Source: a virus. Taken from it: a stretch of DNA of 41,601 nucleotides. The position numbers and the translations under genes were made by a program. The notes beneath the pieces were generated by a model. It worked only from the letters and a program-made list of their open reading frames with translations. It searched no databases and was not told the origin of the DNA. Location: IMG/VR virus record IMGVR_UViG_3300017928_000005, positions 1-41,601 of that record. One strand, given 5' to 3'. Positions 1 to 41,601 of the stretch are shown piece by piece (positions within the stretch are counted from its first letter, which is position 1; each line of letters starts with the position of its first letter).

Positions 1-326
1 CGTCACCGCAGAGCTGCGGCGCATCCGCGCGGAGATGACCCGGCGGAGGCTGCGGTGAGGGTCGGCGACCTGCGCAAGCTCTTGGCCGCCCCGGGCAGCA
101 GTCGATCGCGAAGAACGGCGTGTCGTCCTCGTCGTGCGCGTGCTGGACCTCGGCGCCGGAGATGGTCCCGCAGTAGTCGCTGCCGTCGTCGTCCCACGCT
201 CCGGACGACGATCTCGAGGTCGTCGGTCACGCCCGGGGCGGCCAAGAGCTTGCGCAGGTCGCCGACCCTCATCGCAGCCTCCGCCGGGTCATCTCCGCGC
301 GGATGCGCCGCAGCTCTGCGGTGACG
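1..326. repeat. Inverted duplication at contig end (arms 1-96 and 231-326)
   Basis: Bases 1-96 are the reverse complement of 231-326 with a single mismatch (G55 against T272), separated by a 134-base spacer. Both arms hold the same gene junction: the end of one small leftward gene and the start of the next, once as GTGA (left arm) and once as ATGA (right arm). The right arm is continuous with the leftward operon, so it is the genuine copy. The left arm makes no genetic sense and is most simply a fold-back chimera at the end of the assembly. A true terminal hairpin cannot be excluded. Confidence 0.9.
97..272 (-). CDS. Small hypothetical phage protein, truncated by contig end and frameshifted
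   Basis: Starts at ATG 272, overlapping the preceding stop as ATGA. The N-terminus (MRVGDLRKLLAAPG, then DDLEIVV) has the look of the small phage proteins that open with a short helix followed by an acidic strand. After codon 26 the frame becomes arginine-rich and implausible. Dropping one G from the GGG run (CCC at 193-195 on the plus strand) restores a normal acidic frame running through DDDGSDYCGT and DDTPFFAIDC to the chimeric junction at about base 97. The true C-terminus is therefore missing. Function unknown. Confidence 0.55.
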
Positions 327-448
327 CTGTCGACCTCCGCGCCCACGGCGCCGCGCAGCCTTGGGGACTCGAGGTGGCGCAGGTGGGAGCGCTCCAGGTT
401 CGCGAGCGCGCCGTCGGGCAGCTCGCGCAGGTCGTTGGCGACCGTCAC
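269..448 (-). CDS. Small hypothetical protein (59 aa)
   Basis: GTG start at 448 overlaps the stop of the upstream gene (GTGA), and its own stop overlaps the next start (ATGA), so it sits in a translationally coupled leftward series. The product is short, charged and predicted helical: a leucine- and arginine-rich N-terminal half followed by a TAELRRIRAEM helix. No recognisable domain. A longer reading of the same frame to about 901 exists but would run antagonistically over the better-supported gene at 445-720. Confidence 0.6.
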   Translation of the reverse strand: MTVANDLRELPDGALANLERSHLRHLESPRLRGAVGAEVDSVTAELRRIRAEMTRRRLR

Positions 449-720
449 TGGAACGTCGTCCCCGCCATCATCTGCCCGACCTGCACGACCGTCGCCAGCG
501 GCGTGACCCTCGCGCGGCCGTCGACCTGGTACTCCGCGCCGCTGCCGTAGCGGGCCAAAAACTCGGCGTGCGCCGCGTCGTACTTGACCAGCACCGTAGC
601 GACCACCGTGACGGGCTCGAACGCCGGCACGTCCGCGGCGTACGTCGCGTAGGGCGGCACCCACGGCGCCGGCTGCGCCGGCGCGCCGAGGTCGCTCGAC
701 GTCTCCACGAGGAAGGTCAA
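445..720 (-). CDS. Hypothetical protein (91 aa), TTG start
   Basis: The reading frame is strongly protein-like (hydrophobic strand MTFLVETSSD, proline-rich stretch, then VTVVATVLVKYDAAHAEF). The first available start is TTG at 720. The frame stays open upstream to a TAG at 762-760 without ATG or GTG, so the N-terminus is uncertain, and a frame error in the C/G-rich leader is possible. The stop overlaps the GTG of the next gene. No recognised family. Confidence 0.6.
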   Translation of the reverse strand: MTFLVETSSDLGAPAQPAPWVPPYATYAADVPAFEPVTVVATVLVKYDAAHAEFLARYGSGAEYQVDGRARVTPLATVVQVGQMMAGTTFQ

Positions 721-759
721 GAGGAACCACCCGTCCGGGGCCGGTGGCGCGGGTCGTGA

Positions 760-859
760 CTACTGGCTCGCATCTTTGAACGCATCGGCGACGGCCTGCC
801 AGTCGACTGACCCATTGCCGCGCATCCGGTCGAGCTTCGCCCGCTCGGTCCGTGGTCAC
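760..859 (-). pseudogene. Very small ORF broken by one base
   Basis: A GTG at 859 begins VTTDRA, and after a GGG run the same reading continues in another frame as KLDRMRGNGSVDWQAV through DAFKDASQ to TAG at 760. Deleting one G from the GGG run (near 838-842) joins the two into a roughly 32-residue protein. It lies directly after a copy of the intercistronic repeat (861-880), which is where gene starts fall in this block. Either a sequencing indel or a decayed gene; function unknown. Confidence 0.35.
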
Positions 860-888
860 TGGCGCGCACGCGAGTGCGCTGTTGTTGG

Positions 889-1113
889 TTACACTCTCCA
901 CTCGTGTCCTTCATCGAGGTACCCGTGCCAGTGTGGGCACCCGAGCGATGCTCTGATCTCCAGGCTCCCATCGGCGCACTCGCGGAACGTGTGCGGCGGG
1001 GAGACGACATGGTGAACCGCTCGGCCGCCAGGTGGTATGCCCGGGTCGCGCGCGTTCGGCGGAAGGAAGAAGACAGCTGGGACGTCTCCGGTGTAGCCAG
1101 TAATCGGCCCCAT
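889..1113 (-). CDS. Small conserved phage-type protein with C-terminal HWHG motif (DUF6527-like)
   Basis: The C-terminus carries CPHWHGYLDEGHEW, and the middle has SPPHTFRECADGSLEI, both typical of small phage proteins grouped with DUF6527; the family's function is unknown. The chosen start, ATG 1113, has AGGAG five bases upstream. An in-frame ATG at 1167 would add 18 basic residues and has a weaker, more distant purine tract, but lies closer to the repeat at 1194-1217, so either is possible. Length about 74 aa (92 with the longer start). The stop is TAA at 889, followed by repeat copy 861-880. Confidence 0.7.
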   Translation of the reverse strand: MGPITGYTGDVPAVFFLPPNARDPGIPPGGRAVHHVVSPPHTFRECADGSLEIRASLGCPHWHGYLDEGHEWRV

Positions 1114-1231
1114 GTAGTCTCCTGGCTCCGTGGGGAAGGTGCCGAGGGGGAGTCTCCTGCCTTTCATCGCTGGTACGTCCTTTCGTGGTGCATGGCGCGC
1201 ATGCGCGTACTGGGTTCGTCCCTACCGTTCC

Positions 1232-1594
1232 TCACCTCGCACTGAGCGCTTTGGCCATCTCGCGGACGGTCGAAGTGAACAGGTGGTCCTTGCCTTGCTG
1301 CGCTACCGGGAGCTGAGCGTACGGGACGAAGCACGGGTGCTCCTTCTTCTCGGGGTCTTTGACCGGGCCGTACTTCCACCCGGTCGCTGCCTTCTCGGCC
1401 AGCCAAGACTCGTGCGACTGCTCCGGCGTGTTGCCGGCGAGGGCTCCGGTGACGCCGTTGCGCGCGCTCGACTTCTGCCAATCGGGGGCGTCCTCCCACG
1501 ATGGCTGAGAGGTGTCTCCGAGCGCCAGACAGTAGGCCCGGTTCACTTCGTGCGCCGCACGGGCGCATGCTTCTACGACGTCGTAATCACTCAT
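1232..1594 (-). CDS. RyR-domain protein
   Basis: A 120-aa protein matching the RyR domain (named for ryanodine receptors, also found in phage and bacterial proteins): N-terminal helix VVEACARAAHEVNRAYC, the central HESWLAEKAATGWKYGPVKD core and the HPCFVPYAQLP segment are the recognisable family landmarks. The family's bacterial role is not established; linkage to nucleotide- or ligand-responsive defence and counter-defence systems has been proposed. ATG 1594 follows an AAGGAG Shine-Dalgarno, and repeat copy 1633-1650 lies upstream. It is one of the cassette-like genes in this block. Confidence 0.85.
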   Translation of the reverse strand: MSDYDVVEACARAAHEVNRAYCLALGDTSQPSWEDAPDWQKSSARNGVTGALAGNTPEQSHESWLAEKAATGWKYGPVKDPEKKEHPCFVPYAQLPVAQQGKDHLFTSTVREMAKALSAR

Positions 1595-1660
1595 GGCTTG
1601 TCTCCTTCGGTTTCCGTTGTCTTGAATCGTCCCGCGCGCACGCGGGTGGCGCGATCGTCA

Positions 1661-2041
1661 TTACCTCGTTCCACACTCTGGGCACGATCGGTACCCGGGA
1701 TGCGATGGGGCGACGCATCCCGGGATGTACCCGCGGCTCTCCGATCGTGCCTCCTCGGTCTTCATTAGCGACTCGTCGCACACGTGTCCGGTAAAGCCGC
1801 ACGATTGGCATTCGCGAGCCAACTCGCCTAGCCCGCGCATCGCAAGCCTCTCCGCGTAGGTGTGTCCGTTGCGCGAGCACCACGCCTTGAGCGCGCCCAG
1901 CATCAGCTTCATTCGCTCCAAGTCTTGGCCAACCTCTTGGAGCTGCCGACGAACTGATCCGGGAGCGCCTACCGGATGACTTCCGGGGTCGCGTATGGCC
2001 TCCAGCGCATCGCTCATACCGTTGAAGTGCTCGTCACTCAT
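1661..2041 (-). CDS. Hypothetical protein with C-terminal Cys pairs (126 aa)
   Basis: ATG 2041 is preceded by AGGAG and by repeat copy 2063-2084. The N-terminal half is helical (LQEVGQDLERMKLMLGALKA); the C-terminal half has CQSCGFTGHVC and a terminal CPECGTR, which could form a zinc-binding site. The final 25 residues are less regular, but the CPEC end suggests a real terminus. Not recognised as a named family. A 66-base gap with a repeat copy separates it from the RyR gene downstream. Confidence 0.65.
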   Translation of the reverse strand: MSDEHFNGMSDALEAIRDPGSHPVGAPGSVRRQLQEVGQDLERMKLMLGALKAWCSRNGHTYAERLAMRGLGELARECQSCGFTGHVCDESLMKTEEARSESRGYIPGCVAPSHPGYRSCPECGTR

Positions 2042-2082
2042 CGCCCTCGTCTCCTATCGTCCCGCGCGCAAATGGGTGAGTC

Positions 2083-2706
2083 TCACGCTAGCGCTTTCCG
2101 CGCCTTTTCAAGAACCGGGCCAACCACGGACCAATCCATCTCGTGGCCGAAGGCCATCACCGGAGGGAGATCAATCGGGTGTAGGATTCGTGCGCTCGAC
2201 GGTGACTGGTGATGCTTCTCCACACATGACACCGCGACGCCGGCAAGGACGGGTGACCGGTGGAATCGACCCGCCGGGAATCGGTACGTGTGCCCCTCAT
2301 CGATGAGGTAGGAGGCGCGTCGAGCGTGGAAGCGGCCAGGTAGCGGCTCTGTCGGACCGTGGTAGCCGGTGTCCTTCGCGGCTCGCGCGTGGGTGAGCTT
2401 CAGCATGGCCCATTTCCCGTCGTCTGACTCTTCGGGGAAGATTTCCTCATGCGCGACTTGGCCGCACAAGACATGCGAGACAAGGTCGAATCGGTGGTCG
2501 TGGATGTCCCCACTCTCGGACATGCCAGGCTTGACCAGCTCGGGTGCCCACACGTGCAATCGCACCTCCGGTTCGCAGTCTTCGATGACGTAACCTTGAA
2601 GCACGCCGATGCCGTGGTGCCGCCACTGCATCGACGGGAAGAGCGCGAGGGCCATGGCCCGCATCGCCGGGGTGCTTCGGTTCTTCTCGATAGTCGTCAG
2701 TTGCAT
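2083..2706 (-). CDS. Cupin-like protein (207 aa)
   Basis: The start ATG 2706 has an excellent GGAGG Shine-Dalgarno; the frame upstream of it merely reads through repeat copy 2727-2748. Residues 69-74 are HDHRFD, and a later GHTYRFPAGRFHRS segment supplies a second histidine-bearing strand, the usual two-motif layout of cupin folds that bind a metal in a beta-barrel. Cupin is inferred from these motifs, not from a confident family match. Substrate unknown. The neighbours are unrelated accessory genes. Confidence 0.6.
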   Translation of the reverse strand: MQLTTIEKNRSTPAMRAMALALFPSMQWRHHGIGVLQGYVIEDCEPEVRLHVWAPELVKPGMSESGDIHDHRFDLVSHVLCGQVAHEEIFPEESDDGKWAMLKLTHARAAKDTGYHGPTEPLPGRFHARRASYLIDEGHTYRFPAGRFHRSPVLAGVAVSCVEKHHQSPSSARILHPIDLPPVMAFGHEMDWSVVGPVLEKARKALA

Positions 2707-2756
2707 CGGTTCCTCCGGTTTCTGGCAAGCGCGCAGATGGGTGAGTCTGCGGCTCG

Positions 2757-2927
2757 TCACTTCACGTCTTGGCAGTCGACGATACCGAGCGCCCTTGTCT
2801 CCGCTGGCATCGACTCCGGATGGCTAGCCTCGTGCTCACGCACCCATCGAAGTGCCGTGGAGTACGAAACCTTTGCGGCCTCCTGTACGAGGCGGGCACA
2901 CTTCTTCTCGTAGTTCTTGGTGGTCAT
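2757..2927 (-). CDS. Small basic protein (56 aa), possible HTH
   Basis: ATG 2927 has GGAGA upstream and repeat copy 2941-2962 just before it. The sequence opens MTTKNYEKKCARLVQEAAKV and continues SYSTALRWVREH, which reads like a short helix-turn-helix resembling those that follow a serine/threonine-rich turn. It ends in a TGA just before repeat copy 2727-2748. Too short for a firm family call; DNA binding is inference. Confidence 0.6.
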   Translation of the reverse strand: MTTKNYEKKCARLVQEAAKVSYSTALRWVREHEASHPESMPAETRALGIVDCQDVK

Positions 2928-2960
2928 GGTCTCTCCAGGGAGGCGCGCATGGGGTTGAAC

Positions 2961-3071
2961 TTACTTGCAGGTGTTTAGCGCGATGATGAAAAGCCAAAGG
3001 CTGCACCATCCAATGAAGCCGGCAACGCGGTTGACGGCGCGTATCAAGGCGAGCGCTCTGTCGTCATTCAT
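2961..3071 (-). CDS. Single-pass small membrane protein (36 aa)
   Basis: ATG 3071 has a GGAGG Shine-Dalgarno, and repeat copy 3086-3107 lies just upstream, the same arrangement as the neighbouring genes. After a short charged N-terminus (MNDDRALALIR) there is one hydrophobic segment of about 18 residues (VAGFIGWCSLWLFIIALN) and a three-residue tail. Likely an inner-membrane microprotein. Function unknown; small single-pass phage proteins include host-interaction and lysis-control factors. Confidence 0.6.
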   Translation of the reverse strand: MNDDRALALIRAVNRVAGFIGWCSLWLFIIALNTCK

Positions 3072-3106
3072 GGTCACCTCCGGTGAAGCGCGCAGATGGG
3101 TGAGTT

Positions 3107-3319
3107 TCACGGCGCCAGTTCTTCGTCGGTGAAGGCCTCGATCTTGACCCGCCCCTTGCCTCGACAAGTGTGGCACTTGGTGGCTGGGCGGATGCGAATC
3201 TCCGTCTCCGACATACTGAAAGAGCCGTCGCAATTCGTGCCCGTGCCACCACACGACGGGCATGGCCATCCTGGCTTCGGCGGAACCTTCGTCAAGTCGA
3301 TCACGATCTCGTCGTTCAT
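3107..3319 (-). CDS. Small DnaJ-type zinc-finger protein (70 aa)
   Basis: ATG 3319 has GGAGG upstream and repeat copy 3333-3352 before that. Two CxxCxGxG-type units, CPSCGGTG and CHTCRGKG, about 30 residues apart resemble half of a DnaJ cysteine-rich domain and should coordinate one zinc ion. There is no J domain or substrate-binding domain, so it is not a co-chaperone on its own. Small proteins of this kind are common in phages and their targets are unknown. Confidence 0.75.
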   Translation of the reverse strand: MNDEIVIDLTKVPPKPGWPCPSCGGTGTNCDGSFSMSETEIRIRPATKCHTCRGKGRVKIEAFTDEELAP

Positions 3320-3350
3320 GATGCCTCCAGGCAAGCGCGCATATGGATGC

Positions 3351-4310
3351 CTAGGCGGCTCCGTCATGCGACAGCAAATATTCTCGTGTCATCTCGACGA
3401 TCTCGGCGTCGATGGCCGTTCGGTCCGGTTCGCGAGGTAGCGCGGTCGACGTCTGGTACAGGACGTCGCACTCGGCCTCGATCCTCTCGGCCTCTTCGAG
3501 CAGAGCGTCATACGATCGCTCACCGTTGCGCACCGCCAGAAGCTCGTCACGGTCCGGCCTCTTCACGACCACCTTGCCGGTGGTGAGCAGCTCGCGACAC
3601 ATGCGCATGAGCCGGATCAGGTGCATCCCGTGCTTCGTGTCGTACCCGTGGGCGGCCTCCAGCGAAGCGCGCGCCGGGTTCCTGGTCGCCTTCCAATTCT
3701 CGTACTGCTTCCAGTGAGCCAGCGCGCTCTGGTAGGCCCTCTCGCGGACGAACAGCGTCATCACGTCCTTCGGCATCTCCAGCTCGACGCCCTTGGACAT
3801 GAGGCTCTCGAACGAGCCAAGCTCACTCGCGGACACCTTCGTCCCCTCGGGTAAGCCGGAGTCCTTTCGGGACGGGGGCGCCTTCGGCGGATCGAGCAGC
3901 CATGCCCGGTGCGTCTTGATTCGCTTCAACTGGGCGTGCGCGTATCCCGAGAACGTGAACTTCGCCTTCTTCGATAGAAAGGTGTCGCGCATCGAGCGGA
4001 GCCGTTCCCCGAACGGGTCGATCTTGAGAACGTCCTCGTCGGCAACGTGGAGCACTTCGATGATGTTCGGGTTGCAGTCGGCCGCGAGGGACGCGAACTT
4101 CTCCAGCGAGTAGACGACGCGATCCTGTTCGTGCCCCTTGCTCACCATCAACTCGGCCTGCTCGAACCGCTTGAGGAAACCGAAGTAGCAGTCCGCCGGC
4201 TTGATGCAGACACCCTTGACGTCCAGATCGCTCGTCGGCGTGTTCAGGCCATAGGCGTGGCTGCCGTGCTTGACCAGAAGGATCGTGCGCGCGTCGAGAT
4301 CGAAGTGCAT
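3351..4310 (-). CDS. RlaP-like polymerase-beta-fold nucleotidyltransferase (319 aa)
   Basis: Residues 16-21 are GSHAYG and acidic residues D28 and D30 follow in TSDLDVKG, the GS...DxD signature of pol-beta nucleotidyltransferases of the RlaP/YcgL type (RNA-ligase-associated). Family knowledge links these to RNA end repair. The remaining helical domain contains CNPNIIEVLH and YAHAQLKRIKTHR, also typical. It lies three bases downstream of a metallophosphatase gene, so the pair is probably co-translated. No RNA ligase or kinase is visible in the window. Likely cytoplasmic RNA or tRNA repair, an inference from the family. Confidence 0.85.
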   Translation of the reverse strand: MHFDLDARTILLVKHGSHAYGLNTPTSDLDVKGVCIKPADCYFGFLKRFEQAELMVSKGHEQDRVVYSLEKFASLAADCNPNIIEVLHVADEDVLKIDPFGERLRSMRDTFLSKKAKFTFSGYAHAQLKRIKTHRAWLLDPPKAPPSRKDSGLPEGTKVSASELGSFESLMSKGVELEMPKDVMTLFVRERAYQSALAHWKQYENWKATRNPARASLEAAHGYDTKHGMHLIRLMRMCRELLTTGKVVVKRPDRDELLAVRNGERSYDALLEEAERIEAECDVLYQTSTALPREPDRTAIDAEIVEMTREYLLSHDGAA

Positions 4311-4313
4311 GGC

Positions 4314-5066
4314 TCAGGCTCCGTACCATTCGTCGTGAGCACGCGCCGACTTGACGCGCACGAATCTCGGTGGCTCGCCCGTCTCCAAGACAAGCGCCGT
4401 CAGGTGGCCGCCGTAGCAACATCCAGTGTCGATGCCCCACCGAAAGTGGCCGTCTCGCTCGTCGACGCGCGGCTCGTCGAGACCCCATACCGCGTGCCCG
4501 TAGACCACGTGGTGCTGTCCGTCGTAGCGAGACGCCCACGGCGTGGAGCCTGCCGGCTGCACGATGCGACCACCCTCGTCTTTCTCCGACGACGCCTGCT
4601 CGCCGGCCTCCGTGAGCCATCGGCAACGGATGCAGACCCCGTGCGGCTGCGCGTCGAGCGGCCGGCCCGGCAGTAGCCCAGCATGAACGGCGATCACATT
4701 GTGCTCCTCGATGTAGATGAAGTCGGGCGCGGCCTCCAGCCACGCCACGTCCGCGTCCAAGAGCATCGCATTCTGGCGGATGTCCTCCGGCTTGAGGTGC
4801 GGCGCCTGTCCGCTGTACTTCTTGTCGGTCGACTTGCGCGCCAGATGCCGCCGATACCGCAGGTGCTTCTCGTCGTGATTGCTCTGCACGACCTCCGCGC
4901 CGTACCTGCGTGCGAGGTCCACACACTTCGCCGGCTCCGGACCGCGGTCCATCAGGTCCCCGAGCGAGATCAGGCGATCGGCCCCCTGCACGTACTTGAT
5001 GGCGTACGTCAGCTCGTCGAGCTCGTTGAGGCAGCCGTGGACGTCTCCGAAGACGATCGTTCTCAT
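4314..5066 (-). CDS. Calcineurin-like metallophosphoesterase (PrpE / Pnkp-phosphatase-like, 250 aa)
   Basis: Metal-binding motifs appear in order: GDVHG (residues 7-11), GDLMDRG (36-42), SNHDE (62-66, usually GNHD/E) and later VIAVHAG and VVYGHAVWG. This is the phosphodiesterase/phosphatase fold of PrpE, ApaH and the phosphatase domain of bacterial Pnkp. Together with the adjacent RlaP-like gene it suggests repair or editing of RNA ends (removal of 2',3'-cyclic or 3' phosphate), which is inference. The start ATG 5066 follows an A/T-rich leader of about 65 bases with a possible promoter. Confidence 0.88.
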   Translation of the reverse strand: MRTIVFGDVHGCLNELDELTYAIKYVQGADRLISLGDLMDRGPEPAKCVDLARRYGAEVVQSNHDEKHLRYRRHLARKSTDKKYSGQAPHLKPEDIRQNAMLLDADVAWLEAAPDFIYIEEHNVIAVHAGLLPGRPLDAQPHGVCIRCRWLTEAGEQASSEKDEGGRIVQPAGSTPWASRYDGQHHVVYGHAVWGLDEPRVDERDGHFRWGIDTGCCYGGHLTALVLETGEPPRFVRVKSARAHDEWYGA

Positions 5067-5131
5067 GGTGTCCCGTTTTTATACCTAACGTCTCGTCACT
5101 GTTTGAGAATCCGAGAAAAACGCCTTGCGTG
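5067..5131 (-). promoter_or_regulatory. A/T-rich leader upstream of the phosphatase gene, candidate promoter
   Basis: This is the only clearly A/T-rich gap on the left side. Read leftward it contains ACGC-AAG-GCGT followed by a T run (a weak four-base-pair stem, possible terminator) and further on TATAAA about 15 bases before ATG 5066. No good -35 hexamer is present at 17 bases. It separates the overlapping-gene operon from the repeat-punctuated block, so a leftward promoter here is plausible but weakly supported. Confidence 0.35.
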
Positions 5132-5146
5132 AAGCGCGCATACGGT

Positions 5147-5329
5147 TCATTCGCCCCGCAGCGCTTTTCGTAGTTTCTTGGCGTAGTCATTCGCCGCGTC
5201 TCTCGTAGAGTGCCAGGCGACCACGACGTGAGCGTGGTCGCCAGGATCCGAGAAACCGCACACGCGGACCGACCACTGGCGTCGGTCGCCGTACAGCACA
5301 CGCACGCGCACGAACTGTCTCTGAGTCAC
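5147..5329 (-). CDS. Small hypothetical protein (60 aa)
   Basis: GTG 5329 overlaps the upstream stop (GTGA). The product reads VTQRQFVRVRVLYGDRRQWS, then a DPGDHAHVVVAWHS strand pair and a basic C-terminal helix (ANDYAKKLRKALRGE). The beta-beta-alpha pattern fits a compact single-domain protein. No named family recognised. The stop region overlaps the last copy of the intercistronic repeat (5132-5150). Confidence 0.65.
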   Translation of the reverse strand: MTQRQFVRVRVLYGDRRQWSVRVCGFSDPGDHAHVVVAWHSTRDAANDYAKKLRKALRGE

Positions 5330-5622
5330 GACAGCTCCCGGTCCCGGTTCGCGTGCCTGCGCACCCTGACCCGCCTGCGGTGCCTGGGCTGCCTCGGCGG
5401 GTCGACGTACTTTGTGACGCACTCCGGGCAGAGCCACCCGCCCCGGCTGAAGACGTGCCGGTCGGGCCGCCCCTGCTCGGACGCGAGCAGGCGCACCCAC
5501 ACGGCGCGCCACCCGGCGCGCACCAGGTGCGCGCAGTAGCCGCCCACGGTCTCGCAGTCGTCCTCGACGCCCGGGTGGTCGAAGGTCGCCGGGCACGCCT
5601 CGCAGCGGAAGGTCTCGATCAT
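5326..5622 (-). CDS. Hypothetical Zn-binding protein (98 aa)
   Basis: Begins MIETFRCEACPATFDH and later has GGWLCPECVTKYV, so two CxxC pairs about 60 residues apart are available for a zinc ribbon. The C-terminus is very basic (RRRVRVRRHANRDREL), suggesting nucleic-acid contact. Its ATG at 5622 overlaps the stop of the upstream gene (ATGA), and its stop overlaps the next start. Function unknown. Confidence 0.7.
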   Translation of the reverse strand: MIETFRCEACPATFDHPGVEDDCETVGGYCAHLVRAGWRAVWVRLLASEQGRPDRHVFSRGGWLCPECVTKYVDPPRQPRHRRRVRVRRHANRDRELS

Positions 5623-6044
5623 GACGCTTCCTTATCCCTCCACGCCCAGTGCGTCACCTGCGGGTTCGCGCCCGCCGGGCCGTACGTGCGCGCGACCTGG
5701 AAACCATCCCGCAGCTCCTCGGGGACGCCTAGCACGGCAACCAGCTCGGCCAGCAGCCGCCTCCCATCCTCGGCGGGTGCCCCGCCGCGCCAGCTCGCCG
5801 ACAGGTGCCAGAGGTCGCGCTCCGCTTCCCGCGCCGCGACGCGATCCGCCGGGTCCTGCTCGCCGAAGACCCGCTCGACCTCGCGCCGCGCGAAGGCGAC
5901 CCGCTCGGGGTCCGCCGCGTACGCGTCCTCGTACGGTCCGTGCGTCAGCTCCAGCCGCCAGCCGGCCCAGTGGCGCGTCGCGAGCTTGCGGGCACGCGCG
6001 TCGCGGCGCAGCCGGCGGGCGACGTCGGCGGGTGAGTCGGTCAC
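5619..6044 (-). CDS. Hypothetical protein (141 aa)
   Basis: GTG 6044 overlaps the stop of the upstream gene as GTGA. It is a charged, helical protein (ADVARRLRRDARARK, then VAFARREVERVFGEQDPADRV) followed by a more globular C-terminal third (ELVAVLGVPEELRDGFQV, WAWRDKEAS). An upstream extension of this frame to 6263 is arginine- and alanine-rich out-of-frame sequence and was not used. No recognised domain. Confidence 0.65.
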   Translation of the reverse strand: MTDSPADVARRLRRDARARKLATRHWAGWRLELTHGPYEDAYAADPERVAFARREVERVFGEQDPADRVAAREAERDLWHLSASWRGGAPAEDGRRLLAELVAVLGVPEELRDGFQVARTYGPAGANPQVTHWAWRDKEAS

Positions 6045-6274
6045 GGAAGCACCCTCCCCATCGCGTCGGCGAGCGACCGCCGGTACTCCGCCGTCCCCAC
6101 GTAGCACCACGAGCAGTGCTCGCCGCGCGGCCGCCCGTGGTCGCAGTGCGTCTCGCGGCGCTCCGCCAGGGCGGCCGCGAGCGCCTCGGGCGACAGCGCG
6201 CGCACGCGCTCGAGGGCCCGCTCGAGTTCGGGCGGCGGGGGGTCGGTCGCGCGCGCGTCCCATAGACTGCCCAT
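6041..6274 (-). CDS. Small hypothetical protein (77 aa) with Cys/His cluster
   Basis: ATG 6274 overlaps the previous stop (TGATG). A helical N-terminus (PELERALERVRALSPEALAA) precedes THCDHGRPRGEHCSWC, a possible zinc-binding CxH...HCxxC cluster, and a short C-terminal helix. Typical of the compact Cys/His proteins of phage early regions; no function can be assigned. Confidence 0.65.
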   Translation of the reverse strand: MGSLWDARATDPPPPELERALERVRALSPEALAAALAERRETHCDHGRPRGEHCSWCYVGTAEYRRSLADAMGRVLP

Positions 6275-6498
6275 CACGGCTCCCCTTCCCGGGAGGGCGG
6301 ATCGAGCAGCCGCAGCCGATCCGCGACCCGCCGCGGCGGCGGCGCGTAGCTCGGCGGCAGGAACCGCGGCACCGGCGGCAGCGGCAGGTCGGGGAAGTAG
6401 CCGGCCACCATGCAGCGGAAGCCGTTGCGCTCGGCCAACTGCTCGCACTCGGCGACGGTGCGGTCTCGAGTCGCTTCAGGTCTACCTATGCTGTCCAT
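6274..6498 (-). CDS. Small hypothetical protein (74 aa)
   Basis: ATG 6498 lies just after the stop of the 726-aa gene (TGA at 6501-6503). The sequence starts MDSIGRPEATRD and continues TVAECEQLAERNGFRCMVAG, then a proline-rich C-terminus (LPLPPVPRFLPPSYAPPP). The proline-rich tail suggests an extended region. Function unknown. Confidence 0.6.
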   Translation of the reverse strand: MDSIGRPEATRDRTVAECEQLAERNGFRCMVAGYFPDLPLPPVPRFLPPSYAPPPRRVADRLRLLDPPSREGEP

Positions 6499-6500
6499 CG

Positions 6501-8681
6501 TCAATCTACCTTCGCCCCCCTCGTCTGGATGAGCGCCGCCTCGTGCCCCTGCCAGTGCGGCCGGATCCACGTCTTGCGCCGCAGCGTGTGCCTCGGTCCG
6601 TGAGCCTGCATCCGGAAGTGGCCGCGGACCATCCACTGCACCGTCGGCGTACCGCGACGACGACAGCCCTTCTCGGTGTCCCGGGTGCCGTGCTCGATGT
6701 ACTCCTTGACGGAGCTGCGGCAGTCGATCTCGATCGGCGCGCCGACGGTCACGATGCGGTGCGCTGGCTCCGCCTCGCGGCCCTTGCTCTTCAGGCGGGC
6801 ATCCACTTTCCTGACCTTGTGTGTGCCCGCGTCCTGCAGGTTGAGCAGGAGCCCGGCCACCAAGCGCTTCGCCATCACGAGGCACCGCTGGGTCGGCGAC
6901 TCCGCGACGAGGTTACTCTCCTCGCTGACGAGCAGGTCGGCGAGCGTGGGCGCCTCGTCGAGGACCGTCCGCGCCTCGGGTAGCTTGATCGCTGGACCTC
7001 CGGTCGTCAGCAGGACCATTCGCGCGCCGAACGAGTAGGTCCCCACCAGGACGCGCGAGAACTCGAACTGGTCGGCGACCAGCATCCCGTTCGGGACGAC
7101 GACGAGGAACGCGTCCCACTGCTCCTCGATGCCCTCGAGCACGTCCTTCTGGTAGTCCGAGCACATGAGCGCGGCGGCGAACGTGTGGCTCGTCATCAGC
7201 CGCTGGAAGGCGTGCACCGCCCACTTCGCCGTGAACAGGATCAGGTGGTCGGGCCATACGAAGGTGGTACCGAAGTGGGACAGCTCGTCGCGTACCTGCT
7301 CGTCGGTCCACCCGAGCGCGTAGGAGGTCTCCCAGACGCCGCGCCCGACCCGCATCATGTCGTGGTCGGAGCACTCCGACATCTTGTTCTTGAGCTGGTC
7401 GCGCCAGATCCGCAGCGTCTCGACCCGGTCTTTCGGGTCCACCTCCGCGAGCGTCTTCTCGACCACCCTCAACGCCTCCGCGCGCAGCTTGTCCACGCTT
7501 ACGGCGCCCGGCGGTACGGTCACCCCTTGCGGCATGTGTTCCTGCACGGACTCGCGGACGATCCGGTCCATCGCGCCGTTGCGCGTCGTACCCCACCGGC
7601 CCGCGATCTTGTCGAGCCGCTTCACGTCGGCGTCGCCGAGCGTGATCTCGACCGACGACCTCAGTTCGTCGGCGACGCGCTCCCTCTCTCTGTCCCTGTC
7701 CACGACGGCGCTCACGAACTCGTCGGCCGTCATCGTGTCGTACTGCCGGCACGTCGGCATGGCGTGGATGAGGTTTCCTGGCTCTGCAGGCGGGTCGCCC
7801 CACTTGACGGACAGCGACCTGCCGCAGAACGGGCAGTGCCCGTTCGTGTCTAGCGCCTCGTCGGCGCCCAGCGCGAGCATCGCCCCCGCCCGCACCTTCG
7901 CCTCCTCGCCGGCGTCCCACGCCTCGCTCGGGGTGACCACCGCGGGCGGGCGGAGCCTGTCGTACTCGACCTGCAGGCGCGCCGCGAACGCCCCCATCAT
8001 CCGCTCGCGCTGCTCGGGCGGCGCTCGGTCGAGCAGCTCGTCGAGGATCGTGTCCTCCACGTCGCCGTCCCGGAACTCCGCTACCCGGTGGGCGACCACG
8101 CGCACGTACGTCTCGTTGAAGGTCTCCTCGCTCGCGCCGTGCCAGCCGAGCTTGGCCCACCGCCCGCGCATCTCCGCCCAGCGAGGGTCGCCCATCAGGG
8201 TCTTGGCGAAGTCCTCGGCGAGCAGCCGCTCGGTGGCCGCCCTCATCAGGTCCTCGCCGGACAGCGCGAGCAGGTCGGCCGGCGCCGTCTCGTAGAGGCG
8301 CAGCGCGGTGTGGTCGACCGAGGAGAACAGCAGCGCGAGGTCGCCCTTGCCGACGCTCCTGCGCGCGACCTCCTCGTCCAGCTCGCGACGGGCCTGCTCG
8401 ACCGTCCGCACGCCGCGCCACCCCCACTCGACCATCATCGCGAGCACGCGCGGGTCGTCCGCGTCGTCGGACACCGAGTCGACGTCGACCGCCACGACCT
8501 GCGCCTGCGCGTCGACGTACGCGTCGATCTCGCGGTGGGCGCTCGCCACGACCTCCTCGCCGCGCGCCCGGGCGCAGCGCAGCTCCTGGTGGGCCGTCAG
8601 GAGCCGGGCCTGGAGCGACTCGGCCCTGTCAGTCAGCTCCCGGATCTCGCGGGACCGCGCCCGCCGCTCGCGCCGGTTCAC
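6501..8681 (-). CDS. Large conserved phage/plasmid-type protein of unknown function (726 aa)
   Basis: GTG 8681 overlaps the upstream stop (GTGA). The N-terminal 70 residues are a coiled coil (RAESLQARLLTAHQEL). Mid-protein there is CPFCGRSLSVKWG with a following CRQYD (possible zinc site) and a SVEITLGDADVKRLDKIAG segment reminiscent of a ribbon-helix-helix. The C-terminal end (WMVRGHFRMQAHGPRHTLRR, then WIRPHWQGHEAA) matches a terminal module I recall from actinobacterial plasmid and phage hypotheticals. No catalytic motif recognised. The heterogeneous layout suggests a scaffold or regulator. Confidence 0.75.
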   Translation of the reverse strand: MNRRERRARSREIRELTDRAESLQARLLTAHQELRCARARGEEVVASAHREIDAYVDAQAQVVAVDVDSVSDDADDPRVLAMMVEWGWRGVRTVEQARRELDEEVARRSVGKGDLALLFSSVDHTALRLYETAPADLLALSGEDLMRAATERLLAEDFAKTLMGDPRWAEMRGRWAKLGWHGASEETFNETYVRVVAHRVAEFRDGDVEDTILDELLDRAPPEQRERMMGAFAARLQVEYDRLRPPAVVTPSEAWDAGEEAKVRAGAMLALGADEALDTNGHCPFCGRSLSVKWGDPPAEPGNLIHAMPTCRQYDTMTADEFVSAVVDRDRERERVADELRSSVEITLGDADVKRLDKIAGRWGTTRNGAMDRIVRESVQEHMPQGVTVPPGAVSVDKLRAEALRVVEKTLAEVDPKDRVETLRIWRDQLKNKMSECSDHDMMRVGRGVWETSYALGWTDEQVRDELSHFGTTFVWPDHLILFTAKWAVHAFQRLMTSHTFAAALMCSDYQKDVLEGIEEQWDAFLVVVPNGMLVADQFEFSRVLVGTYSFGARMVLLTTGGPAIKLPEARTVLDEAPTLADLLVSEESNLVAESPTQRCLVMAKRLVAGLLLNLQDAGTHKVRKVDARLKSKGREAEPAHRIVTVGAPIEIDCRSSVKEYIEHGTRDTEKGCRRRGTPTVQWMVRGHFRMQAHGPRHTLRRKTWIRPHWQGHEAALIQTRGAKVD

Positions 8682-8971
8682 GACGGCCTCTCGGACGCCG
8701 CCAACCGGTCGACGGCCGCGTGCAGGTGCTCGACGCAGTAGGCCGACCGGAACGCGGGTTTCCCGCAGAGGCTCGCGCCGACCCGCCAGCGGCAGGTGTA
8801 CTCGCCGTCGGTGAGCCGCTCGAAATAGAGTAGGTGGTCCTCCGGGGCGTGGTCGCCGCCCGGTCCGTCGTAGTACGGCGAGCACCGCCCGCACACGAGC
8901 GTCCTGCAGCCGTGGCAGTAGTCGTCCTCGCCGCACGGCTCGAGGCAGTGGAAGCACCGGCCTACGGTCAC
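8678..8971 (-). CDS. Cysteine-rich treble-clef-like protein (97 aa)
   Basis: Opens MTVGRCFHCLEPCGEDDYC and continues HGCRTLVCGRCSPYY: at least seven Cys/His ligands in 35 residues, enough for two zinc ions in a B-box or treble-clef arrangement. A second Cys group (CRWRVG, LCGKPAF, YCVEHLH) follows. Probably a small zinc-stabilised binding protein. Start and stop overlap both neighbours (GTGA type), so it is coupled with the 726-aa gene. Confidence 0.7.
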   Translation of the reverse strand: MTVGRCFHCLEPCGEDDYCHGCRTLVCGRCSPYYDGPGGDHAPEDHLLYFERLTDGEYTCRWRVGASLCGKPAFRSAYCVEHLHAAVDRLAASERPS

Positions 8972-9327
8972 GACCGACCGCTGCCGTTGTTGGTATCGCT
9001 GTCGGTTTGATCGCCTCTTTCCTTGCGATGACGGTTCTGGCTCGTCTTGTAGCCACCCTTCCTCCCCGCCTCACGCGCCTCTTCCGCCGTGAACTCGTGC
9101 GCCTTCCCCAACACGTGGGCGGCCTTCCTGCCTTTCCTGGAGATCTCGCTCACTAGTTTCCGATCCATCAAGGCGAAGCCTCGACGCTGCTTGCCGTTGG
9201 GCTGGAGCGGGTGGTCGGTCTTCTTCGTCCTCGGAGTCTCTAGAGCTGTCTTTCTAGCCAAGGTTATCGCCTCCTCTGCAGTGTCACACTCGATCGAAAG
9301 ACCTTGAACGAGAACTCGATAAGTCAC
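8968..9327 (-). CDS. KGG-motif (stress-type) small protein (119 aa)
   Basis: GTG 9327 overlaps the upstream stop. The C-terminal half has the paired motif ISRKGRKAAHVLGKAHEF and EEAREAGRKGG, the repeat of the KGG / con-10 family of small hydrophilic bacterial stress proteins. The N-terminal half (VTYRVLVQGLSIECDTAEEA) forms a short strand-helix unit resembling other small phage proteins. The tail is hydrophilic and disordered. Family proteins are implicated in stress tolerance; a phage role is not known. Confidence 0.7.
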   Translation of the reverse strand: MTYRVLVQGLSIECDTAEEAITLARKTALETPRTKKTDHPLQPNGKQRRGFALMDRKLVSEISRKGRKAAHVLGKAHEFTAEEAREAGRKGGYKTSQNRHRKERGDQTDSDTNNGSGRS

Positions 9328-9677
9328 GGTACGACCTCCAGCACCCCGCGCGTCGCGTACGTCTCCTCGCCGTCGCCCTCGCGCGTGAGCCGGTAGTCGT
9401 CGACGACGTCGTCGACGAGCATGCCCATGCGTCGCGGCGTCCAGCTGGTGCGCCAGACACCGTCGTGCCCCCGCGTGCCCCACCCCGAGCACCTGCAGGT
9501 GAGCCGCACGCGCGTCCCGTCGGGCAGCGCGAGCCGCTCGGCGAGCCTGTGGCGCACCCGCGCCACCGGTCGCCAGCGGCGCAGCAGCGCCCTCGCGAGC
9601 CAGAAGAGCCCAAATCGGACGATGAGCCACAGAGCGGCCGTGCCGGCGACGATAGCGATGATCGCGTGCGTTCCCAT
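9324..9677 (-). CDS. Membrane-anchored hypothetical protein (117 aa)
   Basis: ATG 9677 overlaps the upstream stop (TGATG). Residues 3-30 form a single strong hydrophobic segment (HAIIAIVAGTAALWLIVRF), followed by a basic stretch (ALLRRWRPVARVRHR), so the bulk is predicted to be cytoplasmic by the positive-inside rule. The soluble part has CRCSGWGTRG and a strand-rich end. No family recognised. Confidence 0.65.
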   Translation of the reverse strand: MGTHAIIAIVAGTAALWLIVRFGLFWLARALLRRWRPVARVRHRLAERLALPDGTRVRLTCRCSGWGTRGHDGVWRTSWTPRRMGMLVDDVVDDYRLTREGDGEETYATRGVLEVVP

Positions 9678-9994
9678 CAGCTCCCGTTCTCCTCTCGCCA
9701 CTTCGCGTGCGCCTCGCGGTCGGCAGCGTCGCTCGTGAGCGCGTTCATCGGCACCAGGCCGCAAGTGACCAGGCCGTCGAGGTCGTGCAGTCGGCCGCCG
9801 CACGCCGGGCAGAGGTGGGCGGCCTCCATCCCGTCGTCGTGCGCGGTCGGCGCGCGCGTCTGCACCGAGCCCACCCCGTCGTCGTCGGGGCAGATGTACT
9901 GCGGCTCGCCACCCGGCGCCTCGTACGGTGCCTCGGTCTCGACGGTGACGCGCGTCGGGCAGCGCTCGCACCAGAAGTAGAAGTAGCGGGTCAA
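9677..9994 (-). CDS. Zinc-ribbon-like hypothetical protein (105 aa), TTG start
   Basis: TTG 9994 overlaps the upstream stop as TTGA, the same coupling seen at the next gene up. Cysteine pairs at FWCERC, QYICPDD and HLCPACGG plus LVTCGL are spaced as in a double zinc ribbon. The beginning (LTRYFYFWCERCPTRVTVET) and the acidic DDDGVG loop look like a genuine ribbon. Function unknown. Confidence 0.65.
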   Translation of the reverse strand: MTRYFYFWCERCPTRVTVETEAPYEAPGGEPQYICPDDDGVGSVQTRAPTAHDDGMEAAHLCPACGGRLHDLDGLVTCGLVPMNALTSDAADREAHAKWREENGS

Positions 9995-10257
9995 GGAGCA
10001 CCTCCGAACGGCCGGCCGCCCAGCGACTCGCCGCAGCGAAAGCAGTACGTCCCCTCCCACTCCTCCGCCGGCGGCAGCGGCCCGCCGCCGAGGCTGGCGA
10101 GAGGCTCCAGCGTGCCGGCGGTGAAGACCTCCACGTGCTCGCCGCGCCACCAGCAGGCGGCGCGCCCGAGCGTGGCCCGGCGCGCCCGGTAGTACAGGGC
10201 GTCGACCGCGCACGCGAGGGAGTAGAGTCGGTCTCGGACCGTCCACCACGGGATCAA
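9991..10257 (-). CDS. Small hypothetical protein (88 aa), TTG start
   Basis: TTG 10257 overlaps the upstream stop (TTGA). The N-terminal half is aromatic and helical (MIPWWTVRDRLYSLACAVDA), the middle contains a RAACWWRGEHVEVF strand and the C-terminus a CFRCGESLGG zinc-knuckle-like pair. Consecutive TTGA-coupled starts are unusual but consistent with the neighbouring gene. No family recognised. Confidence 0.6.
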   Translation of the reverse strand: MIPWWTVRDRLYSLACAVDALYYRARRATLGRAACWWRGEHVEVFTAGTLEPLASLGGGPLPPAEEWEGTYCFRCGESLGGRPFGGAP

Positions 10258-10676
10258 GGCAGCATCTCCTCGGCGAAGGGGCGGACTTCCCAGTCATCAC
10301 CTCGGCCCATCACCTCGAACACGTAGGGTGCGCCCTTCATCGTCTTGAGCGACTCGTTCGCCTCCTGCTGCGTGAGAGCAGGTGTACCGGCGTCGCGCAT
10401 GACGCTGACGACCTCGCGGTGCATCCCGCGCGCCCAGTCCCCCTTCGCCCGGTCCCAGATCCCGAACGGGCCCCGCATCTCGAAGCACTCGACGTTCTCG
10501 ACGCCCCGGTACCCGCGCGCGAAGGTGGAGCTGCGCTCCGCGTCGCGGTCCGCTCGGACCTTGAACATCGTGATCGCGTCGGCGGCCGTCGGCGCCCGCA
10601 CGATGACGTGCCTCACCATGTCGGCGTGGGGCGAGTCGGGCTCGTACAGGGAGAAGCGGATGCGCCACGCGTACAT
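10254..10676 (-). CDS. Hypothetical protein (140 aa)
   Basis: ATG 10676 is preferred over an overlapping TTG at 10682 because GGAGG lies seven bases before it. The protein begins with a beta strand (MYAWRIRFSLYEP) and a VRHVIVRAPTAADAITMFKV unit, which resembles small phage proteins with a ferredoxin-like strand-helix pattern. The rest is mixed. It sits directly downstream of the 800-aa gene. Function unknown. Confidence 0.65.
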   Translation of the reverse strand: MYAWRIRFSLYEPDSPHADMVRHVIVRAPTAADAITMFKVRADRDAERSSTFARGYRGVENVECFEMRGPFGIWDRAKGDWARGMHREVVSVMRDAGTPALTQQEANESLKTMKGAPYVFEVMGRGDDWEVRPFAEEMLP

Positions 10677-10678
10677 GG

Positions 10679-13081
10679 TCAATCCTCCTCGCTATCGGTA
10701 TTGCCGATCGTCTTGCACTTCTCGGGCTTGGGCTGCCACGTCGGATCGATCGGCGTCTCGAGATCGACCTCGAAATCGTGGCGCGAGACGCAGTGGATCG
10801 ATCGAATCACCGATCCGACACCGCCGGCCTTGGACTCCTCCCCTTTCTTGACTCGCTCGACCTCACCGGCCTTGTCGATCCCCCAGATGTCGAACGTCTC
10901 GCCGCGCTCGAGACCGACCACGCGCCAGAGCGAGCCCTTCTCGTACTTGTCCCCGCCCCGCGTCGTGATGGCCCGACGCAGACGGACCGCCTTGCCGAGG
11001 AGAGCCTTGAGCATCTTGCGCCGCGCGTAGTCCGAGAGCCCATAGCTCGGCTCGCGTTGCACCGGCTTCGGTGTCTCCACGATGGGGGCCACCTCGCCGA
11101 ACCGACCCGCCTTGTACTCCTCGGCCGCGAGCAGAAACGGCGCCCACCCGAGGTACTCCGCGCGCGTGCGCGGGTCGGCGAAGAACTGCTTGTAGTCGCC
11201 TGGCTGGTACGCGTCGACGTTGAAGAGGCGACCCACCTTGCAGCCGTACTTGCGGCCGACCGGCGGCCCGTCGCCCTTGCTCCGCTCCTTCGTCCAGCGA
11301 AAGTGCGCGTGCCCCGAGCGATCGAGCCGCGCGACGCGCGCGAACTGACCCGGTCCAGGATCGCCGTCGGGGCGGAACTTCTCCGGCCGGTAGTTGGTGC
11401 GTGCCCAGCGACGGTCGCTGTCACGGCGCGCGTTCTCCTTTCGCGCCTCGAACCGCTCCCAGGCGTCCTCTTGCCCGATGACGACGGTGCCGACCGCGAT
11501 CGACGCGTTCAGGCGCGCGCGGTACGCCTCGAAGTCGGGCTTGTCCCCGGCCACGAAGACGCGGTCTGAATCGCGGTGCAGCGCGAGCCCCTGGCGGAAC
11601 CCACCCGACTCGAACAGGCGCCACTGCGGGTGCGGGTGCAGCGCCGGAGACCGGTCGAGCAGGCCCTGGAGCACGAGCACGATGCGGTTGTGCTTCTCCA
11701 TCTCGGCGCGCAGGGCCTTGGCGATGTCGTCGTAGTGGACGCTCTCTTTGGTGAAGGGCTCGTAGTCCCTGGACCCTTCGTGACGCCACGGACTCGAGAC
11801 GTGCTGGCGCTCCTTCTTGGGCTTCTTGTTCTCCTCGGCGACCCGGCGCTCATACTCGGCTTGCTCCTCCTCCTCGCGGCGGACCATGGCCTCGTACCCC
11901 GCCTCGGTGATGAAGTGCCACTCCCTGAAGCTATTTTTTGCGTAGAGGCACCCCTCACCGGCCGCGAGCGTCGGGTGATCGAGGTCGGGGAACAACTCCT
12001 CGCCGAAGTTGAGTGCGGTCGACAGCCGGTACACGCGCGCACCGTTGCGGATGTAGAGGAACGTCAACTTGTCGAGTTTCTCGTCGTCCATCATCCGCAC
12101 GAACTCGCGCAAGCTGGCCCACTCGCGATCCTTGCGGTTGCGTCTCACCTGGAACGCGACGACGGTGCGCGGGAACGGCAGCACGCGGTCGAGGTTGTCC
12201 TTGCGACAGAGCCAGCGCTCGAACGCGCGCAGGTTCTTGAACTCCATGCCCCCCGTCGAGTAGTTCGCGAGGCACTCCTCGTCCATGTAGAGGCGCCGCT
12301 GGAAGAGGTGCACGGGTTCGGTGAGCGCGGCCGGCTCGCCGTCCTTGATCTGCTCGACCTCCTCGCAGAGCCCCGCGTACAGCTCGACGGAGAAGATGCG
12401 CGCCTCGACGCGCTCGATGGCGGGCTCCAGCCTCTCGGCCTCGGCGTGCATCGGGATGACGTCGGCCGAGAGCCACATCGCGTACTCGGCGCTCTTGTCC
12501 TTGATCGCCTCGAAGAGCGCGGGGAGCGTCTCCTCCTTCGCCTTGACGAGCGCCGTCTTGTACTCGGCAGCCGGCACGTCGGAGGCGAGCGCGATCGACG
12601 TCGAGGCGGCCTCACCGGCTCCGAGCGCCAGGTTTCCCGTGACACCGAGCTTGCTGGTGAGCTGCTTGACGTCTTCCATGAGGCCGTCCAGCTCACGCCG
12701 GGCCTTCTCGGCGTTGCCGCGCAGGATCGCCTGTGCGTCCTCGATGAACTCGCAGCACGACCAGAACTCGTCGTCGTGGATGCGGACGGTCGACTCACTG
12801 CCGACGAACGTCAGCCGCACGTAGTTCGACCCGAGACGGGTGACGCACGCGATCCGGCGCACGTCCCGCGCCTCTCCCTCGTCATCCCTCTCCTTGGTCG
12901 TCACCCAGTACCACCTGCCGATGGCCGGCGTGTCCGGCTGCTCGCCGCGCACCTCCTCGGTGCGCGGGGTCTCCGGCTCGCGGACGGAGACGATGTGGTG
13001 GCCCTCCGGCATGACGACCTCCTCCTCCTCGCAGTCGCCGAAGTGGGGCTGGAACTTGCCCGGGTCGACGTCGATCATCAT
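10679..13081 (-). CDS. Large protein of unknown function (800 aa)
   Basis: ATG 13081 overlaps the stop of the ribbon-helix-helix gene (ATGATG). The N-terminal 150 residues are acidic and strand-rich; about residues 125-260 are long helices (EKARRELDGLMEDVKQLTSK) consistent with a coiled coil; further on come a YEAMVRREEEEQAEYERR charged helix and a C-terminal strand-rich part (GSLWRVVGLERGETFDIWG). No Walker, nuclease or protease motif was found. Its size and operon position beside a transcriptional-regulator-like gene suggest an important early function, but none can be named. Confidence 0.75.
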   Translation of the reverse strand: MMIDVDPGKFQPHFGDCEEEEVVMPEGHHIVSVREPETPRTEEVRGEQPDTPAIGRWYWVTTKERDDEGEARDVRRIACVTRLGSNYVRLTFVGSESTVRIHDDEFWSCCEFIEDAQAILRGNAEKARRELDGLMEDVKQLTSKLGVTGNLALGAGEAASTSIALASDVPAAEYKTALVKAKEETLPALFEAIKDKSAEYAMWLSADVIPMHAEAERLEPAIERVEARIFSVELYAGLCEEVEQIKDGEPAALTEPVHLFQRRLYMDEECLANYSTGGMEFKNLRAFERWLCRKDNLDRVLPFPRTVVAFQVRRNRKDREWASLREFVRMMDDEKLDKLTFLYIRNGARVYRLSTALNFGEELFPDLDHPTLAAGEGCLYAKNSFREWHFITEAGYEAMVRREEEEQAEYERRVAEENKKPKKERQHVSSPWRHEGSRDYEPFTKESVHYDDIAKALRAEMEKHNRIVLVLQGLLDRSPALHPHPQWRLFESGGFRQGLALHRDSDRVFVAGDKPDFEAYRARLNASIAVGTVVIGQEDAWERFEARKENARRDSDRRWARTNYRPEKFRPDGDPGPGQFARVARLDRSGHAHFRWTKERSKGDGPPVGRKYGCKVGRLFNVDAYQPGDYKQFFADPRTRAEYLGWAPFLLAAEEYKAGRFGEVAPIVETPKPVQREPSYGLSDYARRKMLKALLGKAVRLRRAITTRGGDKYEKGSLWRVVGLERGETFDIWGIDKAGEVERVKKGEESKAGGVGSVIRSIHCVSRHDFEVDLETPIDPTWQPKPEKCKTIGNTDSEED

Positions 13082-13236
13082 TGCTGCCGCTCCTTCGCGA
13101 CGCGCAGGCAGACGTGCAGCATCCACGTGCTGATCCCCAGCCCCTCGCTGGCGGCCAGCGACTCGAGCGTCTTCTTCTGCTGCGTGGTCATGCGCACGTT
13201 GACCACCTCTTCCTTCGGCGCTTTCATCTTATTCAT
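13078..13236 (-). CDS. Ribbon-helix-helix DNA-binding protein (52 aa)
   Basis: The core NVRMTTQQKKTLESLAASEG followed by LGISTWMLHVCLRVA is a textbook strand-helix-helix of the Arc/MetJ/MobC type: a basic N-terminal strand that would enter the DNA major groove as a dimer, then two helices. Likely a repressor or relaxosome-type accessory factor. ATG 13236 overlaps the upstream stop (ATGA), so it is co-translated with flanking genes. A 10-bp palindrome CAGTCGACTG lies just upstream (13272-13281) inside the preceding gene. Confidence 0.75.
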   Translation of the reverse strand: MNKMKAPKEEVVNVRMTTQQKKTLESLAASEGLGISTWMLHVCLRVAKERQQ

Positions 13237-13979
13237 AGACGTCCTGTATCGGGTGATATTCGTTGTACCACAGTCGACTGCTCCGGAAGCAGCGGCGTAG
13301 ACCCACCCGACGCGAACCGCTTCAGCTGGTCGCGGAAGTTCGCCTGGCCGATCAGCGCGCCGACCCTGCCGTGCAGCGCGTCGATGGCGGCCTTGAGCGC
13401 GAGCAGTCCCTGCCAGACGTCCTCCTCGTAGGGCAGCTCCACTACGCCGGCGTCGTTCGAGTAGGTGTCCGGCCGGTCGACGGTCTTCGCCCGCACCTCG
13501 CGGTCGTAGTCGCTGGGCCCGCGCGCCTCGAAGTCGAGTGCGTACTCGCGCTCGATGTACCCCTCGCGCTCGATCGGCCCGCGGTCCGACCGGTTGCGAC
13601 CGAGTCTGACGTCGACTTCGCGCTCGCGGGTGACGCGCTCCACGCACTCGGCGTGGTCCGGCCGGGGCGACAGCTCGCAGCGCCGGAACGTGAGGTAGAT
13701 CGACGCCCCCTCCACGGGCTTGTTCCGGATCGAGTGGTCCTGGTCGTCGTAGGCGTCGTGCAGCGTGACCAGGATGACCGGCCTCCAGTCGAGCGGCGCC
13801 GCCTTCTCGTAGACCTCCTTGAGGCGCCGCCGGACCTCGACGAAGGTCTCGGCGTACTCGCGGCTGCGCGTGCCCGGCTCCTCGAAGAAGAACTTGCGCT
13901 CGCGGAAGTCGTAGAAGACGTCAACGTCGGTGCTGTTGGCCCGGACCTTCTCGACCGAGATGGGTTTGCGGTCTCTCAC
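13233..13979 (-). CDS. Hypothetical protein (248 aa)
   Basis: GTG 13979 overlaps the upstream stop (GTGA). The protein is highly charged with strand-like stretches (VDVFYDFRERKFFFEEPG, RPVILVTLHDAYDDQDHS) and a C-terminal helical part (LLALKAAIDALHGRVGALIG). The DAYDDQDHS acidic cluster could bind a metal, but no family signature is recognised. Member of the coupled leftward operon. Confidence 0.7.
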   Translation of the reverse strand: MRDRKPISVEKVRANSTDVDVFYDFRERKFFFEEPGTRSREYAETFVEVRRRLKEVYEKAAPLDWRPVILVTLHDAYDDQDHSIRNKPVEGASIYLTFRRCELSPRPDHAECVERVTREREVDVRLGRNRSDRGPIEREGYIEREYALDFEARGPSDYDREVRAKTVDRPDTYSNDAGVVELPYEEDVWQGLLALKAAIDALHGRVGALIGQANFRDQLKRFASGGSTPLLPEQSTVVQRISPDTGRL

Positions 13980-14296
13980 GGCCACACCGTTCCAGCACAC
14001 TCGTACTCGTCCTCGATCGTATCGAAGTCGTCGTCGTCGAGGCTGACGATGCGAACCTTCCAACCACTCGACACGAAGAAGTTGTAGAGGGCGCGTGCCT
14101 CTAGCAGCGCGAGTCTGTAGCGATCGGTTTTCTCGGGGGGATCGTCACCCCAGTTGACGGCGCGCAGCCACATCTCGAATGGCTGCTCGTGCAGGGTGTC
14201 CGGCTGGCCGGGCTCCTCGCCACCGAGGATCAGCAACTTCTCGCAGTCGAAGTAAGCGTGCCGCGCGTCGTCCACGAGCAGGTAGTGGTTGCTCAC
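13976..14296 (-). CDS. Hypothetical protein (106 aa)
   Basis: GTG 14296 overlaps the upstream stop (GTGA). Starts VSNHYLLVDDARHAYFDCEK and contains FEMWLRAVNWGDDP and a C-terminal acidic segment (IVSLDDDDFDTIEDEYEC). Compact alpha/beta composition, no recognised family. Both ends are coupled to neighbours. Confidence 0.65.
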   Translation of the reverse strand: MSNHYLLVDDARHAYFDCEKLLILGGEEPGQPDTLHEQPFEMWLRAVNWGDDPPEKTDRYRLALLEARALYNFFVSSGWKVRIVSLDDDDFDTIEDEYECAGTVWP

Positions 14297-15069
14297 GACG
14301 CCACTCCCGGCAGCTCCGGCTGCGAGTCCTCGTCGTCCTTGTCCCAGACGCTGCCCTGGTGGTCCCTGTCGTCGTCGGGGACGGCGACCACCGTGACGCC
14401 GCGCTTCGCCTCCCTCTCGACCCGCTCCGGCGTCGCGTCGCTCTGCTTCAGGATCAGCTCGACGGCGCGCGGGACGAAGGCGCAGAAGATACCCGGGGTG
14501 GGCTTGACGGGGTCGAACGCGTCGCAGATCGGGATGGGATTGACCCGCCCGTTGACGGCGAGCTGCCCGGACTCCCCGGCCTTGTGCAGGATCTTGGCGA
14601 CGCCGCACTTGGCGCAGAGGTCCGGCTCCCTCGGCGGCACCGCGTCGAGGTGCGCGAGCAGCACCCACGTCTCGCCGAGCACCAGCCCCTTCGGTAGGGC
14701 CGACAGGCGCCGGCTGACGCCGAGCCGGCGGCCCTCTTCGAGGTACGCCTCCGGCGTGTAGTGCTTGCGCCCGATCCAGAGCAAGAGGTGCGGGCCGAAC
14801 AGGTCGTCCGGCAACGCCGACGTCGACCCATCCGGTCCGGCCGTCGCGCAGACGGGGCACGGGCAGTCGTCGTGGCAATCCTGGTGCGGCGTGAAGAAGT
14901 CCGGCTGCAGCCACTGCGGCCCGCGCGTGAACTTGATTCCCCCGCCGCACGTCCGGCAGCGCTCGAGTGGGAACGGCATCCGGTCGCAAGGAGCGGAGAG
15001 GCCGCCGCCGACCAGGTACAAGCCGCCCGCCTTTCTATAGCCGCAGCCCCTCTTTGCTTCGACAGCCAT
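14293..15069 (-). CDS. Conserved phage-type Zn-containing protein (258 aa)
   Basis: ATG 15069 overlaps the upstream stop (TGATG). The N-terminus (CGYRKAGGLYLVGGG, then CRTCGGGIKFTRGPQW and CPCPVC) is a pattern I have seen in hypothetical proteins of several tailed phages: a glycine-rich strand followed by two zinc-knuckle cysteine pairs. A third pair, DLCAKCGVAKILHKAG, lies mid-protein. Probably a multi-zinc-ribbon protein. Function unknown. Confidence 0.7.
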   Translation of the reverse strand: MAVEAKRGCGYRKAGGLYLVGGGLSAPCDRMPFPLERCRTCGGGIKFTRGPQWLQPDFFTPHQDCHDDCPCPVCATAGPDGSTSALPDDLFGPHLLLWIGRKHYTPEAYLEEGRRLGVSRRLSALPKGLVLGETWVLLAHLDAVPPREPDLCAKCGVAKILHKAGESGQLAVNGRVNPIPICDAFDPVKPTPGIFCAFVPRAVELILKQSDATPERVEREAKRGVTVVAVPDDDRDHQGSVWDKDDEDSQPELPGVAS

Positions 15070-15299
15070 CACACACCTCCAGAGACGCTGCGCGTCCAGT
15101 CGCGCCGCGCGTCGTTCGCGGTCTCGTGGTCGCGGCAGACCGCGATGACCTGCTTTGCGCCGTCCACGTCGTAGTCGACCACCTCGAACGGCCACGGCCA
15201 CGGCCAGGCGAACACCGCCATGACCTCCGGCTCGCAGCCGCGGACCTCCCCTGTCACGCGCATCACGCCGCCCTTGAACGTGACCCTGTCAGCCGCCAC
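15069..15299 (-). CDS. Small hypothetical protein (76 aa)
   Basis: GTG 15299 has a GAGGAGG Shine-Dalgarno. The product starts VAADRVTFKGGVMRVTGEV, has an aromatic VFAWPWPWPFEVVDYD segment and ends in a basic helix. The W-P repeat is encoded by tandem GGCCAC-type triplets at about 15190-15206. The beta-rich start and C-terminal helix resemble the 60-aa protein at 5147. Function unknown. Confidence 0.6.
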   Translation of the reverse strand: MAADRVTFKGGVMRVTGEVRGCEPEVMAVFAWPWPWPFEVVDYDVDGAKQVIAVCRDHETANDARRDWTRSVSGGV

Positions 15300-15301
15300 G
15301 G

Positions 15302-15517
15302 CTACCTCCTCTCCATCGCGTCGACGACGACGCGCAGGCACTCGACGACCGCCGCGTCCTCGCGCGCCCCGCCGTCGCCCTCGGTGCCGTGCTCGCCCAC
15401 GTGGTCGGCGATGCGGCCGACCTCCTCGGGCGTCATGTAGAGCATCATCGCCTCGACGGCCCGGACCAGCCGGTCCCTCGCCAGCGTCTCGCCCCGGGTC
15501 AACTTGATCCTGGACAT
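15302..15517 (-). CDS. Small helical hypothetical protein (71 aa)
   Basis: ATG 15517 overlaps the upstream stop (TGATG). Nearly all helix: MSRIKLTRGETLARDRLVRA, then MTPEEVGRIADHVGEH and a C-terminal VVECLRVVVDAMERR. Could be a small three-helix bundle. No family recognised. Confidence 0.6.
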   Translation of the reverse strand: MSRIKLTRGETLARDRLVRAVEAMMLYMTPEEVGRIADHVGEHGTEGDGGAREDAAVVECLRVVVDAMERR

Positions 15518-15951
15518 CAGCCGTACCGCTCCTCTCCGAGGAGGGCGAGCTGCAGCAGCACGTCCTCGCGCGCCCCGTCGTGCTCGGGGTCGTCGTACCA
15601 GCCGACGCCCCAGCGCTTGACGCCCTCCTCCCACATCCGGAAGGCCGCCGCGCGGTCGAGCCGGAACCACCGCGGCGGCAGCGGCTCGCCGGCCCGCCAG
15701 ATCGCCTCCACGCGCGCGTCCTCGGTCTCGTCAGGGCACCTGTCGTCACCGTGCTCGTACACCAGCCACCCGAGATCGGGGTCGTGCGCCACCCCGCAGG
15801 CCCAGTACCCGGCGTAGTACGGGCGCCCGAAGATGTCGGGGTGCTGCGTGATGTAGCTGACCCACTGCGGGTCCACCTGCACGGTGAACGTGAAGGTGTG
15901 CGGGATGGTGGCCTGCTGCTGCAGGCCGACCGGTTCGGTGTTCTCCATCAT
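15517..15951 (-). CDS. Conserved phage-type hypothetical protein (144 aa)
   Basis: Two adjacent ATGs (15951 and 15948) follow an AAGGAAC tract; the first is used here. A strand-rich centre (HTFTFTVQVDPQWVSYI, then YYAGYWACGVAHDP) and a C-terminal helix with RMWEEGVKRWGVGWYD match a small conserved protein type seen in phages of high-GC hosts. Function unknown. Lies 14 bases downstream of the 571-aa gene. Confidence 0.7.
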   Translation of the reverse strand: MMENTEPVGLQQQATIPHTFTFTVQVDPQWVSYITQHPDIFGRPYYAGYWACGVAHDPDLGWLVYEHGDDRCPDETEDARVEAIWRAGEPLPPRWFRLDRAAAFRMWEEGVKRWGVGWYDDPEHDGAREDVLLQLALLGEERYG

Positions 15952-15965
15952 CTTGTTCCTTCCTC

Positions 15966-17681
15966 TCAGGCGGCGGACGGCTCGGTGGCCGCCTCCGCGA
16001 GCTTCTTGGCGACGAAGAGGCGCGCCCTGTCGAGGGCGTCCTTGCCCGCGTATTGGCAAGCCCACCCGCCGTCGGCGTGGACGTTGATCGACGCGGTCTC
16101 GACGACCGGCCGGCTGCCCGTCTGCGGGTCCCACGCGCCGTAGGCCTGCCGCACGTCGTACTCGATCCACACGCCGCCGGGGGCGTCGACGACGGTGCGG
16201 TCGGCGCCGCCAGCCCAACCGGGGACCGTGCGCAGCGTCGTCTCGAAGAACGCGTGCGCCCGTACCCTGTCCGCAACAGCCTTGCTCGCCGCGCGCTTGG
16301 CGCCGTCGAGCCGCTTGAACTCCGCCGCCTCCTCGGCGGTCGCCTGGCCGGCGCGCACCCTCTTGCCGAGGGCCTTCCTGACCTCCTCGTCGCGCAGCGC
16401 CTGGTAGGTCGCCTCACTGTAGGGGCGCACCGCGGCGAGCGTCAGGACGGTCTGCTTGGTGCCCTTGTACTCGCCGTGCTCCTTGACGCGCGCCGTGAGG
16501 ACGTACCGCTCGCCCTCGACCATGTCGTCGTCGCCGTCGGGCGCGCCGATGACCTTCGCGCTGCCGCTCGCCTTCCAGGTGAAGACGCAGTCGTCGGCGT
16601 CGCGGAAGAGGAAGCGGTCGACCATGCCCCACGCGGTCTCGAACGAGAAGTGCCGGTCGAGCAGCAGCGCGAAGCTGCGGGTCTCGCCGACCGCGCCGAC
16701 GTGCTCGCTAGGCTTCCTGGCCGCGCGCTCGCGCCTGCGTACCTCCGCCTTCGTGTGCGCCGCGACCATCGAGGCCGCGATCCCGGCCGTCCGGTACTCG
16801 ACGACGCCGCCCTTGGCGACCGCGTGCAGATTCCAGAGGTAGTCGCCGAACCGCTCGCCGCCACTGCCGAGCGACAGGGCCCACTCGAGCGTCGCGGCGG
16901 CGACCGCCCGGTCGGACTCGCTGACGCTCCGGTCGCGCGGGTCCTCGCGGAGCGCGTCGCGCGTCGGCGCGATCCGGTCGAGGGCACGCTCCGCGGTCGA
17001 CTGGCTCGGGCGGTCCGGGACCGCCGACTTCGGCGTCCAGCCGGACTCGCGGATCTCGGCGGCCGCGTGGGCGAGGAACTCGAGCACCGCGAAGACGGAC
17101 CGGCCACCGCCGAACCCCCAGCCGCCCTCGGCGTCCTCGCCCGCCCCCTCGCAGAGGGAGAGGGCCGAGGCGAGCAGCTCCGCGTACGCCGCGAGCGCGT
17201 GGGGGTCGGCGTGGCCGAGGAAGTCGACGAGGCACGAGCTGCCGACCTGCTTCCACTCGCCCGCCTCGCTGACGAGCAGGTACGTGTCGCGGCGCGGGCG
17301 GCGCGACTGGCAGTGGTCGCACACCGGCCCGCGCGTCCGGAAGGTCTCCGGCACGTCCCGCTCGCCCGCGAAGGCGGGGGTGTGGCGCAGGACGTTCGCG
17401 CCGTCCAGGTGCTGCACCGTGGCCGCGAACTCCCAGCCCGCGACGACGGGGCGGGTCCCGATCAGCGTCAGCCGGACGAAGGGGACCAGCCGGACGTCGC
17501 TCCGGTCCGACCCGTCGCCGCGGGGGACCGCGACCTCGCGCTGCTCCACCTCGCCGAGGCTCCAGGTGATGGCGGGGGCGCCGATCTTGGCAGCCCGGCG
17601 GGCGAGGCGCTCCAACTCGGCCACCAGGGCCGGCTTCTTGGAGAGGACCACCGAGAACTCGCGGGTGACGGGCTCGCTCAT
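15966..17681 (-). CDS. Mobile-element protein with Cys cluster and OB-like C-terminus (571 aa)
   Basis: First gene of the leftward operon (ATG 17681). Residues 121-150 carry CDHCQSRRPRRDTYLL and a GSSC motif, a likely zinc site. The C-terminal third has a beta segment ending RVKEHGEYKGTKQTVLT, a sequence style I associate with hypothetical proteins of phages, plasmids and integrative elements; an OB-like fold is inferred. There is no clear Shine-Dalgarno; instead a 14-bp inverted repeat (17692-17705) sits where one would be. Possibly a nucleic-acid-binding early protein. Confidence 0.7.
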   Translation of the reverse strand: MSEPVTREFSVVLSKKPALVAELERLARRAAKIGAPAITWSLGEVEQREVAVPRGDGSDRSDVRLVPFVRLTLIGTRPVVAGWEFAATVQHLDGANVLRHTPAFAGERDVPETFRTRGPVCDHCQSRRPRRDTYLLVSEAGEWKQVGSSCLVDFLGHADPHALAAYAELLASALSLCEGAGEDAEGGWGFGGGRSVFAVLEFLAHAAAEIRESGWTPKSAVPDRPSQSTAERALDRIAPTRDALREDPRDRSVSESDRAVAAATLEWALSLGSGGERFGDYLWNLHAVAKGGVVEYRTAGIAASMVAAHTKAEVRRRERAARKPSEHVGAVGETRSFALLLDRHFSFETAWGMVDRFLFRDADDCVFTWKASGSAKVIGAPDGDDDMVEGERYVLTARVKEHGEYKGTKQTVLTLAAVRPYSEATYQALRDEEVRKALGKRVRAGQATAEEAAEFKRLDGAKRAASKAVADRVRAHAFFETTLRTVPGWAGGADRTVVDAPGGVWIEYDVRQAYGAWDPQTGSRPVVETASINVHADGGWACQYAGKDALDRARLFVAKKLAEAATEPSAA

Positions 17682-17773
17682 GGCCGGACGACGTACTGTA
17701 GTACGCCGTTATTCATCGTGCACCGAAAAGGTTGCGTCTGAATATACCGGAGATACCTTGCGTCTACCCTGTC
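17682..17773. promoter_or_regulatory. Divergent control region between leftward and rightward operons
   Basis: Contains the inverted repeat CGTACT-GT-AGTACG (17692-17705), immediately before the leftward start 17681 and therefore able to occlude initiation. Two direct repeats TTGCGTCT lie 26 bases apart (17732-17739 and 17758-17765). A rightward promoter can be read as TTGCGT (17732) with TACCTT (17754) at 16 bases, which would give a leader of only about 8 bases before ATG 17774. Read leftward, TATATT occurs in the same stretch without a clear -35. The arrangement looks like an early operator region. Confidence 0.55.
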
Positions 17774-18340
17774 ATGGCGACACGATCCGCCCCCGCTGAA
17801 ACAACCGCGACGCGCTTCACTACAAACGACGTGCGCGCGAAGCTCTCCGCCGAGATGGAGAGCGACGAGCCGGACGCCGTCCTCTCCGTCCTCAAGGCCC
17901 ACGACGGCAAGCAGCTCACCAAGCGCCTGCTCGCCAAGCTGCCGGGCGGCGAGGCGCGCTGGCTCATCCACCAGGTCGCCGGCATGACCAAGCTCACCGA
18001 GCGCGACTACCTGCGCAGCGAGGGCCGCCGCGGCACCAGCCTGCTCCTGGCCTACCGGGTCTCGAGCGTCACCGTCGACTCCGCGTGGGTCGAGGACGCG
18101 AACGCGGCCTACTTCGCCGCCCGCCGCGAGCGCAACAGGCTCCGGTCCGTCTGCGCCGCCGAAGCCGCCCTCTGCCAGCAGATGGCCGACGCGCTCACCG
18201 CCTACGCGGCGGCGAAGGCGGCGCTCGACGAGGCCAAGCGCGGGCTCGACTTGCTCACTGAGTACGGCGAGCCGTTCAGCCCCGACCAGTACGACTGGCA
18301 GCGCCTCTGCGGCGCGTACGAAGAAGAGAGGAGACGGTAG
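17774..18340 (+). CDS. Hypothetical protein (188 aa), first rightward gene
   Basis: ATG 17774 is preferred to a TTG 42 bases upstream, because the TTG lies inside the control repeats. There is little Shine-Dalgarno, suggesting a near-leaderless transcript. After a Thr/Ala-rich start the protein has VLSVLKAHDGKQLTKRLLAK and a long helical C-terminal half (ALTAYAAAKAALDEAKRGLD). The early position behind the divergent control region suggests an early-expressed protein. No family recognised. Confidence 0.7.
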   Translation: MATRSAPAETTATRFTTNDVRAKLSAEMESDEPDAVLSVLKAHDGKQLTKRLLAKLPGGEARWLIHQVAGMTKLTERDYLRSEGRRGTSLLLAYRVSSVTVDSAWVEDANAAYFAARRERNRLRSVCAAEAALCQQMADALTAYAAAKAALDEAKRGLDLLTEYGEPFSPDQYDWQRLCGAYEEERRR

Positions 18341-18664
18341 ATGAGATACGTCGTAGTCGCCGCGCACGGCGGCAAGGTCGTGAGGCTGGAGCGCGGCTCC
18401 GTGGTGGGCGCGTTCCTCGCCGCCGCGAGGCTGCGCGAGCTGGGCTACTCCGTCCGGGTGCAGCGCCCGGGCTCGACGTCGCTCGACTGCCCCGCTTGCG
18501 GGCACCTGCACCCGGTCCACTTCGACGAGTTCGCCGGGGTCGACGGCGACGATATCTTCGACTGCCCGGTCGTCGGGCGCGTGGAGTTGACCGCCGTGGA
18601 GATCGCGGGTAGCCGGATCCACCTCCGCGAGGTCGTTTCGATCGCCGTGGAGCGAGCAGAATGA
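18341..18664 (+). CDS. Hypothetical protein (107 aa) with CPACGH motif
   Basis: ATG 18341 follows a clear GAGGAG Shine-Dalgarno within the preceding gene. N-terminal strand-helix unit (MRYVVVAAHGGKVVRLERG), then LDCPACGHLHPVHFDEF and a second IFDCPVVG cysteine. The C-terminal half is strand-rich. Possibly a small zinc protein. The stop overlaps the next ATG (ATGA). Confidence 0.65.
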   Translation: MRYVVVAAHGGKVVRLERGSVVGAFLAAARLRELGYSVRVQRPGSTSLDCPACGHLHPVHFDEFAGVDGDDIFDCPVVGRVELTAVEIAGSRIHLREVVSIAVERAE

Positions 18665-18870
18665 CAGAAGACCAGAGAGAGGCGCTGGTCCAGGTCGGTC
18701 GCGCCGTCGGCAAGCTGCCCGCCACCGAGGCGATCGGGGTCTGCATGGCGGTGATCGCGGCACTCTGGGCGGAGGGCGGTTTCCGGCCCAGCCTCGGCCT
18801 GATCCACGAGCACCTCGACAAGTTCGCCCAGTACGAGGTGGACCGAGCCGCCGAGGGAGGTCGCTCGTGA
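18661..18870 (+). CDS. Small helical hypothetical protein (69 aa)
   Basis: ATG 18661 overlaps the preceding stop, and the GTGA at the end couples it to the next gene. Mostly alpha helical (DQREALVQVGRAVGKLP, then TEAIGVCMAVIAALWAEGG). Shape consistent with a small helical dimer; no family recognised. Confidence 0.6.
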   Translation: MTEDQREALVQVGRAVGKLPATEAIGVCMAVIAALWAEGGFRPSLGLIHEHLDKFAQYEVDRAAEGGRS

Positions 18871-19058
18871 CCCGCCGCCACGCCCAACCCCAGAACGTCC
18901 ACCTGATGGCCCGAGGGGCGCGCGTCACGCGCCTCTGCGGCGCGACGACTGGCGGGTTCGTCCGGCTGAACGCCGACGGCCGCCGGTGGCTCCGCAAGTT
19001 CCTCGCGAGCGGCGGGGGCCTCTGTCCCGAGTGCCGAAAACTCGACGTCACCGGTTGA
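18867..19058 (+). CDS. Small basic protein (63 aa)
   Basis: GTG 18867 overlaps the upstream stop. Basic N-terminus (MTRRHAQPQNVHLM), a TTGGFVRLNADGRRWLRKF middle and a terminal CPECRKLDVTG. The single CPEC pair plus C38 (LCGATT) could bind zinc. Function unknown. Confidence 0.55.
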   Translation: MTRRHAQPQNVHLMARGARVTRLCGATTGGFVRLNADGRRWLRKFLASGGGLCPECRKLDVTG

Positions 19059-19090
19059 ATATCACTGGTGTACACTCCGTCTGTCCCACC

Positions 19091-19627
19091 ATGCGCCGCC
19101 TCCCCCTCGCCACCCTCGCCCTCGCCCTCGCGTGCCTGCTCGGCTACCGCCTCGAGCTGGCCGCGGGTGTCGAGTCCGCCTGCCTCGCCTACGGCTTCGA
19201 CCCGGCGCACCCGACGTTGGCCGGCGCCTTGGTGTCGTTGTTCCTCCACGCGTCCTGGTCGCACTTGCTGGGCAACGTCGTCGTCCTGGTCGCCGCCGGC
19301 TCGCTCGTCGAGCGCGAGGTCGGCTCGCTCCGGTTCGCGCTGATCTACCTCGCAGCCGGTCTCGCAGGTGCCGCCCTGCACGTCGCCGTCGACGCGAACA
19401 CGTTGGTCGGTAACTCGGGGGCGCTCTGCGGACTGCTCGCGGTCGTCGGCGCAATTCGCCCCCGCCTGCTCGGCTTCGCGGCCGGCTTCGTCGGCTGGAA
19501 CGTCTGGCTGGCCTGGTCGGGGACCACCGACAACGTCAGCTTCGCCGCCCACCTCGGTGGTTTTTCTGTCGGGGCCCTGTTCGTCCTGGTCGCGCGGGCG
19601 CGCGGCGGCGTGCTGGAGGCCGCGTGA
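19091..19627 (+). CDS. Rhomboid-family intramembrane serine protease (178 aa)
   Basis: Six hydrophobic segments cover most of the protein. Family landmarks are in the right order: HASWSHLLGN (H53, H58, N62) in the second segment, the catalytic serine in GNSG (S109) and the catalytic histidine in AAHLGG (H154). Rhomboids cleave transmembrane helices in the membrane. The length fits a minimal 6-TM bacterial rhomboid. ATG 19091 is used because the longer frame begins inside the previous gene. It is coupled to the next gene by GTGA. Rhomboid genes are unusual in phage-like genomes. Confidence 0.85.
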   Translation: MRRLPLATLALALACLLGYRLELAAGVESACLAYGFDPAHPTLAGALVSLFLHASWSHLLGNVVVLVAAGSLVEREVGSLRFALIYLAAGLAGAALHVAVDANTLVGNSGALCGLLAVVGAIRPRLLGFAAGFVGWNVWLAWSGTTDNVSFAAHLGGFSVGALFVLVARARGGVLEAA

Positions 19628-19914
19628 GACCCATCGTCGCCCCCAGCACCCTCCGCAAGCGGCAGAGGGCGCTCGACATGCTGCGCGTCGAGTACGCGTG
19701 CCTGCGCCGCACCGCGCTCGCCGTGAAGGCGGTCTGGCGCGCGACCGGCCTCGGCAAGCACCTGCTGCAGCGCGAGGAGGCCACCGGCGCCGCGCTGATG
19801 GCGCGGTACGAGGTCAAGCACGCGGTCGCCTCGCTCGCCCGGCTCGACGTGCAGCCGGGCGGTCGACTGTCGCCGCGGGAGCTGGCCAGGCGGGCCAGCC
19901 GGAGGTCGACATGA
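19624..19914 (+). CDS. Basic helical hypothetical protein (96 aa)
   Basis: GTG 19624 overlaps the rhomboid stop. Strongly basic and helical: STLRKRQRALDMLRVEY, then LAVKAVWRATGLGKHLLQR, then an alanine-rich helix. The basic C-terminus (ELARRASRRST) suggests nucleic-acid or membrane contact. Coupling to the rhomboid gene implies co-expression, not necessarily related function. No family recognised. Confidence 0.6.
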   Translation: MRPIVAPSTLRKRQRALDMLRVEYACLRRTALAVKAVWRATGLGKHLLQREEATGAALMARYEVKHAVASLARLDVQPGGRLSPRELARRASRRST

Positions 19915-20201
19915 CGAAGTGGGAGCCGGTCGAACTCGAGCTGGAGCGCGACGGGTACCTCGCGCGCGTGTCGCGCCAGCTCACCCGCTCCGGCCGGTGG
20001 CGCTGGGCCGTGACGCCCGTGGAGGTCGTCCAGCGGTTCAACCACTCCGTCGTCGAGCACGCCTACGCGCGCGGGTACGCGCGCGGGCGCGATGGCGCCT
20101 GCCGCGCGGCGGAGGCCTCCATCGCAGCGCTCAAGGCAGCCGGTGCCGAACCGGCGAAGGTTCTAGAGAAGGTCCGCAAGCGCATCCCGGGAGGGTCCTG
20201 A
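19911..20201 (+). CDS. Hypothetical protein (96 aa)
   Basis: ATG 19911 overlaps the upstream stop (ATGA). It opens with strands (WEPVELELERDGYLARVS), has a RWRWAVTPVEVVQRF segment and a helical basic end (AYARGYARGRDGACRAAEA). No recognised family. Part of a run of rightward coupled genes. Confidence 0.65.
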   Translation: MTKWEPVELELERDGYLARVSRQLTRSGRWRWAVTPVEVVQRFNHSVVEHAYARGYARGRDGACRAAEASIAALKAAGAEPAKVLEKVRKRIPGGS

Positions 20202-20653
20202 TGATCGGTATCGAAATAACCCTGCGCGCGCTCGCCGCCCGCGCAGAGGCCGACCGCCTCGACCCCGAGGTCCACCGCTGGGCGCGCCGAGCGACCGACG
20301 CTGCGCCCGACGCCCACGGCAAGGTTCGCGCGATCGCCGAGGCGATGCGCTCACAGTTCCACGTGAACTACTGGGACCAGGTGGTTATGGAATCGGAGAA
20401 CTTCGTCAGCTTGGCCAAGCTGGTCGCCACCAGCGACGTCCTCATCGACGCGGAAGACGCGTGCCTGCTCGTCGTCGCCACCGCGCGGAGCGTGGGCATC
20501 CCCTGCCAGTTCGTGGCCGTGCGGTACGGACAGTCGTGGACGTGCTGGCTCGCCTACTTCGCCGCCGGCGAGTGGCACCTCTTCGACCCGACCTCCCAGC
20601 GCCCCGACGCGGAGCCCGACGAGAAGGTCTTCGGGCCGGTACCCGGATCATGA
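20201..20653 (+). CDS. Transglutaminase-like protein lacking catalytic Cys and His (150 aa)
   Basis: Residues 81-131 follow the transglutaminase-like core: an acidic turn, a helix (DACLLVVATARSVGIPCQ), FVAVRYGQS, then CWLAYFAAGEWHLFDPTS. Active members have a catalytic Cys in a GDC turn, a His starting the HVW-type strand, and Asp in the LDPT turn. Here the Cys position is A84 (IDAED), the His position is T114/C115 (SWTC), and only D129 (FDPT) remains. The fold therefore looks preserved but inactive, perhaps a binding protein. ATG 20201 overlaps the upstream stop. Confidence 0.7.
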   Translation: MIGIEITLRALAARAEADRLDPEVHRWARRATDAAPDAHGKVRAIAEAMRSQFHVNYWDQVVMESENFVSLAKLVATSDVLIDAEDACLLVVATARSVGIPCQFVAVRYGQSWTCWLAYFAAGEWHLFDPTSQRPDAEPDEKVFGPVPGS

Positions 20654-20946
20654 CGGACCCTGTCACCTGCCTCCACGGTGCCCTCCCGAACGCCTGCGCG
20701 TTCGCCGGCTGCCACCACTTCGCGCCCGACGGCCCCCGCGACGAGAAGTGGGCGTTCCGTCCAGGCACGACCGACGAGGACGTCGCCGCCGCGCTCGCGG
20801 AGAACGAGGCGCAGCACGCGCGGGCACCCGGCAGCGCGAGCCCGATCCACCTGGTCGTCGACAGGAAGATGCGGGACAGACTCGACGGATCCAGGTGCCC
20901 GACGTGCGCGGGGACGGGGATCCTGAAAAAAGGAGAGCAGGTCTGA
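20650..20946 (+). CDS. Hypothetical Cys/His protein (98 aa)
   Basis: ATG 20650 overlaps the upstream stop (ATGA). An early TCLHGALPNACAFAGCHH cluster has three Cys and His residues, and the C-terminus has CPTCAGTGILKKG, the DnaJ-type knuckle common in small phage proteins. Probably zinc-stabilised. Function unknown. Confidence 0.65.
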   Translation: MTDPVTCLHGALPNACAFAGCHHFAPDGPRDEKWAFRPGTTDEDVAAALAENEAQHARAPGSASPIHLVVDRKMRDRLDGSRCPTCAGTGILKKGEQV

Positions 20947-21377
20947 TGGGCCTCTACAACATGGTGTTCAAGACGAGCCCGCAGATGCCGCTCGTCATGG
21001 CGCTGCTCGAGAGGCAGCCGTCCGACTTCGGCCGCTTCCGCGACGCGTGGGTCGAGAGGGACGACTCGCAGCCGTCGGGCCTGCGGCTCGTCGTCTACAC
21101 CCGCAACGGCGGAGGCAACCGCGCGGAGTGCATGCCGGACTTCGCCGCCGACCCGCTCTACCTATCCGACCGCGACGACGACTACGACTCCACGTACGCG
21201 GTCATCTACTTCCGCGTCCCGGACCCACTACCGCAGTCGCTGCTCGACGCGTGCCCGCCGGAGTTCAACACGCCGGAGACCCTCCTCGCGAAGGTCCGGT
21301 CGGTCGCGCTCGACCCGGTGGACACGCGGGCGCGGTGGGAGAGGGCGATCGAGTCCCTCAAGGGGGCGAAGCCGTGA
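20946..21377 (+). CDS. Conserved phage-type hypothetical protein (143 aa)
   Basis: ATG 20946 is used, with AGGAG shortly upstream. The signature LVVYTRNGGGNR with a later DRDDDYDSTYAVIYF is characteristic of a small protein family widespread in tailed phages whose function I do not know. It begins with MGLYNMVFKTSPQMPLVM, also typical. High confidence that it is a real phage gene; no confidence about role. Confidence 0.8.
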   Translation: MGLYNMVFKTSPQMPLVMALLERQPSDFGRFRDAWVERDDSQPSGLRLVVYTRNGGGNRAECMPDFAADPLYLSDRDDDYDSTYAVIYFRVPDPLPQSLLDACPPEFNTPETLLAKVRSVALDPVDTRARWERAIESLKGAKP

Positions 21378-21523
21378 CGAAGTGGCTCCCGTGGCTGCCG
21401 ATCCTGTTCGTGGCGCTCATCGCCGTCCCCGCGGCGTTCCGCGTGGGCGACCGCGAGGACCCGCTCGGCAGGGGCTTCCGGTCGTTCCGCGAGCGGATGC
21501 GGGGAGGAGGGGCGAAGCGGTGA
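21374..21523 (+). CDS. Small single-pass membrane protein (49 aa)
   Basis: GTG 21374 overlaps the upstream stop. One hydrophobic helix (WLPWLPILFVALIAVPAAF) is followed by a basic cytoplasmic tail (RSFRERMRGGGAKR), predicting N-out/C-in topology. Microproteins like this are common in phage early regions. Function unknown. Confidence 0.6.
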   Translation: MTKWLPWLPILFVALIAVPAAFRVGDREDPLGRGFRSFRERMRGGGAKR

Positions 21524-21912
21524 GCAGGAGGGGCGAGGCGGCGACCGAGCACGAGAGGGCCCTCGCGGCGTTCAAGCGGTTCGCCGCGGCCGGCTACGCG
21601 CGCGAGCGGTTCACGCCGGCACTCTACAAGGCGCTGACCTTCTCGTTCGGGTTCGTCGCGCACTACGACCTCGGCGGGTTCTACGGTGCGCGGTTCGAGA
21701 CGGCCGACCGGCGCGTCACCACTCTTGAGCAGGTCCTAAATTACAACGCTACGTCGCCGTTCGAGATGTCTCTGCGGCAGTACGTGCTGGATGAGGGGCT
21801 GCTCGACGCCGAGCGGCGCCTGGCCGCCGCGCAGCTCGAGGCGCGCGAGCGCGCGGAGCTGGCGCGGCTGAGGGCCAAGTACGAGCCGGCCGAGGAGGAT
21901 ACGCTGCCGTGA
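21520..21912 (+). CDS. Hypothetical protein (130 aa)
   Basis: GTG 21520 overlaps the upstream stop; the GGAGGAGG tract just upstream makes it a strong start. Helical N-terminus (HERALAAFKRFAAAGY), a strand-rich centre (FSFGFVAHYDLGGFYGARF) and a C-terminal coiled-coil-like helix (RRLAAAQLEARERAELAR). No named family recognised. Confidence 0.65.
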   Translation: MSRRGEAATEHERALAAFKRFAAAGYARERFTPALYKALTFSFGFVAHYDLGGFYGARFETADRRVTTLEQVLNYNATSPFEMSLRQYVLDEGLLDAERRLAAAQLEARERAELARLRAKYEPAEEDTLP

Positions 21913-22064
21913 AGACCGCCAGACGAAGAGGGAATCGGCTGCCGTCCTACGATCTACTGGCCGCCGCCGAGTCGGTGTCCCGCGGCTTTTCGCCGTCAGC
22001 AGCCTTGTGGAATCACCTTGCGCATGATGCAGCATCTTGCTACAAGATGACACGACCCTCGTAG
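21909..22064 (+). CDS. Possible small protein (51 aa) ending inside the tRNA gene
   Basis: GTG 21909 overlaps the upstream stop (GTGA), the usual coupling in this operon, and the frame stays open to a TAG at 22062-22064 within tRNA position 8. The product is basic at the start (KTARRRGNRLPSYDLLAAAE) and otherwise helical. The tRNA promoter lies inside it. It may be a genuine terminal gene or simply open sequence; composition does not settle this. Confidence 0.35.
   Translation: MKTARRRGNRLPSYDLLAAAESVSRGFSPSAALWNHLAHDAASCYKMTRPS
22018..22046 (+). promoter_or_regulatory. Sigma70-like promoter for the tRNA
   Basis: TTGCGC at 22018-22023 and TACAAG at 22041-22046, separated by exactly 17 bases, place a start site about 7-9 bases before the tRNA 5' end at 22055. 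The -35 box resembles the TTGCGT of the divergent control region at 17732. This allows the tRNA and the downstream 699-aa gene to be transcribed independently of the upstream operon. Confidence 0.55.
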
Positions 22065-22127
22065 CTCAGTTGGAAGAGCACCGGTATACGGAACCGGAGG
22101 TCCCTCGTTCGAGCCGAGGCGATGGTC
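22055..22127 (+). tRNA. tRNA-Arg (anticodon ACG)
   Basis: Cloverleaf: acceptor ACCCTCG/CGATGGT (22055-22061 with 22120-22126; pair 4-69 is a C/T mismatch), D-stem GCTC/GAGC, anticodon stem CCGGT/ACCGG with loop ATACGGA giving anticodon ACG, variable AGGTC, T-stem CCTCG/CGAGG with loop TTCGAGC. Discriminator C; CCA is not encoded. G37 is unusual for Arg-ACG (commonly A). It would supplement decoding of CGN arginine codons, frequent in this GC-rich sequence. It has its own promoter upstream. Confidence 0.85.
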
Positions 22128-22169
22128 CCGAGTAGCCGACACAAGTTCGGCCTCGTCGTGGAGGAAGTG

Positions 22170-24269
22170 ATGGTCAAGTCAGTCGCGGCGCCCCCGGCGC
22201 TTGGCGAGATGAGTGCGTTCGCTAGCATGGTCGAGCGGTCGTTCCAGGCGCTCGTCTCGCGCCCCGAGGTCTTCATCTCAGACGTCGAGCCCGACACGAT
22301 CTGGGCGGAGTACCTCGCGGCGTTCCCGGAGGGATTGAACCCGGTCTTCCGCAAACGGACGGATCACGACTGCGGGTGCTGCCGGCAGTTCGTCAAGCGC
22401 GCGGGCATCGCCGTGGGCTTCGACGGCGTCGGCCACTTGAAGACGGTCTGGGATGCTGCGGCTACCGACGCGCCGGGAGTCTACCGGATCGTCGCCGGTC
22501 GACTGCGCGATATCGTTCAGGCTGCGGGTATCCGCGATCTCTACCGGGTCGGTGAGCGGGAGGCTCACTTCGGATCGGCCAAGACGCGCGTCCTCGACAA
22601 GTCGACCGGTGCGGTCTGCACGTGGGAGCACCTCCGCAGCGGTGAAGTCCCGAAGGCCATCCGCGTCCGCTCGCCCGCCGAAGCGCAGGGCTCGTACCGG
22701 ACGACGGTCCAGGTCTTCGAGCGAGGCTTGAAGGAACTGTCTCTGGAAGCGGTCGATACGGTGATCTCGCTCGTCGATGCGAACGCCATCTACCGCGGCG
22801 AGGAGCACAAGCCGGCGCTGCTGGCGTTCCGCAGCGCGATGCTCGCGTACGCCGCCGCCAGCGGGCAGCAGGCGGCCATCTTCGCCTGGGCGAACGCGGG
22901 GAGCCACGCGGCACGCTTCCGGAACACGGTCATCGGCACGCTGGTGCAAGACCTCTCCGAGGGGCAGGACGTCGAGCGCGCAGTCAAGGCGTTCGAGACG
23001 AAGGTCGCCCCGGAGAACTACAAGCGCACGACGGCGCTCATCACGCCCGGCATGGTCAAGAAGGCCATGGAGACCATCACGGAGCTGGGGCTCGAACCGG
23101 CCCTGGAGCGACGCTTCGCGGTGATCGGCGACGTCTCGGTGAGCGACGTCAAGTGGGTGGACGGGTCGGTGAAGCCCTTGATGAAGGGAGGGATCGGCGA
23201 AGCGTTGATGAAGCACGCCGAGGCCGGCCGTCCGTCGAGCGGCGACGAGGAGCGTGCGGAGGAGATCGAGCTCGACGAGTTCGTCTCCGCCGTTCTGCCG
23301 AGTGCGTCGGGTCTCGAGGTCATGTTCAAGGGCGCGCACGTCGGCAACCTGATGTCGCTGACGGCGCCGTGTCACCCGGAGCCCGCGCGACTCTTCCGGT
23401 GGTCGAACGACTTCGCCTGGTCCTACGGTGGCAACGTCGCCGACTCGATCGCCGAGCGCGTGAAGAAGGCCGGCGGCAAGGTCGAGGGCGCGCTCCGCGT
23501 CTCGCTCTCCTGGTCGAACTTCGACGACCTCGACATCCACATCTTCGAGCCGCCTGGTCGGGGTGTCTACGCGGCGCAGGGTCACATCTTCTTCGGTGCG
23601 AAGCGCGGCTGGACGGGCGGCGTCCTCGACGTCGACATGAACGCCGGGCACGGGACGTCGCGCGAGCCCGTCGAGAACGTCGTCTGGACGAAGGCGCCCC
23701 CGGACGGACCCTATCGGGTCGTCGTCCACAACTACTGCTGGCGCGAGTCGAGCGGCCCAGGATTCGTCGTCGAGGTCGAGTCGGGCGGCAAGCTCTCGCA
23801 CTTCTCGTACAACAAGGGCGTCCGCAACCAGGCGGAGGTCGCCGTCGCGACGCTCCACGTCCGGGGCGGTGTCGTCGAGCGGATCGAGGTCGGTGACCCG
23901 GCGATCTCCGCGTCGAACATCTCGCAGGAGAAGTGGGGCCTGCACACCGAGCAGTACGTAAAGGTCTCGGCCGTGATGCTCTCGCCGAATTACTGGGGCG
24001 ACAACGCGGTCGGCAACAAGCACACATTCTTCGTGATCGATGGAGCGAAGAATGACGAGCCGACGCGCGGTTTCTACAACGAGTTCCTGCACCCGCGGCT
24101 CGTCGAGCACCGCAAGGTCTTCGAGGTCATCGCGGACAAGACGAAGTGCCGTCCGACTGACGGGCAGCTCTCTGGGCTCGGCTTCTCGTCGACCAAGCGC
24201 GACACCTTCCTCGCGCGAGTCCATCAGGGCAAGAAGTATCGAGTGTTCAACGTGCAGGTCGGCATATAG
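22170..24269 (+). CDS. Large phage-type protein with C-terminal DUF2135-like beta-domain (699 aa)
   Basis: ATG 22170 is chosen because GGAGG lies five bases upstream; the ATG at 22122 lies inside the tRNA. Residues 66-75 hold a DHDCGCCRQF motif, also present in a phage protein family I recall but cannot name. A long helical middle follows. From about residue 443 a beta-domain with RVSLSWSNFDDLDIHIFEP, a GGVLDVDMNAG strand and a YRVVVHNYCWRES strand resembles DUF2135 (YfaP type), a secreted or surface-type beta-sandwich. No protease, nuclease or ATPase motif. Probably co-expressed with the 138-aa gene that follows. Confidence 0.75.
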   Translation: MVKSVAAPPALGEMSAFASMVERSFQALVSRPEVFISDVEPDTIWAEYLAAFPEGLNPVFRKRTDHDCGCCRQFVKRAGIAVGFDGVGHLKTVWDAAATDAPGVYRIVAGRLRDIVQAAGIRDLYRVGEREAHFGSAKTRVLDKSTGAVCTWEHLRSGEVPKAIRVRSPAEAQGSYRTTVQVFERGLKELSLEAVDTVISLVDANAIYRGEEHKPALLAFRSAMLAYAAASGQQAAIFAWANAGSHAARFRNTVIGTLVQDLSEGQDVERAVKAFETKVAPENYKRTTALITPGMVKKAMETITELGLEPALERRFAVIGDVSVSDVKWVDGSVKPLMKGGIGEALMKHAEAGRPSSGDEERAEEIELDEFVSAVLPSASGLEVMFKGAHVGNLMSLTAPCHPEPARLFRWSNDFAWSYGGNVADSIAERVKKAGGKVEGALRVSLSWSNFDDLDIHIFEPPGRGVYAAQGHIFFGAKRGWTGGVLDVDMNAGHGTSREPVENVVWTKAPPDGPYRVVVHNYCWRESSGPGFVVEVESGGKLSHFSYNKGVRNQAEVAVATLHVRGGVVERIEVGDPAISASNISQEKWGLHTEQYVKVSAVMLSPNYWGDNAVGNKHTFFVIDGAKNDEPTRGFYNEFLHPRLVEHRKVFEVIADKTKCRPTDGQLSGLGFSSTKRDTFLARVHQGKKYRVFNVQVGI

Positions 24270-24293
24270 GCTGACTAGAAAAAGAGAACGACC

Positions 24294-24710
24294 ATGTCCA
24301 ACATCTTCGAGTACGCAACGCGCAACAAACTGCGCTTCCAGTCATCGCGTGGGGCGCTCACCGTCGAGCAGCTCTGGGAGGTCCCTCTCCGGTCGAAGTC
24401 CGGCGACGACTTCAATCTCGACGCCGTCGCGAAAGTCGCCAACCGCGCGCTCAAGTCGGTCAGCGAGGAGAGCTTCGTCGAGACGGAGCGGACGCCGGCT
24501 CACGAGCAGGTCGAGATCGCGCTCGATGTCGTCAAGCACGTCATCGGCGTGAAGCTCGCCGAGGAGCAGGCGGCAGAGCGCCGGGCGGCGAACAAGATCA
24601 AGCGGGAGAGGCTGCTCGCCGCGCTGGCCGACAAGGAGGCCGGCAAGCTCTCCGAGATGTCGATCAAGGAGCTGCGGCGCCAGATCGAAACGCTCGACGC
24701 CGACGCCTGA
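24294..24710 (+). CDS. Conserved phage-type helical protein (138 aa)
   Basis: Starts NIFEYATRNKLRFQSSRGA and continues LTVEQLWEVPL, a recognisable N-terminus of a protein type recurring in tailed phages next to the larger gene above. The middle has EIALDVVKHVIGVKLAEE and the C-terminus is a long charged helix (KIKRERLLAALADKEAG) likely to form a coiled coil. An AAAAAGAGA tract provides the Shine-Dalgarno. The two genes are probably functional partners. Confidence 0.8.
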   Translation: MSNIFEYATRNKLRFQSSRGALTVEQLWEVPLRSKSGDDFNLDAVAKVANRALKSVSEESFVETERTPAHEQVEIALDVVKHVIGVKLAEEQAAERRAANKIKRERLLAALADKEAGKLSEMSIKELRRQIETLDADA

Positions 24711-24722
24711 GAGGAGAAGAAC

Positions 24723-24902
24723 GTGGCCACTAGGAACGGTGCGATCGACAGGGGTGTGCTTCTCCGCCTCGCGGCGGACGCGCAGCTAGATCCTCGCACC
24801 GTCAAGAAGGCCCTGGAGTTGGGCCTCGATCACATGAAGAGTGACTACGACCGGGTGAGGTTGAGGGAGGCGGCGGCGAAGCACGGGGTGAAGTTGAAGT
24901 AA
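24723..24902 (+). CDS. Small HTH-like protein (59 aa)
   Basis: GTG 24723 follows GAGGAG. The sequence RGVLLRLAADAQLDPRTVKK, then ALELGLDHMKSDYDRVRLRE, reads as a small helix-turn-helix (LAADAQLDPRTVKKAL being the recognition unit) with a basic C-terminal helix. Possible DNA-binding regulator; inference only. Short enough to be overlooked by automatic calling. Confidence 0.6.
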   Translation: MATRNGAIDRGVLLRLAADAQLDPRTVKKALELGLDHMKSDYDRVRLREAAAKHGVKLK

Positions 24903-24932
24903 CAGACGAATGCGCGAGGAGGACCCGCTGCC

Positions 24933-25172
24933 GTGAGAGACGCTGATAAAGACTGGACCCCCACGCCCGAGCAGCAGGCGTCTGTCGAGATCTTGCAGAC
25001 CACCAACGCGGTCGCCGAGGCCGCAGACAGCCTCAAGGCGGAGTCGGGACCGCGCGGGTACGTCTGCGTCGAGGTCGACGAGTGGGACCGCCTCCAAGCG
25101 CTCGTCAGGGCGCGCCAGCGCGCCCTCGCACACCTCGTCGACTTGAAGTCCAAGCAGGGTGGCGGCGAGTGA
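24933..25172 (+). CDS. Hypothetical protein (79 aa)
   Basis: GTG 24933 has GAGGAGG eleven bases upstream. Acidic with a helical centre (QQASVEILQTTNAVAEAADS), a YVCVEVDEWDRLQALVRAR helix and a basic end. No family recognised. The GTGA at its stop couples it to the next gene. Confidence 0.6.
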   Translation: MRDADKDWTPTPEQQASVEILQTTNAVAEAADSLKAESGPRGYVCVEVDEWDRLQALVRARQRALAHLVDLKSKQGGGE

Positions 25173-25504
25173 AGCGCACCATCGTCCTGACCGATGACGG
25201 CCAGCGCGTGGCCGTCATCCGCCCGCGCACGCGCCTGCTCGCGCAGACCGCCGTCGCGATGGCGGAGGTCGCCGTGAGCCACAACGACGGATCCGTCTTC
25301 GCCAGCATCCCGAGCGAGGTCGGCGAGTACACCTTCGAGGGGTTCCTCGCCCGGGACAAGCGCGGCAAGCCCAGCTTCGTCAACGACGACGGGAGCTACC
25401 GCTGCGAGCTGCAGTCCGGCGACTCGTTCGTCGGGGAGTGGGACCTGAAGGAGAACGCCTCGCCCGTCGAGGCGCCGTCTGAAGAGAAGGAGGACCCGCG
25501 ATGA
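25169..25504 (+). CDS. Hypothetical protein (111 aa)
   Basis: GTG 25169 overlaps the upstream stop. N-terminal strands (KRTIVLTDDGQRVAVIRP), a helix, then VFASIPSEVGEYTFEGFLAR and an acidic C-terminus (APSEEKEDPR). It ends at an ATGA overlap with the next gene. Beta-rich, no family recognised. Confidence 0.6.
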   Translation: MKRTIVLTDDGQRVAVIRPRTRLLAQTAVAMAEVAVSHNDGSVFASIPSEVGEYTFEGFLARDKRGKPSFVNDDGSYRCELQSGDSFVGEWDLKENASPVEAPSEEKEDPR

Positions 25505-25752
25505 GCTGCTACTGCGACGGGTGCGACCCCGGCTGCCCGGTGTGCCACCCCGACATGGCGGAGGACGCGCGCGCCGACCTTCGGGCGCTCCAGCGCGCCC
25601 AACTCACCCTGCTCGCCGCCGCCGCGAAGGACACCGGCGTTTCGGACCGGAGCACCGAGGTCCTCCGAGCCGCCAATGCCTACCGCGATGCCGCGAAGCG
25701 GGCCAACCGCTGGAACGCGTTCGGGACCGCTCTCAAGGAGACCAGACCGTGA
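25501..25752 (+). CDS. Cysteine-rich small protein (83 aa)
   Basis: The N-terminus MSCYCDGCDPGCPVCHPD has five Cys and a His in 16 residues, suited to a compact zinc knuckle. The rest is a single long helix (RADLRALQRAQLTLLAAAAK) and a second helix. Overlaps both neighbours. Function unknown. Confidence 0.6.
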   Translation: MSCYCDGCDPGCPVCHPDMAEDARADLRALQRAQLTLLAAAAKDTGVSDRSTEVLRAANAYRDAAKRANRWNAFGTALKETRP

Positions 25753-26144
25753 GCGCCCGCACCGCAGCTCACTGCCAGGACGCGCTGCGCTGGCTCAAGC
25801 AGCGCGGCTGGGACCTCGCCCCCCTCACGGGCCAAGACCAGGCCGCCCTGCGCGCCGTCGCCCACTGCTGGGAGATGTGGACGCGGAGCGACGAGGCCGG
25901 GCGGCGCGCCGCCGTCAGCGCGGCCGCCGCCCTGCTCGACGGGTGCCAGGAGTCCTGCTGGCCGATGGCGCGCGAGCTGGTCGCGCAGGCCGGCGACTGG
26001 GGCCACCGCACTGCCGTCTGGGACCAGGTGGTCGATCGGTTCGACTGGCAGCACCGGCAGCGGGCGCTCGTGGACGTGCGGGTCCTCGAGCGGTGCGGCA
26101 GGCTCGCGTGGTGCCACAAGGGGCTCGCGCAGGTGCACCCGTGA
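25749..26144 (+). CDS. Hypothetical helical protein (131 aa)
   Basis: GTG 25749 overlaps the preceding stop. A Trp-rich helical protein (DALRWLKQRGWDLAPL, HCWEMWTRSDEAG) with several helices; C-terminal LAWCHKGLAQVHP. No recognised domain. Coupled at both ends. Confidence 0.6.
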   Translation: MSARTAAHCQDALRWLKQRGWDLAPLTGQDQAALRAVAHCWEMWTRSDEAGRRAAVSAAAALLDGCQESCWPMARELVAQAGDWGHRTAVWDQVVDRFDWQHRQRALVDVRVLERCGRLAWCHKGLAQVHP

Positions 26145-26386
26145 CCAGCTACCGCGTCACCGTCCGCAACGCCTCGCCCGGCGTCCTGCTGCTGCGCGGG
26201 GGTGTCCTGCTCTTCAAGACGGAATACGCCCAGGCGCTGAAGCCAGGCCAGGACGAGCCCGACCCGGAGGTCTACGTGCTCGCGAGCGGCGAGTGCTACG
26301 CGGGTGACGGGTACGACGTCGACTGCGTCAACGTCACCGACGAGCTGATCGCCGGGTTCGACTTGGGCCCGTGGGAAGCGCCGTGA
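26141..26386 (+). CDS. Small beta-rich hypothetical protein (81 aa)
   Basis: GTG 26141 overlaps the upstream stop. Alternating strands: SYRVTVRNASPGVLLLRGG, VLLFKTEYAQALKPG, EVYVLASGECYAGDG, ELIAGFDLGPW. Pattern fits a small beta-barrel. Function unknown; followed by a 16-base gap to the HNH gene. Confidence 0.55.
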   Translation: MTSYRVTVRNASPGVLLLRGGVLLFKTEYAQALKPGQDEPDPEVYVLASGECYAGDGYDVDCVNVTDELIAGFDLGPWEAP

Positions 26387-26402
26387 AGGGGCGCGTCGGC
26401 CA

Positions 26403-26780
26403 GTGAACGCGACCATCCGCTACAAGAACTCCCGCTTCGGCGCGAGCGCCACCGTGCCGTGCCGGTACTGCGGGCTGGCGCTGACCCGCGGCGAGGCGAC
26501 CGTCGAGCACCTCGTGCCGAGGTCCAAGGGCGGCAAGGACGTGCGCGGCAACTTCGACGTCACCTGCTACGACTGCAACGTCAACAAGGGCGACCTCTCC
26601 GAGCAGGAGTTCCTGGCGCTGCCCGAGGAGGCGCGCCGCAGGAAGCACCGGTGGCCGCCGCACCTGCGGCAGGCTAGGGCGCGCGCCGAGCGCGTCCGCC
26701 GTATCACCGCGCCGAAGAAGAAGGGCAAGAAGAAGAGGCCAGCCCACTGGTCGTGGGGTACGGACGGGGTGAACGAGTAA
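26403..26780 (+). CDS. HNH endonuclease (125 aa)
   Basis: Two zinc pairs CRYC (20-23) and CYDC (55-58) frame the HNH core: TVEHLVPRSKGG (H36), the asparagine in RGNFDVTC (N50) and NVNKGD (N61). This is a McrA/RecA-type HNH with a structural zinc ribbon. A C-terminal basic helix and lysine-rich tail (APKKKGKKKRPAHW) would bind DNA. Could act in packaging, homing or host DNA degradation. GTG start at 26403 with weak Shine-Dalgarno. Confidence 0.85.
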   Translation: MNATIRYKNSRFGASATVPCRYCGLALTRGEATVEHLVPRSKGGKDVRGNFDVTCYDCNVNKGDLSEQEFLALPEEARRRKHRWPPHLRQARARAERVRRITAPKKKGKKKRPAHWSWGTDGVNE

Positions 26781-26794
26781 AAGGAGCGACGACG

Positions 26795-27385
26795 ATGGCA
26801 CTGTCGAACTGGGACACGCTGGCGGTGGACGAGAGTGGGACCCCGAACGGGGGGAGTTTCACGAGCCCGATGGGCGTGGTGGTCGAGTTCTACAAGAACT
26901 GGATCTACGTCTCCGACGCGAAGGCGTGGCGAGAAGGTGGTGGGTACGTCGAACCGATCGTCATGCAGGTCCAGAGCGGAGAGATCGAGTACCAGGACGT
27001 CCACGTGCTGGCGCTGCGCGGGCCCCAGAACGGCGTCTACGCCGCGGTGTGGGTCGGGTTCGGTAGCGACGCGACGGGCATGATCGGCTGCGGCGTGTAC
27101 GGATACGACGGCGACGAGTTCGTCGGCGTCAGATCCGACTCGGTCCAGTGGTTCCGCGACAAGCTGGCCGAGAAGGCGGCGGACACCACCAGCCTCAGCG
27201 AGCCGTTCGAGTACGACGTCTACGACGTACCGGACTCACTTCGGAGAGTCGACTGGAGCAAGGCGCTCCGCTTCAACCAGGGAGACGCCTACTTTGCTGC
27301 CCGAGTCGGGGCCGCCACGCCCGCGACCGAACCGGGGATGACCAACCCGACCATCCTGTCTCGTCTCCTAGACGGGGATCGGTGA
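26795..27385 (+). CDS. Conserved phage-type protein of unknown function (196 aa)
   Basis: ATG 26795 has AAGGAG upstream; an in-frame start at 26753 lies inside the HNH gene. The opening MALSNWDTLAVDES, then PMGVVVEFYKNWIYVSD and LRGPQNGVYAAVWVG are landmarks of a small conserved protein of actinobacterial and other phages. Predominantly beta. No function known to me. Confidence 0.75.
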   Translation: MALSNWDTLAVDESGTPNGGSFTSPMGVVVEFYKNWIYVSDAKAWREGGGYVEPIVMQVQSGEIEYQDVHVLALRGPQNGVYAAVWVGFGSDATGMIGCGVYGYDGDEFVGVRSDSVQWFRDKLAEKAADTTSLSEPFEYDVYDVPDSLRRVDWSKALRFNQGDAYFAARVGAATPATEPGMTNPTILSRLLDGDR

Positions 27386-27398
27386 TCGGAGACGGACC

Positions 27399-27680
27399 GT
27401 GCCCATTGACCTTCGACGCAGGGGCACCGTGACGCCCGAGGACCAGCTCCGGCGGTGGGCGGACGGCGACCCCGCCTGCCCGAACACCTCCGGCGAGTGC
27501 TGCCCCGACTTCTCGTGCTGCCGGCCGAAGCTGCTGTGGCCGGAGGAGAAGAGGCGTCGGTTCCTCGCCGCCGACCGCGGCACCCGGGAGAAGATGCTGG
27601 TGGGCGCGCTCGCCGCGCTCGTCGCCGACGTCGGCGGCCGGGCGCACGTCACGCGCGGCGTGCCGGGGGACCGCGAGTGA
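27399..27680 (+). CDS. Small Cys-rich phage-type protein (93 aa)
   Basis: GTG 27399, weak Shine-Dalgarno. The CPNTSGECCPDFSCCRP motif (six cysteines in 17 residues) is a distinctive signature that recurs in phage hypotheticals, followed by a helical C-terminus (EKMLVGALAALVADVGG). Likely a metal- or disulfide-stabilised knob. Function unknown. Confidence 0.7.
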   Translation: MPIDLRRRGTVTPEDQLRRWADGDPACPNTSGECCPDFSCCRPKLLWPEEKRRRFLAADRGTREKMLVGALAALVADVGGRAHVTRGVPGDRE

Positions 27681-27772
27681 AGTCTCGGGCACTTGCGCGT
27701 GCGCCCCGCAGTTCTCTTGACCGACATCGCCAGGCAGCTCTAGTGTCGCTGTCGAACTCAGGCGAGGTGTAG
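27677..27772 (+). CDS. Possible short ORF (31 aa) reading into the RNA element
   Basis: GTG 27677 overlaps the preceding stop (GTGA) and the frame runs to TAG at 27770-27772. The product is basic (VKSRALARAPRSSLDRHRQA) with no obvious motif. It overlaps a candidate promoter and the 5' end of the structured RNA, so it may just be open sequence. Confidence 0.25.
   Translation: MKSRALARAPRSSLDRHRQAALVSLSNSGEV
27717..27746 (+). promoter_or_regulatory. Candidate promoter of the structured RNA and primase gene
   Basis: TTGACC (27717-27722) and TAGTGT (27741-27746) are separated by 18 bases. The predicted start, near 27754, is just before the first helix of the structured element at 27761. The -35 box is near consensus, the -10 box moderate (3/6). 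It would serve the RNA and probably the downstream primase-helicase gene, whose start is about 180 bases away. Confidence 0.4.
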
Positions 27773-27860
27773 CAGCCGGACCTGGGTTCCGCCCTCCGAA
27801 GGGGGGCCGCGTGTTGGTGCTCGCCGGGCCGGGTTCGTGTCCCATCCCGGCGACTGCTAC
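27761..27860 (+). ncRNA. Candidate structured RNA, pseudoknotted or tRNA-like
   Basis: Two long helices interleave: GGCGAG (27761-27766) with CTCGCC (27820-27825), and GTAGCAG (27769-27775) with CTGCTAC (27854-27860). A hairpin CCCTCC-GAA-GGGGGG (27792-27806), one with CGGA/TCCG (27777-27791), and GCCGGG/CCCGGC (27828-27851) sit between them. The order (a, b, hairpins, a', hairpin, CGA, b') matches the topology of HDV-like ribozymes, including C-G-A before the last strand; alternatively b/b' plus the hairpins form a distorted cloverleaf. The anticodon arm is not canonical and CCA is absent, so it is not called as a tRNA. Probing is needed to decide. Confidence 0.45.
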
Positions 27861-27937
27861 CGCGCGAGCCCGCGGGCGGTCCCTCTTCGGGCGGGCGTCG
27901 TCGTGCGCGCAGGAAAGGGACAGGTCCGCGACAGGTG
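27861..27937 (+). other. Untranslated leader before the primase-helicase gene
   Basis: After the structured RNA comes a GC-rich stretch with the palindrome GCCCGCGGGC and a stem formed by CCCGC and GCGGG about 20 bases apart, then GCGCGCAGGAAAGGGACAGG. The AGGAAAGGG tract is far from the start codon, so no obvious strong Shine-Dalgarno precedes ATG 27938. There is no T-run, so no intrinsic terminator. Confidence 0.4.
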
Positions 27938-30900
27938 ATGTCTGACGACGGCCACGAGCCGAACGACCCGGGGCCGCCCGACGACGGGTTCGTGCCGCTC
28001 TCCGCGAAGGAGTTCCAGGCCCTAGTACAGGGACTCAAGCCGCGACCCGCCGAGGCCGAGCCGGAGACCGACCCGGCGCTCACGCACCCAGCCGCCTCCT
28101 CGATGTCGCTCGAGGAGCGCCTCGCCGCCGCCCAGGCCGAGGGGCTCGCGCCGAACCTGCGCCGCCAGCTCGCGTTCGTCGGGGCCGACGAGCGCGTCTT
28201 CGAGTTCCAGGCGCTCGGCGTCCGGCGCTACCCGAACGACTCGTTCGACAAGTCGCGCGCCGCCCACGCCAGGAGTCCAGAGGACGCCGTCGCGCTCTGC
28301 GCCGACGCCGACGGTTGGATCGCGCACGGCATCTACCTACTGCCGGCGCGCCTGCGCCCCGGCGTCGAGACCCGGCACGTCGCGCCCGGGCGCTGGTACG
28401 ACATCCCCAAGGGCGGCGGCACGACCGACTCCGACGTCGAGTCGAGACTCATCCTGGCGGTCGACTTCGACGTCAAGCGGTCGAGCGCCATCTCCGCCAC
28501 CGAGGAGGAGATGCAGCGGTCGGTGCGCGTCGCGCAGAGCGCGTGGAGCTTCCTCGCCCACCACCTCGGCGAGTCGTCGCTCGCGTACCTGCACTCGGGC
28601 AACGGGCGGCAGATCCACGTCGCGCTCGACTCCATCCCGGCGAACGACGAGTCGCGGCGCGCGATGTCGGGGCTGCTGACCGGCCTGGCGCACCTGTTCA
28701 ACACGGACGAGGTCACGGTCGACGAGAAGCTGTCCGACGCCAAGCGCATCCTGCCGGCGTGCGGCACGGTGAAGAAGAAGGGGGCGCCCGGCGTCGACGA
28801 GCGCCCGCACAGGCGCACGGCCATCGTGACGCCGGAGAAGCCGACGCGCGTCTCGCTGGAGAAGATCCTCGAGCTGGCGCGCGCCATCTGGGAGGGCGCG
28901 ACCGCGGAGGGGCGCGCCGCCATCGAGAAGGCGTTCGGCGTCAAGCTGCAGCCGCCTCCCCCCAGCGTCGTCTCGGCTATCCAGCCCAAGCCCGAGTCGC
29001 CGTTCGCGCAGGCCAACGACGTCGACCCGCAGCAGGTCGCCGAGTGGCTCGGCCTCTACAACGCGCGCGGCGAGGTCGTGTGCCCCGGGTGCGGGGAGAC
29101 CGAGGGCGTGTCGGTAATCAACTACGGGCTCAAGTGCCACCACAACCGGTGCAAGGACAGGGGCAAGGGCGGGTTCCGCACCAACATCGACCTCGTCATG
29201 GAGGTCCAGCACACCTCCGCGAAGGACGCCGTCGTCGCGATCAGCGACCGGTTCGGGCTGAACCTCGTCGTCGGCGGACCAACCCACACGCAGACCGCAA
29301 CCGCGCAGCCGTCCACCACCGAGCAGACGGCGGCAGCCGAGGAGCAGCAGAAAAAGAACCTAGAAGAGTGGTTCCCGCCTCTCGGCGACCGACTCCGCGA
29401 GTCGGTGTCTCGCGCAGTCCGGCGCGCTAACGGAATCGAGAAGCCGGTACCGCTGCCTTGGGATCAGCTCAAGGAGCACTTCGGCGGCGGCCTCTGGCCC
29501 GGCGTCCACGTCCTCTGCTCGGGCACCGGCGTCGGCAAGACCGCCGCGGTCCTGCAGGTGTGCAAGCACGCCGCCGAGAACAACGTGCCGACGGCGTACG
29601 TGGGCCTCGAGATGGACGACATGCAGTTCGACCTACGCGTCGTCGGGGAGGAGGCGCACATGCGGTGGAGCGACCTCTACACAGGGCAAGTCAACAACGA
29701 CACCCTCATGAAGGCCGCCACCGTCGCCATCGACATCGTCAAGAAAGAGCTACCGCTCCACCCATTCAACAGAAACCCGATGGAGTGGCCCGCGAGCAAG
29801 CTGCAGGCGCTCGCCGTCGCCTTGCGGCAGAAGTACCCCGAACCGCCGTTGTCCGAGAACAAGATGACCGGGGGTCCTGGGTCGAGGCCCCTCCTCATCG
29901 TACTCGACTACCTGCAGATCATCGGGCCCGAGGAGGGCGAAGACGGCAAGTACAAGACCCTCGACCTCAGAGAGCGCATCGGCCGCGCGGCCTACGCGAT
30001 GCGCGAGGTGGCAACGGCGCACAACATCGCGATCCTCGTCGTCGCCTCGGTCGCGCGCGACAAGTACGGCCTCTGGCCGATGGTGATGAACGCCGAGCTG
30101 CAGTGGGAGATGGACGGCACGAAGGTCGTCGGCCGGCGCGTCGGTATCCCCGACATCCTCGTGGGTCTCGGCAAGGAGAGCGGCGAGATCGAGTACGGCG
30201 CCGACAGCGTCAGCGTCCTCTCCCGCGTGCCGGACACGTACGTCGACGGCCAGGGCGAGAGCGTCGTCTTCGTCACCGCCAAGGGCCGCGCGACGGGCGC
30301 GCGGTGGACCCCGATGCACTTCACGGGCTTCCGGTACGAGCCGGCCCGCGACGGGGGCGAGGCGGTGCTCGAGGCCCTGCAGAGGGCCGACAAGGGCAAG
30401 GAGCAGAAGAGGGCCCAGAAGGAGGAGGACAAGCGCCGGGCGGAGGAGGAGGTCGCCCAGCGGCGGGCCTCCGCCGAGGCGTCCAGGGAGCAGCAGCGCA
30501 CCCGGGACCGGGACGCCTGCCTGCGCGTGGTCTCCCAGTACCCCGGGATCGGGTCCCGCCAGCTCCGGGCGTCGATGGCCGCCGTGCTGGGCGGCTGCGG
30601 CAAGGACCGGGCGGACGACGCGATCACCTACTGTGAGAACGTGTCCCACACCATCACCATCGACCGGAGCAACCCGAAGGACCTGAAGCACTACCCAGCG
30701 GGGCGTCCTGCCCCGTACGGGGAGCCTCCCGATGGGGATCCGTCTACCGATCGGTGTGTGATGTCCGGTCCGAAAAAATCCCCCATACCCCCTATGTGTG
30801 GCGCGCCACACGCCACACCGGGGGGAGTGGCGGAGCCACAGAGCGCCACACCCGCCACACCCGCCGTAAGTGACGGTAACGACGCAGGGAACGTGTGGCG

Positions 30901-31222
30901 CGAGCCTCCAGCCACACCCGCCACACCTCCCCCACCGCGCGTAAGTAGCGAGAATGACGTGGAGACGGACGCCGACGCGCTGTTCGAGCTGGACGAGTCC
31001 GAGTGGCGGTCGTTCACCTCGGCCCGAGGGTGGTCGGTCAAGCGCACCGGCGCGGCCCGCAGCCTGGCCAAGCCCCGCCAGGACCGGGCGCGCGCGGACG
31101 CCGTCGCGCTGGGGCGCGCCGCGGCCCAGGGGGAGGACCCGCGCGCCTGGGCGACCGAGCGCGGGTGGGACGACGCCCGGATCCGCGCGGCGTTGCGGTT
31201 CGTGCCGCCTGAGAGGGGCTAG
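27938..31222 (+). CDS. Fused primase (AEP/PrimPol-like) and DnaB-type helicase (1094 aa)
   Basis: N-terminal AEP-like primase: DFDVKR (about residues 175-180) supplies the catalytic acidic pair, SGNGRQIHVAL (about 220-230) the SxGxGxH-type motif, and DEKLSDAKRILPACGT a third motif. A zinc element CPGCGE...CHHNRCKDRGKGGF follows at about 381-410. A RecA-fold helicase domain has Walker A GTGVGKT (about 528) and Walker B LIVLDYLQII (about 652). After the helicase come a winged-helix-like segment, a long Ala/Thr/Pro linker whose DNA carries iteron-like repeats, and a basic C-terminal helical domain. It would both prime and unwind at the replication fork. An alternative GTG start is at 27935. Confidence 0.85.
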   Translation: MSDDGHEPNDPGPPDDGFVPLSAKEFQALVQGLKPRPAEAEPETDPALTHPAASSMSLEERLAAAQAEGLAPNLRRQLAFVGADERVFEFQALGVRRYPNDSFDKSRAAHARSPEDAVALCADADGWIAHGIYLLPARLRPGVETRHVAPGRWYDIPKGGGTTDSDVESRLILAVDFDVKRSSAISATEEEMQRSVRVAQSAWSFLAHHLGESSLAYLHSGNGRQIHVALDSIPANDESRRAMSGLLTGLAHLFNTDEVTVDEKLSDAKRILPACGTVKKKGAPGVDERPHRRTAIVTPEKPTRVSLEKILELARAIWEGATAEGRAAIEKAFGVKLQPPPPSVVSAIQPKPESPFAQANDVDPQQVAEWLGLYNARGEVVCPGCGETEGVSVINYGLKCHHNRCKDRGKGGFRTNIDLVMEVQHTSAKDAVVAISDRFGLNLVVGGPTHTQTATAQPSTTEQTAAAEEQQKKNLEEWFPPLGDRLRESVSRAVRRANGIEKPVPLPWDQLKEHFGGGLWPGVHVLCSGTGVGKTAAVLQVCKHAAENNVPTAYVGLEMDDMQFDLRVVGEEAHMRWSDLYTGQVNNDTLMKAATVAIDIVKKELPLHPFNRNPMEWPASKLQALAVALRQKYPEPPLSENKMTGGPGSRPLLIVLDYLQIIGPEEGEDGKYKTLDLRERIGRAAYAMREVATAHNIAILVVASVARDKYGLWPMVMNAELQWEMDGTKVVGRRVGIPDILVGLGKESGEIEYGADSVSVLSRVPDTYVDGQGESVVFVTAKGRATGARWTPMHFTGFRYEPARDGGEAVLEALQRADKGKEQKRAQKEEDKRRAEEEVAQRRASAEASREQQRTRDRDACLRVVSQYPGIGSRQLRASMAAVLGGCGKDRADDAITYCENVSHTITIDRSNPKDLKHYPAGRPAPYGEPPDGDPSTDRCVMSGPKKSPIPPMCGAPHATPGGVAEPQSATPATPAVSDGNDAGNVWREPPATPATPPPPRVSSENDVETDADALFELDESEWRSFTSARGWSVKRTGAARSLAKPRQDRARADAVALGRAAAQGEDPRAWATERGWDDARIRAALRFVPPERG
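30796..30927. repeat. Iteron-like GCCACACC repeats in the primase gene
   Basis: GCCACAC(C) occurs at 30805, 30812, 30845, 30854, 30911 and 30920, with a variant at 30835, and inverted as GTGTGGC at 30796 and 30893. The 30796-30811 pair is a perfect 16-bp palindrome, GTGTGGCGCGCCACAC. Some copies encode Ala-Thr-Pro repeats, but the first lies in another reading frame, and two copies are on the other strand. The Thr codon ACA is rare in this GC-rich genome. Selection on the DNA is therefore likely: an origin, an initiator-binding array or a recombination site. Confidence 0.55.
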
Positions 31223-31939
31223 GGCGAGCGCCCGGGCGGGAGCGTGAACTCCGCCCTGACCTCGTCGCTGAGGGTTATCCAGAGCGACGTCGAGGCGACC
31301 GGCCGGGGACCCAGCACCGGGTGCAGGTCCTCGCCGCGCACGACGGGTCGGTAGAACAGGAGCGCCACCAGCCTAGCGAGCGATGCGGACCGGTGCGAGA
31401 GGATGGCCCGCGCCGTCGCGTAGCCGGTGCGCATCACGCGCAGCTCCTGCTCGGTGAGTTGCTCGACGAACACGCGCTCGAAGGCGAGCGCTCGCTCCGG
31501 CGGCGGCGGCCACGGCGGCTCCGCACCGCCGGCCTGGACGATGGCGCGGCAGAGGGCGGCCGCCTCCATGAGGTCCTCGGACGCGGGCCCGCTGCGCGCG
31601 CGCCGCAGGACCATCATCTCGGCCGCGACGCCGCCGGAGCGCGACGACGAGGCGGCACCAGTGCGCCGCGGGCTGGGGCGCGGCCGACAGCCATGCGTTG
31701 CGCACGTGCCCGCCCCTGCCGCCGTCGCCGCTGCTGCGCACGTTGACGGAGAGGACCTCGGCGACCGCCGTGCAGTGCCAGGCCAGCAGCGCGTGGCCGG
31801 CCTCGTGGACCACCACGGAGGGGTTCACGGCCGGCGGCGGAGTCGCTGGCGGCGGGCGCGACGGGCGGAACAGCGCGACGAGGGCCGGGACGGTCGCGGT
31901 CAGCGCGGACGCGGCGAGGGCGGCGGCTAGCGGGGTCAC
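31219..31939 (-). CDS. Membrane-anchored HEAGH metallopeptidase (M41-like), frameshifted
   Basis: GTG 31939 overlaps the upstream stop. A TM helix (PLAAALAASALTATVPAL) is followed by VVVHEAGHALLAWHC (HEAGH at residues 45-49), the zinc site of FtsH-type M41 peptidases. The frame then degenerates at about 31630-31642. Shifting frame there gives SGGVAAEMMVLRRARSGPAS, the conserved GGxAAE segment of M41, and a plausible C-terminus to 31219. Two pieces of one peptidase, separated by one missing base: sequencing indel, programmed shift or decay. Substrate unknown. The AAA domain of FtsH is absent. Confidence 0.65.
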
Positions 31940-32355
31940 TGCAGGACGCCGGCGACTCGCAGGACGTCGCGCGCGCGCTCGTAGGAGCCGGGCGCGTTCC
32001 ACAGGCGACTCAACCCAGACGGGTGTGGGAGCGTGACGTAGCGGAGGAACCCGACGTACTGCGTGAACGGCCGGAACGAGAAGCCGAACGCGCCCGTGAC
32101 CCTCGCCCCGAGCATGACGACGACGCCGCCCTGGTGGGACTGCTCGATCTCGGCAGACCTGAGTCGGGCCTCCTTGATACGCCACCGCGTGGCGCAGAGG
32201 TTCACCCGCTCGAAGCGGTCGAGGTACTCGCGGTCGGTGAGCCCCATGATCTTCTCGCAGAGCCGGTGCCCCGCGCAGCCGCGAGGGTAGGGGTAGAGCG
32301 CGTAGTCCGGGTCGCCGCCGTACGGGTTCGCCTCGCCGACGAGCAGCGGCTTCAT
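31936..32355 (-). CDS. Uracil-DNA-glycosylase-fold protein (139 aa)
   Basis: VGEANPYGG near residue 6 corresponds to the phosphate-binding loop motif region of the UDG superfamily (GQDPYH in classic UDG), and PHPSGLSRLWN at about residues 110-120 is the C-terminal HPS-type motif. GCAGHRLCEKIMG matches the helix between. It lacks the strict catalytic Asp-His of family 1, so it may be a divergent glycosylase or a non-catalytic member. ATG 32355 overlaps the previous stop. Base-excision function is inference. Confidence 0.7.
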   Translation of the reverse strand: MKPLLVGEANPYGGDPDYALYPYPRGCAGHRLCEKIMGLTDREYLDRFERVNLCATRWRIKEARLRSAEIEQSHQGGVVVMLGARVTGAFGFSFRPFTQYVGFLRYVTLPHPSGLSRLWNAPGSYERARDVLRVAGVLQ

Positions 32356-32690
32356 CACGTCCGTCTCGTGTGACCGCAGCTCTCGCACCGACCGTCCTCG
32401 CCGACGCTCCACTTAGCGCGCTCCTCCTCGGTGCAGTCGCAGAACAGCTCGGGGGCCGGCGCCTCGTCGACCAGCCACACGACGGTCTCTACCGAACCGC
32501 CGTCGGAGTCGAACTGCGCCTCGTGGTCCACGCCCGACACGACGCCGCAGAACGGGTGGTGCTTGCCCGGGTTGACGCGCGGGTGCCATAGCGTGAACCG
32601 GTCGCCGACGCGCGGCAGATAATCGGCGTGGAACTCGCCGAGGTCCTCGCCCTCGTCGTTGTTCGGGACCTTGATGGTGTAGCTAGGCAT
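32355..32690 (-). CDS. Hypothetical protein (111 aa) with C-terminal Cys cluster
   Basis: Strand-rich N-terminal part (YTIKVPNNDEGEDLGEFHAD, RVGDRFTLWHP, VVSGVDHEAQFDS) followed by a C-terminal LFCDCTEEE and CESCGHTRR pair that could bind zinc. The ATG at 32690 has GGAGGAGAG upstream within the HNH gene. No family recognised. Confidence 0.65.
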   Translation of the reverse strand: MPSYTIKVPNNDEGEDLGEFHADYLPRVGDRFTLWHPRVNPGKHHPFCGVVSGVDHEAQFDSDGGSVETVVWLVDEAPAPELFCDCTEEERAKWSVGEDGRCESCGHTRRT

Positions 32691-33162
32691 GCTCTTCTCT
32701 CCTCCAGTCCTTCCTCCGCAGCCCGCGGACGATCCGGCTCACGCTGGACCGGTGCAGGCCCGTCTCCCTGGCGATGCGCGTGAAGCTCATCGTCCCGGCC
32801 AGCGCCAGGACGCGCTCCACGTGGTCGGTCCGGCGGTGGCCGGTGAAGCGGCTGGGCGCGGTGCCGTGGACCTTCTTGTCCGCCTCGTTGTGCTCCTTGA
32901 GCTTCCACTCGAGGTTGTCGAGCTGGTTGTTGCCCTTGCGGCCGTCCTTGTGCGCCGCCTCGTGGCGTGGCGACGGCGCGGGCCCGACGAACGCCTCGAG
33001 CACGGCCTTGTGCACGAGCAGCACGCGCGGCGTCTTGACGCGGGCGTAGCCGCTGTCGCTCAGGTGCGGCTTGAGCACGCGCCCGCCTCGCCGGACGCGA
33101 CCCTCGCTCGACACCTCGTAGCGTGGGTCGAGGCGCGCGGGGAGCCACCGCTCGGCGGTCAC
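32683..33162 (-). CDS. NUMOD4/HNH endonuclease with C-terminal HTH (159 aa)
   Basis: Begins with the NUMOD4-type segment (RYEVSSEGRVRRGGRVLKPH), continues to a VHKAVLEAFVGP core and the HNH motif region (HEAAHKDGRKGNNQLDNLEW), then a C-terminal helix-turn-helix, SFTRIARETGLHRSSVSRIV. This domain order is that of free-standing homing endonucleases found in phages. It cuts DNA at a specific target via the HTH. Start GTG 33162 overlaps the upstream stop; it is embedded in a replication operon. Confidence 0.88.
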   Translation of the reverse strand: MTAERWLPARLDPRYEVSSEGRVRRGGRVLKPHLSDSGYARVKTPRVLLVHKAVLEAFVGPAPSPRHEAAHKDGRKGNNQLDNLEWKLKEHNEADKKVHGTAPSRFTGHRRTDHVERVLALAGTMSFTRIARETGLHRSSVSRIVRGLRRKDWRREEHA

Positions 33163-33563
33163 TCCGAAGGCTCCAGGTGCTTGCCTATCTGTTCACACGC
33201 GGGGCAGGCGCGCCCTGGGGGGCACCTACCCTCCCTCATCTTCCTGTCGCCCCACATGACCACCTTTGGCGCTTCAGGACGGAAGGCGGCGTCCGCGTTG
33301 TCGCCAGACGCCTGGAGGGCCGCCTTGCCGATGCGGATCACGGCGCGCAGCGCGTCGCCGGCCTCGTCCTTGTACCGGTCGTCGTCCCAGGCGTAGGGGC
33401 CGCGACCCTCGGTGACCCACATGCGCGAGGCGGCCTCCCGCACCATGCGGTCGATCGCCTCGGCGAGGCCGGTGCGGTCTCGGTGGATGAGACCCCTCAG
33501 TCGCTCGACCTCGATGCGTTGGCCCTCACGCTCTGCGTGGGTAGTCAGGAAAAAGTCTTTCAT
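33159..33563 (-). CDS. Hypothetical protein (134 aa)
   Basis: ATG 33563 overlaps the helicase stop (TGATGA). Charged, helical N-terminal half (TTHAEREGQRIEVERLRGLI, LAEAIDRMVREAAS), a RVGK-type middle and a C-terminal zinc pair, PGRACPACEQIG. Its coupling to the helicase suggests a replication accessory role, but there is no family evidence. Confidence 0.6.
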   Translation of the reverse strand: MKDFFLTTHAEREGQRIEVERLRGLIHRDRTGLAEAIDRMVREAASRMWVTEGRGPYAWDDDRYKDEAGDALRAVIRIGKAALQASGDNADAAFRPEAPKVVMWGDRKMREGRCPPGRACPACEQIGKHLEPSE

Positions 33564-35338
33564 CACCCGATCCCCTCGTCCTCTAGCCAGTCGGAGAACC
33601 CGCTGTCCTCGTACTGCGGCGAGTCGTAGGACGGCCCGTCGTCGACGGGCACGTCGTCGACCGGCCTGTCGTCCATCGACGCGTCGAACGCCTCCACGGT
33701 GCGCTCCATCGCGGCCTGCACCTCGGACACCTCCTCGGCGGCCGCCGCCTCGCTCAGCGCCTGCTCCTCTCGCTGCGCCTGCTCCTCTCGCTCCGCCTTG
33801 CGCCGGAGGCGCCGCGCCAGCAGCTCCTGCCATAGCCCGTCGGTCGCGAAGTCGTTCTTTATCTTCTCCGACCAGTGCCGCGGGGGCCACGCGCCGTAGT
33901 GCTCCTTGAAGAGCGCGCTCGCGAACCCCGGCTTGAACCCCTTGGACTTCGCCGTCACGACCTGCCGCCAGAAGAACGCCCACTTGAGCGCCTCGGGCTC
34001 GGTCTGGCGCTCCCTCAGCTCCGCACTGGCGTCCTCCGACAGGTCGGGCGCCCCGCGCGGCAGCTCCGCGCCGCAGTGCGGGCAGACGGTCTTGCCCAGC
34101 TCGACGTAGGCGCCGCACGCGGGGCACTTGCGCATCGGCGCCTGCCCCTTGGCCCGCTTCGGGCGCTCGGTGAGCGACCACTGCACGTCCTCGAACGGGC
34201 AGCCGAGCCGGTCGAAGTTGCCGGCGTGGTCGAGCAGGAGCGGCACGACTCGGTTCCACGGGCGCATCTCGCGCCCCACCGTCTGGCGCCAGAGGGTGAC
34301 GCTCTGGGTGGGCCGCGCGTGCACGACGCACTTGATCGCCGGCACGTCGAGACCCTCGACGGCGACCAGGCAGTTGGTGACCAGCTCCAGCCGCCCGGAC
34401 GCGAGGTCTCGCAGCATCGCCTCGCGGTGGCTCTCCGGCGTGTCGCCGTCGAGGTGCGCGACGCGGACGCCGGCCAGCTCGAACCGGCCGGCGAGCGACA
34501 GCGAGTGCTCGACGTTCACGGCGAAGAGGATCGTCCGCCGGCGATCGCCCTCGACGAGCTTCTGCGGGACGCGCGCGCCCGCATCGGTGAAGACCGGGTG
34601 CAGGTGCGCGCGCCGCAGCCAGTGCTCGACGACGTTGCCCTCCAGCCGCGAGGTGCGCACGACGTCGCCGAGCTGGCCCTCGTCGAAGTCCGCGCCGGAC
34701 TTCCTTACCTTCGAGACGTCGGGCTGCTCGCTGCCTGCGAAGCAGTCCGGCGCGACGAGCCAGTCGGGGTGCTTGAGCAGCTCCCCGTAGGTCGCGACCT
34801 GCACCAGCTCCTGGAACAGCTCGCCGCCGAGCGGGCGGCCGTCCAGGCGCACCGGCGTGGCGGTGAAGCCGATCACGATCGCGTCCGGGTACGCCTTCAG
34901 CAGCTCCACGTACGAGTCGCTCGCGGCCCGGTGGGCCTCGTCCACGATGATGATGACCTGCTTGCCGAGGAACGGCTTGTCGCGCCGCGCGAGCGTGGAG
35001 ATGCTGGCCACCTGCACCGAGGCCGACGGGTCGTAGCGCGCGTCGGCGCCGCGGATGACTCCGACGTGGGTGATGCCCTGGTCGGCGAGCTGGCGCACGC
35101 ACTGGTCGATGATCTCCTTGCGGTGCGCGACGAACAGGACCGGCAGCGTCGCGGTCCGGATGATGTTCGCCAGGATGAACATCTTGCCGCTGCCGGTGGG
35201 GCTCACGCAGAGCAGGCGCGTCACGCCCATCAGCACCTTCGCGCGCACCGAGACGATCGCGCGCGACTGGTAGGGTCGCAACTTCTTGGACAGCGCGGCG
35301 GCCGAGAGCGCGGGCGACTCGAAGAGCGGCAGCGTCAC
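33563..35338 (-). CDS. SF2 helicase (DEAH-box) with zinc ribbon (591 aa)
   Basis: GTG 35338 overlaps the upstream stop. Motif I is SPTGSGKM (49-53, with Met replacing the usual Thr), motif II DEAH (133-136), motif III GFTATP, motif VI QTVGREMRP. A zinc ribbon CPACGAYVELGKTVCPHCG follows the helicase core, then a 150-residue charged, glutamate- and aspartate-rich tail (DDRPVDDVPVDDG). Likely a DNA helicase acting in phage replication or recombination. The GSGKM substitution is unusual: motif I keeps the Lys but not the Thr/Ser that helps bind magnesium. Confidence 0.88.
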   Translation of the reverse strand: MTLPLFESPALSAAALSKKLRPYQSRAIVSVRAKVLMGVTRLLCVSPTGSGKMFILANIIRTATLPVLFVAHRKEIIDQCVRQLADQGITHVGVIRGADARYDPSASVQVASISTLARRDKPFLGKQVIIIVDEAHRAASDSYVELLKAYPDAIVIGFTATPVRLDGRPLGGELFQELVQVATYGELLKHPDWLVAPDCFAGSEQPDVSKVRKSGADFDEGQLGDVVRTSRLEGNVVEHWLRRAHLHPVFTDAGARVPQKLVEGDRRRTILFAVNVEHSLSLAGRFELAGVRVAHLDGDTPESHREAMLRDLASGRLELVTNCLVAVEGLDVPAIKCVVHARPTQSVTLWRQTVGREMRPWNRVVPLLLDHAGNFDRLGCPFEDVQWSLTERPKRAKGQAPMRKCPACGAYVELGKTVCPHCGAELPRGAPDLSEDASAELRERQTEPEALKWAFFWRQVVTAKSKGFKPGFASALFKEHYGAWPPRHWSEKIKNDFATDGLWQELLARRLRRKAEREEQAQREEQALSEAAAAEEVSEVQAAMERTVEAFDASMDDRPVDDVPVDDGPSYDSPQYEDSGFSDWLEDEGIG

Positions 35339-35577
35339 GTCGCCACCGCGACGACGTCGAGGATCTTGCCCATGATGCGCGAGGCCGTCTTGGCCCGCAT
35401 GCGCCGGCCCGGCTTGAGCAGCCGGCGCACCGTCGACTCGTGCTCGCCGATGCGCTTGCAGAGCGTCCCGAACGGGATCCCCCCTGATCCGCCGCACACC
35501 CTGCACGGGTCGGCCCAGCCGCCCGGGCGGTGGACCAGTCCGCGGACGCAGCCGGGCGCGTCGCAGGCGACGATCAC
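35335..35577 (-). CDS. Small HTH protein with Cys-pair (80 aa)
   Basis: GTG 35577 overlaps the upstream stop (GTGA). An N-terminal Cys cluster (CDAPGC, CRVCGGSG) precedes a helix-turn-helix of phage type (FGTLCKRIGEHESTVRRLL, where the second helix follows a GEHES turn) and a C-terminal helix (AKTASRIMGKIL). Likely a small regulator or an accessory to the helicase operon. Coupled with the ribbon-helix-helix gene, suggesting joint control of the replication operon. Confidence 0.6.
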   Translation of the reverse strand: MIVACDAPGCVRGLVHRPGGWADPCRVCGGSGGIPFGTLCKRIGEHESTVRRLLKPGRRMRAKTASRIMGKILDVVAVAT

Positions 35578-35738
35578 GCGCGTCCCTGGAGCAGCGTCCT
35601 CGCTACCGCGCTCACGTTCACCGGCATCCCGGTCCGCTTGCTCTGCTTTTCCGCGAGCTTCTCCAGTTTCTCGAGCAGCCGCTGCGGCACGCGCAGCCCG
35701 AGGTAGACCATCCGATCCTTCTTCTTGTCGACGGGCAT
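35574..35738 (-). CDS. Ribbon-helix-helix regulator (54 aa)
   Basis: The segment VYLGLRVPQRLLEKLEKLAE, then KQSKRTGMPVNVSAVARTLL, is a clear strand-helix-helix of the CopG/Arc kind. ATG 35738 lies at the edge of the divergent 35739-35842 region, so it is positioned to autoregulate both operons. Basic throughout. High likelihood of DNA binding; the target is inference. Confidence 0.75.
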   Translation of the reverse strand: MPVDKKKDRMVYLGLRVPQRLLEKLEKLAEKQSKRTGMPVNVSAVARTLLQGRA

Positions 35739-35842
35739 GTTGAACACCGATAACACAAAATGGCTTGCTGTGCTCGAAAGAGCGGCGTACGTTGCGGCCA
35801 GTTGGGTTTGGTCTGAGTCGGTTTTGACAGTGGAGGTCTCGG
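35739..35842. promoter_or_regulatory. Divergent promoter region of the two replication operons
   Basis: Rightward promoter candidate: TTGCTG (35765-35770), 17-base spacer, TACGTT (35788-35793). Read leftward, the 25 bases before ATG 35738 contain TTTTGTGTTATCGGTG, a run with a TGTTAT -10 candidate. The plus strand has a direct repeat of AACAC (in GAACACCGATAACAC) about 9 bases apart, a plausible operator for the adjacent ribbon-helix-helix protein. No terminator is visible. Confidence 0.5.
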
Positions 35843-36196
35843 ATGTCGGACGGCAAGAGCGCCGCGCCAGCGGGCAGCGGCGCGCCTTCGGGGAAGCGCG
35901 ACTGGGGTAAGTGGCGCGACTACCGCGCGACGTTCTCAGATCGCTCCGACGCGGAGCTGGTGGCGTGCGGGACGTGCGGTCGCCCGTGCGACAAGGTCGG
36001 CTCGAAGCACCCGCGCTGCGACGGGTGCTGGGAGGTAGAGCACCGGCTAGATTCGTATCTGCGCGACGGCGGGGACGCAGCGGCTGCCGTCCTGATCGAT
36101 GCTCTATCGGGGACTTCTCCACCGTCGGACGGGCCGTGCGGAGAGTGTGGTCACCCGCATCCTCTCCTCCACATCAAGTACAGGAGCGCGTCGTGA
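35843..36196 (+). CDS. Hypothetical protein with Cys clusters (117 aa)
   Basis: ATG 35843 has GGAGG upstream. After a Gly/Ser-rich start, WGKWRDYRATFSDRSDAE leads to CGTCGRPCDKVGSKHPRCDGC, a multi-Cys zinc-like cluster, and a final CGECGHPHPLLH. Likely a small zinc-binding protein. It is the first gene of the rightward operon, coupled to the exonuclease (GTGA). Confidence 0.65.
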   Translation: MSDGKSAAPAGSGAPSGKRDWGKWRDYRATFSDRSDAELVACGTCGRPCDKVGSKHPRCDGCWEVEHRLDSYLRDGGDAAAAVLIDALSGTSPPSDGPCGECGHPHPLLHIKYRSAS

Positions 36197-36876
36197 GGCG
36201 CGCCCTGCTGCTCGACACGGAGACGACCTCGATCAGCCCGCAGGACGGTAAGGTCGTCGAGGTGGCGGCGTGCCTGTACGACCTAGAGCTGGGCTGCCCG
36301 CTCGAGAGCTACGCGTCGCTCATCAGGTCCCCGGACAACGCCGGCGAGAGGCACAACCGCATCCCGGCGGCGGCGCTCGCGGACGCCAACCACGGCATCG
36401 AGGTGTGGCGGCGCGTCGCGGAGCTGTCGCAGACGGCGGACGTCGTCGCCGCGCACAACGCTGAGTTCGACCGGTCGTTCGTGCGCGCGGCCGGCGTCGC
36501 TTCGCTGGCGGACCGCGCGTGGGTCTGCACGATGGACGACTTCGAGTGGGACTCGGGCAGCAAGAAGCTCGTCGAGATCGCGCTCGGCTACGGCCTGGGC
36601 GTCGCGAGCGCGCACCGCGCGCTCACCGACGTCGACACGATGGCCCGCATCCTCACGCGGGTGAAGGAGATGGGCGGCGACCTGCCGGCGCTCTTCCGCC
36701 GCGCGGCGCGCCCGAAGGCTCTCTTCTACGCGATGGTCTCGTACGAGCGGCGGCAGGTCGCCAAGGACCACGGCTTCCGGTGGGACGAGGCCAAGCACGG
36801 CAAGAACTGGTTCCGGCACATGGTGCCAGAGGACGCGGCGGCGCTGCCGTTTTCGGTGAGGATGGTCTCCACATGA
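36193..36876 (+). CDS. DnaQ-like 3'-5' exonuclease (DEDDh, 227 aa)
   Basis: Catalytic residues in order: DTE (residues 8-10), HNAEFD (88-93) and H141...D146 (HRALTDVD). This is the DEDDh exonuclease fold of the DnaQ/RNase T superfamily. It would provide proofreading or DNA trimming in replication. The C-terminal 60 residues (ALFYAMVSYERRQVAKD) are extra. GTG 36193 overlaps the upstream stop and ends at an ATGA overlap. Confidence 0.9.
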   Translation: MRRALLLDTETTSISPQDGKVVEVAACLYDLELGCPLESYASLIRSPDNAGERHNRIPAAALADANHGIEVWRRVAELSQTADVVAAHNAEFDRSFVRAAGVASLADRAWVCTMDDFEWDSGSKKLVEIALGYGLGVASAHRALTDVDTMARILTRVKEMGGDLPALFRRAARPKALFYAMVSYERRQVAKDHGFRWDEAKHGKNWFRHMVPEDAAALPFSVRMVST

Positions 36877-37325
36877 ACCGGGCGGACGAGTGGATCGCCG
36901 AGAACCTCACCGTCGAGGCGAGCGCCGGACCGACGGTCCGGCGCAACGTGCTCGAGGCGGCGGTCGCCAAGCTCCTCGCGGAGCGGGACGTCGACGTAGA
37001 GAAGTGGCAGGCGTACGAGCGAGACTACGTCTTGCCGTGCTTCAAGTGGGCCGAGGAGTCAGGGTTCGACCTCCGCAAGGCCGTAGCCGAGAATCCAGGT
37101 CGCAACTGCGTAGACCTGCTGGTCCGGTGGCTACAGTCCAGGGCGCGCGCCGCGGCGGCGTACGCCGAGACCGTCGACGGCGTGCGCGAGGCGCTCGGCC
37201 AGGAGGCGACGCACTACCAGGTCGTCGCCGGGGACGTGGAGGAGCTGGTCAAGGCGGTCGAACTCTGCGCGAGCGACGGCGGCTGCCGGGCGATGACCGT
37301 GCTCCGGAAGTTGAGGGAGCGATGA
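36873..37325 (+). CDS. Hypothetical helical protein (150 aa)
   Basis: ATG 36873 overlaps the exonuclease stop (ATGA). Long helical segments (RRNVLEAAVAKLLAERDV, AYAETVDGVREALGQEA) and a C-terminal LCASDGGCRAMTVLRK. No recognised family. Position between exonuclease and nuclease genes suggests a replication accessory role, by context only. Confidence 0.65.
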   Translation: MNRADEWIAENLTVEASAGPTVRRNVLEAAVAKLLAERDVDVEKWQAYERDYVLPCFKWAEESGFDLRKAVAENPGRNCVDLLVRWLQSRARAAAAYAETVDGVREALGQEATHYQVVAGDVEELVKAVELCASDGGCRAMTVLRKLRER

Positions 37326-37501
37326 CGAGGCGCGCGAGAGTGGGGAAGGTCCCGAGCGTCCTCTACGTGGTGTGCTCCACGCCGGGCAACCCGCACGCTG
37401 CCGGTCCGCTGGAGGTGTTCACGCGAAAGCGGGACGCGCAGCGGGCGAGCCGCTGGGGAGACCAGCGACTCGTGGAGTTCGTGCCGAGGGGTCACGGCTG
37501 A
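37322..37501 (+). CDS. Small hypothetical protein (59 aa)
   Basis: ATG 37322 overlaps the upstream stop, and its TGA at 37499-37501 overlaps the ATG of the permuted nuclease gene. Basic N-terminus (MTRRARVGKVPSVLYVVC) and mixed rest. Short, no family recognised, possibly expressed to couple translation of the nuclease. Confidence 0.55.
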   Translation: MTRRARVGKVPSVLYVVCSTPGNPHAAGPLEVFTRKRDAQRASRWGDQRLVEFVPRGHG

Positions 37502-38550
37502 TGCCGCTCCTCATCATCGAGACGAAGACGTCGGGCGAGGACATCACGCCCGGCAGCGCTTACTGGCGCCGGATCCGGATGGACCCGCAGATCGGCGTCT
37601 ACCTGCGCGCCGCGACGCAGGCGGGGCTCGACCCCGTCGGCATAGGCTACGACGTGCTGGGAAAGGTCGCCCTGCGGCCGCTGAAGGCGACCCCGCCGGA
37701 GTCTCGCAAGTACACCAAGCCTACCAAGACCGAGCCGTCGCGCCTGTACGCCAACCAGCGCGACCGCGACGAGACTCCCGAGGAGTACGGTGCGCGGTGC
37801 CTCGCGGCCATCGCCGCCGAGCCGGACGCGTACTACCAGCGCGCGCTGCCGGTGCGCCTGCTACAGGAGCAGCACGACGGGGCGGTCGACGTCTGGCAGA
37901 CGGCTCGGACGATGCGCGAGGCGCACCGGCTCAACGTCTTCCCGCGCAACCCGGACTCGTGCTTCTCGTGGAGCCGGGCGTGCGACTTCCTGCCCGCGTG
38001 CTGCGGGGACGTGCCCCTCGACGACCCGCTGCTCTTCCGGAGGGAGGAGAAGGACCACGAGGAGCTGGAGGACGTCTTCGAGGACGACCGCGCGGTGCTC
38101 ACGCAGTCGAGCATGCGCACGTTCCGCGCGTGCCCGCGGCGATACCAGATCCGCTACGTACTGCACCTGCGGCCGGTGCTCCGGTCCGAGGCGCTGCGGA
38201 CCGGGTCGAGCGTGCACCGGGCCGTCGAGGCGCTGCGCAAGGGTTACCCGCTCGACGAGGCCCTGCTCAAGCTCGACCACGAGGACCCGTTCGACTACGA
38301 GCGCGAGCGGGCGATGGTCGTCGGCTACGTGGCGCGCTGGGGCGACCCGACGCGGGGCATCGTGGCCGTCGAGAAGCAGTTCGAGGTGGACCTCGTCAAC
38401 CCGGAGACGGGCGCGCCGTCGCGCACGTTCCGGCTGGCGGGCAAGATGGACGCTCTCTACGAGGGCGACCCGCGCGACTTCATAAACGCGCGGCATCCCG
38501 GCGTAGGCCAGAGCGCGGGTCCGAATCCCGCGGCCGGGGCGGAGGTGTGA
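37501..38550 (+). CDS. RecB/Cas4-type PD-(D/E)xK nuclease, circularly permuted (349 aa)
   Basis: The family is normally ordered: CPRRY start, SVH, GKMD (Asp), ExK strand, QxxxY, then a Cys-rich end (PRNPDAC...CxFxxxC). Here residues 1-190 contain the later part (IETKTSG E7/K9, DPQIGVY Q30/Y34, ETPEEYGAR, PRNPDSCFSWSRACDF, DDPLLF) and residues 198-324 the earlier part (LTQSSMRTFRACPRRYQIRY, SVH239, PETGAPSRTF, GKMD317). The cut is between EGDP and PLLIIETK, i.e. between the Asp and ExK strands of the active site. Cys 154, 161, 167 and 211 could hold a 4Fe-4S cluster. The last 25 residues are non-homologous. ATG 37501 overlaps the upstream stop. Confidence 0.85.
   Translation: MPLLIIETKTSGEDITPGSAYWRRIRMDPQIGVYLRAATQAGLDPVGIGYDVLGKVALRPLKATPPESRKYTKPTKTEPSRLYANQRDRDETPEEYGARCLAAIAAEPDAYYQRALPVRLLQEQHDGAVDVWQTARTMREAHRLNVFPRNPDSCFSWSRACDFLPACCGDVPLDDPLLFRREEKDHEELEDVFEDDRAVLTQSSMRTFRACPRRYQIRYVLHLRPVLRSEALRTGSSVHRAVEALRKGYPLDEALLKLDHEDPFDYERERAMVVGYVARWGDPTRGIVAVEKQFEVDLVNPETGAPSRTFRLAGKMDALYEGDPRDFINARHPGVGQSAGPNPAAGAEV
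38470..38538 (+). other. Hairpin and tRNA-3'-like element at the permutation junction
   Basis: Right after the break in the nuclease gene, CCGCGCG (38470-38476) and CGCGCGG (38487-38493) form a perfect 7-bp hairpin with a 10-base loop. Then CCCGGC (38497-38502) pairs with GCCGGG (38533-38538), enclosing a T-arm-like stem-loop GCGGG-TCCGAAT-CCCGC (38515-38531). It looks like a tRNA acceptor plus T-arm without the D and anticodon arms, coding for the non-homologous tail of the protein. This might be a remnant of a tRNA used as a recombination site; chance is also possible. Confidence 0.35.
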
Positions 38551-38552
38551 CG

Positions 38553-39500
38553 ATGGCAGTAGACCTGAAGCGGATCACGAAGGGAAAAGTGGAGCGGCCG
38601 CCGCGCGCGGTCTTCTACGGGTTCGAGGGCGTCGGCAAGACCACGCTGGCGGCCGGGGCGCCGAACGTGTTCTTCCTCGACGCCAACCAGGGCAGCCACA
38701 AGCTCAACGTCGAGCGCGTGGTGCCGGAGTCGTGGGACGAGGCGTTCGAGTGGCTGGAGGCCATCGAGCACGGCCACGTCAAGTGCGACAACGTCGCGCT
38801 CGACGTGCTCTCGGACTTCGAGAACATGAGCCACGCGAAGCTTTTCCCCAACAGCACGATCTCCAAGTACGAGGGCGGCTACGGCAAGGGCGACGACGTG
38901 GCCTTGATGGAGTGGCGCCGGCTGCTCGCCCAACTCGAGCGCGTGTGGCTGCGCGGCAAGGGGGTCATCTTCGTGGCCCACGCCCAGGTGAAGAAGTTCG
39001 AGGACCCCACCGGTCCCGGCTACGAGCGGTTCGAGCTGGCGTGCAGGAAGAACGTCGCGGCCCTCATCAAGGGCTGGAGCGACTACGTGCTGTTCGCGCG
39101 CGAGAGCGTGACGACCGTCGCCGAGAAGGGCAAGCCCACCCGGGCCACGACGACCGGCGAGCGGTGGCTCTACACCAAGCGCACGCCCGCCTACGACGCG
39201 AAGGCGCGCGGCACGGCCCTCTTCCCGGAGAAGATCCCGATGTCGTGGGACGAGTTCGCGAAGGCGATCCGCGAGGACGACGCGCGCGGCGAGCAGATGA
39301 AGCGCGAGCTGGACGCGATGCTCGCCGAGATCGACGACAGGGCGTACGAGAAGCAGGTCCGCGACTTCCTCGCGCAGTACCCGCCCGACAAGTACCCGAG
39401 CAGCCTGGTCGACTCGTTCAACCGGGTCCAGATCCGGCTCAACGAGAAGAAGTCCGGCCAGGCCGACGCGGAGAAGAAGCCCGCGCCCGCGGCGGCCTGA
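38553..39500 (+). CDS. Sak4-like RecA-fold ATPase (315 aa)
   Basis: Walker A GFEGVGKTT at residues 23-31, then VFFLDANQGSHKL and VALDVLSDFENM (Walker B region) are the pattern of phage Sak4 proteins, RecA-like ssDNA annealing ATPases. The C-terminal 60 residues are charged and end in an acidic/Pro-Ala tail (KKSGQADAEKKPAPAAA). In phages this gene is routinely next to a RecB-type nuclease and an SSB, as here. Its ATG has GGAGG upstream. Confidence 0.88.
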   Translation: MAVDLKRITKGKVERPPRAVFYGFEGVGKTTLAAGAPNVFFLDANQGSHKLNVERVVPESWDEAFEWLEAIEHGHVKCDNVALDVLSDFENMSHAKLFPNSTISKYEGGYGKGDDVALMEWRRLLAQLERVWLRGKGVIFVAHAQVKKFEDPTGPGYERFELACRKNVAALIKGWSDYVLFARESVTTVAEKGKPTRATTTGERWLYTKRTPAYDAKARGTALFPEKIPMSWDEFAKAIREDDARGEQMKRELDAMLAEIDDRAYEKQVRDFLAQYPPDKYPSSLVDSFNRVQIRLNEKKSGQADAEKKPAPAAA

Positions 39501-39550
39501 GAGTGTCTGAGTGAAGTGACCGAATTGTAGAACAAGGAGACCCGACCACC
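39501..39550 (+). other. Short spacer before the ssDNA-binding-type gene
   Basis: A 50-base gap with GAACAAGGAGACC ahead of ATG 39551. AAGGAG is a good Shine-Dalgarno ten bases before the start. No hairpin followed by a T-run and no convincing promoter are visible. Confidence 0.5.
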
Positions 39551-40072
39551 ATGAGCAACACACCCCCCGTCCCCCAGGCGCCGACCCAGTCGCCCACCGC
39601 CAAGCCCACCGACCCGAAGGAGGGCCGGTACAAGGCCAAGGCGGTGACGCCCGACGCGACCGGCGCGCCGCACGAGTTCGGCAAGAGCAAGCAGGGCACC
39701 CCCGAGCTGCTCGTCCACCTGTTCCTGCCCGACCTGCAGCGCACGTACGTCTCGCCGCTGTACTTCTCGGCGGACGCCGCCCCGTACTCCGAGGAGCGGC
39801 TGCGCGCGCTCGGGTGCGCGGACATCACGACGCTCGCCGGCATCGACGCCAACGAGGTCGACGTGGAGCTGAAGTACGAGTTCTACGACGGCAAGTGGCG
39901 CATGAAATGCCAGATCCTCTCCGGCGGCGGCGTCTTCCACACGTCGAACCCGATGCCGGGCGGCGGCAAGGAGTTCGCGGCGAACATCCAGGCGACGCTC
40001 GGTCGGCCGGTCAACCTCGGCGGGGCGCCCGCGACCGGTAACGGGTCGGGCGCTCCCAAGCCCCCGTTCTGA
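39551..40072 (+). CDS. Probable ssDNA-binding-type protein (173 aa)
   Basis: Follows a Sak4-like gene and has the look of the small beta-rich proteins found there in phage recombination modules: an N-terminal flexible stretch (NTPPVPQAPTQSPTAKPTDP), then strands such as RYKAKAVTPDATGAPHEFG, LLVHLFLPDLQRTYVSPLYF and VDVELKYEFYDGKWRMK. The OB-fold is inferred; no direct motif. It could be a phage SSB. Good Shine-Dalgarno AAGGAG. Confidence 0.65.
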   Translation: MSNTPPVPQAPTQSPTAKPTDPKEGRYKAKAVTPDATGAPHEFGKSKQGTPELLVHLFLPDLQRTYVSPLYFSADAAPYSEERLRALGCADITTLAGIDANEVDVELKYEFYDGKWRMKCQILSGGGVFHTSNPMPGGGKEFAANIQATLGRPVNLGGAPATGNGSGAPKPPF

Positions 40073-40073
40073 G

Positions 40074-40391
40074 GTGCTTAGGCGCGGGAGGGCGGTCGAC
40101 GTCGCCGACCTGGGCGACGCCGACCTCCTCGAGCGCGTGCTCGCCCGGAGCGACCTCGACTCGACCGAGCGCGCCGCGTTCGACGGGATGCTGGGTACGA
40201 TCCTGCAGCGCGTCGAGCAGTACGGCGACGACGCGTACCCGCTGACCGAGCCGCAGCGGCGGTGGGCCGAGATGGTCGCTGTCCGCGAGAAGTCGCGGCT
40301 GACGGGCGAGGAGTTCGCCGAGGTGGTGCGCGCCACGATCGGAAGGGACTTGAGGTTGCGCGAGCGCGAGAGAGTCACGGAGGACGACTGA
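40074..40391 (+). CDS. Hypothetical protein (105 aa)
   Basis: GTG 40074 follows the previous stop by one base. Helical, charged protein: DVADLGDADLLERVLARS, YPLTEPQRRWAEMVAVRE, TGEEFAEVVRATIGRD. Stop overlaps the methylase ATG (TGATG). No family recognised. Confidence 0.6.
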   Translation: MLRRGRAVDVADLGDADLLERVLARSDLDSTERAAFDGMLGTILQRVEQYGDDAYPLTEPQRRWAEMVAVREKSRLTGEEFAEVVRATIGRDLRLRERERVTEDD

Positions 40392-41236
40392 TGGGACAGA
40401 CAGCCACCGCCACCACCGCAGAGCAGGCCCCCGCCGCACCGTTCCTGAAGTGGGCGGGAGGGAAGCGGCAGCTGCTGCCCGAGATCCGCGAGCACGTCCC
40501 CGCCGAGTTCGGTCGGTACTTCGAGCCCTTCGTCGGCGGAGGCGCGGTTTTCTTCGACCTGTTCGCCGCGGACCGGATCCGGTCTAGGTGCTACCTGGGC
40601 GACGTGAACGAGGAACTCACGACCACCTACGCGGCGGTCCGGGACCACGCGGACGCGGTCGTGTCATCCCTGCGCGCGCACGCGCGACGCCACTCCGATA
40701 GCTACTTCTACGAGGAGCGCGCGCGCCGGCCGACGACGCCGGCCCACGTCGCCGCGCGGATGATCTACCTCAACCGCACCTGCTACAACGGCGTCTACCG
40801 CGTCAACAAGAGCGGCGGGTTCAACGTCCCGATCGGCCGGTACGCGAACCCGACCGTGTGCGACGAGACTAACCTGCGCGCGTGCTCCGAGGCCCTCGAG
40901 TACGCGGAGGTGGTCTGCGGCGACTTCGCCTCCGTGCTGGCGACCGCCAGGAGCGGCGACTTCGCCTACTTCGACCCGCCGTACCTACCGGCGAGCGAGA
41001 CCGCCGACTTCACCGGCTTCACCGCCGCCGGGTTCAAGGCGTCCGACCACGAGCGCCTGGCGGAGTGCGCTCGTCGGCTCAAGGAGACCGGCGTGCGCGT
41101 GCTGCTGTCCAACGCGGACCTGCCCGCAGTCCGGGAGCTGTACCGCGGCTTCGAGGTGCGGGCCGTGAGGGCCCGCAGGAACATCAACAGCAAGGGCGGC
41201 AAGAGAGGGGACGTCGGTGAACTGCTCATCTGGTAG
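40391..41236 (+). CDS. dam: D12-class DNA adenine methylase (Dam-like, 281 aa)
   Basis: PFLKWAGGKRQLLPEI at residues 17-32 is the D12 (Dam) SAM-binding motif I region, FEPFVGGGAVFFDL follows, and DPPY at about residue 195 is catalytic motif IV. The rest (SNADLPAVRELY) fits the family. It methylates adenine in a short site, probably GATC by family knowledge. In a phage it may protect against host restriction or time packaging. Confidence 0.93.
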   Translation: MGQTATATTAEQAPAAPFLKWAGGKRQLLPEIREHVPAEFGRYFEPFVGGGAVFFDLFAADRIRSRCYLGDVNEELTTTYAAVRDHADAVVSSLRAHARRHSDSYFYEERARRPTTPAHVAARMIYLNRTCYNGVYRVNKSGGFNVPIGRYANPTVCDETNLRACSEALEYAEVVCGDFASVLATARSGDFAYFDPPYLPASETADFTGFTAAGFKASDHERLAECARRLKETGVRVLLSNADLPAVRELYRGFEVRAVRARRNINSKGGKRGDVGELLIW

Positions 41237-41248
41237 TGGGGTAGATCG

Positions 41249-41581
41249 ATGATGGACCCCACCGCGTTCGGCCGGCAACTCGAGCGGCTCATGGACGGCC
41301 ACGCCGACGACCTGTTCTGGCTGTCGCACGTCGAGGAGCTGTCGCCGTGCCAGCTAGGCGCGTTCTACGTGGCGGTGCGGCTCGGGGAGCGCAGGCGGAC
41401 GGAGAGGCGCGGCGGCGCCGGCGCGCTCGACCGGGTGCTCGACGCGCTCGGGATGTCTAGATCGTGGGTGGTGGGTGGGCCGCGCCACAGGGACCCGCGC
41501 TGCACGTGCGAGGCGATCCAGTCGGCGGACGCGACGAGGCACTTCAAGGAGTGCCCACTCCGCGCGGAGCACCCCAAGTGA
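41249..41581 (+). CDS. Hypothetical protein (110 aa)
   Basis: Two ATGs begin the gene; 41249 used. Helical N-terminal half (FGRQLERLMDGHADDLFW, LGAFYVAVRLGERRR), a DRVLDALGMSRSWVVGG middle and a C-terminal CTCEAIQSADATRHF followed by a final Cys, a possible metal site. No family recognised. Confidence 0.6.
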   Translation: MMDPTAFGRQLERLMDGHADDLFWLSHVEELSPCQLGAFYVAVRLGERRRTERRGGAGALDRVLDALGMSRSWVVGGPRHRDPRCTCEAIQSADATRHFKECPLRAEHPK

Positions 41582-41601
41582 GCGAGCGCGCGACCGACCT
41601 C
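41578..41601 (+). CDS. Start of a further gene, cut by window end
   Basis: GTG 41578 overlaps the upstream stop (GTGA), the standard coupling in this genome, and the frame VSERATDL stays open to the window end. Only eight codons are visible, so nothing further can be said. Confidence 0.4.

Follow-up and report, generated by a model that had tools for sequence, protein, structure and literature searches.

A naturally circularly permuted RecB/Cas4-like exonuclease gene beside a Sak4-like gene in a viral genome

The locus described here raises the question of whether a phage exonuclease gene in which the two halves stand in exchanged order encodes a working enzyme. The gene lies in a 41,601-nucleotide stretch of viral DNA (positions 1 to 41,601 of the IMG/VR record IMGVR_UViG_3300017928_000005), the whole of which is hereafter called the window. 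Our answer, to which we give a probability of roughly 0.9, is that the gene encodes a functional enzyme of the phage RecB/Cas4-like exonuclease family that has undergone natural circular permutation, with its old termini joined, new ones opened in the catalytic hairpin and the same predicted fold, that it likely resects DNA for Sak4, and that permutation has been repeated at three sites in the family.

The ORF spans positions 37,501–38,550 of the + strand, the strand of all the features of this locus given below, and is open throughout (349 residues). Its ATG overlaps the stop codon of a small upstream ORF (59 aa; 37,322–37,501), which is not kept in other permuted loci, and a Sak4-like gene starts two bases past its end. 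Family profiles match the protein in swapped order. Positions 2–133 of Pfam PDDEXK_1 (PF12705) align with residues 200–321 (E = 5.6e-14), and PHROG 1218 (‘exonuclease’) matches in two stretches (E = 1.1e-23), with its positions 5–149 on residues 195–321 and its positions 167–329 on the first half of the protein. A canonical HMM made in this analysis from ten-odd relatives (its positions are preceded by h) behaves in the same way, h140–323 being matched first and h4–134 second. When the protein was rotated at the join, collinearity with the canonical family was regained and the best single-domain score of this HMM rose from 230 to 351 bits; among 49 permuted proteins, 48 scored higher after rotation. 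The match to PHROG 1218 and PF12705 is significant across both parts, and the order of the parts is swapped, not canonical. Judged from its sequence, the gene is a permuted variant, rather than a standard member, of the PHROG 1218 / PF12705 RecB-like exonucleases: both parts are homologous to one ancestral protein, the old termini are joined and the new termini are internal to it, as in natural circular permutation. An earlier note on this DNA had read the gene as a RecB/Cas4-like nuclease in (second half)-(first half) order, to be restored by rotation of about 195 residues. The order is borne out by Pfam, PHROG 1218 and the canonical HMM; the join falls near residue 197, and the rotated protein aligns with canonical relatives. 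The open frame, the ATG overlapping the upstream gene and the end before the Sak4-like gene, all described in that note, are seen as well.

The permuted chain begins with the old C-terminal part (residues 3–190; 37,507–38,070), delimited by tblastn, HMM order and conserved columns, which carries the ExK strand (E7, K9), Q30, Y34, DETPEEYG, C154, C161, C167 and HEEL. A linker (residues 191–197; 38,071–38,091) under relaxed constraint then leads from the old C-terminus, DDPLLFRREEKDHEEL (HEEL), to the old N-terminus, LTQSSMRTFRACPRRY (LTQS); in every permuted member the old termini are joined by 2–9 residues. The old N-terminal part (residues 198–322; 38,092–38,466), located by tblastn and HMM order, includes LTQSSMRTFRACPRRY with C211, H239, NPETG and the GKMD strand with D317. 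Past the D strand, the new C-terminal tail (38,467–38,550) is unconserved as protein (dN ~ dS) and its end is predicted to be disordered (pLDDT < 50 at residues 341–349). The new termini are placed between GKMDALYEGD and LLIIETKT, within the hairpin that links the catalytic GKMD and ExK strands. All of the PD-(D/E)XK motif residues (H239, D317, E7, K9, Q30 and Y34) are kept; the H of the N-terminal helix, the D of GKxD, the ExK and the Q/Y helix are conserved across alignments. D317, the presumed catalytic Asp, is encoded at 38,449–38,451 and is invariant in alignment A6, and the codons of the ExK motif, E7-T8-K9 (37,519–37,527), fall in conserved alignment columns.

Four cysteines of Cas4 style (C154, C161, C167 and C211), which the earlier note had listed as all kept, are indeed present, and they are invariant in alignments A6 and A8. 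In canonical order, C211 is N-terminal and C154, C161 and C167 are C-terminal. In AddB and many Cas4 proteins, an Fe-S cluster is held by one N-terminal and three C-terminal cysteines. The four cysteines of the window protein are presumably the counterparts of these cluster cysteines in AddB/Cas4-type nucleases, and from them we deduce a putative Fe-S cluster. A Cas4 protein with a cluster held by four Cys has been described (PMC4176176). As such a cluster would pin both termini together, joins of only 2–9 residues would suffice in every permuted member.

Since the window comes from a metagenome, the halves of an ordinary gene might have been exchanged in a chimeric or wrapped contig. The same order of parts, however, is shared by further viral records at 85% (L003, L004) and 78% (L006) identity, with different upstream genes. 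The upstream DNA of the window-clade loci diverges immediately before the common ATG, and L003, L004 and L006 are therefore distinct genomes. The swapped order is found as well in relatives at 38–53% identity to the window protein. Two isolated Tunturiibacter phages with complete genomes (Tunturi_1 and Tunturi_2) also have it, although cut at a different site. Two more loci (L001 and L002) match the window at 9100 of 9101 bases and bear other sample numbers. Because independent records carry the same order, misassembly is untenable, and we put its chance at next to nil. According to the earlier note, close relatives with the order of the window would count against its reading, should it have mistaken the usual order. 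Close relatives do share the swapped order, yet the canonical one is found in the 125 other homologues described below, in both the Pfam and the PHROG model and in solved structures of AddB, AdnA and Cas4.

A real rearrangement could nonetheless be decayed or non-functional and heading for loss, a reading with which the C-terminal tail, evolving without protein constraint, would agree. Against it, pairwise omega in the window clade is 0.08–0.30 in both parts, every motif residue is kept and the order is maintained over large divergence. We thus consider decay very improbable, and the earlier view of the gene as unlikely to be a decayed fragment holds, with purifying selection on both parts. 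In most comparisons of the linker and tail of the window clade, which are short segments, omega is near or above 1. Low omega in the parts together with values of about 1 in linker and tail is the pattern expected of a functional enzyme whose joint and end are free to vary.

The 3′ tail of the permuted gene includes a hairpin resembling the T-arm of a tRNA, GCGGGTTCGANTCCCGC (38,510–38,535), directly before the Shine-Dalgarno sequence of the Sak4-like gene, where the protein is barely constrained. It is kept in five related permuted genes (the window, L003 at 6018–6034, L004, L006 and L113), in which 25 of 25 cells pair; with five sequences, covariation is not significant. The presence of this hairpin in the window clade could point to RNA-level processing, by which a permuted intron-exon arrangement or a circular RNA would rejoin the halves so that the protein is canonical. 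But the divergence of the upstream DNA at the ATG means that there is no conserved second intron half, the hairpin matches no Rfam family and is absent from other permuted members, and the linker is short and in frame everywhere. Rejoining at the RNA level is exceedingly improbable in our estimation. Permuted intron, circular RNA and tRNA-like processing were dropped as candidates, there being neither an Rfam nor a tRNA match for the hairpin, nor an upstream counterpart, and individual folds of the region being no better than shuffles. Separate from the permuted genes, a tRNA-like element (acceptor-like stem, one hairpin and T-arm, with no anticodon arm) was observed in a pair of related viral contigs (L007, about 7560–7625; L009, about 7565–7628), where it follows the canonical nuclease gene at a distance of about 1.6 kb; its hairpin sequences differ and seemingly stay complementary. 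The window also carries a tRNA-Arg (acg) gene at 22,055–22,129, mid-record and near a change of coding direction.

Structure prediction was then used to examine the fold of the permuted chain. The alignment supplied to AlphaFold2 combined permuted members with unaltered, separate halves of canonical relatives, and the prediction was thereby guided towards the known fold. With this seeded alignment, the window protein was modelled with pLDDT 93 and pTM 0.87, strands E3–11 and E306–321 bearing ExK and D. The model of the canonical relative L034 reached pLDDT 94 and pTM 0.88; the rotated window protein is 50% identical to L034 over 313 columns, and 95% of the predicted secondary-structure letters agree. 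A Foldseek search of the PDB with the permuted model gave 0 matches at E ≤ 0.001 (best match RecE, 0.72), and the canonical model gave 20 (AdnA, AddB, an Argonaute-associated Cas4 and RecE lead; MGME1 is also among them). For a permuted chain, an order-dependent search would be expected to fail even when the model is confident, as happened here. The permuted chain is thus predicted to fold still into the canonical nuclease domain. Profiles, relatives, selection and structure prediction all bear out a permutation cut between the strand of the catalytic Asp (GKMD) and the ExK strand, with the termini in the active-site hairpin, as proposed in the earlier note.

Widened searches yielded 176 distinct homologous ORFs, 51 of them permuted and the other 125 canonical. 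Three cut sites are found among the permuted homologues, a recurrence that the earlier note did not describe. The type I cut separates the D strand from the ExK strand (h about 135–140) and is shared by the window clade, L113, L114, L116, L117, L183, L209–L215 and L257. In type IIa, the cut follows the helix HxxLEAYF (h about 55–60; L168, L174–L179, L184, L186, L267–L297 and the Tunturi_1 and Tunturi_2 exonucleases), and in type IIb (h about 71; L134/L135 and L218) it is placed one helix beyond, the helix DAALxAL being C-terminal in IIb and N-terminal in IIa. The types differ both by cut site and by tree position. Canonical order, being that of the solved relatives, of both the Pfam and the PHROG model and of the majority of family members, was treated as the ancestral state. 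In a careful tree built from 52 rotated sequences, five changes from the canonical state are needed to account for the permuted forms. AU tests rejected a single clade of all permutants (p = 1e-9) and a single clade of IIa plus IIb (p = 5e-4), and did not reject type I as a single clade (p = 0.34). For IIb as a single clade, p was 0.014 in the careful tree and 0.80 in a larger quick tree. At least three permutation events are likely to have occurred in the PHROG 1218-type family, and the type I group may have had one or two origins, the trees being of modest support. Tandem-duplicate intermediates were looked for in all loci, without result. A profile scan of genome contigs with the permuted alignment alone gave no match, and the mixed alignment matched only canonical members, in bacterial genomes.

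Two other features of the family deserve mention. The central segment of the protein (window residues about 58–86) occurs in two versions, KATP...RKYTK..LYANQR versus IPLLDxDGVKIVxDANGxRVRTKDGKKWRES, and both are present in canonical and in permuted members, which suggests exchange of this segment between lineages. In L014 (same contig as L071), an in-frame TAG at 5280–5282 splits a canonical nuclease gene between h86 and h92, both parts being well kept; TAG recoding was considered for this gene, but ORF lengths, which show no hint of general recoding, lend it no support.

The partner gene of the module (38,553–39,500) encodes a Sak4-like ssDNA annealing protein (PHROG 124, E = 1.4e-40) and is a conserved neighbour. 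Among loci with enough sequence, the nuclease gene is followed by a Sak4-like gene no more than 1.5 kb away in all 118 canonical and in 44 of 48 permuted loci, and the order in the Tunturi phages is exonuclease, small ORF, Sak4-like gene, SSB. In L004 (6045–8070), the Sak4-like gene contains an in-frame intein-like insert of about 370 aa in the Walker A motif (GVGK|TT); as read from the translation, the insert has the LAGLIDADG-type motif LLGLLLGDG and ends in HN, and it is absent from relatives that are 85% identical.

As a Sak4-like gene follows canonical and permuted nuclease genes alike, the role of the enzyme is most likely unchanged, namely resecting DNA ends for Sak4. We infer nuclease activity for the window protein and a partnership with Sak4, in which the Sak4-like protein most likely anneals single strands that the nuclease has exposed by resecting DNA ends. 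Permutation might instead have been accompanied by a shift of function, the opened hairpin changing substrate, polarity or regulation, for instance towards a structure-specific or regulated nuclease. The cut of the window clade parts the two catalytic strands and the new tail is free to bear other functions, which would fit such a shift; neighbour gene and motif residues are, however, the same as in canonical relatives, and the second cut type, which is far from the catalytic strands, has the same gene context. A shift of function appears unlikely to us.

For a permuted exonuclease of unchanged role, the following explanation can be proposed. The old termini bear the ligands of the presumed four-cysteine Fe-S cluster and should hence lie side by side; a few residues join them, and the new termini are opened in the hairpin between the GKMD and ExK strands. 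The chain would then fold as the same nuclease domain and resect DNA ends for the neighbouring Sak4-like protein, and permutation was repeated at three sites, probably because clustered termini tolerate joining. As for the genetic route, a tandem duplication or a fusion may have come first and new start and stop codons afterwards; the standard routes of permutation are duplication in which start and stop codons arise anew, and fission combined with fusion (PMC3320104). Beyond this, we lean slightly towards the view that natural permutation has a hot spot in this family of phage nucleases. The cluster would pin the termini, and independent events, three to five in number, would have cut the chain in at least three places, in one case through the hairpin of the active site; the permuted forms would be a stable large minority, in which an opened hairpin may alter substrate or Sak4 pairing in a selectable way.

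To our knowledge, it is uncommon for a single catalytic domain to be naturally permuted, and rarer still for this to happen repeatedly, and at different sites, within one family. Here, canonical members, members cut in the helical region and members cut between the catalytic strands form a natural series in which to test whether clustered cysteine-bearing termini permit permutation, and the same series could show the genetic route. Permuted forms elude order-dependent fold searches and match family profiles piecewise, and are therefore easily mis-annotated. Phage recombineering could also draw on them as natural templates for nucleases in split or fused form. We found no report of permuted RecB/Cas4-like nucleases in the literature searchable here, and ‘permut’ is absent from a PD-(D/E)XK survey (PMC1189080) and a Cas4 phylogenomics paper (PMC5704561). 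The statement of the earlier note that natural permutation through the active site is undescribed stands for the searchable literature on RecB, Cas4, PDDEXK and phage exonuclease.

Of the known systems, the canonical PHROG 1218 / PF12705 phage exonuclease beside Sak4 (e.g., L034, L021 and L007) is 37–55% identical per part and shares with the window its motifs, four cysteines and downstream Sak4-like gene. It differs in the order of parts, and its termini are at the cysteine-bearing ends, whereas those of the window protein are in the active-site hairpin. The exonucleases of Tunturi_1 and Tunturi_2 (XJP11549.1 and XOB77130.1), annotated only as ‘exonuclease’, are likewise permuted, with a similar short join and an exonuclease/Sak4/SSB module, but they are cut after the HxxLEAFF helix and not between the D and ExK strands. 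The nuclease domains of AddB, AdnA and RecB and the Cas4 family (PDB 4cei, 6ppr, 9iac, 4ic1) have a fold like that of the canonical relative’s model; unlike the window protein, they are in canonical order and helicase-linked or CRISPR-linked. The S subunits of type I restriction enzymes are related to each other by natural circular permutation at several cut points (PMC3874165). Like the window protein, they belong to a DNA-metabolism family with permuted members, but each is a pseudo-symmetric two-repeat protein, with no single catalytic domain, and is no nuclease. The HD domain of Cas10 is a naturally circularly permuted nuclease-type domain (PMC3150331), of the unrelated HD fold. Permutation is, then, known in DNA-processing proteins; here it concerns a RecB/Cas4-like nuclease, and its recurrence is the most surprising feature.
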